Below, piece after piece: positions 1-64,000 of a stretch of DNA of 64,000 nt. Position numbers and translations under genes: made by a program. The DNA comes from Brevundimonas subvibrioides (GTDB taxonomy: Bacteria > Pseudomonadota > Alphaproteobacteria > Caulobacterales > Caulobacteraceae), in NCBI RefSeq assembly GCF_002280785.1, contig NZ_NCEQ01000003.1, forward strand, positions 62,001-126,000, written 5' to 3'. Below the pieces are notes generated by a model that was not told the DNA's origin, searched no databases, and was given only the letters and a program-made list of their open reading frames with translations. Position 1 is the first letter of the stretch; each line of letters begins with the position of its first letter.

Positions 1-2108
1 TCGATCGGCTGGCTGAACTCAAAATTGTTGCCGATCTGGAGGGCGGCGACCTCCTCGATCCGCTCGATCAGGGCTTCCTTCGAAAGGTCCGGATCGGGCC
101 AGGCCTCGCGGTCCTTCAGGATGATGACCGCGTCCGAGATGTTGGGCGGCATCGGGTCCACCGCCGCCTCGGCCGTACCGGTCCGAGAGAAGACGGTCTC
201 GACCTCGGGCTGGGCCACGATGGCGCGCTCCAGGGCCATCTGCATGGCCAGGGATTGCTCCAGCGAGGCGGACGGCACGCGCAGGGCCTGCATGGCGATG
301 TCGCCTTCGTCCAGGGTCGGGATGAACTCCCGGCCCAGGGACATGAACGACACCACGCCGATCCCCAGCGTCACGACGGCGGCGATCAGGACGGTGGTCG
401 GGCGTTTGACCGCCTGGGCGATGGCCGGCTCGATGCCGCGACGCGCGAACCGCAGGATGCGGGTCTCGTGCTCGACGGCCTTTCCGTCCGGCCCCAGGTG
501 GACCGTCTTGGGATCGCGCACCAGAAGCGCCGTCATGGCCGGCACGAAGGTGAAGGAGAAGATGAAGGCGCCGACCAGGGCCAGCATCACCGTCGCGCCC
601 ATGGGCACGAACGTCTTGCCCTCGACGCCTTCCAGCATCAGCAGGGGGGTGAAGACCAGCAGGATGATCAGCTGGCCGAAGGCGGCGGGTTTCACCATCT
701 GACCGGCCGCTTTCATGGCCACGCCGAGGCGTTCGTGGCGCGTCAGCCTGCGCCCGAGTTCGCCCCGCCGCTGGGTCAGCATCAGCAGGGTGTTCTCGAT
801 CACCACCACCCCGCCGTCGACCATCAAGCCGAAGTCGAGGGCGCCCAGGCTCATCAGGTTACCGCTGATCCCGAACCGGTTCATGCCGATGACGGCGAAC
901 AGGAAGCTGAGCGGGATCATCAGGGCCGTGATCCCGGCCGCGCGGAAGTTTCCGAGCAGCAGGAACAGCACCACGATCACGAACAGGGCGCCCTCGGTCA
1001 GGTTGCGAGCCACGGTGGTGATGGTTGAATTGACCAGCTGGCTCCGATCCAGAACCGGGGTGGCGACCACGCTGGGCGGCAGGGAGGTGCCGACTTCTTC
1101 CAGCCGCTCGGCCGCGGCCTGGGCCACGGTGCGGCTGTTCTCGCCCGCCAGCATCAGGGCCGTGCCGAGGACGGCCTCGTGCCCGTCGCGGCTGGCGCCG
1201 CCCAGGCGCGGGGCTTGGCCGATCTCGACGACCGCCACATCGGCAACGCGAACCACCAGGCCGCCGCGGTTGACCACGGGGGATTGCGCCAGATCGTCGA
1301 TCGTGGTGGCCAGGGCGTCGGTGCGAACCACCAGGGCCTCGCCCGCCCGCTGGACATAGCCGGCACCGGCCTGGGTGTTGGCGCGATCGAGCGCCTGCAC
1401 CAGATCGTCGAGGTCCAGTCCATAGCGGGTCAGGGCCGAGGCGTCCGGCCGGACGGCGTATTCCTTCACATAGCCGCCGTTGACGTCGATCCCCGCCAGG
1501 CCCGGCGAGGTGCGCATCTGGGGCGCGATGATCCAGTCCTGAACCGTGCGCAGGTAGGTGGCCCGCTGTTCGGGCGTCGTCAGGCGCTCGCCCTCGGGTG
1601 TCAGATAGGTGCCGTCGACCTGATAGCCCGGCTTACCCGTGGCCACGGTGTTGGTGGCGCTGAACGGCTCGTAGTCGACCGTCCACATCAGGACCTCGCC
1701 CAGGCCCGTCGTGATCGCGGACAGGTTGGGCTCGACCCCGTCAGGCAGGTTCTCGGCGGCTTGACGCATCCGTTCCGAGACCTGCTGGCGCGCGAAATAG
1801 ATGTCCGTCTGGTCGGTGAAGATGACGGTGATCTGGCTGAAACCGTTGCGCGACAGAGAGCGGGTGCTCTGCAGTCCCGGGATGCCGGCCATGGCCGTTT
1901 CCAGCGGATAGGTGACTTGTCTTTCGATCTGTTCGGGCGCCAGGGCGGGCGCGACGGTGGTGATCTGGACTTGGCGGTTGGTTATGTCAGGGACGGCGTC
2001 GATCGGCAGTTTGGTCAGTTCGAACAGGCCGAAGGCGGCGACGATCGCCACGGCCATGACGACGAACCAGCGAAAGCGGACCGAGGCCTCGATGAGAGCT
2101 TTGAACAT
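1..2108 (-). CDS. Heavy-metal efflux RND permease, CzcA/CusA family (3' end outside window)
   Basis: This is the inner-membrane proton-driven pump of a tripartite metal efflux system. About 702 N-terminal residues are present of a family length near 1,030-1,060; the gene runs off the left edge. The start ATG at 2108 gives MFKALIEASVRF followed by the first membrane helix and the family signature LPIDAVPDITNRQVQI. The TM4 motif reads VDGGVVVIEN; the single Asp in VDG, rather than VDD, is typical of metal-pumping (HME) RND proteins as opposed to drug pumps. [14 protein letters not shown] is also a family block. It lies 14 bases after the CzcB-type adaptor gene in a leftward operon. Specificity cannot be read from the fragment; Zn/Cd/Co is usual for Czc and Cu/Ag for Cus. 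Confidence 0.93.
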   Translation of the reverse strand, partial: MFKALIEASVRFRWFVVMAVAIVAAFGLFELTKLPIDAVPDITNRQVQITTVAPALAPEQIERQVTYPLETAMAGIPGLQSTRSLSRNGFSQITVIFTDQTDIYFARQQVSERMRQAAENLPDGVEPNLSAITTGLGEVLMWTVDYEPFSATNTVATGKPGYQVDGTYLTPEGERLTTPEQRATYLRTVQDWIIAPQMRTSPGLAGIDVNGGYVKEYAVRPDASALTRYGLDLDDLVQALDRANTQAGAGYVQRAGEALVVRTDALATTIDDLAQSPVVNRGGLVVRVADVAVVEIGQAPRLGGASRDGHEAVLGTALMLAGENSRTVAQAAAERLEEVGTSLPPSVVATPVLDRSQLVNSTITTVARNLTEGALFVIVVLFLLLGNFRAAGITALMIPLSFLFAVIGMNRFGISGNLMSLGALDFGLMVDGGVVVIENTLLMLTQRRGELGRRLTRHERLGVAMKAAGQMVKPAAFGQLIILLVFTPLLMLEGVEGKTFVPMGATVMLALVGAFIFSFTFVPAMTALLVRDPKTVHLGPDGKAVEHETRILRFARRGIEPAIAQAVKRPTTVLIAAVVTLGIGVVSFMSLGREFIPTLDEGDIAMQALRVPSASLEQSLAMQMALERAIVAQPEVETVFSRTGTAEAAVDPMPPNISDAVIILKDREAWPDPDLSKEALIERIEEVAALQIGNNFEFSQPI

Positions 2109-2122
2109 GATCTGTCGCTCCC

Positions 2123-3325
2123 TTAGTGGCCGTGCTCGGCTTCGCCCTTGGCGAGCTCCGCCTTCAACAGGAAGGCATTGGTCCCCGCGATGCGTTCGGG
2201 GCCGGTCAGGCCCCGCACGATCTCGGTCCGCCCCCCGGCCGCGCGACCGATCAGGACCGGTACGGCCTGGAAGCCGGTGTCGGTCCGGACGAAGACGACC
2301 GACGCGCCTTCCACAGTCTGGATGGCGTCCGACGGCACGGTGACGCCGCCGACCGTGTCCCCGGTGACGACCGTTCCCGTGATGGCCGAACCCGACGGAG
2401 GCAAGACGCCGCCGGTCGGACGCGCGCGGATCACGGTCGCGCCGCCATCGATCCCGCCGCCCCCGGCCGCGACGCCTGTCACGATGCCGGTGACGGCACC
2501 AGACGGGGTCTGGACCTGGATCGTGCTGCCGGCCCGGACCTGGGCGGCCAAAGCGGGCGCGGCGTTAAACACCATTTCGATCCGGTTGGGATTGGTCACC
2601 TCAGCGATGACACCGCCCTGGGCTGCGAAGCCACCGGGGCCGACCTGGACGCTGGTCACGACGCCCGAGATGGGACTGACTACGTTCAGCCGACCCGAGG
2701 CGTTGGGCGAACCCGCCGCCGAAGATCGGGCCCGGGCCGCGCGGGCCGCGGCTTCGGCGCTGAGCGACTGGGCGCGTGAAGTCTCGACCTCTTGCCGCGC
2801 GACGACGCCCTGCTCCTCCAGATTGCGATCGCGCTCATAAGCGCGCCGGGCTGCGTCCGCCGAGGCGGCGGCGGCATCGGCGTCGGCGCGGAAGGTGGCC
2901 GCCTCGCCGCTGACCAGGACGGCCAGGGATTGACCGGCTCGGACCGACTGGCCGGGGGCCACAAGGACGCGTTCGACACGGCCGCCGACTGAGGCCGCGA
3001 CGGCGGCGCGGGCATCGACCATCGGTTCGACACGACCGGACAGCCGGGTCTCGCCGCCGCCGCCGCCGCTGGCGGAGACCAGGGTGATGCCGACCGCCTG
3101 GATCTGGGCCGCCGTCAGTTCGACGACTCCCTCTTCGCTGCCGCCTTCTTCGGCAGCGCCCTCCTCGCCTTCGGCGTGCTCATCCTCCGCCGACGCTTCG
3201 GCAGGGACGGCGGCAGGCACTGCCCCAGGGCGCTCGCTGAAGAGCCAAAGTCCGCCGCCCAGCAGAACTGCGGCGGCGACCCCGCCCAGCAGCCAAGTTT
3301 TGTTGAGTCCAGATTTGCGCGTCAT
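2123..3325 (-). CDS. Efflux RND periplasmic adaptor, CzcB/CusB family
   Basis: This 400-residue membrane fusion protein should link the inner-membrane pump to the outer-membrane channel. An N-terminal membrane anchor (about residues 10-28) is followed by an acidic, His-containing stretch (about 45-66) that could gather metal near the pump. Then come a barrel-sandwich hybrid region, an Ala/Arg-rich helical hairpin (about 135-205) and the second lipoyl half beginning VVSPISGVVTSVQVGPGG. The C-terminus ends EAEHGH. The start overlaps the stop of the upstream CzcC-type gene by 4 bases, so the two are translationally coupled. Family assignment is firm; the metal is not known. Confidence 0.92.
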   Translation of the reverse strand: MTRKSGLNKTWLLGGVAAAVLLGGGLWLFSERPGAVPAAVPAEASAEDEHAEGEEGAAEEGGSEEGVVELTAAQIQAVGITLVSASGGGGGETRLSGRVEPMVDARAAVAASVGGRVERVLVAPGQSVRAGQSLAVLVSGEAATFRADADAAAASADAARRAYERDRNLEEQGVVARQEVETSRAQSLSAEAAARAARARSSAAGSPNASGRLNVVSPISGVVTSVQVGPGGFAAQGGVIAEVTNPNRIEMVFNAAPALAAQVRAGSTIQVQTPSGAVTGIVTGVAAGGGGIDGGATVIRARPTGGVLPPSGSAITGTVVTGDTVGGVTVPSDAIQTVEGASVVFVRTDTGFQAVPVLIGRAAGGRTEIVRGLTGPERIAGTNAFLLKAELAKGEAEHGH

Positions 3326-4575
3326 TGAGCGGCTCCAAAAGGGGCGCGGCCATCAAGGCGCGCGAGATCGATTTCAGCCCGCACACGGGCCAGTCGGGCA
3401 TCCAGGGCGGCGTTGCGGGCGGCGATCAGGGCCGCGCGCGAACTGCGCAACTCCAGTTGAGAGATGCGTCCCGCTTCCGCGCCGATGCGCGACAGGCGAT
3501 AGGCTTCCTCGGCCGAGCTCACACCGCTGTCAGTCGCCGAGACGCGACTGGCGGCGGAACCGAGCCGGGCCCTAGCGGCGACGCGGTCAGCCTCGGCCTC
3601 CTGCCGGGCGCCCCGCAGCCGGGCGTCGGCAGCGCGGAAGTCGGCCTGGACCGCCTCCACATTCCCCCGGTTCCGGTCAAACAGAGGCAAGGGAACGCTC
3701 AACCCGAACGTCAGGGCGGTCGCGTCCTCGGCCTCGAAGCGCCGGACCCCGACCGAGGCCCGGACATCGGGCCGCGCGCGGATGCGTTCGACGGCGATCC
3801 GGCGATCGGCGGCTTCGCGTTCGGCCTGGGCGACCAGGACCGCCGGCGCCACCGTGGCATCGGTGCCGACGAACGAAGGCGTCCGGTCCAGCAGGGTCTG
3901 TTCGATCGAGGTCACCGGCTGGACCAGCATGGCGAAGCCGGTGAGGCGGGCGAAGGCGGCGTCGCGCTCGGCCTGGGCCTCGTCGAGCCGGGCCCGCGCC
4001 GCGGCAGCCTCCGTCTGGCCTTCGATGCCGCGCAACAGCGGTTCGCGCCCCTCCTCGACCAGGGCCAGGGCGGCCCGGGTGTCGGCGAGCGTCAGGGTCA
4101 GGGCCTCGGTCGCCAGACCGAAGCGGCGATCCGCTGCCTCGGCCTCGGCATAGTAGAGCGCCAGCCGCCCGGCCGCGTCCGCGGCGACGAGGTTGGCGCG
4201 CCGCGAGGCCGTGTCGGCCTCCGCGCGCGCCACATCGACCCGGGCGCCCCGTCGGCCCCACAGTTCCAGGTCCGTCGACAGGTTCAGGGAGGTTTCGGCA
4301 TTCTTGTAGCCCTCAAAGGGGCCGCTGCCGAAGGCGTTCTCGGCCTCCAGTCCCAGGACGGGGTTGGGGCGGACCCGGGCCTGCCGAACGCGCGCCTCAG
4401 CGGCGTCGAGCAGGGCTCCGGCTTCGCTGATCAGGGGGGTGTCGGACAGACGCGCGACCAGCGCGTCATAGCCGGGAGCCGGATCGGCCAAGGCCGGTCC
4501 GCTCAGCGCGACCGCAAGGGCCGCGACGGCGCAGCCGACCGCGAATCGCGGCGGCCTACGAAATGAGGAAGGCAT
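3322..4575 (-). CDS. Outer-membrane efflux channel, TolC/CzcC family
   Basis: A 417-residue outer-membrane factor with an N-terminal signal peptide (cleavage probably near residue 30, after GPALA) and the long Ala/Arg/Glu-rich helical repeats of TolC-type channels. The mid-protein block LSVPLPLFDRNRGNVEAVQA is the family's equatorial/strand signature and lies about 60% along the protein, as expected. It is the first intact structural gene of the module (order czcC-czcB-czcA, leftward) and its stop overlaps the start of the adaptor gene. CzcC is the best family match. Confidence 0.92.
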   Translation of the reverse strand: MPSSFRRPPRFAVGCAVAALAVALSGPALADPAPGYDALVARLSDTPLISEAGALLDAAEARVRQARVRPNPVLGLEAENAFGSGPFEGYKNAETSLNLSTDLELWGRRGARVDVARAEADTASRRANLVAADAAGRLALYYAEAEAADRRFGLATEALTLTLADTRAALALVEEGREPLLRGIEGQTEAAAARARLDEAQAERDAAFARLTGFAMLVQPVTSIEQTLLDRTPSFVGTDATVAPAVLVAQAEREAADRRIAVERIRARPDVRASVGVRRFEAEDATALTFGLSVPLPLFDRNRGNVEAVQADFRAADARLRGARQEAEADRVAARARLGSAASRVSATDSGVSSAEEAYRLSRIGAEAGRISQLELRSSRAALIAARNAALDARLARVRAEIDLARLDGRAPFGAAQ

Positions 4576-4628
4576 TGTGGGTATCCCATGAGGTTTGACG
4601 AGAAGACGCGCGATCGCGCGAAGTCAGG

Positions 4629-5030
4629 TCAGACCCGGGGAGGTCGCTCCGGTCCCGCGGGCACGCGGGAGGCCAACAGGTCGTCGCCGGTCATGCTCCG
4701 CAAGGCGACGCCGAGTCGAGCCGACGGACCGTAGTCAGCAGCGGTGTTCAGAACGCTCGCTGCATGATGACAATGGCCGTGGCTGCAGACGCCGTGAAGA
4801 GTCTCCACCTCACCTGCGTCGGCGGGATCACCGTCCATAACCTGGGCGGCGTGAGGCGGTTCGAGTTCGGCCGAACAGGCCACGGCATCGACCGTAGGCA
4901 CCAGAACCAACACCGCGACGAACAGCGCGATGAGCGCCGCCGTGAGTCGTTGCCTGGTCAGGATTAAGCCCATGCCGCCCCATAGCACGGAGGGCTTAAT
5001 CATCCATATCTTTTGGGTGGGCTGCGTCAT
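4629..5030 (-). CDS. CzcI-like small periplasmic metal-resistance protein
   Basis: A small secreted protein with a hydrophobic segment (TAALIALFVAVLVLVPTV) and a metal-ligand cluster HGVCSHGHCHHA in the middle. The C-terminus ends PERPPRV, resembling the Pro/Arg-rich tail of CzcI-type proteins encoded just upstream of czcC. Such proteins are thought to modulate czc expression or bind metal in the periplasm. The start at 5030 makes an ATGA overlap with the stop of the broken upstream CDF gene; an internal ATG at 4973 would give a more typical signal peptide and may be the real start. The CzcI relation rests on position, size and His/Cys content, not on strong motifs. Confidence 0.65.
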   Translation of the reverse strand: MTQPTQKIWMIKPSVLWGGMGLILTRQRLTAALIALFVAVLVLVPTVDAVACSAELEPPHAAQVMDGDPADAGEVETLHGVCSHGHCHHAASVLNTAADYGPSARLGVALRSMTGDDLLASRVPAGPERPPRV

Positions 5031-5682
5031 GCCGCCCTCAACTCCGCACGGGACTGACGCACGATCGACACCGCCGACTGGAGGAAGAGACCCGCCAGGA
5101 TCACGCCGGCGACCAGATCGGGCCAGCGGGAGCCCGTGACCAGCACCAGGGCGCCCGCCCCCGCGACCGCCAGGCTGTGAACCAGATCATTGCGGGTGCA
5201 CAGCCAGGCCGAGCGGACTTGGCGTCGCCGTTGCGGAACCGGATCAGCAGCAGGGCCGCCAAGGCATTGGCCGCGAACCCGAACAGGCCCAGGCTAGTGA
5301 TCACAGTGCCCTCAATCGGCGCGCCGGTCACAGCCCGCCAGATGGCGAACCCGAGAATGGCCAGGGCCAGCACACCGAGGCTCGCGCCCTTCAGCAGGGC
5401 CGCCCCGGACCGCACGCGAACCGAACGTCCTATGGCCCACAGGCTGAGCGCATAGGTCACGCTATCGGCCAGGAAATCCAGTGCATTGGCCCCAAGCGCA
5501 GCCTAGCCCTGTACCAGAGCCCCGCCGCCGACCGCGACGAAGGCCACAGCATTGATGCCGATGACCAGCGCTAGCACCCGGCGATAAGCAGGCGACGCGC
5601 CGTCGAACTTTACCGCCTGACCACAGCAGCCATAGGCCTCAGGCGGTGCGCTTCGAAGGGTGTCGGCGGCGGGCAGGGTCAA
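5027..5682 (-). pseudogene. Broken CDF-family cation efflux gene (nonsense plus frameshift)
   Basis: Reading from a TTG at 5682 with a GGAG site upstream gives the start of a cation diffusion facilitator (KFDGASPAYRRVLALVIG). A TAG at 5503-5505 interrupts it. The same frame then resumes with ANALDFLADSVTYALSLW, a strong CDF block, and continues to about 5,220, where one base appears lost. From there the next frame encodes VRSAWLCTRNDLVHSLAVAG and ends in SRAELRAA with a TGA at 5027-5029. Coding potential is thus spread over one frame with a stop and then a shifted frame. It is divergent from the MerR gene and precedes the CzcI-like gene. Unless these are sequencing errors, the transporter is inactive. 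Confidence 0.82.
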
Positions 5683-5711
5683 GTGGTTGTCTCCGTTGGA
5701 ACCCCTTGTGC

Positions 5712-5732
5712 ATCCTCTAGCCACTAGAGGAT
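5712..5732. promoter_or_regulatory. MerR-type operator: perfect 9-bp inverted repeat
   Basis: The sequence ATCCTCTAG-CCA-CTAGAGGAT is a perfect 9-bp dyad with a 3-bp centre, the layout bound by MerR-family dimers. It lies between the divergent CDF remnant (start 5682) and the MerR gene (start 5754). On the minus strand a TTGATC hexamer overlaps the left arm as expected for a -35 box, pointing to control of the leftward CDF/czc transcript. No convincing -10 box was found. The arm CCTCTAG resembles sites of the ZntR/CadR/PbrR group. Confidence 0.75.
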
Positions 5733-5753
5733 CAAGCATCTATCTGTCCGCCT

Positions 5754-6227
5754 ATGTCGATTTCTTCGCCCACATCCGCGCTGCGCTCCATCGGACGGCT
5801 TTCGCTCGAGACGGGGGTCAAGGTTCCGACCATCCGCTTCTATGAGAAGATCGGTCTTCTGGCCCCGCCGCCGCGCACGGCCAGCGACCGGCGCCTGTAT
5901 GACGGCGCCGCCTCGCGCCGCCTGGCCTTCATCAGGCATGCGCGCCAGCTCGGTTTCGATTTAGAGGCGATCCGGTCCCTGCTCGATCTCAGCGACCAGC
6001 CCGACCGCCCCTGCGCCGACGCCAATGTCATCGCAGCCCGGCATCTGGCCGACGTCGAGGCCAAGATCGCCCAGCTCCAGGCGCTGCGGGTGGAGCTGTC
6101 GCGAATGAAGGCGGACTGCGCGGGCGGCCGGGTCTCGGCCTGCAAGGTGATCGAGGTGCTGCACGACCACGGTCGCTGCCTGTCATCCCACGACACTGTC
6201 GATGCGGCACCGGCTCTGCCGCGATAG
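5754..6227 (+). CDS. MerR-family metal-responsive regulator (ZntR/CadR/PbrR-like)
   Basis: A 157-residue regulator with an N-terminal winged-helix DNA-binding domain (VPTIRFYEKIGLLAPPPRTA, then RRLYD and RRLAFIRHARQLGF) and a C-terminal dimerisation helix. Candidate metal ligands are Cys87, Cys122, Cys130, His137/139 and Cys142. The 35-residue spacing between the first two cysteines matches Zn/Cd/Pb sensors of this family. It is transcribed away from the broken CDF gene and the czc module, with a perfect MerR-type dyad 22 bases upstream of its start. It probably activates the leftward metal-efflux transcript. Which metal it senses is inferred from the spacing only. Confidence 0.88.
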   Translation: MSISSPTSALRSIGRLSLETGVKVPTIRFYEKIGLLAPPPRTASDRRLYDGAASRRLAFIRHARQLGFDLEAIRSLLDLSDQPDRPCADANVIAARHLADVEAKIAQLQALRVELSRMKADCAGGRVSACKVIEVLHDHGRCLSSHDTVDAAPALPR

Positions 6228-6245
6228 GCCCTAACGGGTCCGGCC

Positions 6246-7580
6246 TCAGCCGCCGGGTCCCGGCCAGCGATTGTGCTTGTCGTCGATCACGAAGGGATGG
6301 GCGTGGGCGGCGCCGGGTCCCCTCCCTGCCCCGTCCGTCAGATGCGGATCGTCCGGTGCCAATTCCGGATGGCTGTGGGCCAGGGTCTCAGGGTCTCGCG
6401 CTGGCCAGATCAACAGACCGAGCACAGCGCCCGTCGCGCACAGCGCCGCCAAGACTAGGAAGGCCGCGGCAGGATCGGCCTCGGCGCTGACCAGTCCCGC
6501 CACCGGATAGGCGATCAGCCAGCAGGCGTGGGACAGGGCGAACTGGGCCGCGAACAGGGCCGGTCGATCCTGCGCCGTCGATGATCGCCGAAGCGCCCGT
6601 CCCGCCGGGGTGATGGTCAGGGAATAGCCGAACCCCATGATCACCCACAGACCGATCAGGACCGGATAGCTGACCGCCACCCAGGCTCCGGCGAGCAGGA
6701 CCGTGGTCATCACACCGGCTCCCAGCACCATGGCGGTTCGATCCGACATCCGGCCCAGCAGGCGCGGCAAGACGACGGCCGCCGTCATCGACCCGCCGCC
6801 GAACGCCGCAAGCGCCCAGGCGGTCGCCTGTTGCGACAGGCCGAACTGCGACTGCACCAAAACCACAGTGTTGACGAACACCATGGCCCCGCCCGCCGCC
6901 GTCGCCAGGCTGATGGCCAGAAGGCCCCGCAGTCGCGGCGTAAGGGCGAACAGCCGCAAGCCCCCGGTCAACCGTTGCATGAAGGGTTTGGGCTGGATCT
7001 TGCTCAGCACCGGCAGGCTGGCCCCGACCACGAACAGAGCCGAGACCACGAACCCCAGGGCCGTGCCGACAAACAGGTTGTTGTAGCTGATGAAGGCCAG
7101 TAGCAAGGCCGCCAGCACCGGACTGGCCACGCTTTCCAGATCGGCCGCCAGCCGCGAGAGCGACAGGGCCTTTGTGTATTCCGCCTCGTCGGGCAGCAGG
7201 TCGGGAATCATCGCCTGAAACGCCGGGGTGAAGGCGGCGGACGCGACATAGAGCACGGTCATCAGCCCATAGACCTGCCACGGCTCGCTGACGAAGGGCA
7301 GGCTGACGGCGACGCCCGCCCGCACGACATCCAGTGACACCAGCAGGGTCTTCCTGGGCAGACGGGCCGACAGGGCGCTGGCGAACGGCGCGACCCCGAT
7401 ATAGGCGATCATCTTGATCGCCAGCGCCGCGCCCAGGACCTGGCCTGCGTCTGCCCCGGCCAGATCGAAGGCCAGCAGACCCAGAGCGACCGTGGCCATG
7501 CCGGTCCCTAGTAAGGCGGCGACCTGGGCCGTGAACAGGTTGCGATAGGCGGCGTGGCGAAGCGGCGAAAACATATGCAT
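6246..7580 (-). CDS. MFS exporter, NreB/NrsD-like (probable Ni/Co resistance)
   Basis: A 444-residue major facilitator with about twelve hydrophobic segments. After the last helix it carries a hydrophilic tail with repeated histidines (LAHSHPELAPDDPHLTD and later HAHPFVIDDKHNRWPG). His-rich C-terminal tails are characteristic of the nickel exporters NreB and NrsD. It is the last gene of the long leftward unit that contains the second czc module, HupE and the anchor protein, which supports a Ni/Co role. Its 3' end faces the MerR gene convergently. MFS membership is certain; the substrate is an inference from the tail and neighbours. Confidence 0.82.
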   Translation of the reverse strand: MHMFSPLRHAAYRNLFTAQVAALLGTGMATVALGLLAFDLAGADAGQVLGAALAIKMIAYIGVAPFASALSARLPRKTLLVSLDVVRAGVAVSLPFVSEPWQVYGLMTVLYVASAAFTPAFQAMIPDLLPDEAEYTKALSLSRLAADLESVASPVLAALLLAFISYNNLFVGTALGFVVSALFVVGASLPVLSKIQPKPFMQRLTGGLRLFALTPRLRGLLAISLATAAGGAMVFVNTVVLVQSQFGLSQQATAWALAAFGGGSMTAAVVLPRLLGRMSDRTAMVLGAGVMTTVLLAGAWVAVSYPVLIGLWVIMGFGYSLTITPAGRALRRSSTAQDRPALFAAQFALSHACWLIAYPVAGLVSAEADPAAAFLVLAALCATGAVLGLLIWPARDPETLAHSHPELAPDDPHLTDGAGRGPGAAHAHPFVIDDKHNRWPGPGG

Positions 7581-7611
7581 CTCTCTCGAGGGTCGCGCGT
7601 CAGCTGAACAT

Positions 7612-7648
7612 GCCCCGTCATCGGTTCCGATCGGACCGACGACGGGGC
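7612..7648 (-). terminator. Hairpin between anchor-protein gene and MFS gene
   Basis: GCCCCGTC at 7612-7619 pairs with GACGGGGC at 7641-7648, and the arms extend inward by five further pairs after one mismatch, leaving a 9-base loop. It sits in the gap between the anchor-protein gene and the MFS gene. There is no clear U-tract, so it may attenuate or stabilise the mRNA rather than terminate fully. Confidence 0.4.
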
Positions 7649-7656
7649 GGGATCGG

Positions 7657-8334
7657 TCAGACGACCCGCTTGACCTCGCTGTAGGCGCCTTCGGTGATCA
7701 GGGTGATGGTCACCGGCGCGCCCGTGCGGTTACGCCAGAACCAGCCGTGACTGCCGGTGAACACCGCCGTCAGCGTATCCTCGACCCGTTCGGACGAGCC
7801 CTTGGCATAACCGTGGTAGGAGGTGCCCGGCCGGTCGGCGTGGGTGTCGTAGTTGATTCGACCGCCGCTGCTGGACCAAGTGTAGCGGACCGTGGCCCCC
7901 TCCTGCATCACGAGCTTGATCTCGGCGCCCTGGTCAGGCGCCAGGGTCAAAACCGTACGGTCCGACCGCGTCCCGGCCTGGGCCGCCGTGACCACCGGAG
8001 CCGCGCCGGGAGCTGCTGTCGCCGGCGCAGCCGCATCCGCCGTCGGGGCGAGCGGAGTTGAGTCTGTTGTGGGTGCCGGTGCCGGAGCCGCGGTTGCCGC
8101 GCTGGCCTCCGCCGCCTCCTCCGCCTGAGCTTCGGCGGCGAGCGAGACCTTGATCCGGCCCATCTCGGTCAGGCCGAACACCGAGCCGACTCGGGTCGGA
8201 TCGACTCCGTATTCGGCGGGCATGACGACGGTGACCAGCAGGCCGGCGGCGATGGCGGCGGCGATGCCGGTGGACTTCAACAGCTTGCCCGTCGAGGGCA
8301 GTTCGGAGGCGGTGGGCTTATTGGCGTTGTACAT
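7657..8334 (-). CDS. 'Transmembrane anchor protein' associated with HupE
   Basis: A 225-residue single-pass protein: a short cytoplasmic N-terminus, one membrane helix (about residues 23-41, STGIAAAIAAGLLVTVVMPA), an Ala/Pro/Thr-rich linker (about 70-125) and a periplasmic beta-rich domain (about 126-225) with many aromatic and Gly residues (TVRYTWSSSGGRINYDTHAD). I recognise it as the family usually annotated only as transmembrane anchor protein and found next to hupE in metal-efflux clusters. No enzymatic motif is visible. It follows hupE after about 15 bases and is surely co-transcribed with it. A helper role for the HupE permease or the RND complex is an inference. Confidence 0.72.
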   Translation of the reverse strand: MYNANKPTASELPSTGKLLKSTGIAAAIAAGLLVTVVMPAEYGVDPTRVGSVFGLTEMGRIKVSLAAEAQAEEAAEASAATAAPAPAPTTDSTPLAPTADAAAPATAAPGAAPVVTAAQAGTRSDRTVLTLAPDQGAEIKLVMQEGATVRYTWSSSGGRINYDTHADRPGTSYHGYAKGSSERVEDTLTAVFTGSHGWFWRNRTGAPVTITLITEGAYSEVKRVV

Positions 8335-8348
8335 GGGTCAGTCTCCGA

Positions 8349-13592
<5,244 letters not shown>

Positions 13593-13596
<4 letters not shown>

Positions 13597-14909
13597 GGTT
13601 GCATCTCCAGGCCGGTCAGGCCGCCATGCGCGCCGGTCAGCCGGTCAAGGCGGGCGCGCTCGATATGAAAGGATCTCAGAACCGCCACCCGCCGCGCGCG
13701 CGTCTGCAAGAGCGCAGTCTGGGCCTGGATGACGTCGTTGTAGGTGAAGCCGCCCCGGTTAAAGCCGTCACGCACGAGAACGACGGCGCGCTCGGCCTGA
13801 GGCAGGGTCTCCTCGCCGATACGCCGCGCCTCGCTGGCCTTGGCCGACAGCAAGACCTGAAGCCGGGCGATCTCGCGGTCCCGTTCGATCCGCAGGGCGG
13901 ACAGATCGGCCTCAGCCGCGATCCGTTCGGCCTGAGCCCGTTCAATGGCCCCCTGGTTGCGATCATAGCGGCCGAGCGGAATCGAGCCACCGACCACGAA
14001 AGCGAGCGCGTCTTCGTTCCAGAGATGCCGCACCCCCACGCTGACCGAGGCGTCCGGCACGGCGCGGGCTCGCTCAACGGCGACCCTTGAGGTCGCGATA
14101 TCGCGTTGGGCCACGATCGCGGTCTCATCGATGATCGTGGGATCACCGGCCGGGCGGCGCGACGCGCTGGTGTCGATGAAATCCTCGTCCCGCAGCACGA
14201 AATCGGCCGGTCCCATCCAGAAGCTGGCCAGGGTGGCCCGTCCAAGACGGGCCGCGATCTCGGCCTGATCAAAATCGATCTGGGCCTGGGCCAGTTCGGA
14301 CTCGGCCCGTGCCCCAGCGAACAGGGGGTCGCGTGCAGCGTTTACACGGCGCTGGACCTCGGTCTGGAACCGTTCGGCCAGATCGAGTCGTTCTCGCGCG
14401 ATCTCGACCTCGGCCTGTGCGGCTAGGGCTTCGGCCCAGGCGGTCTGGACCTGTTCGAGCCGGTCCAGCCGTCGGACCTGCGCCGTAGCACCGACCAGCA
14501 CACCCTCGCTGCGCGCCAAGGACACGCGGGCATCCCGGTCGCCGCCACGCTCGATCGGCTGCTCATAGGTCAGGGTCGTCTCGGAACGGTCGATCAGGCC
14601 GATGCCACCTACACCACCGATATTCTCGGCGACCAACCCCAGGGTCGGATTGCGCCGGACGTCGGCTTGGCGCACCCCCGCTTCAGCGGCGCGCACCCGG
14701 GCAGCCGTACCCGCGAGGGCAGGATCGGCGGAGGCCGCGAGGGCAAGAGCCTCTTCAAGGGTCAGAGAGCGAGCGGCCGCATCAGCTGGCGGTGGGGTCT
14801 GTGCCATAGCGATGGACGGCGGCATGGCGGCCGCCAGAATGAGCGCGAGGACCGTGACGGTCGATGTACGCGCCCACGATCCGGCGAGGCCGGACGATGG
14901 GGTCTGCAA
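13593..14909 (-). CDS. Outer-membrane efflux channel, TolC/CzcC family (module 2)
   Basis: A 438-residue outer-membrane factor with a signal peptide (ALILAAAMPPSIAMAQ) and the two repeated helical halves of TolC-like channels. The block VGGSIPLGRYDRNQGAIERA corresponds to the conserved strand region seen in the first CzcC (LPLFDRNRGN). It starts the czcC-czcB-czcA-hupE run and lies about 50 bases after the His-rich CzcI-like gene. Family is firm; metal is unknown. Confidence 0.92.
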
Positions 14910-14960
14910 GGGATATCTCCAAAAACGGAATGGCGCGCGCGACCGGCTGGCCGCGTCGGA

Positions 14961-15359
14961 TCAAAGGATCGCGCGTGTCCGTTTCGGAGGGTATTCGGGC
15001 CCGTCGAGCCCGATGTCTTTCAAGGTTGGGCTTCGCCCGAGACTGTGCTCAGCGACGCGACCCAGCTGCGGCACCCCAGCCACGCTTAGGGCTGGCGTGG
15101 TCGATGGCTTTTCGACGCCGCTGTGGTGATGTCCGGTCGGCTGTCCGTCCTTGTCTTGGTCCGGTGCCTCGGGTGTAGTTTCGGTCGGTGCCACGTGCAT
15201 GTGAGCATGCCCATGGTCGTCGCTCGCCACCATGGAGACCGGAGGCCAGCCGGCCGAATGTCCGACCTCGTGTTGAGCCTGAGCGGACGCGTGCAAGCTC
15301 AGTGCCGCCACTAAGGCGACGCATAGCGAGACGCAGAATGTCCGAATCGATTGCGGCAA
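14961..15359 (-). CDS. His-rich secreted CzcI-like protein (module 2)
   Basis: A 132-residue secreted protein with a signal peptide ending near ASAQA (about residue 28). Clusters of histidines follow: DDHGHAHMHVA and GHHHSGVEK. The C-terminus ends GPEYPPKRTRAIL, similar in style to the Pro/Arg-rich tail of the module 1 counterpart. Position immediately upstream of czcC, size and tail fit CzcI-type proteins. It is the first gene of the long leftward unit, divergent from the DUF411 gene; the roughly 160-base gap between them should contain both promoters, but I recognise no operator there. A periplasmic metal-buffer or regulatory role is an inference. Confidence 0.65.
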   Translation of the reverse strand: MPQSIRTFCVSLCVALVAALSLHASAQAQHEVGHSAGWPPVSMVASDDHGHAHMHVAPTETTPEAPDQDKDGQPTGHHHSGVEKPSTTPALSVAGVPQLGRVAEHSLGRSPTLKDIGLDGPEYPPKRTRAIL

Positions 15360-15519
15360 GGGAACTCCTCAGGCTCCCGTATCCCGCCTCTGCGCAAACT
15401 TCAACACGACTGGCCTCCGCATGCGAGGCTGCGACATCCTCGCTTCCCTCGAAAGATCAGCGAACCTCGACGACGAAGACCACAGGCACGATACATTACA
15501 TCGAACGGAGCCTACCGAC

Positions 15520-16014
15520 ATGTCTCTCTCGCCCGCCCCCCAGCTCGCGCCTTCCCGTCGGTCTTTGGTCCTGGCCTTGCCGGGTCTGGCCCTGGCGTCA
15601 TCGGTCTGGGCTTCGCCGGTGCTTGCGGGCCAGGCGGTTCAGGCCATCACCGTCTACAAGACCCCGTGGTGCGGATGCTGCGGAGCCTGGGTCCAGCATA
15701 TGACAGCGGCCGGATGGACAGCGACGGTGCGCGAGCTGGAAGATCTGGCCCCCATTCGCCGCCGCTACGGCGTGCCCGACACCCTGGCGTCCTGTCATAC
15801 TGGGGTCGTCGGATCCTATGCGATTGAGGGACATGTGCCGTCCGAGGACGTGGTGCGACTAGTCCGCGAACGCCCTGATGCCTTCGGCCTTTCGGTGCCG
15901 GGCATGCCGGCGGGATCTCCGGGGATGCCAGCCCCGGCCGGCCGGGCCCAGGCGTTCCAGACCCTGCTGATCCTAAAGAACGGCACCACCCGGATGTTCG
16001 CCAGCCACGGATGA
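15520..16014 (+). CDS. DUF411 metal-binding protein, Tat-exported
   Basis: A 164-residue protein of the DUF411 family. The N-terminus has SRRSLVLALPGLALAS, a twin-arginine type signal. The mature part starts with a thioredoxin-like strand and the family's cysteine motif TPWCGCCGAWVQHM, likely to bind copper or another soft metal. The start at 15520 is chosen because of GGAG nine bases upstream and because it places the signal peptide at the N-terminus; earlier in-frame ATGs have no such support. The stop overlaps (ATGA) the start of the broken ynfA-like gene. DUF411 proteins commonly sit in metal-resistance clusters; their biochemical role is not well defined. Confidence 0.85.
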   Translation: MSLSPAPQLAPSRRSLVLALPGLALASSVWASPVLAGQAVQAITVYKTPWCGCCGAWVQHMTAAGWTATVRELEDLAPIRRRYGVPDTLASCHTGVVGSYAIEGHVPSEDVVRLVRERPDAFGLSVPGMPAGSPGMPAPAGRAQAFQTLLILKNGTTRMFASHG

Positions 16015-16409
16015 CGCCCGCCGCGACCTCGCCGACGACCCTGGCGATCTATCTCGGCGCGGCGCTCGTCAAGATCGCCGGCTGCTAAGCCTTCTGGACC
16101 TCGATCCGGTTGGGCAAGTCGGTGGTGTGGGTCGTCCCAGGAGTGGTGTGTCTGGTCGTCTTTGCCTGGCTGCTGACTTTGGTGGAGGTCGAGGCCGCCG
16201 GGAGAGCCTATGTCGCCTCTGGTGCGGTCTACATCCTGTCCTCCCTGGTTTAGCTGTGGCTCGTGGATGGCAGCCGCCCCAATCACTGGGACCTCGACGG
16301 GGCCACGCTGTGCCTGATCAGCGCGGGCGTCGCCTTGTTCGCGCTGCGCCTATCTCAAGCTAAGTCAAACTGTCGACTTCAAGTTGCCGATGTCATGCAG
16401 AACGATTAA
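16011..16409 (+). pseudogene. YnfA (UPF0060) family membrane protein gene with two in-frame stops
   Basis: The frame from ATG 16011 reads LGAALVKIAGC, then TAA, then [39 protein letters not shown] and YILSSLV, then TAG, then LWLVDGSRPNHWDLDGATL. This is the YnfA family over its full length, with a TAA where GC(Y/F)AFW has an aromatic residue and a TAG where LW(L)WL has Trp. The reading frame is otherwise undisturbed, so these are two point nonsense changes and not shifts. The extension to 16409 replaces the normal C-terminus. It is coupled to the DUF411 gene by an ATGA overlap. Either a young pseudogene or sequencing error. Confidence 0.85.
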
Positions 16410-16440
16410 CAGTAGGCAGGCTTTCACCGAGAAGATGACA

Positions 16441-17019
16441 ATGCAAACTACTCGCGGTTTATTGACAAAAGCGCTTCATTTGATCTTGCTTGTCGCCGTG
16501 CTGCACCAGCTGGTGTCGAGTCGGTTGATGATACCCCCCGGGCGGACCACGAAAGAAAATCTGGCCTACGAAACGCATGAATATGTCGGCCTCGCGAGCC
16601 TCGCCGTCGTCATAGCATTCTGGATGTGGTCGCTGGTTCGGACCCGCGAAGTCGGTTTCTCAAACCTGTTCCCCTGGTTCTCACCCTCCCGAACGGCGTC
16701 CGTATGGAAAGACCTCCTTGCCCATGTGAAGGCGATCTCTCGCCGGACTCTCCCGAACGAGCGTGGCAGACCCTTTCCGACTGCCGTCCACGGGCTGGGC
16801 TTGAGCGCCGTCACCGTCATGGCCGCGACCGGGAGCTTCACCCTGGTCTCCCTAGCGCCCGCGTCGGCGCGAGAGGCCAGCCTGGGCATGCACGAGTTGG
16901 TCTCAAACCTCGTCTGGATCTATGTAATCGGCCATGCGGGTCTTGCCCTTGTCCACGAAGCTCTCGGGCATCGTCTGCTGCGAGACATGTTTTCACCGAG
17001 AGCCGCCTCGAACAGTTGA
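16441..17019 (+). CDS. Cytochrome b561-like membrane protein
   Basis: A protein of about 192 residues with four hydrophobic segments and His residues placed as in di-heme b561 / Ni-Fe hydrogenase b-type cytochromes: LHLILLVAVLHQLV in helix 1, ETHEYVGLASL in helix 2, AVHGLGLSAVTVMAA in helix 3, and MHELVSNLVW plus GHAGLALVHEALGH in helix 4. It would shuttle electrons across the inner membrane. The ATG at 16441 is preferred because GAGAAG lies six bases upstream; ATG 16435 or 16384 are alternatives. The start region is noticeably AT-richer than the surroundings. The partner and substrate are unknown. Confidence 0.75.
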   Translation: MQTTRGLLTKALHLILLVAVLHQLVSSRLMIPPGRTTKENLAYETHEYVGLASLAVVIAFWMWSLVRTREVGFSNLFPWFSPSRTASVWKDLLAHVKAISRRTLPNERGRPFPTAVHGLGLSAVTVMAATGSFTLVSLAPASAREASLGMHELVSNLVWIYVIGHAGLALVHEALGHRLLRDMFSPRAASNS

Positions 17020-17056
17020 CGTGGTTTTGAGCCAAGCAAGACCAGAGACAATCAGC

Positions 17057-17749
17057 ATGCATTCGGAAGGCCACAATCGAGATCGCGTGGGCTGGTTGCG
17101 AGCGGCAGTCCTCGGCGCGAACGACGGCATCTTGTCGACAGGCAGCCTGCTGGTCGGGGTCGCGGCGGCCGGGTCGAGTTCTGGGTCGATCATCCTCACG
17201 GGCGTCGCGGCTCTCGTCGCCGGGGCCATGTCCATGGCTGCTGGCGAGTATGTCTCAGTCAGCAGTCAGTCCGATGCCGAGCAGGCGGACCTACGCAAGG
17301 AAGCCAACGAGTTGATGACCGACCCTGAGTCTGAGCTCGCCGAGCTCACTGGGTTGTACGTCCAGCGAGGATTGTCGGCAGGGCTTGCCCTCCAGGTGGC
17401 CCGTGAGCTGACGGTCAGGGACGCTTTGGCCGCCCATGCGCGAGACGAGCTTGGCCTTCAGGACATGACGGCGGCGCGTCCGGTCCAGGCGGCGGTGACG
17501 TCGGGCTTCGCATTTTCTGTGGGAGCCCTCGTTCCTCTCTCGGTGGCAGTATTTGCACCTGCGCCATGGGCGGGCGTCACGATCACGGCGTGTTCGATCG
17601 CCTGTCTCGCTGGCCTTGGTGCCGTCGGGGCTCGCCTCGGCGGTGCGCCGGTCGGACCGGCGGCTATCCGAGTCGCGTTTTGGGGCGCGGCGGCGATGGC
17701 CGCGACCGCGCTGATCGGCAGGGCGTTCGGAACCGGGCAGATCGCATGA
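17057..17749 (+). CDS. VIT1/CCC1-family transporter (putative Fe/Mn)
   Basis: A 230-residue membrane protein of the VIT1/CCC1 family, which moves iron or manganese out of the cytosol. Diagnostic blocks are LRAAVLGANDGILSTGSLLV in the first helix and AGAMSMAAGEYVSVSSQSDA in the second, followed by the hydrophilic E-rich metal-binding loop (about residues 75-135) and three C-terminal helices. There is no N-terminal ferritin-like domain as found in MbfA. The start at 17057 removes an upstream extension lacking family similarity. Its stop overlaps the start of the next transporter (ATGA), so the two are coupled. Confidence 0.88.
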   Translation: MHSEGHNRDRVGWLRAAVLGANDGILSTGSLLVGVAAAGSSSGSIILTGVAALVAGAMSMAAGEYVSVSSQSDAEQADLRKEANELMTDPESELAELTGLYVQRGLSAGLALQVARELTVRDALAAHARDELGLQDMTAARPVQAAVTSGFAFSVGALVPLSVAVFAPAPWAGVTITACSIACLAGLGAVGARLGGAPVGPAAIRVAFWGAAAMAATALIGRAFGTGQIA

Positions 17750-18345
17750 TGCCGATCAAGATCCAGATGGACCTGCAAAAGACCGTTTGGTTGGTCGCGT
17801 TTCTGAACCTCGCCTATTTCGGGGTGGAGTTCACGGTCGCGGGGGCGATCGGGTCTGTCTCCCTTTTCGCGGACTCCGTCGATTTTCTTGAGGACGCAGC
17901 GATCAACCTGCTGATCGGCATGACGCTTATGGCTTCAGCGACGCTTCGGGCACGGGTCGGTCGATGCCTCGCCATTTTGATCCTGATCCCGGGACTGGCG
18001 ACGCTCTGGACGGCCTGGAGCCAGTTTCAGGTGCCGTCCCCGCCGCAGCCCACTTTGCTTTCTGTGACCGCAGCGGGAGCCTTGGCGGTCAACCTGACCT
18101 GCGCTTTTCTACTAACGCGGTTTCGCGCCAGCCGGGGCAGCTTGACCCGCGCTGCCTTCCTGTCGGCCCGTAACGACGCTCTTGCCAATTTGGCGATCAT
18201 CGCGGCCGGCCTCGTGACCGCCTTCGTGTGGCAAACCGCTTGGCCGGACCTCATTGTCGGCTTGGCGATCGCGGCGCTGAACGCCGATGCGGCGCGCGAT
18301 GTCTGGAAGGCCGCAGGACGCGAGGCGACCGTTCCTCAGGCCTGA
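17746..18345 (+). CDS. CDF-like cation transporter, short form
   Basis: A 199-residue protein with six hydrophobic segments resembling the membrane half of cation diffusion facilitators: GSVSLFADSVDFLEDAAINL matches the family block with metal-binding Asp residues in TM2, and SARNDALANLAIIAAGLVTA matches TM5. It lacks the cytoplasmic C-terminal domain of full-length CDFs (about 300 residues). It is translated from an ATG overlapping the VIT-like gene stop. Its 3' end overlaps the convergent DUF1003 gene by 10 bases. Substrate unknown; Zn, Co or Fe are possible. Confidence 0.78.
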   Translation: MMPIKIQMDLQKTVWLVAFLNLAYFGVEFTVAGAIGSVSLFADSVDFLEDAAINLLIGMTLMASATLRARVGRCLAILILIPGLATLWTAWSQFQVPSPPQPTLLSVTAAGALAVNLTCAFLLTRFRASRGSLTRAAFLSARNDALANLAIIAAGLVTAFVWQTAWPDLIVGLAIAALNADAARDVWKAAGREATVPQA

Positions 18346-18917
18346 CCGAGAGGCGGCTCGTCCGAGACGCCGTTTTGCCGCAACAGCGTCGTCAACAGCT
18401 CGATCTGCTCCTGCTGCTTGGTGATCAAGGTCTGGATCTGGCTGTCACGCATCTGATCCAGTTTTTCATGCAGGGCCATGATCTCGATCTCCGCCTTCAG
18501 GTTGACCTCATAGTCATGTGAGGCATCCAGCCGATCTTTCGTCGCCTGCCGGTTCTGGCTCATCATGATGATCGGGGCCTGGATCGCAGCGAGCATCGAC
18601 AACAACAGGTTCAGGAAAATGAAGGGATAGGGATCGAAGGCGTGGCGGCCGAGGGTGAGATTCAAGATCGCCCAAAACAGCAGAAACAGGCCAAAGCTGC
18701 TGATGAAGCCCCAGGAGCCACCCAAGCGCGCGACACGGTCGGATAGGCGCTCGCCGAAGGTCAGGTCGCTCTTGAACGCCGCATTGACGTCCTGCGAGAC
18801 GGGTTTTCGATGAGCCGTGCGGTTGAGGACGCGGCGTTCTTGTTCCGCGAGCTCCGTCGTGGCCTTGCCAAGCCAGCGCCGCGCGAGATGATCCAAGTCG
18901 AGGCTGTCGTTTGTCAT
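18336..18917 (-). CDS. DUF1003 membrane protein
   Basis: A 193-residue protein of the DUF1003 family. Two membrane helices lie at about residues 72-92 and 98-118, joined by a short loop (RHAFDPYPFIFLNL), and are followed by SMLAAIQAPIIMMSQNRQA and a predicted coiled coil to the C-terminus rich in Gln/Glu/Lys. This is the full family layout. It faces the CDF-like gene with a short overlap and lies about 40 bases after the PAP2 gene stop in the same direction. Function of the family is unknown. Confidence 0.85.
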   Translation of the reverse strand: MTNDSLDLDHLARRWLGKATTELAEQERRVLNRTAHRKPVSQDVNAAFKSDLTFGERLSDRVARLGGSWGFISSFGLFLLFWAILNLTLGRHAFDPYPFIFLNLLLSMLAAIQAPIIMMSQNRQATKDRLDASHDYEVNLKAEIEIMALHEKLDQMRDSQIQTLITKQQEQIELLTTLLRQNGVSDEPPLGQA

Positions 18918-18956
18918 CGCGATCTCGTTGTGAGGGGTGAAGCGTTGGATGTGGCG

Positions 18957-19685
18957 TCAACGCCGCGTCGGGCTCGCTTCCCCCGTCGTCGGTGCGCCGA
19001 GCCATCGCCAGCCGATCAATGCCCAGATCGATCCCAGCGCCCAGCCGGCCGCGACGTCGGTCGGCCAATGGACACCCAGATAGACCCGGCTGACGCCGAT
19101 CAGGAGAACCACCAAACCGGCCACCGCATACATCATCTTGCGGGAGCTCCGGCGGACTGCGCCTGCCGCCAACAACGCCGCGAGCGTGAAATAGATGGCG
19201 ACGGACAACGTGGAATGGCCGCTTGGGAAACTGTTGGAATAGACATAGCTTCCGTGGGGCACGAGGTCCGGTCGAGGCCGGGCATAGACGAGCTTAACCA
19301 CATCGCTGGTCAGTTCAGCCCCCAGAGCCACCGTCGCCATCCCTAACGCTTCGCGCCATCTCCTGGCGCGCATCAGCGTGACGACCACGACTATCGTGAC
19401 GAGCGTCAGGACGGTGAAACCGCCGAGCGCCGTCACGTCCCGCATGGCCTCCTCAAGCCATCTCGGACCGAGCGGATCATTGCGATCGCCCACCTCACGC
19501 ATAATCAGCATCAGGCGTTCGTCGATCGCACGGGTCTCGCCTTCACGCATTTCGCCTGCGAGGGTGAGAAAGCCCCAGATGGCCAGCGAACCGACCAAGA
19601 AGGTCGCGATGACCGCTCCGCTCAGCCGATCGCGCACCCGCCCCAGAGTGGAGGTCAAGCCGAACACGGGCAGTCTTCCGAGCAT
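18957..19685 (-). CDS. PAP2-family phosphatase (membrane lipid phosphatase)
   Basis: A 242-residue membrane phosphatase with all three PAP2 catalytic motifs: KLVYARPRPD, SNSFPSGHS and SRVYLGVHWPTD. It has six hydrophobic segments with the active site facing the periplasm, and family members remove phosphate from undecaprenyl-PP, phosphatidate or lipid A. The start at 19685 is chosen because its ATG overlaps the stop of the upstream phosphatase (ATGA) and the region before it encodes the other gene. It ends a leftward run that begins with a two-component system and an RND pump. Substrate unknown. Confidence 0.88.
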   Translation of the reverse strand: MLGRLPVFGLTSTLGRVRDRLSGAVIATFLVGSLAIWGFLTLAGEMREGETRAIDERLMLIMREVGDRNDPLGPRWLEEAMRDVTALGGFTVLTLVTIVVVVTLMRARRWREALGMATVALGAELTSDVVKLVYARPRPDLVPHGSYVYSNSFPSGHSTLSVAIYFTLAALLAAGAVRRSSRKMMYAVAGLVVLLIGVSRVYLGVHWPTDVAAGWALGSIWALIGWRWLGAPTTGEASPTRR

Positions 19686-20299
19686 CAGCTGCCGACGAAG
19701 CCCAGAGCGGGCTCCATGCGTTCCCAGGTCACGGTCGAACCCCACCCCTTGCCGAACGGTGCCTGGACATGGCCGTAGCGCAACGAGAGGTGTCGTTCCG
19801 CGGCCTCCTCCCCGAGCCCCTTCACCGCCGCCACATAGAGGGCCGAGGCGAGCCCGCTGCGGTCGGCGCCGGACTCGCAATGGATCAGCAGGGGCTTGGG
19901 CGCGTCGCGCATGATTTGGATCAACTGCCACGCCTCTTCATTGGTGATGCCTCGCTTCGCCGACATGCGGAAGTCGATGTGGCGCAAGCCCAGGCGACGC
20001 GCAGTCGCAATCTCGTCGCGGTACCAGGCCTCCGACGGGTTCGCCCCCCTGAGGTTGATGACAGTGCGGATGCCTTGTTCCCGCGCATAGCGTTCGAGGT
20101 CCTGCGGCGACGGCTGCGCCGACCGGAAGGCCTCCGCCTTGGCGACGGCGTGGAAATTGTCATTGGCCATGGTGAAGCTGACGAAGGCCAGGACGAACAG
20201 GCCGATGGCGGCCAGTGTCCAGACGGTCGCCGACCCAAGACCGGCAACGATCTTGAACAGCGCGCGTGGGCCGCGCGAAGTCGGCAGGCTGAATCTCAT
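19685..20299 (-). CDS. Membrane-anchored dual-specificity/tyrosine-type phosphatase
   Basis: A 204-residue protein with an N-terminal membrane helix (about residues 24-43) and a cysteine-phosphatase domain. The signature is HCESGADRSG with nucleophile Cys141 and Arg147 (CX5R). Upstream blocks RSAQPSPQDLERYAREQGIR and TVINLRGANPSEAWYRDE are typical of the bacterial family that acts on phospho-Tyr, phosphoinositide or lipid phosphate. The start at 20299 overlaps the RND permease stop by 4 bases. The anchor should place the catalytic domain in the periplasm. Coupling to a RND pump and PAP2 phosphatase suggests envelope lipid or polysaccharide metabolism; this is inference. Confidence 0.83.
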   Translation of the reverse strand: MRFSLPTSRGPRALFKIVAGLGSATVWTLAAIGLFVLAFVSFTMANDNFHAVAKAEAFRSAQPSPQDLERYAREQGIRTVINLRGANPSEAWYRDEIATARRLGLRHIDFRMSAKRGITNEEAWQLIQIMRDAPKPLLIHCESGADRSGLASALYVAAVKGLGEEAAERHLSLRYGHVQAPFGKGWGSTVTWERMEPALGFVGS

Positions 20300-23200
20300 T
20301 GGGGTCGCTCCCGGAGCGGGGTGGAAAGGCGCGCCAACAAGGCGGGACAAAAGATCAGGATCAGCGGCACGCCGGCGATCAGACCGGTGATGATCGCGAT
20401 GGCGAGCGGCTTCTGCATCGCCGAGCCTTCGCCCAGGCCGAGCGCGAGGGGGGCAAGGGCCAGGATGGCGATCAGGGCCGACATCAGGATGGGCCGAAGA
20501 CGCGCCCGCCCCGCGGCGATCAGGGTCTTGGCGTCCGCCCGTTGGTTCGGCGGCAGCTCCGCGAGGTAGAAGACGCCCAACTCGGCAACGATGCCGATCA
20601 CCATGGTCAGGCCCATCATGGCGGAGATGTTCAGCTCGGTGCCCGTGGCCCACAGGCCCAAGAAGACGCTGGACGCCGCCAGCACAAGCGTGATGACGAT
20701 GCTCGCCGCCGCCGCCCAACCCTGAAACAAATAAAGGAACAGCAGTCCGACCAGAGCCAAGGCGCTGACGAAGACCACCGCCAGATCACGGAACGACTTC
20801 TGTTGTTCGGCATAGAGGCCGCCGTACTCGACGCGGACGCCGGACGGCAGGCTCAATGAGGCCACCGTGCGCTGAACCTCGCGCATGGCCGAGCCCAGAT
20901 CGCGTTGATCCAGCCGCGCGGTCACAGCCACAAGTGGCTGCAGATTCTCGCGGGTGACCTGAGGCTGACCGGGCGCGATCGTCAGGGTCGCGACACGCGA
21001 GAGCGGCAGGGTGTGCCCGTCGGGCGCGCGAAGGGGCACGGTCTCCAGGGCCCGCACGCGATCGCGCAGATCGCCCGCCGTCCAGACCCGGACGCCGACC
21101 AGTTTCTCGCCCTCCTGAATCTGCCCAATGACGTTGCCGCCGACCAGAAGCTGGAGCTGTCGCGTCACCGCCTCGGGATCGAGGCCTTCCAGCGCCGCGG
21201 CCGGCCGATCCACGGTGATGACCACGGCGTCACCGGCGACCCGCAGGCCACCGCTGACCTCGACCACGCCCCGGATCTTTCCGATCGCGTCCACGACCAT
21301 CGGCGACGCCGTTTTCAGCGCCGCCATGTCCGCCCCCAGCAGCTTGACCTCGATCGGCTGAGGCACGGCGGTCAGGTCGCCGATCAGGTCCTCCATCAGT
21401 TGCGCCGTCTCGACCGTGAGGCCGGGCACGGACGCCTCGATCTTGGATCTGACGTCGGCGGTGACGACCTCAAGCGGACGTCGGCCCTTGGCCTTCAGTC
21501 TTACGAAAAAGTCTCCTTCGTTGGCTTCGGACAGGCCGCCGCCAAGCTGCAGGCCGGTCCGCCGCGAATAGCTTTCGACGTCCGGCGTGGCCTGAAGGAT
21601 GGTCTCGACTTGTCGCAGCAGCCGGTCGGTTTCACTCAGCGACGTGCCCGGAGCGGCATAGTAGTCGAGGATGAAGCCGCCCTCGTCCATCTTGGGCATG
21701 AAGCCCGATCCGACCCGGGTATAGGCCAGCCCGCCGATCAACAGGACGACCAGGCCGACGATCAGAGCGAGCCGACCCGGCCGACCCAAAACGCGGGTCA
21801 TCAGCGTCTCGTAGCGGCCGCCGAACCGTTCTAGCAGCCCGCCCGCCCGCTCGGCCTGCTCCACGTCGCGCTCGCGCACCCACCGCTCCGCGAGCAGCGG
21901 CGCGACGAACAGGGCGAAAATCAGGGAAACGGCAAGCGACGCCGACATGGTGACAGCAAGGGCCTTGAAGAACCCGCCCGTGACGCCACTCAAGAAGGCC
22001 AGGGGCGCAAAGACCAATATGGTGGCGAGCGTCGATCCGATGAGCGGTCGGGCCATCTCGGCCGCCGAAACCAGCACACCGTTCTCTCCAGCCTCCGCCC
22101 CTCGGCGCTTCTCCTGAAGCCGCCGCATGAGATGTTCGAGCATGACCACCGCGTCGTCCACGACCAGGCCGACGGCCGCGGCCATACCGCCCAGGGTCAT
22201 CATGTTGAAACTCATGCCGAGAAGGCCGAGCGCGATGCAGGTCGTCGCCAGCACGGCGGGCAGCATCAGGGCGACGATCAGCATGAAGCGCAGGCTGCGC
22301 AGGAAGACGAACAGCACAACGCCGGCCAGCAGAGCGCCCAACAGGATGGCGTCGCGCACGCTGCCGGCCGCCGCGGTCACCAACTGTGACTGGTCGTAGA
22401 AGGTAATAATCTGAACATCGGCGGGGGTCTCCGCCTTGAAGGCGTCGATACGCCTGCGAACCTCCTTGACCAGACCGACGCTGTTGGCGTCGGGCGTCTG
22501 GCGAATGTTGACCAGCACCGCGTCCTGGCCCTGGGACGTGACCCGCGTCCACTGTGGGGTCTGTCGGACCACGACATCGGCGATGTCGTCCAGTTCGACC
22601 ACGCCGCGCACGCCGGTCCGGATCACGGTCCGGCGGATGTCGTCGATGCCAGTCAATTGGTTGTCGGTCAGTACCAGATATAGCCGATAACGGTCCTCAA
22701 GCCGGCCCGCCGCCACGACGACGTTGTTGGACGACAGAACCCGGGCCAGGTCTTCGACAGAGAGACCCAGGGCCTGCAGTCGCGCAGGATCCGCGAGAAC
22801 CTGATATTCCTTCTCCTGACCGCCCTGCACGGTCACGCTCGCTACGCCCGGCGTCGAGGAGAGGAGCGGTGCGAGCTGTAGCTGAGCGAAGTCCCTCAGC
22901 GCCACGGGATCGCGGCTGGGCGACACCAGCGCAAGACCCAGAACCGGAAACACCGTCGGGTCCATTCGACGGACTTCGAACCGCGTCCCCGGCGGTAGAT
23001 CCGGCATCACCGCATTCACGGCCGACTCGGCCTGAAGGGTCGCAGCGACCATGTCCGCGCCCCAGGCAAAATTGACCGACAGTTCGGCCGAGCCTCGGCT
23101 GCTGGTAGAGCGGACCGAGGCCACGCCGGGGACGGTGCGAAGCGCCCGCTCAACCGGCCGGGTCACCTGGCTCACCATCTGCTCGACCGGACGGTCTCCG

Positions 23201-23346
23201 GCGTCGACGGCCACCACGACCCGAGGGAAGTCGATCTTGGGAAACAGGCTGACGGGCAGTCTGAACGCCGCCGCCGAGCCGGCCAGGGCCAGCAGCACGA
23301 AGGCAAGAAGGACGAACCGGACCTGGCCGGAGAGCCAGCGGGTCAT
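20296..23346 (-). CDS. RND efflux permease, AcrB/MdtB-like
   Basis: A 1,016-residue tripartite pump permease. It differs from the two metal pumps: TM4 reads GLVVDDAVVMLEHLMRR with the double Asp of drug/hydrophobe (HAE-type) RND proteins, and the N-terminus has RLPVSLFPKIDFPRVVVAVD. The two-fold repeat with large periplasmic loops is complete. It follows its adaptor gene with a 4-base overlap and is followed by the phosphatase with another. The paired histidine kinase and response regulator upstream probably control it. Substrates are unknown. Confidence 0.92.
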   Translation of the reverse strand: MTRWLSGQVRFVLLAFVLLALAGSAAAFRLPVSLFPKIDFPRVVVAVDAGDRPVEQMVSQVTRPVERALRTVPGVASVRSTSSRGSAELSVNFAWGADMVAATLQAESAVNAVMPDLPPGTRFEVRRMDPTVFPVLGLALVSPSRDPVALRDFAQLQLAPLLSSTPGVASVTVQGGQEKEYQVLADPARLQALGLSVEDLARVLSSNNVVVAAGRLEDRYRLYLVLTDNQLTGIDDIRRTVIRTGVRGVVELDDIADVVVRQTPQWTRVTSQGQDAVLVNIRQTPDANSVGLVKEVRRRIDAFKAETPADVQIITFYDQSQLVTAAAGSVRDAILLGALLAGVVLFVFLRSLRFMLIVALMLPAVLATTCIALGLLGMSFNMMTLGGMAAAVGLVVDDAVVMLEHLMRRLQEKRRGAEAGENGVLVSAAEMARPLIGSTLATILVFAPLAFLSGVTGGFFKALAVTMSASLAVSLIFALFVAPLLAERWVRERDVEQAERAGGLLERFGGRYETLMTRVLGRPGRLALIVGLVVLLIGGLAYTRVGSGFMPKMDEGGFILDYYAAPGTSLSETDRLLRQVETILQATPDVESYSRRTGLQLGGGLSEANEGDFFVRLKAKGRRPLEVVTADVRSKIEASVPGLTVETAQLMEDLIGDLTAVPQPIEVKLLGADMAALKTASPMVVDAIGKIRGVVEVSGGLRVAGDAVVITVDRPAAALEGLDPEAVTRQLQLLVGGNVIGQIQEGEKLVGVRVWTAGDLRDRVRALETVPLRAPDGHTLPLSRVATLTIAPGQPQVTRENLQPLVAVTARLDQRDLGSAMREVQRTVASLSLPSGVRVEYGGLYAEQQKSFRDLAVVFVSALALVGLLFLYLFQGWAAAASIVITLVLAASSVFLGLWATGTELNISAMMGLTMVIGIVAELGVFYLAELPPNQRADAKTLIAAGRARLRPILMSALIAILALAPLALGLGEGSAMQKPLAIAIITGLIAGVPLILIFCPALLARLSTPLRERPQ

Positions 23347-24392
23347 GGGCGCGCCACCGGGGTCGCTGCGGCCTCACGCACGGCCATGCCGTCGGACAGG
23401 GACGGTCCGCCCTCGATCACCACCCGGTCGTCGGCTTGAACGCCCGAGGTCAGTTCGACCCGGTCCGTCAGTTCCAGTCCGATTTCGACGGGCCGGCGCA
23501 CCGCCTTGGCACCACTAACGAGGAACACATAGGGCGTGTCGCCATCGTAGAGGACCGCGGCGCGCGGGACGGTCAGGACGCCGGTACGCGTGCCCACCAC
23601 CACCTCCGCCTTGACGGCTTCACCCGGAAGCAGCGCGCCCGCGGTCGGAAGCGGGACAAGCAGAGCCGCCAGACGCGTGGCGGGATCGACACGCCGGTCG
23701 ATCGAGGCCACCCGCGAGGGAGCCATGCCGCCCTGATCATGCAGCCCCATCAGCATGACGACGCTGCCCGGCCTGAGCCTCTGGGCGTCTTCGACCTCGA
23801 TGCCGATGCGGGCATTCAGCCGCCCGGCGGCACCGAGATTTGCCACCACGGTTCCAGCCGGCACCAGGCTACCCGGACTGCTGGGAACAGCATCGACTAT
23901 CCCGGCAGCCGGCGCCGACAGGGTCAGCTGCCCGCCCCGCGTCAGAGTCTGGAGGTTCGCGCTGGCCTGCCTCGCGGTCTGGGCAGTTGCCGTTGCGGTC
24001 TGGACCTCTGCGTCTCCGGCCAGGCCATCGGACCGCAGGCGCGCCAGCCGCTCCGCTTCACTCGCCGCCACCTGCGCCTCGCGGCCCAGCCGCCCGAGGT
24101 CAAGGCGCGTCTGAGGACTGGCCGTCAGGGTCACGATCGGTTGCCCGGCCGCCACCGACTGTCCGACCCGGACGTGGACCTGGGACACCTGGGCCTCGAA
24201 GGGGGCGGTCAGAGCGCGAAGACCGGCCGGATCGAACTCCACCTGGCCGTAGGCTGTAATGGTTTCGTCCAGGTCGGCACTGACGACCGGCGCAGTTCGA
24301 ACCTGGGCCACTGGATCAGCTAGCTTTTCGGCGGGCTTGGAACAGCTGGCGGGGATCGCCGCCAAGGCGAGCAGAAGGATCAGGCGGCGCAT
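23343..24392 (-). CDS. RND periplasmic adaptor lipoprotein
   Basis: A 349-residue membrane fusion protein with a lipoprotein signal (LLLALAAIPASCS; lipidated Cys about residue 17). The order is lipoyl half 1 (VHVRVGQSVAAGQPIVTL), helical hairpin (about residues 100-150), lipoyl half 2 (TLSAPAAGIVDAVPSSPGSL), then beta-barrel and membrane-proximal domains. It sits between a TolC-family gene and the RND permease, overlapping both, so the three make a complete tripartite system. Confidence 0.9.
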   Translation of the reverse strand: MRRLILLLALAAIPASCSKPAEKLADPVAQVRTAPVVSADLDETITAYGQVEFDPAGLRALTAPFEAQVSQVHVRVGQSVAAGQPIVTLTASPQTRLDLGRLGREAQVAASEAERLARLRSDGLAGDAEVQTATATAQTARQASANLQTLTRGGQLTLSAPAAGIVDAVPSSPGSLVPAGTVVANLGAAGRLNARIGIEVEDAQRLRPGSVVMLMGLHDQGGMAPSRVASIDRRVDPATRLAALLVPLPTAGALLPGEAVKAEVVVGTRTGVLTVPRAAVLYDGDTPYVFLVSGAKAVRRPVEIGLELTDRVELTSGVQADDRVVIEGGPSLSDGMAVREAAATPVARP

Positions 24393-25720
24393 GCGAAGAT
24401 CTCCAACGGGGTTCCGACAGCGGTCTGCAAAGCCCGCGTTTGTTCGGCCATCGCCTGGTCCAGAGCGGACAAGGCGATGGACTTGTCGAGCAAGGACAGG
24501 CGGGCGGTCTCGGCGGTGATCCGCGCTATGTCGCCTCGCGCCGCCGCGCTCTCGAAGGCGGCCACGGAGGCGCGGAGCGGACCCAGTTGATTGGCCAGGT
24601 CGGCCCGTTGCCGACGACCGATGTCGAGCGCGGACACCAGGGTCGCAATGTCGGCCCGCGTTGCGAACAGACGAGCCTCATACTCAGAGCGTAGCTGCTC
24701 GCGCGTGGCCCTCTGGATCGCGATCTGGCCGCGGTTCCGGTTCCAGAGCGGTAGATCGAACCCGACGGCGACACCGTTGGTCCGGACGGCTCCGGTGTCC
24801 CGGGCCGCATTCAAGGAGAGGTTCAGCCGGGGATACTGCTGAAGCACCGCGACCTGCAGCGTCGCTTCCTGCGCCTCATATCCGGCCCGTAGGGCCTGAA
24901 GGTCTAGCCGCTGCGCCAGAGCCCGATCGACCAGCGTGTCCACGGGCGGCAAGCAGGACGACGATGCTTCCAAGCGTGTCAGTTGGAGCGGCGTCGCGGG
25001 GCTGAGGCCCAGCAGGGCGTTCAACTCCAGGCGGGCGGCGGCGAGATCGCGTTCAGCGACGCGGAGACGATCGGCCGCGTCGGCCTCGGCGATCCTGCGG
25101 GGCTCGACGTCGGTGGCGGACAGGTCCCCCCTGGCTAAGGCGGCCAGCGAGCGGTTCAGAATTGAGGCCGACAGGGCCTCTGTCTCGCGCGTCAGTTGGA
25201 GATTGTTCTCCAGACCCTGAGTACGCGCGGCCAGCACTGCCGCCCGATTGCCTGTTTGCCATTCGAGCCAGGCGAGATCCAGGCGGGCTTGTCGCTCCAC
25301 CGCTCGCGCGCTCCGCAGTCTCTGAGGGCGGAGATAGAAGGCCGATGTATCCAGACCGAGGGAGGCCGCCAGGGCGTCGACGAGCATCGGAGCGGATTGC
25401 GGTCGATCCAAGCTGGCGCTGAACTGCGGATCTGGAAATAGGCCGGCGTCAAATGCCTGGGCTTCGGCCACGCCGACCCGGGCACGCTGGCTCCTCAAGT
25501 CAGGGTTCAAGACGACGGCGATCGCCGCGAGGGCGTCAGGGCCAAGCGGTGCGGTCAGATCGATGGGCTGAGCCTCGGGGCGTGCCAGCCGAAGGCGATC
25601 GGCGAGCGAAGTGCTCGTGGGATCAGCCGATAGGGCCATCGGCAGAGGTGACGGCGCATAGGGCGCGCAACCGGCCAGCGACACGATGATCAATGGCCAA
25701 ACAAGACTGACCCGCATCAC
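24380..25720 (-). CDS. TolC-family outer-membrane efflux lipoprotein
   Basis: A 446-residue outer-membrane factor with a lipoprotein signal (PLIIVSLAGCAPYAPS; Cys about residue 18), like the NodT/OprM branch. It has the two-fold helical repeat and the strand region GVAVGFDLPLWNRNRGQIAI. It is the first structural gene of the leftward pump operon, beginning about 14 bases after the histidine kinase stop, and overlaps the adaptor gene by 13 bases. Confidence 0.9.
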   Translation of the reverse strand: MMRVSLVWPLIIVSLAGCAPYAPSPLPMALSADPTSTSLADRLRLARPEAQPIDLTAPLGPDALAAIAVVLNPDLRSQRARVGVAEAQAFDAGLFPDPQFSASLDRPQSAPMLVDALAASLGLDTSAFYLRPQRLRSARAVERQARLDLAWLEWQTGNRAAVLAARTQGLENNLQLTRETEALSASILNRSLAALARGDLSATDVEPRRIAEADAADRLRVAERDLAAARLELNALLGLSPATPLQLTRLEASSSCLPPVDTLVDRALAQRLDLQALRAGYEAQEATLQVAVLQQYPRLNLSLNAARDTGAVRTNGVAVGFDLPLWNRNRGQIAIQRATREQLRSEYEARLFATRADIATLVSALDIGRRQRADLANQLGPLRASVAAFESAAARGDIARITAETARLSLLDKSIALSALDQAMAEQTRALQTAVGTPLEIFACAA

Positions 25721-25733
25721 TCCCCCTTCCCCA

Positions 25734-27095
25734 TCATGGTCTTGGTAGCACGATGCGGACGGCCAGACCGGGATGGTTCGGCCCGATCACGAGTTCGCCG
25801 TCGTGGAGCGCAGTTATCGCCGCTACCAAGGCCAGACCCAAGCCTTGACCGGGCGTGTTGCGGCTTGAGTCGAGCCGGTAAAAACGTCGTGTGATCCGCT
25901 CGACTTGGTCGTCGGGGACGCCCCGACCATCGTCGCGCACGGCGAGAACGCTCTTCGAGCCCTCGTCGTAGGCTCCGATCTGAATTTGCGCGCCGCTGCC
26001 CGCGTGCGCCAAGGCGTTGTCGACCAAGTTCGACAGCAGTTGAACCAGCAGTTCGGGGTCGCCGATGACCTCGGCGTCACTATCGACGAGCCGGGTCAGG
26101 ATGTGGCCGCTTTCCTCGCTGGCGGGCTGATAGGCCTCGAAGACACGATCGACCACATCGCCCAGCTTGACGGGCCTGAACGAGGTCCGGCCGGTGCCGC
26201 CCTCCAGTTGGCCGATGCGCAAAAGGGCGGAGAAGGTCTCTAAAACTTGGTCAAGGTCCGCGATCGCGGCGCGAATGGCCGAGTCCGGCACCCGTCCGTC
26301 GATGGATTCCGCCTGGGCCCGATCTAGACGCTGGCGTAGGCGGTTCAGTGGCGTCCGCAGGTCATGGGCGATATCGGTCGAGACATGCCGCAGAGCTTCC
26401 AGCGCCCGCTGCTGCCAATCCAGAAGAGCGTTCAGGTTGCGGCGGACGCGCTCCAGCTCGGTTCCCAACCCGACGGACGGCACGCGCTCATCGGGGTGAC
26501 CCTCCATGATGCGCGCGGCGGCCCGATTGATCCGGCTCAGGCGTGCCGACAGTAGTCCTCCAGCCGCTGCGCCCGACAAAGCGGCGACACCGGTCAGACC
26601 CAGTACGGCCCATAGACCGAGATCCTGAACCAGCTCCTCAAGCTCATGAACGGCATAGGTCGACTTGCCGACCACAAGCGTGCCCTGAGGCAGGGCCGTG
26701 GCCAGGGTACGGACAGGCACTTCCTCGGCCGGACCTCCGTCATCTTCGGCATAGGGCAGCTGAATTTCGTCAAGCCCCTGGCGCGGCATCAGGCCGTCGG
26801 GCAACTGCCCCGCCAGTCGCCGACCCTGGGGATCCGTCACGCTGTAAACGAAAAGGCCGCCAACCCGGCTCCGGGCCTCGACCTTGCGCACCAGGGTCGC
26901 CTGATCCGACCCGCCGTCCTCCGCCAGCAGCACGCGGGTCTCAGTCTGGAGGTCCGTCGTGAGGGCCTCCGCCGCATAGCGATAGACGACGATCGTCAGG
27001 ACCGACCACAGAACCCCGCCGCCCAGTCCAAAGACAAGGGCATAGACGAGGGCCAGGCGAACGGCGACCGATTCCAGGGCCCTAGTCATGGTCAT
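25734..27095 (-). CDS. Sensor histidine kinase
   Basis: A 453-residue membrane kinase with two membrane helices (about residues 13-38 and 160-182) flanking a periplasmic sensor domain of about 120 residues. A HAMP linker, the HisKA dimerisation domain with phospho-acceptor His244 (STDIAHDLRTPLNRL) and a HATPase domain follow (N box LLSNLVDNALAHA, G1 VRDDGRGVPD, G2 GQGLGLALVAA). The 5' end overlaps the response regulator gene by 14 bases. It lies directly before the TolC-MFP-RND genes, which are its likely target. The signal is unknown. Confidence 0.93.
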   Translation of the reverse strand: MTMTRALESVAVRLALVYALVFGLGGGVLWSVLTIVVYRYAAEALTTDLQTETRVLLAEDGGSDQATLVRKVEARSRVGGLFVYSVTDPQGRRLAGQLPDGLMPRQGLDEIQLPYAEDDGGPAEEVPVRTLATALPQGTLVVGKSTYAVHELEELVQDLGLWAVLGLTGVAALSGAAAGGLLSARLSRINRAAARIMEGHPDERVPSVGLGTELERVRRNLNALLDWQQRALEALRHVSTDIAHDLRTPLNRLRQRLDRAQAESIDGRVPDSAIRAAIADLDQVLETFSALLRIGQLEGGTGRTSFRPVKLGDVVDRVFEAYQPASEESGHILTRLVDSDAEVIGDPELLVQLLSNLVDNALAHAGSGAQIQIGAYDEGSKSVLAVRDDGRGVPDDQVERITRRFYRLDSSRNTPGQGLGLALVAAITALHDGELVIGPNHPGLAVRIVLPRP

Positions 27096-27759
27096 CCAAT
27101 CGGTAGCCGGTGCCCCGCGCAGTCTGAATGCGGTCGCGAGAGAACGGCCGATCGACCTTGGCGCGCAGACGACTCATGTGAGCGTCGATGAGATTAGCGC
27201 GGGGCTCGAAGTCGAATCCCCAGACCTTCTGAAGCAGCATGTCGCGCGTCACGACCAGGCCCGAGTGTCGGACCAAAAATTCCAGCAGTCGAAACTCCTG
27301 AGGTGTTAAGTCGAGCTCGACGCCGGCGCGCCGGGCCGTGCGCGAACCGAGATCGATCTCGATATCCCCGGCCGTCAGGCGATCGCGCATGTCCAGCGTG
27401 CGCGGCCGTCGGCCCAAGGCGTTCACGCGGGCCAGCAGTTCACTGAAAACATATGGTTTGACCAGATAGTCGTCAGCCCCCGCTTCGAGCCCCTCGACCC
27501 GGTCCCCGACACCGCCGACGGCCGTCAGGAAAAGGGCCGGTGTGGTCACGCTCGCAGCTCTCGCCTTTTTGACGATGCTCAGGCCGTCGCCGCCCGGCAA
27601 CATGCGATCGACGATGAACACGTCATAATGGCCTTCGAGGGCCATGTGTTCGCCGTCCTCGGCATGGTCGGCGATATCGACCAGATGACCGGCCTCCCGC
27701 AGGCCTCGCGCGGCGAACTGCGCCGCTTCGGCATCGTCTTCGATCAGCAGAATCTTCAT
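27082..27759 (-). CDS. OmpR/PhoB-family response regulator
   Basis: A 225-residue regulator with a receiver domain (acid pocket EDD at 7-9, phospho-acceptor Asp51 in VFIVDRMLPGG, Lys in YLVKPYVFSEL) and a winged-helix output domain (LDLTPQEFRLLEFLVRHS and RLRAKVDRPF). The ATG at 27759 is preferred to the TTG two codons earlier because GGAGG lies seven bases upstream of it. It is the first gene of the leftward two-component/efflux operon. Confidence 0.93.
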   Translation of the reverse strand: MKILLIEDDAEAAQFAARGLREAGHLVDIADHAEDGEHMALEGHYDVFIVDRMLPGGDGLSIVKKARAASVTTPALFLTAVGGVGDRVEGLEAGADDYLVKPYVFSELLARVNALGRRPRTLDMRDRLTAGDIEIDLGSRTARRAGVELDLTPQEFRLLEFLVRHSGLVVTRDMLLQKVWGFDFEPRANLIDAHMSRLRAKVDRPFSRDRIQTARGTGYRLDDHD

Positions 27760-27811
27760 CTTCAAACCTCCCCGAGGTCCTCGCCCGGCGCCGGGCGAGG
27801 TTGACGAAGGA

Positions 27812-28174
27812 TCAATCCTCGTCCTCGGACCCCTCGTCGATGTCCGATTCGGCGGGGGCGGCCGACAGCGCGCCGGTCGTCATGTCGACCAGATAGGTCG
27901 AGACTTGACCGTCACGAGCGAGTTCGACTTCCCACCGGCTGCCGCTCTCATCGTCGAAAGCCGCCTCCAACGCCTTGCCGCCGTTCTGGCGCTCGGCGAT
28001 GGCTACAGCTTGGGCCAAAGACACGCGCGCGCCCATCACGGTGGCGATCTCCTGGGCGTCGTCGGCTTCCTCGCGCTCGGGCGAGGGTCCGTTTGCCAGG
28101 GCCACGCCGCCAATGGCTAGAGCCGACGCCAGGGTCGCCGCAGACAGGCCGATCACGATCGTCTTGCGTTTCAT
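27812..28174 (-). CDS. PepSY-domain secreted protein
   Basis: A 120-residue exported protein with a signal peptide (IGLSAATLASALAIGGVALA) and one PepSY domain (VSLAQAVAIAERQNGGKALE through VDMTTGALSA), ending in an acidic tail (ESDIDEGSEDED). The start at 28174 is supported by GGAG eight bases upstream. PepSY proteins often lie next to two-component systems and are proposed to inhibit or modulate periplasmic partners. It is about 50 bases upstream of the response regulator gene, in the same direction, so a role tied to that system is likely but not shown. Confidence 0.83.
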   Translation of the reverse strand: MKRKTIVIGLSAATLASALAIGGVALANGPSPEREEADDAQEIATVMGARVSLAQAVAIAERQNGGKALEAAFDDESGSRWEVELARDGQVSTYLVDMTTGALSAAPAESDIDEGSEDED

Positions 28175-28321
28175 CGTCTTTCTCCACTGTGCCCCAATCG
28201 GGCACGGTGACACCCTAGGTGAGCCAACCTTCGCGCAGCCTCGCGGCACAGTTAAACCTTCGAGAGGCACGGACACGGCGAAGCTGTCGTCATGCCGCCG
28301 CCCCCTACCTTTACGATGAAA

Positions 28322-28345
28322 CATACTATAGAGGAGTATAGTATG
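28322..28345. promoter_or_regulatory. Operator of RcnR/DmeR-type regulator, overlapping RBS and start codon
   Basis: CATACTATA-GAGGAG-TATAGTATG is a perfect 9-bp inverted repeat around a 6-base G-rich centre. It matches the layout of RcnR/FrmR/DmeR operators (ATACTATA, G-rich core, TATAGTAT). The centre GAGGAG is the regulator's own ribosome-binding site and the right arm ends with its ATG (28343-28345), so bound repressor would sit across the translation start. TACTAT in the left arm could serve as a -10 box. Confidence 0.78.
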
Positions 28346-28618
28346 ACACATGTCGCAGGCAACAAGAAGAAGCTAGTTACGCGCGTCCGCCGGATCAGCG
28401 GCCAGCTAGCGGCGATCGAGCGGTCGATCGAGTCCGGGGCGAGTTGCTCGCAGATTCTGCAACAGGTGGCGGCGGCGCGTGGGGCAATGAGCGGGCTGCT
28501 GGAAGAATTGATCGAAGACCACCTCCACAAGCATGTGGCTCGGTCCGATTTGACGGATGCAGAGCGCGAGACCGGAGCCGCCGAATTGCTCGCCATCATC
28601 CGCCGCTATTCCCGATAG
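28343..28618 (+). CDS. dmeR: RcnR/DmeR-type Ni/Co-sensing repressor (CsoR/RcnR family)
   Basis: A 91-residue all-helical repressor of the CsoR/RcnR family. The metal-site fingerprint is His3, Cys35, His60 and His64 (MTH at the N-terminus, ESGASCSQIL, EDHLHKHV). That H-C-H-H set matches RcnR, which binds Ni(II) and Co(II), and differs from CsoR (C-H-C) and FrmR. The ATG at 28343 places His3 correctly and has GAGGAG six bases upstream. The gene immediately downstream begins as dmeF, a Co/Ni CDF exporter, reproducing the dmeR-dmeF pair, but dmeF is truncated. The sensor may therefore be an orphan or act elsewhere. Confidence 0.85.
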   Translation: MTHVAGNKKKLVTRVRRISGQLAAIERSIESGASCSQILQQVAAARGAMSGLLEELIEDHLHKHVARSDLTDAERETGAAELLAIIRRYSR

Positions 28619-28626
28619 GTTCGACC

Positions 28627-28737
28627 ATGACGACCGCTCACCCGCATCTCCACATCCACGACCACAACTTTCTGGGTTCCACCCACGACGACAATGCGCG
28701 TCGCACCTTGTGGGTGGTGGCACTGACCACAGTCATG
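28627..28737 (+). pseudogene. Truncated dmeF (Co/Ni CDF exporter) 5' fragment
   Basis: The first 37 codons read MTTAHPHLHIHDHNFLG, then ARRTLWVVALTTVM, the His-rich N-terminus and start of TM1 of DmeF-type CDF exporters. At about 28,737 similarity ends abruptly; the frame continues to a TGA at 28918-28920 with unrelated sequence lacking membrane helices. Intact proteins are about 300-350 residues. The break coincides with the edge of the accessory block, so deletion or recombination at the island boundary is the likely cause. It lies 8 bases after the dmeR stop. Confidence 0.78.
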
Positions 28738-29252
28738 AGGCGTCGAACTGCTCATCGCTGCACGCAGTGCCCAGACGTTCCCCTCGCAAAAATGTTGGTG
28801 GGCGTGACGATTATTCGGCGGTGCGTATTTCTTGCACGGAGCGTGCGGCCCGTCCGACGATCCCGGGGCACTCCCACCCGGATCGGACACCCGTTCCGAA
28901 TTCACTTGCCCGAGTTCTGAGCTGAATTTGAACCACCTGGCCAAGGCATGCTTCTCGGTGACCGAAGGGATTCGAGCTATCCAGCATTGACGGTGCGGAC
29001 CCGCCGCTACCCGCCGCGTGTGAGAACCTTCAGCTTTGAAATGGGTCTGCTGCACAGAGGAACTTCGATCTAGGGTGCTCGATTTCAGCAGGTTTCAGCG
29101 GGTTTCACTCCGATACACCCGCCGAAAATCAGCGCTGGCCAGGGTTCTCGGTGTTTTTTTGGTAGCGGTGGGGTAGCGGCGGGAAAAATAGGGTGGGCGA
29201 CCCCGCCGGGATCGCCCTGCCATAACCTATTGATAGCCTTAGCTATCTCGAC
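28738..29252. other. Island junction region without a recognisable gene
   Basis: About 515 bases separate the broken dmeF from the tRNA-Gly 3' end. I recognise no complete gene. A plus-strand frame ending at about 29,007 (LNHLAKACFSVTEGIRAIQH) has protein-like composition but no start codon, and could be a gene remnant. Near 29,160-29,185 there are repeated GTAGCGG motifs beside a run of eight T. This is where an island attachment site and integrase remnants would be expected; none is positively identified. Confidence 0.45.
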
Positions 29253-29327
29253 TGGAGCGGGCGAAGAGATTCGAACTCTCGACCCCAACCTTGGCAAGGT
29301 TGTGCTCTACCACTGAGCTACGCCCGC
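29253..29327 (-). tRNA. tRNA-Gly(GCC)
   Basis: The minus strand folds as a complete tRNA: acceptor GCGGGCG pairs with CGCCCGC, D-loop AGTGGTA, anticodon loop TTGCCAA (anticodon GCC, Gly), T-loop TTCGAAT, and an encoded CCA end at 29253-29255. The 75-base length is normal. Its 3' end points toward the accessory metal-resistance block, the usual orientation for an island inserted at a tRNA 3' end. Confidence 0.97.
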
Positions 29328-29500
29328 ACTCCGTAACGGGGCCCGGCTGGGCGATCCGTCTCGTCGAGAGCGGGGCCTATAGCGGACCCTGACGGTCCGT
29401 CGCAAGGCCCCTTTTTCGAAAATTACCGCTCGGCTCAATCAGCGAGGCTCCGCGAGCCGAGCGATAGCCCCTCAAGAATGGCGCTGATCGGCGCTGCCGA

Positions 29501-30283
29501 TCAGCGGGGAGCCATGCGGATGGCGCCGTCGAGGCGGATGCATTCGCCGTTGATATAGACGTTGCGGGCCAGCTCCAGCACGAGGCTGGCATAGTCCGAC
29601 GGCTTGCCCAGGCGGCTGGGGAAGGGGATCTGGGCGGCCAGGGCGTCCTGGATCTTCTGGTCCATCCCGGCCATCATCGGGGTCCACATGATGCCGGGCA
29701 GGATGGTGTTGCAGCGGATGCCGTCCTGGGCGAGGTCACGGGCGACCGGCAGGGTCATGGCGTAGACGCCGCCCTTGGACGCCGCATAGGCCGCCTGGCC
29801 GACCTGGCCGTCCTGGGCCGCCACCGAGGCCGTGTTGACGATCAGGCCGCGCTCGCCGTCCTCCACGGGCTCCAGGGTCATCATCCCTGCGGCCGATTGG
29901 CTCAGGACGCGGAAGGTGCCGAACAGGTTGACGCGGACGGTGCGCTCGAACTGGGCCATGTCGTGGGCCTTGATCTCGCCCGTGTCCCTCTTGCGCGAGA
30001 CGGTTTTCATGCCGGTGGCGATGCCGGCGCAGTTGACCGTCAGCCGCTCCTGGCCGTGGGCGGCGCGGGCCTTTTCGAAGGCGGCGGCGACCGAGGCGTC
30101 GTCGGTGACGTCGACGGAGCAGAAGATGCCGCCGATCTCTTTGGCGATGGCCTCGCCCTTTTCGGCGTTGAGGTCGAACAGGGCGACCCTGGCGCCCGTG
30201 GCCGCGATGGCGCGCGCGGTCCCCTCGCCCAGGCCTGAAGCCCCGCCTGTCACCACTGCTGCGATCGACCCGTCGAGTTTCAT
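29501..30283 (-). CDS. SDR-family 3-hydroxyacyl-CoA dehydrogenase (type II, HSD17B10-like)
   Basis: A 260-residue NAD-dependent short-chain dehydrogenase. The cofactor motif is TGGASGLGEG, the NAG motif appears as NCAG, the catalytic Ser is in NTASVAA and the Tyr/Lys pair in YAASKGG. Length and inserts such as SRKRDTGEIKAHDMAQFERT match the type II 3-hydroxyacyl-CoA dehydrogenase branch that oxidises 3-hydroxy-2-methylbutyryl-CoA and related acyl-CoAs. It would act in branched-chain or fatty acid degradation. It is transcribed away from the YkvA gene with about 57 bases between starts. Confidence 0.85.
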   Translation of the reverse strand: MKLDGSIAAVVTGGASGLGEGTARAIAATGARVALFDLNAEKGEAIAKEIGGIFCSVDVTDDASVAAAFEKARAAHGQERLTVNCAGIATGMKTVSRKRDTGEIKAHDMAQFERTVRVNLFGTFRVLSQSAAGMMTLEPVEDGERGLIVNTASVAAQDGQVGQAAYAASKGGVYAMTLPVARDLAQDGIRCNTILPGIMWTPMMAGMDQKIQDALAAQIPFPSRLGKPSDYASLVLELARNVYINGECIRLDGAIRMAPR

Positions 30284-30340
30284 GGAATTCGTCCCTATGT
30301 TCTGATTTGAACTTCTGATTGCCGCGGGGATTTAGCCGCC

Positions 30341-30745
30341 ATGACCGCCAAAGCCAAACCCGCGTCGGGGCCGATCACCCCGGAAGACGCCATTGATCCG
30401 TCGAAGGCGCTCGTGCCTTCGGTCCAGAAGGTCAACGAGGTGCGGGTGCGCACCGGCTTCTGGCCCAAGCTGGGCCGGGTCGCCTCGCGCATTCCGTTCG
30501 CCGACCAGGTCGTCGCCGTCTACTACGCCGCGCGCGACCCGGAGACGCCGATGGCGGCCAAGGGGATCATGCTGGGGGCGCTGGCCTATTTCGTCATGCC
30601 GCTCGACGCCATCCCGGACGTGCTCGCCGGCATCGGCTTCACCGACGACGCGGCGGTGATCACGGCGGTCATCGCCACCCTGGGCGCCAATGTGCGCAAG
30701 AAGCACCGTGAGGCGGCCGAGAAGGCTCTCGACAAGCTGCGCTGA
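30341..30745 (+). CDS. YkvA-family (DUF1232) membrane protein
   Basis: A 134-residue protein with the DUF1232 core: MAAKGIMLGALAYFVMPLDA followed by IPDVLAGIGFTDDAAVI. This short hydrophobic domain, with the conserved P-D-x-I-P-D pattern, defines YkvA proteins. The N-terminal 50 residues are hydrophilic. Function of the family is unknown. Confidence 0.85.
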   Translation: MTAKAKPASGPITPEDAIDPSKALVPSVQKVNEVRVRTGFWPKLGRVASRIPFADQVVAVYYAARDPETPMAAKGIMLGALAYFVMPLDAIPDVLAGIGFTDDAAVITAVIATLGANVRKKHREAAEKALDKLR

Positions 30746-30746
30746 T

Positions 30747-30877
30747 CCTCCCCGTCGGGGGAGGGGGACCGCGCCTTCGTGGTGGAGGGGGCCGGCTCCA
30801 GACACCCTGTGTGCGGGCGGCCCCCCTCCGTCACGTCGCGAAGCCGCGCCACGCCACCTCCCCCGACGGGGGAGGAT
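30747..30877. repeat. Long inverted repeat, Caulobacter-intergenic-type (copy 1)
   Basis: The element begins TCCTCCCCGTCGGGGGAGG and ends with its near-complement CCTCCCCCGACGGGGGAGGA. Inner arms also pair (GTGGAGGGGGCC with GGCCCCCCTCC; CCGCG near the left with CGCGCCAC near the right). The whole gap between the convergent YkvA and oxidoreductase genes could fold into one long hairpin. Two similar elements occur at 36,650 and 53,757. Such elements are common in Caulobacterales and may end transcription in both directions. Confidence 0.75.
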
Positions 30878-30879
30878 TT

Positions 30880-31881
30880 CTAGCTCTCGACGGTCACCAC
30901 GACCTTGCCCATGACCGTGCGGTCGGACAGGGCCTGGATGGCCTCGTGGGCGCGTTCCAGCGGGAAGGTCCGGCTGACGCGCGGCTTGATCTTGCCCTCG
31001 GCCCAGAACTTCATCAGGTCGGCGACATTGGCCCTGTGCCCCTCGGGATCGCGCGCGGCGGCGGCCCCCCAGAAGACGCCGACCACCGACACCGACTTCA
31101 GCAGGGTCAGGTTCAGCGGGAAGGACGGGATGCCGGCCGGGAAGCCGACCACCAGATAGCGGCCGTTCCAGTCCATCGAGCGCAGGGCCGGTTCAGCATA
31201 GTCGCCGCCGACGCCGTCATAGACCACGTCCGGACCGTCGCGGCCCGAGGCCAGCTTGAACTCGCCCGAGAGCTCCTTCTGGGCCGCCTTGTCCATCGGC
31301 CCCGACGGATAGATCAGGCCGTTGTCGGCCCCAAGCTCGAGCGCGAACTGGACCTTGTCATTGGTCGAGGCGGCGGCCGTGACCTGGGCCCCCATGGCCT
31401 TGCCCAGTTCGACGGCGGCGGCGCCGACCCCGCCCGCGGCGCCCAGCACCAGCAGGCGTTCGCCGGCCTTCAGCCGGGCCCGGTCCTTGAGGGCGTAGTA
31501 GGAGGTGCCGTAGGTCATGATCAGGGCGGCGGCCTCCTCGAACGACATGGCGTCCGGCATCTTGATCAGCGCCTCGGCGCGAACGGCCAGCCGCTCGACC
31601 ATGCCGCCCCAGCCGGGCATGGCGATGACGCGGTCGCCCTTGAAGACGCCCTTGACCCCCTCGCCCACGGCCTCGACCACGCCGGAGACCTCGCCGCCCG
31701 GCGAGAAGGGGCGCTGGGGTTTGAACTGGTATCTGTCCTCGATGATCAGGGTGTCGGGGAAGTTCACCCCCACGGCCTTGACCTCGATGATGACCTCGCC
31801 CGCCTTGGGGGTGGGATCCAGCACCTCCTCGACGACGAGGCTGTCGGGGCCGCCGACGGTCTTGGACAGGACTGCGCGCAT
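30880..31881 (-). CDS. NADPH:quinone oxidoreductase (MDR family, zinc-free)
   Basis: A 333-residue medium-chain reductase. The N-terminal GroES-like domain contains VGVNFPDTLIIEDRYQ and PFSPGGEVSGVVEAVGEGV, and the Rossmann motif is VLGAAGGVGAAAVELGKAMG. The catalytic-zinc cysteine of alcohol dehydrogenases is absent, which fits quinone oxidoreductases. It probably reduces quinones or enones with NADPH in the cytosol. It lies about 35 bases after the 2OG-oxygenase gene in the same direction. Confidence 0.85.
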   Translation of the reverse strand: MRAVLSKTVGGPDSLVVEEVLDPTPKAGEVIIEVKAVGVNFPDTLIIEDRYQFKPQRPFSPGGEVSGVVEAVGEGVKGVFKGDRVIAMPGWGGMVERLAVRAEALIKMPDAMSFEEAAALIMTYGTSYYALKDRARLKAGERLLVLGAAGGVGAAAVELGKAMGAQVTAAASTNDKVQFALELGADNGLIYPSGPMDKAAQKELSGEFKLASGRDGPDVVYDGVGGDYAEPALRSMDWNGRYLVVGFPAGIPSFPLNLTLLKSVSVVGVFWGAAAARDPEGHRANVADLMKFWAEGKIKPRVSRTFPLERAHEAIQALSDRTVMGKVVVTVES

Positions 31882-31916
31882 GAAATGCCTTTCAGGGGTG
31901 ATGGGGAGAGAGCGGC

Positions 31917-32645
31917 TCAGGCCGCGGAAACAGGTTTGTCCTGGCGGATCCAGCCGGTGACCGACAGCCGGTTGCCGCCGGCGAACGGGGCTACATAGGT
32001 CACGGCGTGTTCGTAGGGGACGGTGAACAGGTTCAGGGCGTTGAACCTGGGCGTATAGGCCTCGGACACATGGCCGTCGTCGTCGATAAAGGCCAGCAGC
32101 CCGCCCCAGTCCGCCCGCCAGTCCGGCGTCAGGCTGAGGACATAGGCATAGAGCCGCTGGCGTCTGTCGTGGGCGTCGTTGTGCTGGTTCAGATAGTGGC
32201 CCGGCTGGAATCGTGTGGCCTGGCTGTCGACATAGAGGGGCCGATCATCGCCCGTCGCCTCGCGCACGAAGCCCAGAAACGCCTCGCTGTTCAGCATCTC
32301 GTGCAAGGCGCGATAGACCGGCCGCACCGGTCTGCCGTTCTCGATGTCGGTCGAGATGCGCACCGTGTCGAACATGAAATGCAGGCCGCTGGAGGTCTCC
32401 GTGTGCGCCACGGCCATGAACTGGCGATACTGCTCGGGCGTCAGGGCCTCCAGGGTCTCGACCGGGATGTCGGCGTTCTTGCCGCCGCTGATGGTCGAAC
32501 AGACCCACAGGTTTTCGGCGACCAGGGTCTCGTACAGGGTCGCGGCGCTGTCCGGCGTCAGGAAGCCCGGGATATGGACGCGGTTGAACGATGTGAACGC
32601 CGGGCGGATGTCGCGCCCCTTCAGCCCCGGATCGATCTTCGCCAC
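31917..32645 (-). CDS. 2OG-Fe(II) oxygenase, prolyl-hydroxylase-like
   Basis: A 242-residue non-haem iron dioxygenase. Iron ligands are His155 and Asp157 (LNQHNDAHD) and His213 (FTVPYEHAVTYVAP); Arg226 in GGNRLSVTGW is the likely 2-oxoglutarate ligand. The double-stranded beta-helix core includes LYAYVLSLTPDW and WGGLLAFIDDDG, as in the proline-hydroxylase-like Ofd1/Tpa1 group. The substrate is unknown. It is divergent from the isoaspartyl peptidase gene and probably co-transcribed with the quinone oxidoreductase. Confidence 0.85.
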   Translation of the reverse strand: MAKIDPGLKGRDIRPAFTSFNRVHIPGFLTPDSAATLYETLVAENLWVCSTISGGKNADIPVETLEALTPEQYRQFMAVAHTETSSGLHFMFDTVRISTDIENGRPVRPVYRALHEMLNSEAFLGFVREATGDDRPLYVDSQATRFQPGHYLNQHNDAHDRRQRLYAYVLSLTPDWRADWGGLLAFIDDDGHVSEAYTPRFNALNLFTVPYEHAVTYVAPFAGGNRLSVTGWIRQDKPVSAA

Positions 32646-32778
32646 GTCTCGTCGCCCTGTGGTCAGCCTGTCGTGCGGCGACGGTTGTCACAGGATGGGC
32701 CCCGTGTCATCGCCCCCCGACGCTAGCCAGTCGAACCGCTCCATGGAAGGGCGGACGAGCGGCCCAAGGAGAAACGCC

Positions 32779-33675
32779 ATGACCCGACCCGCCCTCATCC
32801 TGCACGGCGGCGCCGGCGCGCGTCGCAGCCGCGACTACACCGCCGAGATCGCCCATATGCGCGAAGTGGTCGAGGCCATGCGGGTGCGGCTTGAGGCCGG
32901 CGTCCCGGCGCTCGACGTGGCGGTGGAGACCCTGGTCCTGCTGGAGGATTCCGGCCTCTATGTCGCGGGTCGCGGGGCCTCGCCCAACCTGGCCGGCGAA
33001 TACGAACTGGACGCCAGCCTGATGGACGGGCCGAGCCGCCGCGCGGGCGCCGTCGCCGCCTTCCAGGGCTATCGCAATCCGATCCGGGCGGCCCGCGCGG
33101 TGATGGATCACAGCCCGCACGTGCTGCTGGCCGGGTCGGGGGCGGCCCGGTTCGCGGGCGAACACGGCCTGGAGCCGATCGACGATCCCGAAGCCTGGTT
33201 CACCCGCGCCGGCCAGGGCGAGGACAACCATCCGCCGGGCCAAGGTCCGGGTGTGGGACCGGCGCTGAGCCACGGGACGGTCGGCTGCTGCGTGCTGGAC
33301 GCCCAGGGTCGTCTGGCGGCCGCGACCTCGACCGGCGGCGTGTTCGGCAAGCTGCCGGGGCGGGTGGGCGACACGCCGATCCCGGCGGCGGGCGTCTGGG
33401 CCACGGACCGGGTCGCGGTCTCCTGCACGGGCCAGGGCGAGTATTTCATCCGCACCGCCGCCGCCGCCCAGATGGACTGGCGGGTCGAGGCGGGCGCCTC
33501 GATCACCGAGGCCGGACAGGCGGTCATCGCCGGCATCGGCGCGATGGGCGGCGACGGCGGCCTGATCGCGCTCGACGCGCTGGGCCACCGCGCCGATCCC
33601 TTCAACTCCCAGGGCATGAAGCGCGCCTGGCTGACCCCGGACGGCGAGGTCGGGGTCGAGGTGTTCGGGAAGTAG
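32779..33675 (+). CDS. Isoaspartyl peptidase / plant-type L-asparaginase (Ntn hydrolase)
   Basis: A 298-residue N-terminal-nucleophile hydrolase that cuts itself into two chains and then hydrolyses isoaspartyl peptides or asparagine. The N-terminus PALILHGGAGARR is the family start, and the autocleavage and catalytic residue is Thr167 in SHGTVGCCVLD. TSTGGVFGKLPGRVGDTPI forms the substrate pocket. The start at 32779 has AAGGAG eight bases upstream. It is a single gene with a strong hairpin just after its stop. Confidence 0.93.
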   Translation: MTRPALILHGGAGARRSRDYTAEIAHMREVVEAMRVRLEAGVPALDVAVETLVLLEDSGLYVAGRGASPNLAGEYELDASLMDGPSRRAGAVAAFQGYRNPIRAARAVMDHSPHVLLAGSGAARFAGEHGLEPIDDPEAWFTRAGQGEDNHPPGQGPGVGPALSHGTVGCCVLDAQGRLAAATSTGGVFGKLPGRVGDTPIPAAGVWATDRVAVSCTGQGEYFIRTAAAAQMDWRVEAGASITEAGQAVIAGIGAMGGDGGLIALDALGHRADPFNSQGMKRAWLTPDGEVGVEVFGK

Positions 33676-33682
33676 CGCGGGC

Positions 33683-33712
33683 GTTCTCCCTCCCCCTCGG
33701 GGGAGGGAGAAC
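33683..33712 (+). terminator. Strong hairpin after the isoaspartyl peptidase gene
   Basis: GTTCTCCCTCCCC at 33683-33695 is followed after CTCG-type loop bases by its exact complement GGGGAGGGAGAAC at 33700-33712. It begins about 8 bases after the stop codon. There is no U-tract. Its sequence resembles the arms of the longer inverted repeats elsewhere in the window. Confidence 0.6.
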
Positions 33713-33792
33713 CCGATCCTTACATTACACCGCCGTAACGTGCGCCGTTCGCCGACCCTGATACGGTCGCGCCGCAACTCCGGAGTCCGTTC

Positions 33793-36639
33793 ATGAAATC
33801 CCGCCTGAAGTCGGCCGTCGCCGCCCTCGCCCTCGTCACCGCTCTCGGGACCTTCTCGCCGGTCCTGGCCCAGGACGCTGCGGGGGCGCCGCCCGCCGCC
33901 ATCGAGGTGCCGCCGCTGGGCTTCGTGAAGCGGACCCTGCCGAACGGGATGGACGTCTACACTGCGCGCGACACGACGACGTCGAACGTCACGGTCCAGG
34001 TCTGGTACCGGGTCGGCTCCAAGGACGACCCGCAGGACCGCTCCGGCTTCGCCCACCTGTTCGAACACCTGATGTTCAAGGCGACCAAGGATTTCCCGGA
34101 CGAGACCTTCGACCGCCTGACCGAGGACGTGGGGGGCAACAACAACGCCTTCACCAGTGACGATGTCACCGCCTATCACGAGACCATCCCGGCCAATCAC
34201 CTGGAGCGTCTGATCTTCGCCGAGGCCAGCCGTCTGGGCTCGCTGGTCGTCGATGAGAGCGTGTTCGCGAGCGAGCGCGACGTGGTCAAGGAGGAGTACC
34301 GTCAGGGCGTCCTGGCCAACCCCTACGGCCGGATGCGTCTGTTCCTGCCCATGCTGATCTTCCAGCAGAGCCCCTATCGCCGCTCGACCATCGGCTCGAT
34401 CGAGAACCTGGACGCCGCGACCATCGAGGACGTGCGCCGTTTCCACGCCACCTATTATCGCCCCGACAACGCCATCCTGATCGTGGCCGGCAATTTCGAC
34501 CAGGCCGAACTGGACGGCTGGATCGACCGCTATATGGCGCCGATCGCCAATCCGGACCGGCCGCTGGAGGTCACAGACGCCTCCGAGCCGGAGCCGACCG
34601 GCCCGCGCGAGATGACCGTCCACGCTCCGAACGTGCCGCTGCCCGCTGTGATGCGCGCCTGGCCGACCGTGCCTTACGGCCACCCGGATCGCGCCGCCCT
34701 GACCGTGCTCGACGGCATCCTGTCCACGGGCGAGAGCTCGCGGATGTATCGCTCGCTGGTCTATGAGCAGCAGATCGCCGCCCAGGCCGGGTCCTCGCCC
34801 GACTTCTCGCAGCAGGCCGGATATCTGATGGCCCAGGTCATCATGTCGGACGGCCATACGGTCGACGAGGGCCTGACCGCCATTGACGCCGAAATCACGA
34901 AATTCCGCGACCAGCCGGTCACCGACGCCGAGCTGAACGAGGCCAAGAACGAGCTGGTCGCCGACGCCCTGCGCGGTCGCGAGACCATCGACGATCGCGC
35001 CAGCGCCCTCGGCTGGGCCCTGATCAACACCAATGACGCGGCGACCGCCGACCGCGAGATCGCCGAGATCCAGGCCGTCACCGCCGCCGAAGTCCAGCGC
35101 GTCGCCCGCCGCTATCTGACCGACCAGAGGGCCGTGACCCTGCGCTACCTCAACGCCGACGAGGCCAATCCTGTGACGGCGCAGCAGACCGGGATCACCG
35201 CCCCGGTGACCCTGGCCGACCTCGCCCCCGTGGGTCAGGTCTTCACCCTGCTGCCGGAAGCCGAGCGCGCGGCCCTTCCCGCGACGACCGATCCGGTCGC
35301 CCCGACGACCCCGCCCGTTGCGGACTTCCGCCTCGACAACGGGCTGCGCGTCCTGGTCGTGGAGAAGGATGGCCTGCCGCTGGTCTCCGCCCGACTGAAC
35401 TTCGACGCCGGTTCCGGCGACGAGGCGGGCGGCAAGGCCGGGGTCGCCGCCCTGACCGCCGCCCTCCTGACCCAGGGGACCGCGACCCGCAGCGCGCCCG
35501 AGATCGCCACGGAGATCGAACAGCTGGGCGCCTCGATCGGCGCCGGCTCGGGGCCTGACTTCACCAACATCTACGCCAACGCCCCGGCCAATGTCTTCCC
35601 GCAGACAGTGGCCCTGATGGCCGATCTGGTGCGTAACCCGGCCTTCGCCCAGGAGGAGCTGGACCGCCAGCGGGACCAGACCCTGGACAATCTGCGCGTC
35701 GCCCTCGCCACGCCCGGCCCGGTCGCCTCCCAGGCCGCCGCCCGTGTGATCTATGGCGACGCGGCCTATGGCGCCCCCGGCTCCGGCACCCTGACCAGCA
35801 TCCCCGCCATCACCCGTGAAGACGTGGCCGCCTTCCACCAGCACCGCTATCGCCCCTCGGAGGCGACCCTGGTCTTCTCGGGCGCGATCTCGGAGACCGA
35901 CGCCCGCGCCCTGGCGCAGTCGGCCTTCGGCGACTGGCGCGACACGAACAGCACCGCCGAGGCCCGCGTCGCCCCGCTCGGCCAACCCCTGCCGCCCCGC
36001 GTCGTCGTCATCGACCAGCCCGGCGCCGGTCAGGCGGCGGTGACGGTCGCCCTGCGCGGCGTGTCCCGCACCGACGCCGACTACTTCCCCCTGACGCTGG
36101 GCAACACCCTGCTGGGCGGCAGCTTTACCTCGCGCCTGAACCAGGAAATCCGCATCAAGCGCGGCCTCAGCTACGGCACCCGCTCGTCGCTGGGCGTGCG
36201 CCGCGAGGACGGCCTGTTCACCGCCAGCGCCCAGACGCGCAACGATGCGGCTGTGGAGGTGTCCGACCTGATCCTGGCCGAGATCACCCGCCTGTCGACC
36301 ACCCGGCCGACGGCGTCGGAATTGACCACGCGTCAGGCCATCCTGACCGGCGCCTTCGGCGACTCGCTGGAAACCGTGGATGGCCTCGGCGGCCTCGTCG
36401 CCAACCTGGCGCTCTACGACCTGCCGATGAGCGATCTGGCGGCCTATGTCGGCAAGGTCGAGGCCATCGACGGCGCGGCGGTCCAGGAGGCCTTCGCCGA
36501 ACACCTGCCGGTCGACCGGGCCAGCCTGGTCATCGTCGGCGACGCGGCCCGGTTCATCGACGCCCTGCGCGCGAAACACCCCAACGTCGAGGTCATCCCG
36601 ATCTCGGCCCTGAACCTCGACAACGCGGCCCTGAGGTAG
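33793..36639 (+). CDS. Secreted M16-family zinc metallopeptidase, two M16 units
   Basis: A 948-residue exported protein with a signal peptide ending near SPVLAQ (about residue 27). The N-terminal M16 unit has the inverted zinc motif HLFEH (His88, Glu91, His92) and the downstream EASRLGSLVVDE helix. The second unit (from about residue 510, FRLDNGLRVLVVEKDGLPLV) lacks HxxEH and would be the structural partner, as is usual in two-domain bacterial M16 proteins. Sites such as SGALSYGTRSSL-type clasp residues (RGLSYGTRSSLG) are present. It likely degrades peptides in the periplasm. Single gene. Confidence 0.92.
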   Translation: MKSRLKSAVAALALVTALGTFSPVLAQDAAGAPPAAIEVPPLGFVKRTLPNGMDVYTARDTTTSNVTVQVWYRVGSKDDPQDRSGFAHLFEHLMFKATKDFPDETFDRLTEDVGGNNNAFTSDDVTAYHETIPANHLERLIFAEASRLGSLVVDESVFASERDVVKEEYRQGVLANPYGRMRLFLPMLIFQQSPYRRSTIGSIENLDAATIEDVRRFHATYYRPDNAILIVAGNFDQAELDGWIDRYMAPIANPDRPLEVTDASEPEPTGPREMTVHAPNVPLPAVMRAWPTVPYGHPDRAALTVLDGILSTGESSRMYRSLVYEQQIAAQAGSSPDFSQQAGYLMAQVIMSDGHTVDEGLTAIDAEITKFRDQPVTDAELNEAKNELVADALRGRETIDDRASALGWALINTNDAATADREIAEIQAVTAAEVQRVARRYLTDQRAVTLRYLNADEANPVTAQQTGITAPVTLADLAPVGQVFTLLPEAERAALPATTDPVAPTTPPVADFRLDNGLRVLVVEKDGLPLVSARLNFDAGSGDEAGGKAGVAALTAALLTQGTATRSAPEIATEIEQLGASIGAGSGPDFTNIYANAPANVFPQTVALMADLVRNPAFAQEELDRQRDQTLDNLRVALATPGPVASQAAARVIYGDAAYGAPGSGTLTSIPAITREDVAAFHQHRYRPSEATLVFSGAISETDARALAQSAFGDWRDTNSTAEARVAPLGQPLPPRVVVIDQPGAGQAAVTVALRGVSRTDADYFPLTLGNTLLGGSFTSRLNQEIRIKRGLSYGTRSSLGVRREDGLFTASAQTRNDAAVEVSDLILAEITRLSTTRPTASELTTRQAILTGAFGDSLETVDGLGGLVANLALYDLPMSDLAAYVGKVEAIDGAAVQEAFAEHLPVDRASLVIVGDAARFIDALRAKHPNVEVIPISALNLDNAALR

Positions 36640-36649
36640 GGGGAAAAGG

Positions 36650-36800
36650 TCTCCTCCCTGTTCGCCTCTTGGCGAATGGGGAGGTGGCGGCGAGCCCTTG
36701 CGAGCTGACGGAGGGGCTCTGGAGGCGGCAAGAACCCCTCCGTCTCCTTCGCTCCGCTACGGATCCACCTCCCCATCGCTACGCGACAGGGAGGAGACGC
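36650..36800. repeat. Long inverted repeat, Caulobacter-intergenic-type (copy 2)
   Basis: CTCCTCCCTGT near the left end pairs with ACAGGGAGGAG near the right; GGGGAGGTGG pairs with CCACCTCCCC; ACGGAGGGG pairs with CCCCTCCGT. The nested arms fill the gap between two convergent genes, as in copy 1 at 30,747. Confidence 0.7.
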
Positions 36801-36805
36801 GGCTG

Positions 36806-37360
36806 TCAGTCCTCGCCCGCCTCGTCGTCAGCGGCATCGGCATCGGCATCGGCATCGGCTTCCTCGGCCACCACGACGTCGGAGGCCTGGTCCAGGGCGT
36901 ACTGGGCGATCAGGCCATAGGTGACCATCTGTTCCGGATCGTTCGCGGCCCAGGCGCCGTTCGTGACCAGGCCCTGGGCGAGAACCGGGGCGGTGCGCAG
37001 CGCTTCCTGCACCTCGGGGTCGTTCATCGCATCGGCGACCAGGGCCTCGACGTCGATATTGGCCAGGGCTTCCTGGGCGATCTGGCCGGCGTGGCGGCTG
37101 ACCTCGGCCGTGAAGGCCGCGATCTCCGGCTGGTATTCGGTCCAGATGGCCGCGATCCGCGCCTCGCGCTGGGCCTCGGTCAGGCTTTTGTCCTCGGAGA
37201 TCGCTTCGGCGCGTTCGCCGAACGCCTCCATCCGCGCTTCGAAGGCCCCGGCGGCGGCTTCGATGGCGGCTTCCGACGCCGTCTGAGGGTCTTCGGCGGC
37301 AAGCGCGGCGGACAGCGGCAGAACGGCGAGGGCGGCGGACAGCGAGAGGGCGCGGATCAT
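36806..37360 (-). CDS. Small secreted acidic protein, family unknown (paralogue 1)
   Basis: A 184-residue exported protein with a signal peptide (SLSAALAVLPLSAALA). The mature part is Ala/Glu-rich and helical, containing FEARMEAFGERAEAI and IWTEYQPEIAAFTAEV. The C-terminus is a strongly acidic Asp-Ala repeat (ADADADADAADDEAGED). It shares layout and the EAFG...YQP..AF pattern with the next two genes, so they are probably diverged tandem duplicates. I do not recognise the family. A periplasmic chaperone- or cation-binding-like role would be speculation. Confidence 0.75.
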   Translation of the reverse strand: MIRALSLSAALAVLPLSAALAAEDPQTASEAAIEAAAGAFEARMEAFGERAEAISEDKSLTEAQREARIAAIWTEYQPEIAAFTAEVSRHAGQIAQEALANIDVEALVADAMNDPEVQEALRTAPVLAQGLVTNGAWAANDPEQMVTYGLIAQYALDQASDVVVAEEADADADADAADDEAGED

Positions 37361-37438
37361 GGCGGGCAGCTCCTTGAGTTCGCACTCAAGGTCCGCCCGA
37401 CCGACCGTCAGCTCAAGTGAAATCGCGGTAAGGCGGGC

Positions 37439-37864
37439 TCAGGGCGCCGGGGCCGCCGTCGCCGCCTGCTCGATCTGGGTCCGGACCAGACGCGGGACCG
37501 AACGCAGCTGCGGCAGGGCCTGGGTCAGGCCTGCGAGCATGCCCGCGCGCTCGGTCTCGGGCGCCGCGGCCATCTGTTGATTCATGAAGGTCTCGAACGC
37601 CGTGGCGAAGGCGTCGGCGTCGGGCTGATAGCGCGCTTCGATGGCGTCCAGAGACGCGGCGCGTCGGGCGGCGTCCGCCTCGGCGACGGCCGTCTGCATC
37701 TCCGCCTGCATGGCCTCCACCTTCACTCCGAAGGCCTCGGCGGTCGCCTCGAACGCCGCCTCACCCGGCGACGGAGCCTCGGCCGGCGTCGCGGGAGCCG
37801 TCTGGGCGCTGACGGCGGGGGCCATGGTGGACAGGGCGGCGGCGATGACGAGGGCGCGGATCAT
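37439..37864 (-). CDS. Small secreted protein, family unknown (paralogue 2)
   Basis: A 141-residue exported protein starting MIRALVIAAALSTMAPAVSA, close to the signal of the downstream paralogue. The mature part repeats the pattern seen there: FEATAEAFGVKVEAMQAEM and IEARYQPDADAFATAFETFM. The start at 37864 is chosen because it gives the signal peptide; the upstream extension encodes an unrelated Pro/Arg-rich frame. No function can be assigned. Confidence 0.75.
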   Translation of the reverse strand: MIRALVIAAALSTMAPAVSAQTAPATPAEAPSPGEAAFEATAEAFGVKVEAMQAEMQTAVAEADAARRAASLDAIEARYQPDADAFATAFETFMNQQMAAAPETERAGMLAGLTQALPQLRSVPRLVRTQIEQAATAAPAP

Positions 37865-37934
37865 GTGAGGGCTCACGGGTTCGGGATTTGTATTCGGCTG
37901 ACAAACGACGCCGGACGGATCGCAGGGGGCGGTC

Positions 37935-38447
37935 TCAGTGCGAAGGCGCGGCCTCCGGAGGCGGCGGCAGGAGGGCGGCGGCTTCGGCGCGATCGCGCAT
38001 GGCCTGGGGCAGGGTCGCCAGCTGACCGGCGGTATTCTCGACATTGGTGCGCAGGGTCTGCTGCTCGGCCTCCGGCAGGGTCGCGAACTTCTGCGCGGCG
38101 AGGTTGAAGAAGTCCTGGATGAAGGCGTCGATCTCGGCCTGGAATCCCGTCTGGATGGCATCGAGCTCGGCCTTGGCCGCATCGGGATTGAGCGCCGTCA
38201 GGCGAGCGGTGTCCTTCATCTGCGCATCGACGGCGAGCACCCGTTGGCCCAGGGCCGCGGACCGCTCATTGAAGGCGGCTTCTTCCGGGGAGACAGGGGC
38301 TGCGACTTCCTCCGGCCCGGCGTTCGGCGCCGTCGCGGCCTCGGTCGCCGGAGCGACTTCGGCAGGGGGAGAGGCAGGCGCTTCGGTCTGGGGCGAAGAC
38401 GAAAGGACGCCGATCAGCAGGAACAGGGGGAGGGACAGGAAGGACAT
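37935..38447 (-). CDS. Small secreted protein, family unknown (paralogue 3)
   Basis: A 170-residue protein with an N-terminal hydrophobic signal (SFLSLPLFLLIGVLSSS), a Pro/Ala/Glu-rich linker (about 20-55) and a helical domain containing IQTGFQAEIDAFIQDFFNLA, the counterpart of the YQP..AF segment of its neighbours. It ends with a Pro-rich tail. It is in the same direction as the other small secreted proteins. Function unknown. Confidence 0.72.
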   Translation of the reverse strand: MSFLSLPLFLLIGVLSSSPQTEAPASPPAEVAPATEAATAPNAGPEEVAAPVSPEEAAFNERSAALGQRVLAVDAQMKDTARLTALNPDAAKAELDAIQTGFQAEIDAFIQDFFNLAAQKFATLPEAEQQTLRTNVENTAGQLATLPQAMRDRAEAAALLPPPPEAAPSH

Positions 38448-38525
38448 GCAGACTCTCTCGGGTTCAACCGTCGTCCCGTCTCGCGAAATCGTCGGCGGCT
38501 CAAGTCGAAATTGCGTGAACTCGTC

Positions 38526-38825
38526 CTACTTCGGGCTCGGCCGGGTCCGCGCGCCCTGGGCCTGGGCGTTTTCCTGGTAGCGGGCGACGATGGCCGAGAT
38601 GGCGCGGCGGGCCTGATCCTGGTCTCCGTCGGCCTGGATGATGGCCTGGACGATCTCCTGGTTCATCCGGTCCCGGGTCTCGCGGTCGGTCACGGCGGGC
38701 GCGAGGGTCGGGATATCGACCCATTCCAGAGCCGGCGGGATCACGGCCGGAATGGCGGTCTGTGCCAGAGACGGCGTGGCGGCGGCGAGGACGGCGGCGA
38801 CCGCCAGGAACACGAACTTGCGCAT
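38526..38825 (-). CDS. Small secreted protein, family unknown
   Basis: A 99-residue exported protein with signal peptide MRKFVFLAVAAVLAAATPSLA and a short mature region (RETRDRMNQEIVQAIIQADG, then AISAIVARYQENAQAQG). The RYQ segment recalls the three neighbouring secreted proteins. The start at 38825 is chosen for the signal peptide. Function unknown. Confidence 0.7.
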   Translation of the reverse strand: MRKFVFLAVAAVLAAATPSLAQTAIPAVIPPALEWVDIPTLAPAVTDRETRDRMNQEIVQAIIQADGDQDQARRAISAIVARYQENAQAQGARTRPSPK

Positions 38826-38935
38826 GGGATCCTCCCTGAAAGGAAGGCGGACGATGTCCCCGAACCCTTCATTGCGCAAGACCGCGTTCGCTGAACGGGC
38901 CCAAGAGGCGGCTTTCGTCAGACGCCTCCGGGGTT

Positions 38936-40171
<1,236 letters not shown>

Positions 40172-40303
40172 GAGGGCTCTTTCGCAGAACGGCGTGGGAG
40201 GATTTGGCGGCGCTTAAACGGCCTGACGCCCCGCGATGCAAGGGCGAGACTGTGGCGGACGCCGGCCTATCGCATCGCGTCGCCGCGCATTATGTCGGTC
40301 TGC

Positions 40304-40507
40304 ATGACCGACACGCCTGAAACCCCGTCCGACGTCCCGCCTGAACGGGTCCTCAGCGAGCCCGCCAAACGCGCCCTGGCCGAGGCCGCCGAACGTCGCG
40401 CGAAGGCCGGGGCGCCGGCGCCGGCGACCGAGCACGGCGGCCCGACCGGCCCGGAACCGACCCGCTACGGCGACTGGGAGAAGAAGGGTCTCGCGGTCGA
40501 TTTCTGA
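40304..40507 (+). CDS. DUF1674 protein (SdhAF4-like succinate dehydrogenase assembly factor)
   Basis: A 67-residue protein whose C-terminal part, GPEPTRYGDWEKKGLAVDF, is the conserved DUF1674 core; the family includes mitochondrial SDHAF4, which assists flavoprotein assembly of succinate dehydrogenase. The N-terminal half is Pro/Glu/Ala-rich and disordered. ATG 40304 is used; ATG 40292 is also possible. It is divergent from argG. Confidence 0.8.
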   Translation: MTDTPETPSDVPPERVLSEPAKRALAEAAERRAKAGAPAPATEHGGPTGPEPTRYGDWEKKGLAVDF

Positions 40508-40708
40508 CGCGCCCATCACGACGTCTATGGGGACAACGACGATCGCGCGCCGCGCGGGGCCGACCGCTGACGGGCTGAAGACGCCAGCTTCACGCCAGAA
40601 AAGCGAGATTCAACCTCGTCCTGAACGGATTGCTCCCGCCCAGGGGGCATCCGGAACCCTTCCGCGCGGGAAGACCTAGGGTGGCCCCGAACGTCGCGGA
40701 GCCGCCCA

Positions 40709-41587
40709 GTGAAAACGCTTGTCTCGATCCTCACCGCCCTCCTGCTGCTCGGCGCCTCGCCGGCGCTGGCGAGTGAAGGCGGCGGCCAGCACGGCGGGGG
40801 TAGCGGCTATGGCGGGGGCGGCGGCTGCGGCAGAGGTTGCGGGGGCGGCGGCCACGGCGGCGGCAACATCAATGTGAACGTCAACGCCAACGCCAACGCC
40901 AGCGCCTACGCCGGCGCGGGAGCCGGCGCCTATATCAACGCCCGGGCCTATGACGTCGGCGCGATCAGCGGGCGCGGCGGTCATGGCGGCGTGATCTCGA
41001 CGGGCGGGGGCTATGGCGGCGACTATGGTTACGGCTACGCCGGCGCCGGATATGCGGTGGTGGTTCGCGGGCCCGGATATGGCCCAAGCCGGCCGTTCGG
41101 CTATGTCGCCCAGGGGTTCGGTCGCCGTTACGTGACCACCGACCGCTGCTGCGGCCTGCGCCCGGCGCCCTGCTACGACAACTGCGGCGGCGGCTATCCG
41201 CCCCCTCCTCCGCCGCCTCCCCCTCCGCCCCCGGCCTGCGACTGCCGCGACGGCCACGGCCAGGGTCACGGCGGCCATGGCTATGAGCAGGGCTATTCCG
41301 GCGGCCGGGGCGGCGCCTCCTACAGCGTGCGCGAAAGCTACAGCGAAAGCAGCCGCTACGGCGGCGGCTATTCCAGCGGCTATCAGGGCGGTTACGACCA
41401 GGGCTACGCCCCGCCGCAGGTCCACGACGCCCAGCCGTCCTATCCCGAGCCGGCCTATGTCGAGCCGCAGGTCTATCAACCGGCCCCGGTCTATGTGCAG
41501 CCGCCGCAAGACTATTACGGCGACCTGCCTCCCGGCGACACCGGCGACGGCTACACCTACCGTCAGGAGCCCGGCGAACGGGGCTGA
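40709..41587 (+). CDS. Gly/Tyr-rich secreted protein with Asn-Ala repeats
   Basis: A 292-residue exported protein of very biased composition. A signal peptide (LLLLGASPALA) is followed by a Gly/His/Cys-rich segment, an alternating block (NINVNVNANANASAYAGAGA), Gly-Tyr-rich stretches, a Cys cluster (DRCCGLRPAPCYDNC), a run of twelve prolines, another Cys/His patch (ACDCRDGHGQGHGGHG) and a Tyr/Pro/Gln-rich tail. Such a composition suggests a cell-surface or matrix protein that may bind metals or self-assemble. No domain is recognised and no function is claimed. Confidence 0.75.
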   Translation: MKTLVSILTALLLLGASPALASEGGGQHGGGSGYGGGGGCGRGCGGGGHGGGNINVNVNANANASAYAGAGAGAYINARAYDVGAISGRGGHGGVISTGGGYGGDYGYGYAGAGYAVVVRGPGYGPSRPFGYVAQGFGRRYVTTDRCCGLRPAPCYDNCGGGYPPPPPPPPPPPPACDCRDGHGQGHGGHGYEQGYSGGRGGASYSVRESYSESSRYGGGYSSGYQGGYDQGYAPPQVHDAQPSYPEPAYVEPQVYQPAPVYVQPPQDYYGDLPPGDTGDGYTYRQEPGERG

Positions 41588-41597
41588 CCCCCCGGGA

Positions 41598-42170
41598 TCA
41601 GGCCGGTTCCGGATAGACCTTGGTCACCGACAGCGACCCGGCCGGCAGGGGCCGCAACAGCGCCCCCTCCGCCTGGGTCAGGTCCAGCCACGCCAGCGCC
41701 TGACCGGGCGCCAGAACACAGACCTGCCGGTCGTGATACGGCGCGACATCCGGCCCCGGCCCGGTGGTCAGGATGGCGAAGGCGCCCTGTCTGACCACAC
41801 CCGCCATCCACATCCACGGCGCGTCGACCAGGTCGAACCGCCATTTGGTCTTTCGCTTGTGGCCCGGCTCGGCGTCCGTGAACTCGAAGAAGCCCGCGGC
41901 GGGGATCAGGCAGCGCTCCGACCCGCCAAAGGTCCGCCCGTCGGAGCGAAAGTTGAACACCGGCTTCCCGCCCGGCCCCTTCCACGCCCAGGTCATGGGG
42001 GCGAGGCTCAAGCCTTCGCCGGCGCGCAGGACTACCGGCGGACTGTCGCCGATGGCGTATTCGGGCGGCAGGTTCGGCCGCCCGGCCGGAAACACCAGCG
42101 GCAGCCCCAGCTGGCGGATCTCGTCATCGATCGTGCCGAGCGTCGGGGGCGGGACGAAGCGGTTGCACAT
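41598..42170 (-). CDS. SRAP-family peptidase (YedK/HMCES-like abasic-site crosslinker)
   Basis: A 190-residue protein that forms a protective thiazolidine crosslink with abasic sites in single-stranded DNA. The start at 42170 gives MCNRFVPP, placing the catalytic Cys at position 2 after Met removal, which the family requires. Other active-site elements are FNFRSDG (Asn), IPAAGFFEFTD (Glu) and APYHDRQ (His). It is the first host gene after the five-gene foreign operon, about 70 bases downstream, in the same direction. Its base composition is like the core genome, so it probably pre-dates the insertion. Confidence 0.92.
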   Translation of the reverse strand: MCNRFVPPPTLGTIDDEIRQLGLPLVFPAGRPNLPPEYAIGDSPPVVLRAGEGLSLAPMTWAWKGPGGKPVFNFRSDGRTFGGSERCLIPAAGFFEFTDAEPGHKRKTKWRFDLVDAPWMWMAGVVRQGAFAILTTGPGPDVAPYHDRQVCVLAPGQALAWLDLTQAEGALLRPLPAGSLSVTKVYPEPA

Positions 42171-42238
42171 CAGGCGCGGGGGGCAGGACCGGTCATCGGC
42201 GGAGACTGACACAGGCGGTCGGAGGAGGCCCGTGTCGA

Positions 42239-42883
42239 TCAGATCAAGGTTCCGTGCTCTATCGAATAGAGCTCTCGGATTTGCTGCCGAAAAATTGTCT
42301 GTCCGCCATAGCTCGGGTGACGAACGCTGACCGACGAACGGTCACTGGAGTGACGTTTCGCGACTTCCGAGGCATCGTTGCCAACGGCCACAATGCGGGA
42401 TGGTTGTAGGACGTCGATAAGGTGACTGAGGATATCTTCCCCGACCTTCCGCTCCTTGCGGCTATGCTGTCGGTTCGAGAATGGCTGGTCGTCGTCGTGC
42501 GGATGCAGTGGAAAGACGTTCCATAGGAACACGTTCTCGGGAATGGCGTCGAGCAGTTCCCAAACGATGGAGGCTGTTCGCTCGGCAACGTGAGGACCCG
42601 TTGTCGGTCGCTTCGAAGCAACCTCCCAACGTGAGAGATGGCGGCTGAAATGCACGTCGTCCGTCAGAGCGAGGCCAGTCCGACGCCCCCCCCGGTATCC
42701 AAGATCGCGCCCAATCCAGATAGCATCCACGCTGCGCTCTTCGGCTCGCTCTATTAAATCGGAGAGCATGTTTGCGCGAACCATCGGCGCATCCGGGAGG
42801 TCGTGAACGGAGCAGCGGTCGGCGTAGGGATTGAAGCAATTTTGCAGTCGGGTGGTTTGAAGGGCGGCGACAAACTCATGCAT
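42239..42883 (-). CDS. Uracil-DNA-glycosylase-superfamily protein
   Basis: A 214-residue protein with UDG-fold landmarks: LQNCFNPYAD near the N-terminus, IWIGRDLGYRGGRRTGLALT as the motif 1 loop, ENVFLWNVFPLHPH in the core and SVRHPSYGG as motif 2 (H-P-S). The acidic water-activating residue of canonical family 4/5 enzymes is not obvious in the GRDLGYRGGRRTG loop, so it may act on an unusual base or be a binder. It overlaps the MazG-like gene by 8 bases and ends the five-gene operon. Superfamily membership is fairly sure; activity is not. Confidence 0.75.
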   Translation of the reverse strand: MHEFVAALQTTRLQNCFNPYADRCSVHDLPDAPMVRANMLSDLIERAEERSVDAIWIGRDLGYRGGRRTGLALTDDVHFSRHLSRWEVASKRPTTGPHVAERTASIVWELLDAIPENVFLWNVFPLHPHDDDQPFSNRQHSRKERKVGEDILSHLIDVLQPSRIVAVGNDASEVAKRHSSDRSSVSVRHPSYGGQTIFRQQIRELYSIEHGTLI

Positions 42884-44009
42884 CGGAAGGCGACCAATCC
42901 AAAGGCTGATACTCGATAGATCTGGTTGTCCGATTTCCGACGACCCAGCCGCCGTCGTTTACCTTTAGCTCTCGGAAGACGCGATAGCCCTCCAAGATTG
43001 CCCTTTCCCAAAGTTTCAGTGGGCAGGCTTGGACCTCGTAACCCTGAACGAATTCTCCGATCGTCTTGGTTAGGCCCAAGGACACGCGCGTTTGCCCTTC
43101 AAAGAAGTTTAGCTCCTTTGCTCGACTAAACAGCCAGGCTGAAACGCCCTCTTCGACCACAATCGCGCGCCCGCTATCCTGATTCTCGTCGACCAACGGA
43201 TCGCTTTTTCTTTTGTGACGGATGATCGCCCGCATCACAGGTGACCAGTGCAGGATCGCGGCGTTGGCGAAATGAAATACGTCATGGAATCTATAGCCAT
43301 CATTGTCGACGATATTGTCCGTCAACGGATCACCAATGAAGACGCCGTTCCATTGCAGATAGCTGCGAGAGCCGTGTCGCTGGCTCACGCAGATAGCGAA
43401 TTCCCGCGGAAGCTGTTCTTCAACCCGGAAGGATGCGTCGAAATCTGGAAGCGCAGCTTCGTCTGGTTCCAAAAAGGCACCCCGAGTTTTCGTAACATTC
43501 GCCGTCGCCACCCGAGCAAAACTCAATTTCGCTATGCCAATGCATTGCAGATAGGCACCGGCAAATTGCACCACAGCATCTCTGCTCGGAGTATCTGACA
43601 TCAGCGAGCCAGCGGTACCGGCGAGTTCAAAAAGGGCGCTATCAAAATGACGGCTGGATGATGCCGCCCGAACATCGGCGAAGCCGCCCCCGCTAAAATC
43701 GCTCGCTACACCAATAGGTGTGAAACCATCCCCACCAGAGGCTTCCCTCAAAATATCTTCTAGTGGAAGCCCCATCCTTCGGCACAGAGCCGCAAGATAC
43801 CAGAGCGCGTCTCCAAACTCTTCCTCGGCGGCTTTCAGATATCCGGGAAAGGCAGGCCCCTCGCGAACAAGCTTTTTCGCGGCCGACATGATCCCGCCAA
43901 CCTCGCCAAAAAGGCCTTGCAGCACCGGAGGGAGGTCGGCGGCAAGAATGTCTGTCGGCTCAACTAAGGCGTTGTATTGCGAAATGGAAACTGAACCAGA
44001 CAACATCAT
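42876..44009 (-). CDS. MazG-like nucleotide pyrophosphohydrolase with C-terminal extension domain
   Basis: A protein of about 377 residues. The N-terminal quarter is MazG-like: GLFGEVGGIMSAAKKLVRE then AAEEEFGDALWYLAALCRRM. Canonical MazG uses ExxE and ExxD metal pairs; the second is present (Glu64, Asp67) but the first reads E-V-G-G (Glu36, Gly39), so one ligand is missing. The C-terminal half contains YRFHDVFHFANAAILHWSPV and HKRKSDP, matching the C-terminal domain found in a subset of MazG proteins. ATG 44009 overlaps the Nmad2 stop (ATGA); ATG 44033 is an alternative. Likely role: removal or sensing of a non-standard nucleotide. Confidence 0.78.
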   Translation of the reverse strand: MMLSGSVSISQYNALVEPTDILAADLPPVLQGLFGEVGGIMSAAKKLVREGPAFPGYLKAAEEEFGDALWYLAALCRRMGLPLEDILREASGGDGFTPIGVASDFSGGGFADVRAASSSRHFDSALFELAGTAGSLMSDTPSRDAVVQFAGAYLQCIGIAKLSFARVATANVTKTRGAFLEPDEAALPDFDASFRVEEQLPREFAICVSQRHGSRSYLQWNGVFIGDPLTDNIVDNDGYRFHDVFHFANAAILHWSPVMRAIIRHKRKSDPLVDENQDSGRAIVVEEGVSAWLFSRAKELNFFEGQTRVSLGLTKTIGEFVQGYEVQACPLKLWERAILEGYRVFRELKVNDGGWVVGNRTTRSIEYQPLDWSPSDA

Positions 44010-44638
44010 CTGCGGCCCCTTAGTGTCAGCCACTCATGCGGCATTCCTTGGAGGCCCATACCACCAAGGCTCCTGACCCAATCATCCAGGCGGTCAACGA
44101 GGTTGGCGTCGTCAAAGCGCGACTGCCCGATGCCGTGCTTGGCCAACGAGCGTCCGTTCTCATCAACGAGGTCATTAGGAATGACCGGACCCTCTCCACC
44201 GAAATAGACATAATGGTCGCTGATCAGCACGCGATTCACGCCTGTGTCCCGGCCGACGTGTTCGGCGCTCAACGTGCCATCAGCTCGGGAATGAAAGGAG
44301 TCGCGTTGCCGCCAAGGCGAATCGGGAGTCTCTCGAAAGTAGATGTTGTCGCCGCAACTTTGCTTTCTACTTCCGCACCGGTACGGCTTCTTTTTCTCGA
44401 ACCGCGGATCGGCGTTGTAGTCGTCAAAAGTCAAAGTGTCGGTCACGCGCATTGCGTGAACCAAGTGCCCGCCTAGTTTGACCGTTCGATCGGCGCTGCC
44501 GCTGCCTACGATCCAATCACCGATAGCTGCGCGCTTCCTGATCGCAGGTTTGCAGGTTGCTAGCGTGCACCAACCGTAAAATGGGTTGGGTGCGAATCCG
44601 CTGTCATATCGGACAACGTACGAATGGATCGAGGGCAT
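44006..44638 (-). CDS. Nmad2-type putative nucleotide-modification-associated protein
   Basis: A 210-residue protein that opens HSYVVRYDSGFAPNPFYGWC, then TLATCKPAIRKRAAIGDWIV, and later VLISDHYVYFGGEGPVIP. I recognise this as the Nmad2 family (nucleotide modification associated domain 2), predicted from context to act with phage or bacterial base-modification systems; no biochemical activity is established to my knowledge. The ATG at 44638 overlaps the thsB stop (ATGA). It lies between Thoeris and the MazG-like gene. Confidence 0.72.
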   Translation of the reverse strand: MPSIHSYVVRYDSGFAPNPFYGWCTLATCKPAIRKRAAIGDWIVGSGSADRTVKLGGHLVHAMRVTDTLTFDDYNADPRFEKKKPYRCGSRKQSCGDNIYFRETPDSPWRQRDSFHSRADGTLSAEHVGRDTGVNRVLISDHYVYFGGEGPVIPNDLVDENGRSLAKHGIGQSRFDDANLVDRLDDWVRSLGGMGLQGMPHEWLTLRGRR

Positions 44639-45105
44639 CAGCAGGGATGACGCTTCAACGGAACAGGTCCGCAGGGACCTCCGTCGGGCTTCTCCCAAAC
44701 ATCTTTGCCGTTGATCGCTTCTACGACAGACGCACCGTTCCAGCCAACAACAGCATCCGCGTGCTCATGTAGAGCTGATGGCAGATCACAATCACGCTCC
44801 CCGTGCTCCCACACACCGACGATGCGCTTTCCCATTTTGGCCGCGTACTCAATCTCCCAGTTGACCCAATCGCTGTTTTTGGTGTTTGGCGAAACGTAAA
44901 CGAGAAGAACTCCCGCCCAGTTGATAGCAGGCCCGAGAATGCCGCTCTTTATATAGTTTGGATCACTGGCGTTGTTGAATTTCCCCGTATGGATCGAAGA
45001 GTCCCGCACCTCCATGCCTTGCCCAGCGAGCAGGGATTTTAGTTTTCCAAGTCCCGCATCGTCCTCGTGGACGTGACTTATGAAAACGTTGCGCTTGTCC
45101 GCCAT
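44638..45105 (-). CDS. thsB: Thoeris TIR-domain protein ThsB
   Basis: A 155-residue protein consisting of one TIR domain. KRNVFISHVHEDDAGLGKLK is strand A and helix A, GVLLVYVSPNTKNSDWVNWE leads to the catalytic acid (Glu84, or Glu86, in WVNWEIEYAAKMGKRIVGVW). In known Thoeris systems ThsB senses phage and makes a cyclic ADP-ribose isomer from NAD+ that activates ThsA. It starts about 50 bases after thsA, the usual partner. The C-terminus is short (GGPCGPVPLKRHPC). Confidence 0.88.
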   Translation of the reverse strand: MADKRNVFISHVHEDDAGLGKLKSLLAGQGMEVRDSSIHTGKFNNASDPNYIKSGILGPAINWAGVLLVYVSPNTKNSDWVNWEIEYAAKMGKRIVGVWEHGERDCDLPSALHEHADAVVGWNGASVVEAINGKDVWEKPDGGPCGPVPLKRHPC

Positions 45106-45155
45106 GCTCGCCCCGCAGTTTAATCGCCCTGAGATTCGCGCTTAAGCTTAGCAGA

Positions 45156-46604
45156 TTAACCCGCGTGTGTCGCCCTCCGGATGAGCGTAACAGCGCGCTC
45201 GATCAACTCAGAGTGAGATGCGTCCATATCTGCCAAGGCTTTGAGTTCTTCGTTGGAGGGCCGCTGGGCCGCTTTCCCTCTCGAAGGAATGTCCGAGCCG
45301 ATTAACTCGTGAGCAATCTTCGCGGCTGCTCCACCAGTTGCACCTATAGGCAACAGGTATGCACCGGCGGCTTTCGCAAGGCGGTATTCTTCTTGAACGC
45401 CTTCCGCGACCATTGCTCGTCCATCGGAGAATTTCACGCCGCCGATGAACACGGCAACACCGGCAAGGCGAGCGAGTTCCTTTCGAAGAGCTGTCCACTT
45501 TTGGCGATCTGGCTGATCCGCACCCAGGGGCTGAGGAAAGGGCCTCGTTAATAGACGGCGATCGAGGTCCCAACCTCCTGAGTCTTGGAGGGCCTCAAGA
45601 AAGCCCGTTAAGGCTGCGGAGCCGACCACTAGTCCCAAGCCATGGATCAATTTCAGCCCCGAACGGCCCATCGCGTCACCAATGCCGCGCGCAACAGCGT
45701 AAGCCTTCGATCCATCGTCGCCGAAATTCTCGACAGGCCAACTGCCGCTGATCCAAACGCGCTGTAGCGCAACCTGACGCTCGAGGGCGTTCAGTAGGTT
45801 CGGAATCTCCGCATAGTCGTCTAGCTCGACGGCGGTAAGGCCATATCTCCTCAGATCGCGCGCCCAAAGCTCATGCTGCCGTAGCCTGCTTGCGAACTCA
45901 GCTCGGTCGTCAAAATCTGACGCGCGGGGTGGTTTGACTAATGCGAAGTGATCCGGTGGGTTGTCCGAAAAACTCTCTCTTATCAGCGCCAATACGTGTT
46001 TGACGTTTGGGTCAGTAAGGCTCATCCCGACGAACAGCATCGACATGCTGGTCATTTGGGCCTGAAGCAGAGGCAAGAACGGCCCTCTGCTTTTTCGGAA
46101 CAATTCGTAGTCGTCAGTCGAAATCACAACGTCGGCTAGTTGGTCGACAGTTCCGTGCATTTTGAAAATGCGAGCGGCCCCTGGTGACGCCCGAGTCGAC
46201 AGGTCGGCGGCAGAGGAAATGACATCGTAGGGGCGGCTGATCTCGTCAAACGACCGTTCGATGAGTTTGTCGTAATTGGTCGTCCAATAAGACCGGGTGG
46301 GAAGCCGCGCCAAGATACGGTTTGTTGCAGTTAAGGGACGGTTAGGCCCGATTTCACGTCGAATGACGTCTCGAACTCGATTTCGGCTTCCGGACTCTTG
46401 GATGCTCCATTGGGCGAGCGCGGCCAAATCCTGAATGTCTTTTGACCTAACGCTCAGCTCCTCGCCTATGTCCGCAAGCAAGTCTCGCCAACTCGGATAT
46501 CCCGCCGCTTGGGACACGCCAGCACCGACAAACAGGGCAGCCTGATCGTCGCCCAGCGCCGAGGCGTAATCAGAAAGGAATCGTTTTTCTGCTGCGCTAG
46601 CCAA
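45156..46604 (-). CDS. thsA: Thoeris NADase ThsA (SIR2 plus SLOG domains)
   Basis: A 482-residue effector. The N-terminal SIR2 domain (about 1-275) has FVGAGVSQAAGYPSW, the catalytic Asn110 in SYWTTNYDKLIE and His150 in FKMHGT, at nearly the same positions as the essential Asn112/His152 of Bacillus cereus ThsA. The C-terminal SLOG domain (about 281-478) begins VWISGSWP and contains KLIHGLGLVVGSAALTGFLE and VAVFIGGVKFSDGR, the nucleotide-sensing fold. On activation it would deplete NAD+ and stop phage growth. It starts at a TTG with GGGAGG seven bases upstream, 12 bases after the polA stop. Confidence 0.9.
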   Translation of the reverse strand: MASAAEKRFLSDYASALGDDQAALFVGAGVSQAAGYPSWRDLLADIGEELSVRSKDIQDLAALAQWSIQESGSRNRVRDVIRREIGPNRPLTATNRILARLPTRSYWTTNYDKLIERSFDEISRPYDVISSAADLSTRASPGAARIFKMHGTVDQLADVVISTDDYELFRKSRGPFLPLLQAQMTSMSMLFVGMSLTDPNVKHVLALIRESFSDNPPDHFALVKPPRASDFDDRAEFASRLRQHELWARDLRRYGLTAVELDDYAEIPNLLNALERQVALQRVWISGSWPVENFGDDGSKAYAVARGIGDAMGRSGLKLIHGLGLVVGSAALTGFLEALQDSGGWDLDRRLLTRPFPQPLGADQPDRQKWTALRKELARLAGVAVFIGGVKFSDGRAMVAEGVQEEYRLAKAAGAYLLPIGATGGAAAKIAHELIGSDIPSRGKAAQRPSNEELKALADMDASHSELIERAVTLIRRATHAG

Positions 46605-46616
46605 CTTTCGCCCTCC

Positions 46617-49547
46617 CTAGTGCGCCTCGTCCCAGTTCTTCGCCGCCCGCGCCTCCACCACCAACGGCACCGACAGCGCCACGGCAGGTTCCGCCGCCCC
46701 CTCCATCACCCGGCGGATCACCGGGATGGCGGGCTCCGCCAGTTCGTCCGGGCATTCGAAGACCAGCTCGTCGTGGACCTGGAGCAGCATCTTCACGTCC
46801 GACAACCCGGCCGCCTCAAGCGCCGCCGGCATGCGGATCATGGCTCTACGGATGATGTCGGCGGCGGCGCCCTGGATCGGGGCGTTGATGGCGGCGCGCT
46901 CGCCGAACTGGCGTTCGGCGCCCGATTTGGAATGGATGGCCGGGATGTGGATGCGGCGGCCGAAGACGGTGGAGACGAAGCCCGCCTGGCGGACCTCGGC
47001 CTTCGTCGCGTCCATATAGGTGCGGATGCCGGGGAAGCGTTCGAAATAGGTCTTGATATAGGCGCCGGCCTCGCCCTGGTCGATGTTCAGCTGGGCGGCC
47101 AGGCCGAAGGCCGAGATGCCGTAGACGATGCCGAAATTGATCGCCTTGGCGCGGCGGCGGGTCTCGGGGTCCATCTGGTCGACGGGGACGCCGAACATCT
47201 CGGAGGCCGTGGCCGTGTGGATGTCGATCCCGGCCTTGAAGGCGCGTTTCAGCTCGGGGATGTCGCCGATATGGGCCAGCAGCCGCAGCTCGATCTGGGA
47301 ATAGTCGGCGCTGATCAGGACATGGCCGTCGCGGGCGATGAAGGCCTGGCGGATCTGCCGGCCCGTCTCGGTGCGGATCGGGATGTTCTGCAGGTTGGGG
47401 TCGCTGGAGGCGAGACGGCCGGTGGTGGCGGCGGCCAGCTGATACGAGGTGTGGACGCGGTCGGTGGCCTCGTCCATGGCCGCGACCAGGGCGTCGGTAT
47501 AGGTGCCCTTGAGCTTGGACAGCTGGCGCCAGTCGAGGATGGCGCGCGGCAGGGGGTGGGTCTCGGCCAGGGTTTCGAGGGTGGCGGCGCCGGTCTCCCA
47601 CTGGCCCGAGGCGGTCTTCTTGCCGCCGCTCAGGTTGAGCTCGCCGAACAGCAGCTCGCCGATCTGTTTGGGGCTGCCGATCGCGAAGGGGCGGCCGGCG
47701 ATCTCGTGGGCCTGGGTCTCCAGCTCGGCCATGCGCAGGCCGAACTCGGACGACAGACGGCGCAGGCGGGCGGGGTCGACGCGGATGCCCTCCAGCTCCA
47801 TGTCGGCCAGCACCGGCGGCATGCCGCGCTCCAGGGTCTCATAGACGGTCGCCAGCCCCTCCGCCGCCAGCCGGGGCTTGAGCAGACGCCACAGCCGCAG
47901 CGTCACATCGGCGTCCTCGGCGGCGTAGCAGGTCGCCGGCTTGAGCTCGACGTGTTTGAACGACTTCTGCGCCTTGCCGGTCCCCGCCACCGATTTGAAC
48001 GGGATCGGGTCATGGCCCAGATGCAGCCTTGAGAGCTCATCCATCCCGTGCCCGTGCAGCCCGCCCTCGAGGACGTAGCTGATCAGCATGGTGTCATCGA
48101 TCGGCGCGACCCGGATCCCCCGCCGGGCCATGACCGCCAGATCGTATTTCCCGTTCTGCACGACCTTGAGGACGGATGGATCCTCCAGAATGATCTTCAT
48201 CCGGGCCAGAACAGCGGCCTTGTCCAGCTGATCCAGCGGCGGCCTCGTCTCGATCGCGTCCCCGAAATCCAGCCCGCCCCCGCCCGCGACCGGCTCGTGC
48301 TCATGCGTCAGGGGCACATAGCAGGCGTCGTTCGGCCCGATCGCCAGGCTGATCCCGCACAGCCCCGCATGGGTCGCCGACAGGGCGTCGGTCTCGGTGT
48401 CGAAGCCCACGACCCCGGCCTCGGTCGCCCGGGCGAGGAAGGCGTCGAGTTCCTCCAGTGTCTGGATGCAACGGTAGGCCTCATGGTCCACCGCCTGTTT
48501 CTCGACCCCCTCCGGAATGGCCTGGGGCGCATAGCGGGGCGAAATGACCGGGGCGGTCAGGGGCGCGGGCCGGGCGGGCGCGAAGGCCGACCCGTCGTGT
48601 CCCTCAAGCCGGCCGTCGCCGACCCGGCGCAGCAGCCCCCGGAACTCCATCGTCTCCAGGAAGCCGGCCAGGGTCGCGGGATCGGGATCGCGCACCTTGA
48701 AGTCGTCGATCGGCTCGGGCGCAGGGGCGTCGCAGGTCAGGGTGACCAGCTGGCGGCTGAGCAGGATCTGGTCCCTGAAGTTGATCAGGGTCTCGCGCCG
48801 CCTGGGCTGTTTGATCTCCCCGGCCCGCTCCAGCAGGGTGTCGAGGTCGCCGTATTCGTCCAGCAGCTGGGCGGCGGTCTTGGGGCCGATGCCCGGGGCG
48901 CCCGGGACGTTGTCGACGCTGTCGCCGATCAGGGCCTGCAGGTCGATCATCTTGTCCGGCGTGACGCCGAACTTCTCCATCACCGCCTCCTCGGCCAGGC
49001 GGCGATCCTTCATCGGGTCCCACATCACGACGGAGGGGCCGATCAGCTGCATCAGGTCCTTGTCGGACGAGACGATGACGCACTCGCCGCCGGCGTCGCG
49101 CACCTTGCAGGCATAGGTGGCGATCAGGTCGTCAGCCTCGTAGCCCGGCAGTTCGACGCAGTGGACGCCGAACGCCGCCGTCGCCTCTCGCACCAGCGGG
49201 AACTGGGGAATCAGGTCCTCGGGCGGGGCCGAACGGTTGGCCTTGTACTGGTCGTAGAGGGTGTTGCGGAAGGTCTTGTCCGAGTGATCGAAGATGGCGG
49301 CGAGATGGGTCGGCCCATCGGCGCCCTTCATGTCCTTGAGCAGCTTCCACAGCATGTTGCAGTAGCCCTGGACCGCGCCCACCGGCAGGCCGTCGGACTT
49401 GCGCGTCAGGGGCGGCAGGGCGTGGTAGGCGCGGAAGATGTAGGCCGAGGCGTCGATCAGCCACAGCCGGACGGCGGGCCCATCCTGCGTCAACGGGCGG
49501 TCGGTCAGGGGTTCTGTGGATTCGGGCGCGAGATCGGCATCGGACAT
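46617..49547 (-). CDS. polA: DNA polymerase I
   Basis: A 976-residue repair and lagging-strand polymerase. The N-terminal 5' nuclease domain has WLIDASAYIFRAYHALPPLT and YEADDLIATYA, the 3'-5' exonuclease domain keeps its metal ligands (VVGFDTETDAL), and the polymerase domain has SADYSQIELRLLAHI and LQVHDELVFECP. The start at 49547 is chosen as the first Met before conserved sequence; the upstream extension reads unlike the family. Its stop lies 12 bases before the Thoeris operon. Confidence 0.98.
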   Translation of the reverse strand: MSDADLAPESTEPLTDRPLTQDGPAVRLWLIDASAYIFRAYHALPPLTRKSDGLPVGAVQGYCNMLWKLLKDMKGADGPTHLAAIFDHSDKTFRNTLYDQYKANRSAPPEDLIPQFPLVREATAAFGVHCVELPGYEADDLIATYACKVRDAGGECVIVSSDKDLMQLIGPSVVMWDPMKDRRLAEEAVMEKFGVTPDKMIDLQALIGDSVDNVPGAPGIGPKTAAQLLDEYGDLDTLLERAGEIKQPRRRETLINFRDQILLSRQLVTLTCDAPAPEPIDDFKVRDPDPATLAGFLETMEFRGLLRRVGDGRLEGHDGSAFAPARPAPLTAPVISPRYAPQAIPEGVEKQAVDHEAYRCIQTLEELDAFLARATEAGVVGFDTETDALSATHAGLCGISLAIGPNDACYVPLTHEHEPVAGGGGLDFGDAIETRPPLDQLDKAAVLARMKIILEDPSVLKVVQNGKYDLAVMARRGIRVAPIDDTMLISYVLEGGLHGHGMDELSRLHLGHDPIPFKSVAGTGKAQKSFKHVELKPATCYAAEDADVTLRLWRLLKPRLAAEGLATVYETLERGMPPVLADMELEGIRVDPARLRRLSSEFGLRMAELETQAHEIAGRPFAIGSPKQIGELLFGELNLSGGKKTASGQWETGAATLETLAETHPLPRAILDWRQLSKLKGTYTDALVAAMDEATDRVHTSYQLAAATTGRLASSDPNLQNIPIRTETGRQIRQAFIARDGHVLISADYSQIELRLLAHIGDIPELKRAFKAGIDIHTATASEMFGVPVDQMDPETRRRAKAINFGIVYGISAFGLAAQLNIDQGEAGAYIKTYFERFPGIRTYMDATKAEVRQAGFVSTVFGRRIHIPAIHSKSGAERQFGERAAINAPIQGAAADIIRRAMIRMPAALEAAGLSDVKMLLQVHDELVFECPDELAEPAIPVIRRVMEGAAEPAVALSVPLVVEARAAKNWDEAH

Positions 49548-49665
49548 GGCGCGAACATAGGCGGCGCGACCGGGCGCGTCACGATCCGAAACCGTCAGAC
49601 ACCGCCAGCTTGACCGTAAGGTCGGAAGGGCGTCGGGTGCGCCTGAACTGACGAGGAGGCGGGTC

Positions 49666-50106
49666 GTGAAGGTCAAGGGGTTCGTAGCGGTGGCGCTGGC
49701 CTATCCGGCGGCGGCGATTGCGGCAGGGTTCGTTGTGATGACCGGCTTCATTTTCGTGGCGGTCTTGAGCACCCTGACCAGTGGCCTGGCGGCGAGCGAG
49801 ATCGGACGCGGTCTCTGGATCGCACCGGTGGCCTGGATCTACGCCATGGTCGTCTATCTGGTCGGCCTTCTGGTCATCGGCACGCCGGTCTGGCTGATCA
49901 TGGCGCGGCAGAGCCGGGACGCGCGCCGACATGCCGTGCTGGCAGGGGCGATCCTGTCGGCGCTGGCGGGCGCGATTATCCTGTTCCTGCTCGGTGAACC
50001 TCCCGTGGCGTGGGAGCCCTGGGCCTTCGCCGCCTCCCTGGCCATTCCCGGAGCTGTGGCGGGATGGACCCTGCACCGCGTGGCCTACGGCAAGGCCGCC
50101 GCCTAG
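49666..50106 (+). CDS. Hypothetical membrane protein, four helices
   Basis: A 146-residue protein with four hydrophobic segments (about residues 6-33, 47-77, 87-106 and 113-135). It starts at a GTG with GAGGAGG six bases upstream, and is divergent from polA. Its stop overlaps the convergent lipoprotein gene by 4 bases. No family recognised. Confidence 0.75.
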   Translation: MKVKGFVAVALAYPAAAIAAGFVVMTGFIFVAVLSTLTSGLAASEIGRGLWIAPVAWIYAMVVYLVGLLVIGTPVWLIMARQSRDARRHAVLAGAILSALAGAIILFLLGEPPVAWEPWAFAASLAIPGAVAGWTLHRVAYGKAAA

Positions 50107-50720
50107 AACTCGCGCCAGCTGTCGCCGGGGTCGCGCTCGCCGGGTCGGGCCGACTGCTGGCCCCAGCTGACCATCATCAGCAGCTTGTGGCTGCGGATGC
50201 GGTATTCGCCGATCATCGGGCTGACGGCCCCCAGGGGCGCGCCCGTGCGCGCATCATAGACGAAGCCGGAAAATTCGGCGACGCCGACCCGGTCGCGCCG
50301 GCTGTAGAGGCTGAGCTCGGGAATCGAGACGACGTTCAGGTTCTCGTTGATCGGCAGGGCCAGCGGCGGCAGGCCGACGACCCGGCGCATCTGCTCCAGC
50401 GACAGGGCCCCGGCGCGCAGCTCGAACACGGCATCGGCCTGGGCCTTGTCGTCGGCCAGGGCGAAACCGGCCTCGGACAATGCGGAGCGGATGGCCGAGG
50501 TCGCATAGGCCGAGCCCTCTCCCTGCATGTAGCGGCTCTCGACGAAGACCCGCGATCCGGGCGGAATCGGCAGACGCAGACCATCGACGGCCTGATCGGC
50601 GGCGCGCGCCATCAGCAGCTGTTCCGTCGCCGTCCGGCCCGGGTAGGTCTCCGACGTCGAGGCGCATCCGGCCAGGAGGGCGGCCAGCACGACCGCGACG
50701 CCCGGCAGGATCCGACGCAC
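50103..50720 (-). CDS. DUF4136-like lipoprotein
   Basis: A protein of about 205 residues with a lipoprotein signal (VVLAALLAGCASTSE). The mature domain contains FVESRYMQGEGSAYATSAIR and AGFALADDKAQADAVFELRA, then FVYDARTGAPLG, the arrangement of DUF4136-type outer-membrane lipoproteins. The GTG at 50720, three bases after the glyoxalase stop, is preferred to an ATG at 50756 lying inside that gene. It is probably co-transcribed with the glyoxalase-like gene. Confidence 0.7.
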   Translation of the reverse strand: MRRILPGVAVVLAALLAGCASTSETYPGRTATEQLLMARAADQAVDGLRLPIPPGSRVFVESRYMQGEGSAYATSAIRSALSEAGFALADDKAQADAVFELRAGALSLEQMRRVVGLPPLALPINENLNVVSIPELSLYSRRDRVGVAEFSGFVYDARTGAPLGAVSPMIGEYRIRSHKLLMMVSWGQQSARPGERDPGDSWREF

Positions 50721-50722
50721 GC

Positions 50723-51163
50723 CTACCAGGTCCCGGTGTTGGGCATGGACAGCCATGGCTCGGCGGGCTCCAGCGGCGCCCCTTCCTGCAGCAGTTCGAT
50801 CGAGATGCCGTCCGGCGAGCGGACGAAGGCCATGTTGCCGTCGCGGGGCGGGCGGCTGATGACCACGCCCGAGTCCATCAGCCGCCGGCAGGTCGCATAG
50901 ATGTCATCGACCTTGTAGGCGAGGTGGCCGAAATTCCGGCCGCCCGTATAGACCTCGGGGTCCCAGTTCCAGGTCAGCTCGACCTCGGGCGCTCGCTCGG
51001 CGGCGGAGCGCTCCTTGTCCTTCGGCGCGGCCAGGAAGACGAGGGTGAACCGCCCCTTCTCGTTCTCGATCCGGCGGACCTCCTCCAGGCCCAGCTGGGT
51101 GGTCCAGAAATGCAGGGAGGCGTCCAGGTCGGCGACCCGGACCATGGTGTGCAGATAGCGCAT
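50723..51163 (-). CDS. Glyoxalase I-like VOC metalloenzyme (lactoylglutathione lyase)
   Basis: A 146-residue vicinal-oxygen-chelate protein. It starts RYLHTMVRVADLDASLHFWT, with the first metal His at position 5, then VELTWNWDPEVYTGGRNFGH (Glu and His ligands) and FVRSPDGISIELLQEG (final Glu). These match glyoxalase I, which isomerises the methylglyoxal-glutathione adduct. It is divergent from the CASTOR/POLLUX-like channel gene. Confidence 0.88.
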   Translation of the reverse strand: MRYLHTMVRVADLDASLHFWTTQLGLEEVRRIENEKGRFTLVFLAAPKDKERSAAERAPEVELTWNWDPEVYTGGRNFGHLAYKVDDIYATCRRLMDSGVVISRPPRDGNMAFVRSPDGISIELLQEGAPLEPAEPWLSMPNTGTW

Positions 51164-51336
51164 GAGATCGCCTCAGGCTGAGAGGGGGGAGGCCCGCCTT
51201 CTAGTCGGGAATCGTCAGCTTCCAAAGGCCGGAAAAGCGCTTTAAGCGTGGCGGCTCAACGTCCTTGCACAAATTGTCGCAGGACGCAGCCGTCGGCCAG
51301 GGGGCGGGCGGACAGTCAGGGACATTCAGCCGCTTC

Positions 51337-53322
51337 ATGGGATCGCTCACTCGCGCCAACGCGGCGCGCAGCGCCGGCAAGGGCGCCGCCGCCAAACCGA
51401 ACACCACCAAGGGACAGCAGGTCGGCGACGTCAGTCTCGGCGAACGGCTGAAGTACGGCTTCGACAAATCCATGGCCGGCGGACCGGTCGCCCTGGTCGG
51501 CTGGCTCAGCCTGGTGACCCTGGTGGTGATCGTGATCGCCGCGACCATCCTGGCGATCAGCCGGATGGGCCCGGACGGCGGCTTCAACTTCTTCGAGGCC
51601 GCCTGGCAGTCGCTGATGCGGACGATGGACGCCGGCACGATGGGCGGCGACTCCGGCTGGCCGTTCCGCTTCCTGACCCTGTTCGTGACCCTGATGGGCA
51701 TCCTGGTCTTCTCGGCCCTGATCTCGATCATCTCGGCGGGCCTGGACGCCAAGATCGACGAGGCCCGCAAGGGCCGCTCGCGCGTCCTCGAAACCGATCA
51801 CACCATCATCCTGAACTGGTCGGCGTCGATCTTCGACATCATCTCCGAACTGGTCATCGCCAACGAGAGCCGGAAGAACCCGCGCATCGTCATCATGGCC
51901 AACAAGGACAAGGTCGAGATGGAGGACGAGATCACGGACAAGGTGTCCGATCTCAAGAACACCCAGATCATCTGCCGCTCGGGCGATCCGACCGACCTGT
52001 TCGACCTCTCGATCGTCAATCCCCAGGCCTGCCGTTCGATCATCGTGGTGTCGCCGGAGGGCGCCGAGGATCCCGACAGCCAGGTGATCAAGACAGTCCT
52101 GGCCCTGACCAACGATCCCAAGCGCCGCGAGGCCCGCTATCAGATCGCCGCCGAACTGCGTGACGCCAAGAACGCCGAGGTCGCCCGCATCGTCGGCGGC
52201 GACGAGGTCCAGCTGGTGCTCGCCGACGACCTGATCTCGCGCATCGTGGTCCAGTCCAGCCGCCAGGCCGGCCTCTCGGCCGTCTATTCCGAGCTGCTCG
52301 ATTTCGACGGCTGCGAAATCTACACGACCGAGCTCCAGGAGCTGACCGGCGTGACCTATGGCGACGCCGTCATGGGCTATGAGGACTCCGCCCTGATCGG
52401 CATCCGCTATCCCGACGGCCGGGTGCGCATGAATCCGCCGATGGACGAGATCATCGTCGCCGGCTCGCGCGCGATCATCATCGCCGAGGACGACGCGGCC
52501 ATCAAACTGACCCCGCTGCCCGAGGACGCCATCGACGCCTCGGCGATCCGCAAGCCCAAGGTGGTGCGTCGCAAGGCTGAACGCACCCTGATCATCGGCT
52601 GGAACCGTCGCGGTCCGATGATCGCCTATGAGCTGTCGAAATACGTGCGCCCCGGTTCGACCCTCGTGGTGGCCGGCGACACCCCCGGCTTCGCCGAGGA
52701 GATCGCCGCCATGCCGCTCGGGTCGACCAATATGAAGGTCACCTCGAAGACCATCGACACCAGCCACTCGGCCTCGATCGAGGCGCTGGACCCGGTCAGC
52801 TACGACTCCATCATGGTGCTGGGCTATTCCGACACCATGGAGGCCCAGTCGGCCGACACCCGGACGCTGATCACCCTGTTGCATCTGCGGAAACTCTCCG
52901 AGCGGCTGGGCACCCACATCAGCGTGGTCTCGGAGATGATCGACATCCGCAACCGCGAGCTGGCCGAGGTCACCCGCGCCGACGATTTCGTCGTGTCCAA
53001 CAAACTGGTCAGCCTGATGCTGGCCCAGGCCTCCGAGAACGAATACCTCAGCTCGATCTTCGACGACCTGCTGGATGAGGACGGCTCGGAAATCTACATG
53101 CGCCCGGTCGGCGACTATGTGGACCTGTCCGGGCCGGTGACCTTCTACACGATCGCCGAGGCCGCACGTCAGCGCGGCGAGACCGCCATCGGCTATCGCC
53201 GCAAGCGCGAGAGCGAGGCCGGCGACGACCGCAACATGGGCGGGGTGGTGGTCAATCCGCCCAAGTCCGAGGCGCTCGACTACCTGCCCGAAGACCGCAT
53301 CATCGTCCTGTCGGAAGACTGA
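51337..53322 (+). CDS. CASTOR/POLLUX-type ion channel with RCK-like domains
   Basis: A 661-residue membrane protein. Two helices (VALVGWLSLVTLVVIVIAAT and FLTLFVTLMGILVFSALISI) flank a pore-helix segment (FEAAWQSLMRTMDAGTMGGD). Two long cytoplasmic regulatory units follow (about residues 145-390 and 410-660), the second with LIIGWNRRGPMIAYELSKYV. This is the layout of the plant CASTOR/POLLUX/SYM8 channels and their bacterial homologues. The start at 51337 is preferred over an upstream ATG at 51265. It probably conducts cations; the gating ligand is unknown. Confidence 0.85.
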   Translation: MGSLTRANAARSAGKGAAAKPNTTKGQQVGDVSLGERLKYGFDKSMAGGPVALVGWLSLVTLVVIVIAATILAISRMGPDGGFNFFEAAWQSLMRTMDAGTMGGDSGWPFRFLTLFVTLMGILVFSALISIISAGLDAKIDEARKGRSRVLETDHTIILNWSASIFDIISELVIANESRKNPRIVIMANKDKVEMEDEITDKVSDLKNTQIICRSGDPTDLFDLSIVNPQACRSIIVVSPEGAEDPDSQVIKTVLALTNDPKRREARYQIAAELRDAKNAEVARIVGGDEVQLVLADDLISRIVVQSSRQAGLSAVYSELLDFDGCEIYTTELQELTGVTYGDAVMGYEDSALIGIRYPDGRVRMNPPMDEIIVAGSRAIIIAEDDAAIKLTPLPEDAIDASAIRKPKVVRRKAERTLIIGWNRRGPMIAYELSKYVRPGSTLVVAGDTPGFAEEIAAMPLGSTNMKVTSKTIDTSHSASIEALDPVSYDSIMVLGYSDTMEAQSADTRTLITLLHLRKLSERLGTHISVVSEMIDIRNRELAEVTRADDFVVSNKLVSLMLAQASENEYLSSIFDDLLDEDGSEIYMRPVGDYVDLSGPVTFYTIAEAARQRGETAIGYRRKRESEAGDDRNMGGVVVNPPKSEALDYLPEDRIIVLSED

Positions 53323-53332
53323 TCGCATCGAT

Positions 53333-53360
53333 CGGGGCGGGGCTGCGACACCCCGCCCCG
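53333..53360 (+). terminator. GC-rich hairpin after the channel gene
   Basis: CGGGGCGGGG at 53333-53342 and CCCCGCCCCG at 53351-53360 are exact complements around an 8-base loop. It begins 10 bases after the channel stop codon. No U-tract follows, as is common in GC-rich genomes. Confidence 0.65.
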
Positions 53361-53421
53361 CTTGGCGCGTCTGGACGGAGGTTCCATCTATGTACGGCCC
53401 CTGTCGCCTAGGAGACCGCCG

Positions 53422-53748
53422 TTGCCCCTTCTGATGTGCCCCAACGACAATACCCAGATGCAGACGCTGGATCGCAACGGCGTCCAGTTCGACATGTGTC
53501 CCAGCTGTCGCGGAGTCTGGCTCGACCGCGGCGAGCTCGAGAAGCTGATGGAGAGCGCCGCCGCCAATGCCGTGGCCGCCGCGCCCCCGCCGCAGGCCCA
53601 GGCCTATGCGCCGCCGCCCCAGCAGAGCCAGCCCTGGGGCCAGGCTCCGCAGCAGCCGCAGTATCGCGAACAGCCGCGCTATCGCGACGACGACGACAAT
53701 CGCTACAAAAAGAAGAAGCGCGACAGCATCTTCGACATCTTCGACTGA
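53422..53748 (+). CDS. TFIIB-type zinc-ribbon protein
   Basis: A 108-residue protein with an N-terminal zinc-ribbon of the zf-TFIIB family: CPNDNTQMQTLDRNGVQFD then CPSCRGVWLDRGELEKLME. A Pro/Gln/Tyr-rich linker follows, and the C-terminus is charged (RDDDDNRYKKKKRDSIFDIF). The TTG at 53422 has GGAG eight bases upstream and is preferred over ATG 53434. Function unknown. Confidence 0.8.
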   Translation: MPLLMCPNDNTQMQTLDRNGVQFDMCPSCRGVWLDRGELEKLMESAAANAVAAAPPPQAQAYAPPPQQSQPWGQAPQQPQYREQPRYRDDDDNRYKKKKRDSIFDIFD

Positions 53749-53756
53749 CATCGAAC

Positions 53757-53905
53757 GTCGCCTCCCCGTCGCAATGCGATGGGGAGGGGGATCCGGAGCG
53801 AAGCGGAGGAGACGGAGGGGGTCTTGCCGCCACCCGGAACCCCTCCATCAGCTCGCGAAGAGGCTCGCTGTCCCCTCCCCACGCCTGCGGCGCCGGGAGG
53901 TGACA
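53757..53905. repeat. Long inverted repeat, Caulobacter-intergenic-type (copy 3)
   Basis: GTCGCCTCCC at the left matches GGGAGGTGAC at the right; TGGGGAGGGG pairs with CCCCTCCCCA; GGAGGGGGT-type inner arms pair with ACCCCTCC. It fills the gap between two convergent genes, as copies 1 and 2 do, and shares their internal text (for example GGAGACGGAGGGG and AACCCCTCC). Confidence 0.68.
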
Positions 53906-53912
53906 GATCTGT

Positions 53913-55625
53913 TCAGGCCGCCAACCCCGCCGCCTTCATCAGGCCCTTCAGCGGCGCAAGGCTTTCCGGCGCGGCGGTCAGGGCGGCGCGGGAGTCGGGC
54001 GCGCGAAACAGCTTGATCGCCTCGGCCTTGGCCCGGTCTGCGGCCGGACCCAGCGGCGCGGTCTCGCCGGCGGCGAGGCGCAGCAGGGCCGACAGTTTTT
54101 GCTGCACTGGCGCGGTCGCCCGGGCGAGCTGGAGGGTCAGCCTGGCTTCGGCCTCGACCACGCCGCCGACATGACCGATCGAGGTCATGATCTGGTCGGT
54201 GTCATGCTCCGACAGGGCGGCCGCCTTCACCGATCGATTCAACTGGGCCAGGATCTGAAGCTTCCTGGAGGCGGTCGGCCCGTTGAGGCGCATCTCGCTC
54301 TCGAAGCGCAGCGAGGTGACGCAGGCGGCGAGCCAGCGCGCCGCTGAACGCTTGTTCGCAGTGCCGGTGACGTTCTCGCACAGGCGTGTCAGCTGTTCGG
54401 CTTCGCACAGGACTGTCTCGCAGGGCACGACATAGGCCTGGACGAAGTCGGCGGTGACCAGGCTCTTGGACCGTTCGGTGAAGGCGGTCTGGACCTCGTC
54501 CAGCGTCAGCAGCCGCCCGGCCGTGGCGGTCAGCGACATGGCGAGCGCGCGCAGGATGTCGATCTCGCCGGGCGCATCGGCGGGACGCAGGCGGCGCTGT
54601 CCCATCAGTTCGCGCAACACCATACGCGCCAGGGACGCGGCGAGGATCGGGTACTCCCCGGCCTCGATCCGGGCCCCCAGCCGGGCCGCCGGACCGTCGA
54701 CCGACGGCATCAGCAGGGCCATCCGCGGATCGTGACGGATCAGCATCTCGATCTCGCGCGGCGCGACCATCCGCACCACGGCGGCCAGGCTGCCGCCCTG
54801 GTCCAGCGCGGGCCCCAGGATTTCCGACAGGTTGGTCCGCGCGCCCAGCTGCTCGCACAGGATCTGTTCGATCGCGACCATCACCATGGCGCGCGGCGCG
54901 CCCTCGCCCGGCGCCCGATCGGCCAGGTCCATCAGCCGGTCGAGACGCGGCCGCACCCCGCGGGCGCCGGCCAGCGCGCCGGCGATGACCCCGCCCATGA
55001 TGAAGGAGCGATCCGGCGCGCCCGCCAGCTTCTCGGCCACATCGGCCAGCGACCGGTTGGCCAGGTCGGGGAAGGTCCCCTTGCGCCCGGCGGACATCAC
55101 CCGTTCCATCGCCTGCCCGACGAGCTTCTGATAGTGACGGATCAGCTCATGCGAGGCCTGACCCGTGGCCTGGCTCTCGGGAATGACGACCTTCTGGATC
55201 GCGTGCTGCAGTTCGACGCCGGACGCCTCGAGCTTTTCGACCAGATCCGGCCGGTGCAGAAGCTCGAACACGGTGATGCCGTTGCGCCCGAGCCAGTCCT
55301 CCAGCACCCGTCCGATCAGCTCGCGGGCATGCGGTGCGTAGAGGTCCTGCGGGCCCAGGCAGTTCGAGCGCTCTTCATCGGCGTTGACGAGGCGCTTCTT
55401 CGGCGCTTCCGGCACGCCCCTGGTCAGGACGGTGTGGCTGCTGAACTCCATCGTGTCCGGATCCAGCGTCTCCCTGGTGACCCGCACTGCCACGGCCCGC
55501 TTGTCCTTCAGGATTTCCTCGGCGGTATCGACGGCGTGTTTGCGCTCTTCGGTCGCCAGCATCAGCGACCACGGCGCGGGCGCCGTCTTGCGGATATAGA
55601 GCTCGTAGTGGACAGGTCCGGCCAT
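53913..55625 (-). CDS. Conserved hypothetical protein, 570 residues
   Basis: A soluble protein with no signal peptide or membrane helix. The first 90 residues look like a separate small alpha/beta domain (HYELYIRKTAPAPWSLMLAT and AVAVRVTRETLDPDTMEFSS), with a linker ending NADEERSNCLGPQDLYAPHA. The remaining 470 residues are almost entirely helical, Ala/Leu/Arg-rich, resembling a long solenoid. No catalytic motif is recognised. It is divergent from chvI. I do not recognise the family; it is probably restricted to Caulobacterales and relatives. Confidence 0.8.
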   Translation of the reverse strand: MAGPVHYELYIRKTAPAPWSLMLATEERKHAVDTAEEILKDKRAVAVRVTRETLDPDTMEFSSHTVLTRGVPEAPKKRLVNADEERSNCLGPQDLYAPHARELIGRVLEDWLGRNGITVFELLHRPDLVEKLEASGVELQHAIQKVVIPESQATGQASHELIRHYQKLVGQAMERVMSAGRKGTFPDLANRSLADVAEKLAGAPDRSFIMGGVIAGALAGARGVRPRLDRLMDLADRAPGEGAPRAMVMVAIEQILCEQLGARTNLSEILGPALDQGGSLAAVVRMVAPREIEMLIRHDPRMALLMPSVDGPAARLGARIEAGEYPILAASLARMVLRELMGQRRLRPADAPGEIDILRALAMSLTATAGRLLTLDEVQTAFTERSKSLVTADFVQAYVVPCETVLCEAEQLTRLCENVTGTANKRSAARWLAACVTSLRFESEMRLNGPTASRKLQILAQLNRSVKAAALSEHDTDQIMTSIGHVGGVVEAEARLTLQLARATAPVQQKLSALLRLAAGETAPLGPAADRAKAEAIKLFRAPDSRAALTAAPESLAPLKGLMKAAGLAA

Positions 55626-55812
55626 CGGGTCGCTTTCTGCGGTCTTGGCCGCAGGTTAGGCCCCAAGGCTTTAAGCTCCCGTTTCGCGAACGAAATCTGG
55701 CGCTGGGGCGACTGTGGCCGTAAAGTCACCGTGATCGCGGGCGAACGGTAACGCTTGTCGTGCGTTCAAACGCTCCCGACTTCGGTCAGGATCAGACGAG
55801 GAGACCTTCATA

Positions 55813-56517
55813 TTGGCCAACATCACCCTGGTGGACGACGACGAGAACATCGTCGCCTCCGTGTCGCTGGCTCTGGAGAGCCACGGTCACAAGGTGGTCG
55901 CCTACCACGATGGCGCCACGGGCCTTGAGGCGCTGGAGGCCTCGCCGCCGGACCTGGCCATCCTGGACGTCAAGATGCCCCGGATGGACGGCATGGAGGT
56001 GCTGCGTCGCCTGCGCCAGACCAGCCAGATCCCGGTCATCATGCTGACGTCCAAGGACGAGGAGATCGACGAGATCCTCGGTTTCAACCTCGGCGCCGAC
56101 GACTACATCCACAAGCCGTTCAGCCAACGCCTTCTGATCGAACGTGTGAAGGCCCTGCTGCGTCGCTCGGGCGGCGACGGCGGCGAGCCGGAACCCTCGG
56201 CCGAAATTTCCGGCAAGGCCATCCGGCGCGGCAAGCTGGTCATGGACCCGGCGCGGCACGAAAGCACCTGGGACGGTCGGGCGGTCAAGCTGACTGTCAC
56301 CGAATTCCTTCTGCTGCAGGCCCTGGCCCAGCGCCCCGGTTTCGTGAAGAGCCGGGACAACCTGATGGACGCCGCCTACGACGATCAGGTCTATGTCGAC
56401 GACCGCACTATCGACAGCCACGTCAAGCGGATGCGCAAGAAGTTCCGGGTCGTCGATCCCGAGTTCGACGCGATCGAGACCCTGTATGGCGTCGGTTATC
56501 GATACCGCGAGAGCTGA
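55813..56517 (+). CDS. chvI: Response regulator ChvI (OmpR family)
   Basis: A 234-residue regulator with receiver domain (Asp9/Asp10, phospho-acceptor Asp52 in [12 protein letters not shown], Lys in [12 protein letters not shown]) and winged helix ([37 protein letters not shown]). The sequence [20 protein letters not shown] is highly characteristic of ChvI. It starts at a TTG with GAGGAG nine bases upstream. It is followed by its kinase with a 32-base overlap and by PTS genes, the arrangement known in alphaproteobacteria. In relatives it governs acid, envelope and osmotic responses. Confidence 0.95.
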
Positions 56518-58114
56518 CTCTCCGGAACCTTCGGAGGACTTGCCGCGCCGCGGCCGACTGATCCGCTTCCGCGGGTCGCGGCTGGGCGGGCTTATCCTTG
56601 CGCTCAACCTGCTCAGTCTGCTGATCCTGCTCGGCGGCGCCCTGGCGCTGAACGAGTGGAGCACCGGGCTGATCCAGGCGCGCCAGGAATCCCTTCTGGG
56701 CCAGGCTGAGCTGCTCTCAAAGGTGCTCAGCGACAAGGAGTACACACGCGGGGAACCGCTCCCCGAACTGAACCGCGACCAGTCTGCCAAGGTGCTGATC
56801 GATCGGTTCGTGTCAGCGGGCCAGCGGGCGCGCATATTTGACCGGGACGGCGTGCTTCTGGTCGACAGTTTCGACGTTTCCGACACAATCGAGGGCGAAC
56901 CCCTGCCACCGGCGCATCCGGCCGGCACGCCGGCGTCGCCCGAGCCCGTTGATCAAAAGGCAGCGGAAAGACTGCAGCGGGCGACCGTAGCCCTCGATGA
57001 CGAAATTCTCGCGGCTCTGGCGGGCGTTCCCCAGACCACTGTGCGGCGGTCGGAGAACGGCGACCGGGTGGTATCGGTTTCCCTGCCCATCCGGCATGTC
57101 CAGCAGGTGCTTGGCGTTCTGACGCTGGAGGCCGGCGACGTCGACAAGATCCTGGGCGCCCAGCGACGCGCCCTGGTGCCGTTCGCCCTGGTGGCCCTGG
57201 GAGTGAACCTGCTGGCCTCCCTGCTGCTGCACCTGTTCGTGGCCCGGCCGGTTCTGCGGCTGGCGGCGGCGGCGGATCAGGTCCGGCTGCAGCGCGCGCG
57301 CGCCATCTCCCTGCCGGACCTGGAGGACCGCCGCGACGAGATCGGCGACCTGGCCCGGTCGCTCGAATCCATGACTGAGACCCTGTCCGCGCGGATGGAT
57401 GCGATCGAACGGTTCGCCGCCGACGTGGCGCACGAGATCAAGAACCCCCTGACTTCGATCCGCTCGGCGCTGGAAACCCTCGATCTGGTTCAGGACAAGG
57501 ACAAGCGCGATCGGCTGACCGCCGTGCTGCAACAGGATGTACGGCGGCTGGACCGGTTGATCACCGACATCTCCAATGCCTCGCGCCTGGATGCGGAGCT
57601 GTCGCGTGATCGGCCGCGCCCCGTCGATCTGGCGGCCCTGCTGACCGAAATCGTCGGCGTCTACGAAACCACCGGAAAGCCCGGGGAGGCGCCGGTGACG
57701 CTGGACATCGCCGTCGATGCGCCAGCGCGGGTCATGGGGCGCGACGGGCCGCTGGGCCAGGTGTTCCGCAACCTGATCGACAATGCCCGCTCCTTCAGCC
57801 CGACGGGCGCGACCGTGCGGCTCGCGGTGCGTCGGGACGAGAGCGACGCCCTCCTGCCCCTGCGGATAGCCGTCGAGGACGATGGTCCGGGCATCCCGCC
57901 CGAGAACCTGGAGACGGTGTTCGAGCGGTTCTACACGTCGCGGCCCCGGGGCGCGGCCTTCGGCTCCAACTCCGGCCTCGGCCTGTCCATCGTGCGCCAG
58001 ATCGTCGAGGCCCACGGCGGACGGGTCACGGCCACGAACCGGCTGGACGCCTCGGGCTCTGTCAAAGGCGCGCGGTTCGAGGTGGCCCTGCCCACCGTCG
58101 GGCGTAGAGCGTGA
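56486..58114 (+). CDS. chvG: Sensor histidine kinase ChvG
   Basis: A 542-residue membrane kinase. Two helices (about 33-56 and 230-252) surround a periplasmic sensor domain; HAMP (about 253-305), HisKA with His316 ([18 protein letters not shown]) and HATPase ([37 protein letters not shown]) follow. The start is within the end of chvI; a later start is possible because the first 30 residues are hydrophilic. Its stop overlaps the hprK start (GTGA). Confidence 0.93.
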
Positions 58115-58533
58115 GCCAGCCCGTCCATGCCACCGCCGTCGCCCGGTACGCCTCGGGCGGCTGGCAGGGCGTCCTGCTGCGCGGCCCCTCGGGGGCCGGA
58201 AAGAGCGATCTGGCGCTGCGCCTGATCGACGCGGGCTGGCGCCTTGTCGCCGACGACTATGCCTGGGTCTGGGCCTCCGACGGCCGTCTGTTCGCCTGCG
58301 CCCCCGAACGCATCGCCGGACGGATCGAGGCGCGGGGCCTGGACGTTCTGGACGCCGTTTTCCGGCCCCTGGCGCGCATCGTCCTGCTGGTCGACTGCGT
58401 CCAGGCGACGCCGGAACGACTGCCCGAACCGCAATGGGAGACCCTCGCCGGCGTCCGCCTGCCGCGCCTGATCGTGGATGTCCGCCCGGCCTCGGCGGCC
58501 GTGACTCTGGCGCTCGCCATCGACCGGCTTTAA
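58111..58533 (+). CDS. hprK: HPr kinase/phosphorylase, short alphaproteobacterial form
   Basis: A 140-residue protein comprising only the catalytic C-terminal domain: P-loop GPSGAGKSDLALRLIDAG (25-32), ADDYAWVWAS and RIAGRIEARGLDVLDAVF. It lacks the N-terminal domain of Gram-positive HprK (about 310 residues), as is normal in alphaproteobacteria. It phosphorylates HPr on Ser. It is coupled by overlap to chvG and followed by EIIA and HPr genes. Confidence 0.92.
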   Translation: MSQPVHATAVARYASGGWQGVLLRGPSGAGKSDLALRLIDAGWRLVADDYAWVWASDGRLFACAPERIAGRIEARGLDVLDAVFRPLARIVLLVDCVQATPERLPEPQWETLAGVRLPRLIVDVRPASAAVTLALAIDRL

Positions 58534-58641
58534 TCGCAGATCGGTTTGGCCTATCTAGGCCCGCTTGGGTCGGAGCGGGGGCTTCCGATCCACCGCATAG
58601 GGGATACCCAGCGTTGCAGTCGCTTTCATGATCGGCTCGGC

Positions 58642-59046
58642 ATGATCGGCCTGGTGATCGTCACCCACGGCGGACTCGCGTCCGAATTCCTGTCCGCCAT
58701 GGAGCATGTGGTCGGCCCCCAGCGCGGGGTCGCGGCCATCTGCATCGGGCCAGAGGACGATATGGAGCGCCGTCGTCGCGACATCGTCGACGCCGCCGCC
58801 GCCGTCGATGACGGATCGGGCGTCATCCTCCTGACCGACATGTTCGGCGGCACGCCCTCGAACCTGGCCATCTCGGTGATGGAACAGACCCACGCCGAGG
58901 TCATCGCCGGGCTCAACCTGCCCATGCTGATCAAACTGGCCAGCGTGCGCGGCCGCGAAACCCTCGAAACCTGCGTGGCCCATGCCCAGGACGCGGGCCG
59001 CAAATACATCTCCGTGGCCTCCTGGGTCCTGGCGGGCGAAAAGTAG
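58642..59046 (+). CDS. PTS EIIA, mannose-family type
   Basis: A 134-residue phosphocarrier. The active His9 is in IGLVIVTHGGLASEF, and VILLTDMFGGTPSNLAI is the conserved mannose-family EIIA loop. In alphaproteobacteria this lone EIIA takes phosphate from HPr and acts as a regulatory output rather than in sugar uptake. The start at 58642 gives the normal N-terminus. It lies between hprK and ptsH. Confidence 0.93.
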   Translation: MIGLVIVTHGGLASEFLSAMEHVVGPQRGVAAICIGPEDDMERRRRDIVDAAAAVDDGSGVILLTDMFGGTPSNLAISVMEQTHAEVIAGLNLPMLIKLASVRGRETLETCVAHAQDAGRKYISVASWVLAGEK

Positions 59047-59051
59047 CGTCC

Positions 59052-59339
59052 ATGGGTGAGACCATGCCGACCGCGAAGACGACCGCGAACATCTGCAACA
59101 CCCGCGGCCTGCACGCCCGGGCCTCGGCGAAATTCGTGAAACTGGCCTCCAGCTTCGAGGCCGAGATCCAGGTGACCCGCGACGGCGTCACGGTGGACGC
59201 CCGCTCGATCATGGGCCTGCTGATGCTGGGCGCCGGAAACGGTTGTTCGATCGAGATCACGGCCGAGGGTTCAGACGCCCGGGACGCCATCGACGCCCTC
59301 AATGAACTGGTCTCCCGCAAGTTCGACGAAGACCAGTAG
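59052..59339 (+). CDS. ptsH: HPr phosphocarrier protein
   Basis: A 95-residue protein with the EI/EIIA phosphorylation site His21 in TRGLHARASAKFVKLAS and the HprK target Ser52 in VDARSIMGLLMLGAG. Both regulatory sites are intact. The start could also be the Met at position 5. It ends the chvI-chvG-hprK-EIIA-ptsH cluster; an EI gene is not in the window before the convergent trhO gene. Confidence 0.94.
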   Translation: MGETMPTAKTTANICNTRGLHARASAKFVKLASSFEAEIQVTRDGVTVDARSIMGLLMLGAGNGCSIEITAEGSDARDAIDALNELVSRKFDEDQ

Positions 59340-59390
59340 GGGCTTTTTAGCAGGCTATCGCGCGCGACGCGGTCGCTTGCTGCTTGAGCC

Positions 59391-60344
59391 TTAGTCCCCG
59401 CCCTGCCTCGCCCCGATATGGGCGATGCCCAGCCGCTTCGCGATCCTGACCTGACGATCCCGCTCCAGCGCCGCCTCGCGCTGTTCTTCGGTCCGCGCAC
59501 CGTCGCACCGCTCGCAGCAGACGCCCTCGACATAGAGCGGCGACGTCCGCCCCTCCGGACTGACCGGCATCCGGCACCCCCGGCAGAGGCTGTGCGTCCC
59601 TTCGGCCAGTCCATGCCCCACCGCGACCCGCTCGTCGAAGACGAAGCATTCGCCTTTCCACAGGCTCCCGGCTTCCGGCACCGTCTCGAGATAGCGAAGG
59701 ATCCCGCCCTGCAGATGGAAGACGTCCGTCACCCCCTCTGACTTCAGGAAGGCCGTCGACTTCTCGCAGCGGATGCCGCCGGTGCAGTACATGGCCACCT
59801 TGGGCGGGCCCCGTCCGTCTTCAGTGCGTCGGTCGAGAAGCGCGCGCCCCTCGGTCCGGAACCACTCGGGGAAATCCCGGAACGACCGGGTGTTCGGCTG
59901 CACCGCCCCGACAAAGGCCCCGACCTCGCCCTCGTAGTCATTACGGGTGTCGATCACGATCGTGTCCGGATCGGCGATCAGGGCGTTCCAGTCCTCGGGC
60001 GCCACATAGGTCCCGGCGTTCACGGCGGGCGCGAGGTCGGGCAGGCCCAGGGTGACGATCTCGGGCTTCACCCGCACCTTCAGCCGATGGAACGGCATCC
60101 GCTCGGCGGTGGAGTATTTGACGTCGGTGTCGGCGAAGCCGGGCAGGGCGGTCAGCCCGTCGATGACCCGCGCGACCGCGTCCCCGGGCCCGGCGATCGT
60201 CCCGTTCACGCCCTCATGCGCCACCAGCAGGGTGCCGCGCACGTCCTCGCCACAGAGATCTTCCAGGAGATCTCGCAGGGCCGCGGGGTCCGCGACGGAG
60301 GCGAAGCGGTAAAGGGCCGCGAGGCGGACCGGAGATTGGATCAT
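59391..60344 (-). CDS. trhO: tRNA uridine(34) hydroxylase TrhO (rhodanese family, YceA)
   Basis: A 317-residue protein with an N-terminal acylphosphatase-like domain (AHEGVNGTIAGPGDAVARVI) and a rhodanese domain. The catalytic loop is MYCTGGIRCEKSTAFLKSEG with Cys187 and Cys193. A C-terminal Cys-rich segment (CRGCRMPVS, CCERC) may bind zinc. It hydroxylates U34 of certain tRNAs using oxygen. Convergent with ptsH. Confidence 0.93.
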   Translation of the reverse strand: MIQSPVRLAALYRFASVADPAALRDLLEDLCGEDVRGTLLVAHEGVNGTIAGPGDAVARVIDGLTALPGFADTDVKYSTAERMPFHRLKVRVKPEIVTLGLPDLAPAVNAGTYVAPEDWNALIADPDTIVIDTRNDYEGEVGAFVGAVQPNTRSFRDFPEWFRTEGRALLDRRTEDGRGPPKVAMYCTGGIRCEKSTAFLKSEGVTDVFHLQGGILRYLETVPEAGSLWKGECFVFDERVAVGHGLAEGTHSLCRGCRMPVSPEGRTSPLYVEGVCCERCDGARTEEQREAALERDRQVRIAKRLGIAHIGARQGGD

Positions 60345-60545
60345 CGCTTGTGTGTCAATTCTACGGGCTTTCCGCCAGCCACCGGGATCAGTTTTCGGCG
60401 GCCAGATTCTGTCGAAGAAATATTTTTATTCGACGTCTTTTTCCAGACGCCGAGCCCCTTTGAACCGATCTCGCGCGCCTTGGTTCGCGGTCCCCTTAGA
60501 TTCTGTGGACGTCGAGCCGCTGTGGCCCGGCCAACGGAGATTTCC

Positions 60546-61238
60546 ATGACAGACGCTACCAATCCCGGCGATATCCAGGTCTGGGGCCAACGGCGCCAAG
60601 CGAATGGCCTGTTCCCCTCTGCCGGCGGCGCGGGCATGCAGCCGCCACTCGGCACTCCCGCCAAGGAGAAGCGTGACCCGGAAAGCCCCTACTACGACCC
60701 GTGCGCTCTCCCGATCGCTCGCCGCGCCTGGAACGCCGACGCCGCCGCGATCGCGCAGATCAATCCGATGATGGCGGCGGCTAACGCGGCATCGCCGGGC
60801 GGCAACTTCTCCAACCACGAGGTCATCGTCACGCTCTATCGAGGAAGCGATAACTGGGTCCATGGCACCACGCCCATCGCCGGCCCTTGGTTCGATCCGA
60901 ACTGCGTCCCGACCCCAACCAATCCCTGCGTGGCGGGGGTCAGCCCCGGCTCCTGGTCCTTCGTCAATACCGGTAACTGGATGGGGGACATTCACTCTCA
61001 CCCCTGGAACCGCTACTGGGGCGTTGTCGACCGGAATAATTTCCGGAGCACGATCGACAGCATTCTGAGCGTCAACCCGAATCGTGCTGGCGACGCCGCC
61101 TGGATAGCGTCCTACGTCACGGTGGTGGACCCCAATTCCCCGACCGGCTACAGTACCTACGCCCACACCTATGACACCCCGGAGGGTCAGGTGGGTCGCG
61201 AGGTCAATCCGCTTGCCCTGCCATGCCCGAACCCCTGA
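60546..61238 (+). CDS. Uncharacterised protein with possible JAMM-like metalloprotease motif
   Basis: A 230-residue protein without a signal peptide. It contains Glu92 in SNHEVIVTLYRG, then His150/His152 in MGDIHSHPWN, Asp162 and Ser168/Asp171 in FRSTID, which approximates the E...HxHP...S..D zinc site of JAB/JAMM peptidases, though spacing is not exact. Four Cys and a Pro-rich insert (FDPNCVPTPTNPCVAGVSPG) lie between. The 200 bases before it are AT-rich compared with neighbours. It is followed with an overlap by a small secreted protein. Isopeptidase or toxin activity is only a hypothesis. Confidence 0.6.
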   Translation: MTDATNPGDIQVWGQRRQANGLFPSAGGAGMQPPLGTPAKEKRDPESPYYDPCALPIARRAWNADAAAIAQINPMMAAANAASPGGNFSNHEVIVTLYRGSDNWVHGTTPIAGPWFDPNCVPTPTNPCVAGVSPGSWSFVNTGNWMGDIHSHPWNRYWGVVDRNNFRSTIDSILSVNPNRAGDAAWIASYVTVVDPNSPTGYSTYAHTYDTPEGQVGREVNPLALPCPNP

Positions 61239-61728
61239 TCAAGTTGCACTGCTAACGGTAGCGTGCCTCGGCCTCATGGCTGGGGCATGCGCGGCCCAGA
61301 CTGCGTCGAGGCCATCAATCGGCCCGCGGGATGAGAATCAAGGCTACGAATACCGCATCCGGGCAGAGAACGAACTTGGCGTGAGCCTGCTGGTGCAGCA
61401 GCAGCCAAACTTCAGGTTCAGCGTCGAAATCCGCGCCGGTGGCGGCGCCAAGGTCGTAAATCAGGGTGCATGCGCCGCGCTGGACGGGGTCCTCGCGGAT
61501 TTTGCCACTTTGCCGCCATTGGCGATGGGGCCATGGTCCTTGCGGAATCTCGGTGAAGACCCGCCGACAAGTCTTCCACCACGGCGGTTTCATACGCCGT
61601 GGTGGAATGTCGAATTGTCTGGGGAAGCTCCGGACGGCTCGAAGTCGCGTGTGATCATGGACGGCAACCAAGGTCCGCATAGCGCCTGGCTGGACCAGGT
61701 CGCCGTGGCGGTCGCGACCTGCGAGTAG
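61171..61728 (+). CDS. Small exported protein, possible partner of the JAMM-like gene
   Basis: Up to 185 residues. A charged N-terminus leads into a hydrophobic stretch (QVALLTVACLGLMAGACAAQ) that could be a lipoprotein or Sec signal. The mature part includes YEYRIRAENELGVSLLVQQQ and PWWNVELSGEAPDGSKSRVI and ends in VAVATCE. The start is uncertain: ATG 61171 overlaps the upstream gene by 68 bases, and shorter versions lack a good start codon. No family recognised. Position suggests co-transcription with the upstream gene. Confidence 0.5.
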   Translation: MTPRRVRWVARSIRLPCHARTPDQVALLTVACLGLMAGACAAQTASRPSIGPRDENQGYEYRIRAENELGVSLLVQQQPNFRFSVEIRAGGGAKVVNQGACAALDGVLADFATLPPLAMGPWSLRNLGEDPPTSLPPRRFHTPWWNVELSGEAPDGSKSRVIMDGNQGPHSAWLDQVAVAVATCE

Positions 61729-61826
61729 CGGGCTCGCTGGCTTGCGAGCGTGAACCTGTAACTCTGAACTTCGGGAACCAAGGCCCCGAAAGAATGCGGG
61801 TTAAGGCATCGCCAGATATGAGCGCC

Positions 61827-61902
<76 letters not shown>

Positions 61903-62047
61903 GTTTTCCGGGTGACAGGCGAGCGCGGGACATAGGCGGGCGCAAGGCGCGGTGTCAACGGGCCGCACGCCGCCCCTCCGGGGAATCCTTGGCCTCGGGC
62001 GATTGGCCCGCTAGAAGCGGCGTTCACTTCTTGAAGGAGTTCCCCGC

Positions 62048-62353
62048 ATGGGAATGGCGATCGTCTGGCTCATCAACGCCATCATCAGCCTGATGACCTG
62101 GTTCATCATCGGCTCGGCGATCCTCAGCTGGCTGTTCGCCTTCGATGTGATCAACCACCGCAACCGCTTCGTGAACCAGCTGGCCGGATTCCTCGACGCG
62201 GTGACGCGGCCCCTGATGGAGCCGTTCCGGCGGATCATCCCGCCGCTGGGCGGCATCGACATCTCGCCGATCGTCGTGCTGCTGCTGCTCAATTTCGCGC
62301 GGATCGCCTTCAACAACATGGCCGCCGGCCCGATCATCGCCCTGCTGGGGTGA
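62048..62353 (+). CDS. YggT-family membrane protein
   Basis: A 101-residue protein with two membrane helices and the YggT signature: WFIIGSAILSWLFAFDVINH, then LDAVTRPLMEPFRRIIPPLG and IDISPIVVLLLLNFARI. GAAGGAG lies upstream of the ATG. YggT proteins are linked to cell division and membrane organisation in other bacteria. Confidence 0.92.
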   Translation: MGMAIVWLINAIISLMTWFIIGSAILSWLFAFDVINHRNRFVNQLAGFLDAVTRPLMEPFRRIIPPLGGIDISPIVVLLLLNFARIAFNNMAAGPIIALLG

Positions 62354-62473
62354 TGTCGGCGCCCGCCGGGCCGTGGCGCAGGCGCCGCAGTGCGACATTC
62401 CAGCCTTGCGCCGCGCCCGGACACTCTTAAGGTGCCCCGGCCCGGGCGAGATGCCGCTTTTGACCACGACTAG

Positions 62474-63355
62474 ATGACCTCCACGATCAAGACAGTCGCC
62501 GTGATCGGCGCCGGCCAGATGGGTGTCGGCATCGCCCATGCCGTGGCCCTGGGCGGATATCAGGTGCGGCTGTACGATGTGGCCGCCGAGCGGCTGCCCA
62601 CGGCGCTGGGCGTCATCGCCGCCTCCCTGGCCCGCCAGGTCGAGCGCGGCGGCGTGACCCAGGCCCAGGCCGATACGGCCCTGGCCAGAATTTCCGGCGT
62701 CAAGACCCTGGCCGAGGCCGGCAAGTCCGACCTTGTCATCGAAGCCGCCGTCGAGGACGAGGCGACCAAGAAGGCGGTGTTCGCCGAACTGGTCCCCCAT
62801 CTGGGCGCCGACACCCTGCTGGCCTCCAATACCTCCTCGATCTCGATCACCCGGCTGGCGTCCGCGACGGACCGGCCGGACCGGTTCATCGGCCTGCATT
62901 TCATGAAGCCGGCCCCGGTGATGAAACTGGTGGAGATCATCCGCGGCATCGCCACCTCGGCCGCGACCTACGACGCCGCCGTCGCCTTCGCCGAGAGCCT
63001 GGGCAAGACCACCACCAACGCCGAGGACTTCCCCGCCTTCATCGTCAACCGCATCCTGGTGCCGATGATCAACGAGGCGATCTATGTCCTGTACGAGGGC
63101 GTCGGCAACGTCGCCTCGATCGACAAGGCGCTGAAGCTGGGCGCCAACCATCCGATGGGGCCGCTGGAACTGGCCGACTTCATGGGTCTGGACGTCGTCC
63201 TGGCCATCATGAACGTGCTCTACGACGGGCTGGCCGACAGCAAATACCGGCCCTGCCCGCTGCTGGTGAAATATGTCGAGGCCGGCTGGCTGGGGTGCAA
63301 GTCCGGACGCGGCTTCTACGACTATTCCGGCGACGTTCCGGTCCCGACGCGCTGA
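62474..63355 (+). CDS. 3-hydroxybutyryl-CoA dehydrogenase
   Basis: A 293-residue NAD-dependent enzyme. The Rossmann motif is VAVIGAGQMGVGIAHAVALG, the catalytic region includes LASNTSSISITRLASAT and RFIGLHFMKPAPVMKLVEII (catalytic His), and DFPAFIVNRILVPMINEAIY is the domain hinge. It oxidises 3-hydroxybutyryl-CoA (Hbd/PaaH type) in fatty acid, PHB or phenylacetate metabolism. Its stop overlaps the next start (TGATG). Confidence 0.93.
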   Translation: MTSTIKTVAVIGAGQMGVGIAHAVALGGYQVRLYDVAAERLPTALGVIAASLARQVERGGVTQAQADTALARISGVKTLAEAGKSDLVIEAAVEDEATKKAVFAELVPHLGADTLLASNTSSISITRLASATDRPDRFIGLHFMKPAPVMKLVEIIRGIATSAATYDAAVAFAESLGKTTTNAEDFPAFIVNRILVPMINEAIYVLYEGVGNVASIDKALKLGANHPMGPLELADFMGLDVVLAIMNVLYDGLADSKYRPCPLLVKYVEAGWLGCKSGRGFYDYSGDVPVPTR

Positions 63356-63912
63356 TGGCCCGGTTCGACACCCCCGCCGATCTTCCCGGTCAGGCGCCGG
63401 TCATCTGGCGCCGGACCCGTGCGGCCATTCCCCTGGCTGCGCTGGCGGGCGTCATGTGGCCGCCGCTGATCCTGACGCTGCTGGTCTGGCCGCCCCAGAA
63501 CTGGATTCCGGGTCGGGACATCGACTGGCGGCTGACGGTTCTGCTGATCGGCATGATCGCCGTGCCCGCCGGCCTGTGGTCGATCCGGCGCGAGCGGGAC
63601 CGTCGCGGTCGCCCGGCCTCGCGCCTCGGCGTCGTGTGGCGCTTCATGCTGTATGGGGGCTTGCTGGCCGCCGCGGCCCAGACGGTGCTCGCCCTGGGCA
63701 TGATGGTCTATGGCTGGGTCCAGTCGGGCGACCTCGGCCAGGGGGTCGGCGCCACCGAAACCACCCTGCTGATCTATGGCGTCGCCGGCCTGCCGGTCGC
63801 GATCCTGGTCGGCATCAGCTACGCCCTGTGGGCCGGCCTCTGCGCCGCCTTCATCGCCTTCATCCCCGCGCCGGAGCCGGTGAAGGCCCGTCTGGGCGTT
63901 CTCGGCCGCTGA
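63355..63912 (+). CDS. Hypothetical membrane protein
   Basis: A 185-residue protein with four hydrophobic segments (about residues 24-45, 62-76, 95-117 and 136-165) and Arg-rich loops (RRERDRRGRPASRLG). The start codon shares a base with the preceding stop (TGATG), indicating translational coupling. No family recognised. Confidence 0.75.
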   Translation: MARFDTPADLPGQAPVIWRRTRAAIPLAALAGVMWPPLILTLLVWPPQNWIPGRDIDWRLTVLLIGMIAVPAGLWSIRRERDRRGRPASRLGVVWRFMLYGGLLAAAAQTVLALGMMVYGWVQSGDLGQGVGATETTLLIYGVAGLPVAILVGISYALWAGLCAAFIAFIPAPEPVKARLGVLGR

Positions 63913-63988
63913 CGCTGCGGTCATCGTACGGTTTACGCCTGACGTCATTGCGCTAGAATTGCCGGATGATTGCTTTGGGGGAAGCATA

Positions 63989-64000
63989 ATGGCCATGCCC
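63989..64000 (+). CDS. Possible start of a gene running off the right edge
   Basis: ATG at 63989 (MAMP) follows a purine-rich GGGGGAAG about five bases upstream. Only four codons are inside the window, so neither reality nor product can be judged. Confidence 0.3.

Follow-up and report, generated by a model that had tools for sequence, protein, structure and literature searches.

The locus described here is best approached through its relatives. In published accounts of the DmeR/RcnR family, the metal-free regulator binds a DNA repeat and is released from it by nickel or cobalt (PMC7055735, PMC3902906), and a His-Cys-His-His (HCHH) fingerprint is assigned to DmeR (PMC7055735, PMC6044271). The closest described systems are the DmeR-DmeF pairs of the Rhizobiaceae (S. 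meliloti, R. leguminosarum and A. tumefaciens), in which dmeR precedes dmeF, the regulator carries the HCHH fingerprint, and the operator consists of A/T-rich arms around a 6-base G- or C-rich core. In the S. meliloti sequence CP090106.1, where both genes are annotated, the region upstream of dmeR ends in ATAGGGTACCCCCCTATGCT, and the ATG follows immediately; this is the repeat printed for the organism, which runs into the annotated dmeR start codon and is described there as overlapping the -10 element (PMC6044271). E. coli RcnR belongs to the same family, has the same fingerprint and recognizes TACT-G6-N-AGTA (PMC7055735, PMC3902906).

The locus studied here lies in a 64-kb stretch of DNA, positions 62001-126000 of contig C8 in a genome of 36 contigs, the whole of which stretch was analysed and is referred to as the window (Table 1). 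It has the gene order, the fingerprint and the A/T-rich repeat with a G/C-rich core before dmeR that characterize the Rhizobiaceae systems, and differs from them in that dmeF is truncated, the core is the interrupted GAGGAG instead of six C or G residues, and the arms are perfect. A TACT-N7-AGTA pattern resembles the E. coli operator, whereas the window has one site placed over the start codon, no rcnA, and a regulator that does not reach the cut-off of the RcnR model.

Table 1. Features of the dmeR locus and the adjoining probable island end (positions in the window)
Feature	Position	Strand	Basis
Perfect inverted repeat CATACTATA-GAGGAG-TATAGTATG, predicted DmeR operator	28322..28345	+	repeat scans; block conserved in relatives
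dmeR, 91-aa RcnR/CsoR-family regulator	28343..28618	+	PF02583 match, H3-C35-H60-H64 fingerprint
dmeF 5' fragment, 37 codons	28627..28738	+	similarity break after 28738
Stretch between dmeF break and island end	28739..29155		no match among those listed
Probable island end, 97 bp	29156..29252		flank similarity beside same tRNA
tRNA-Gly (gcc), probable integration site	29253..29327	-	tRNA call

A DmeR-like regulator and its lost partner

The preliminary description of this DNA had recognized a regulator of the RcnR/DmeR type, and this assignment holds. The protein belongs by sequence to the RcnR/CsoR family (PF02583, E 1.6e-22, 80.1 bits against a cut-off of 22.8), and all four fingerprint residues, His3, Cys35, His60 and His64, are present in its translation. 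No NCBIfam equivalog cut-off is reached: the score is 62.9 bits against the RcnR model (NF011613, cut-off 138) and 86 bits against the FrmR model (NF008464, cut-off 133), the latter below its cut-off, yet above the RcnR score. Among solved structures the sequence relatives are InrS and the formaldehyde sensor FrmR, which is the best match (5lcy, E 5.5e-21); the window regulator nevertheless differs from FrmR in having His64, no Pro2 and a dmeF-type neighbour instead of frmA. In a tree built on few columns it falls outside the FrmR clade and groups with same-genus regulators linked to dmeF or to ATPase genes, while the same few-column tree, with its open forks, places S. meliloti DmeR elsewhere and does not join it to the window regulator. 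In its family, its fingerprint, the order of the genes and the features of its operator the protein agrees with DmeR, and we have filed it as DmeR-like.

The dmeF frame starts 8 bases past the dmeR stop codon, so that dmeR leads an operon shared with dmeF. At 92% identity the nearest relative is G050, whose sequence is also that of L048; it shows the same layout and encodes an intact DmeF of 317 aa (460.9 against a cut-off of 250), to which the 37-residue fragment is 94.6% identical. DNA similarity to this relative ceases after 28738, and the remainder of dmeF was looked for downstream of this point and not found; the truncation after about 37 codons proposed from the first inspection is thereby borne out. 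Against the DmeF profile NF033827 the fragment covers positions 2-28 of 309 and scores 29.3 bits, below the cut-off of 250. No DmeF above the NCBI cut-off is encoded on any of the 36 contigs, the best score being 75 bits against 250, so that no second complete dmeRF locus was found in this genome and the regulator is left without the partner gene of its operon, in keeping with the suggestion that it may be an orphan. Across 150 related genomes a regulator match was obtained in 25 and a DmeF over the cut-off in 16.

Compared with the nearest relative, dmeR has a whole reading frame, with dN 0.035 and dS 0.30, and the dmeF fragment gives a similar ratio (dN 0.024, dS 0.171, over 37 codons), which suggests little relaxed evolution since the cut, with values that mix the time before and after truncation because they cover the whole period since the split from the relative. 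The intact frame, fingerprint and operator would mean either that the cut is recent or that the gene is still useful. We regard this, with fair confidence, as an ordinary DmeR that probably regulates itself and belongs to a dmeRF operon truncated not long ago, next to the end of an island at a tRNA-Gly; it possibly cross-acts on a sister operon. By analogy with the family, metal-free DmeR would bind the repeat and block its own operon, and Ni(II) or Co(II) bound at His3, Cys35, His60 and His64 would free it from the DNA; the truncation would be recent, with the regulator still intact and under selection.

A real possibility, somewhat short of an even chance, is that the locus is a dying relic, in which DmeR, its dmeF gone, represses only itself, the ATPase operon on C1 is left to the sister regulator there, and decay of the window copy will follow. 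The lack of an intact DmeF in the genome fits such an ending, as does a sister locus that possesses its own regulator and operator. The intact frame, fingerprint and operator, with substitutions that are mostly silent, speak against it, though the cut may be too recent for decay to have set in.

The probable island end beside the break

Some 0.5 kb separates the break in dmeF from a probable island end at tRNA-Gly. Between the two, 28739-29155 had no match among the matches listed from 131 same-genus genomes and none in the plasmid collection. The 97 bp that follow are about 84-91% identical to sequence beside the same tRNA in at least 12 other same-genus genomes (131 searched, own included), and beyond this shared flank those of the other genomes that were examined carry differing genes. 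One of the genomes (G158) has two copies of a 57-bp tRNA end on the same strand, separated by about 128 kb. A search of the own genome for a second tRNA-Gly end, which would mark the other end of the island, yielded only a 78% match, on contig C23. On these similarities, 29156-29327 looks like the integration site of an island. Also, metal-related and other genes are found beyond the tRNA-Gly flank, which is probably an island hot spot in the genus.

The junction at 28738 is shared by no other genome among the matches listed from the 131 same-genus genomes, and its restriction to one assembly is what would be expected if the strain in fact had a whole dmeRF and the break were an assembly error. 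We consider this improbable, since the contig continues for hundreds of kilobases along a plausible path into an island end and a tRNA-Gly common to at least 12 other genomes, and since none of the 36 contigs has a DmeF over the cut-off.

The repeat over the start codon

The perfect 9-bp inverted repeat reported over the regulator ATG is real: all nine pairs match around the 6-base centre GAGGAG, the right arm ends in the ATG (28343-28345), and the whole spans both the purine run and the start codon. Perfection of this length is not rare in itself, as 15 perfect 9-base repeats with spacers of 3-10 were listed in the window, nested ones included, and ten Markov simulations of the window gave 2-12 each. 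It is, however, the only one with A/T-rich arms, of which the ten simulations produced none. A strict operator scan, defined as an 8-6-8 arrangement with TA at both inner edges and a G- or C-rich core, found this site only in the 64 kb and one match in total in 20 simulations. The 8-6-8 core of the predicted operator occupies 28323-28344, and the same block contains TACT-N7-AGTA (28324-28338), the sole such pattern in the whole window. The idea of TACT-N7-AGTA as the conserved element, with the 9-bp repeat as an accident, was dropped when the wider comparison revealed 8-6-8 as the general DmeR form; both registers stand as readings of one block. The operator shape claimed for the repeat finds its counterpart in the published DmeR/RcnR operators.

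The 39 regulator places were reduced to 30 loci, one of which (L042, 38% identical) fell under the later tblastn limit. Of the 23 distinct same-genus rows, 19 have an operator-like block that overlaps or abuts the start codon, a number made up of 18 aligned rows and L035, whose start had been shifted by the script; the aligned rows had been picked for carrying the block, so that 18 of 18 is not a proper count. The rows without it are two dmeF-linked loci, with none in 60 bases (L046 and L047), and two FrmR-like ones (L039 and L041). The wider set comprised 52 distinct rows; the script placed the block over the start in 24 of them and upstream in 7, and did not find it in 21, four of which (L129, L133, L134 and L135) have a block abutting the start when inspected by eye. 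The second arm is poor in most same-genus copies (2-3 of 8 matches), rising to 6/8 in the CAGGGG type and to 7/8 in both L035 and the nearest relative; only the window copy reaches 8/8 within the genus. Perfect 8-6-8 sites are also found in other alphaproteobacteria, farther upstream of the gene (L103 and L115). An order-wide pattern search was weak: it hit 12 places, spread over 11 of the 398 genomes, and the reversed control hit 9. Of the 12, three outside the own genome precede dmeR (G130, G577 and G793), and another (L130) precedes a 16-codon frame.

The start-codon operator had been put forward as something special, and this part of the preliminary description does not survive the comparison: the arrangement is common in the group. 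We found no paper in the open-licence literature that remarks on the geometry, but since the S. meliloti repeat had already been printed with the same placement, it is of an already known kind, and within the genus the perfect second arm alone is peculiar to the window copy.

The same palindrome could form an mRNA hairpin, with the AUG in the stem and GAGGAG in the loop, that controls translation at the start codon. Folding gave -8.2 kcal/mol for the 24-nt RNA, a value that none of 200 shuffles matched, and -11.1 (z -2.60) for the 51-nt context; in the nearest relative a G-U pair preserves the stem (-13.0, z -2.78). The one GGGGAG-type relative folded adopts another structure (-7.1, z -0.17), the second arm is missing in most same-genus copies, and a DNA operator alone accounts for the palindrome. 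Being common to the nearest relative and absent from the GGGGAG-type one, the hairpin is a minor rival of decidedly low probability.

Regarding transcription, no sigma-70-like promoter was found on the + strand around the operator (28150-28800), and no terminators were found near the dmeR locus. The sole sigma-70-like match in this interval, where 0.3 would be expected by chance, is on the - strand (28335-28362, 9 of 12), runs across the repeat and points towards the PepSY gene.

The sister locus and the fate of an orphan regulator

A genome scan for further copies of the repeat, envisaged from the start, was carried out with two patterns. Allowing up to 3 mismatches, the 22-base pattern occurred at the window site alone, and given that the reversed control also had 1 place, only the zero-mismatch match is informative. 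The 17-base core ATACTATAGRGGAGTAT, again with up to 3 mismatches, matched without mismatch both at the window and at C1:170706, with 0 places for the reversed control; a third place, with 3 mismatches, is inside a gene on C27. The C1 site stands at the start codon before a sister regulator (C1:170431-170703) that is 77% identical to that of the window, and the gene after this regulator encodes a heavy-metal P-type ATPase (TIGR01525, 549.3 bits; TIGR01512, 444.9 bits; both over cut-off). The two loci are thus alike in regulator, operator core and start-codon placement, and differ in that the sister locus would, by its position, control the ATPase, whereas the window locus has only a DmeF fragment. 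Given that the cores of the two sites differ at one base, DmeR may also act in trans at the C1 operator, for which the sequences offer something close to an even chance.

Several features of these neighbourhoods are recorded here. The sister-locus ATPase (L014:2235-4352, - strand, contig C1) has a His-rich N-terminus and the segment GACGIAAGTP, which is the same in the 10 ATPase loci read (L014, L020, L021, L022, L043 and L049-L053); in heavy-metal P-type ATPases a CPC-like motif is usual at this position. Genes for a sensor kinase, a response regulator and a PepSY-like protein lie near dmeR in the window (25734-28174, - strand) and on C1 (L014:1-1659, - strand), and a response regulator and PepSY stretch is also present in the relative L079. 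Three CsoR-like regulators occur in the own genome (C8:55037, C1:210764 and C21:48928), the last aligning only from profile position 25; a perfect ATATACCC-N5-GGGTATAT is found upstream of two of the three, and C1:210764 has a short GGGTAT-type repeat upstream.

Re-use of the regulator for the czc/cnr-type genes of the island, as the preliminary description had entertained and as the metal efflux RND genes in the same window might invite, is very improbable: no second operator was found near the czc genes, either at up to 3 mismatches or by the strict 8-6-8 scan (which also misses the C1 sister site, so that weak operators in the window may escape it), TACT-N7-AGTA occurs once in the whole window, and the single further good copy is the one on C1, ahead of the sister regulator and the ATPase gene.

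One possible explanation for the frequency of start-codon operators is that dmeR mRNAs are leaderless. The repeat would then hold the -10 element, transcription would start at the AUG or immediately before it, the 22-bp site would serve as promoter, operator and translation start at once, and a DmeR without a pump would survive by sharing its site type with the sister ATPase operon. This proposal, which we consider rather unlikely, draws on the position of the S. meliloti repeat over the -10, on orthologs whose core is C-rich and which lack a purine run ahead of the ATG (L100, L129 and L132), and on the leaderless mRNAs counted for C. crescentus (375) and S. meliloti (171; PMC4117421). Against it count the lack of a + strand promoter and the purine run that stands at a usable distance from the start in most same-genus copies.

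Returning to the reading of an ordinary DmeR in a truncated operon, the lead is mostly closed: an operator at the start codon is a regular trait among DmeR loci, and dmeF was lost through a local accident near the end of an island.
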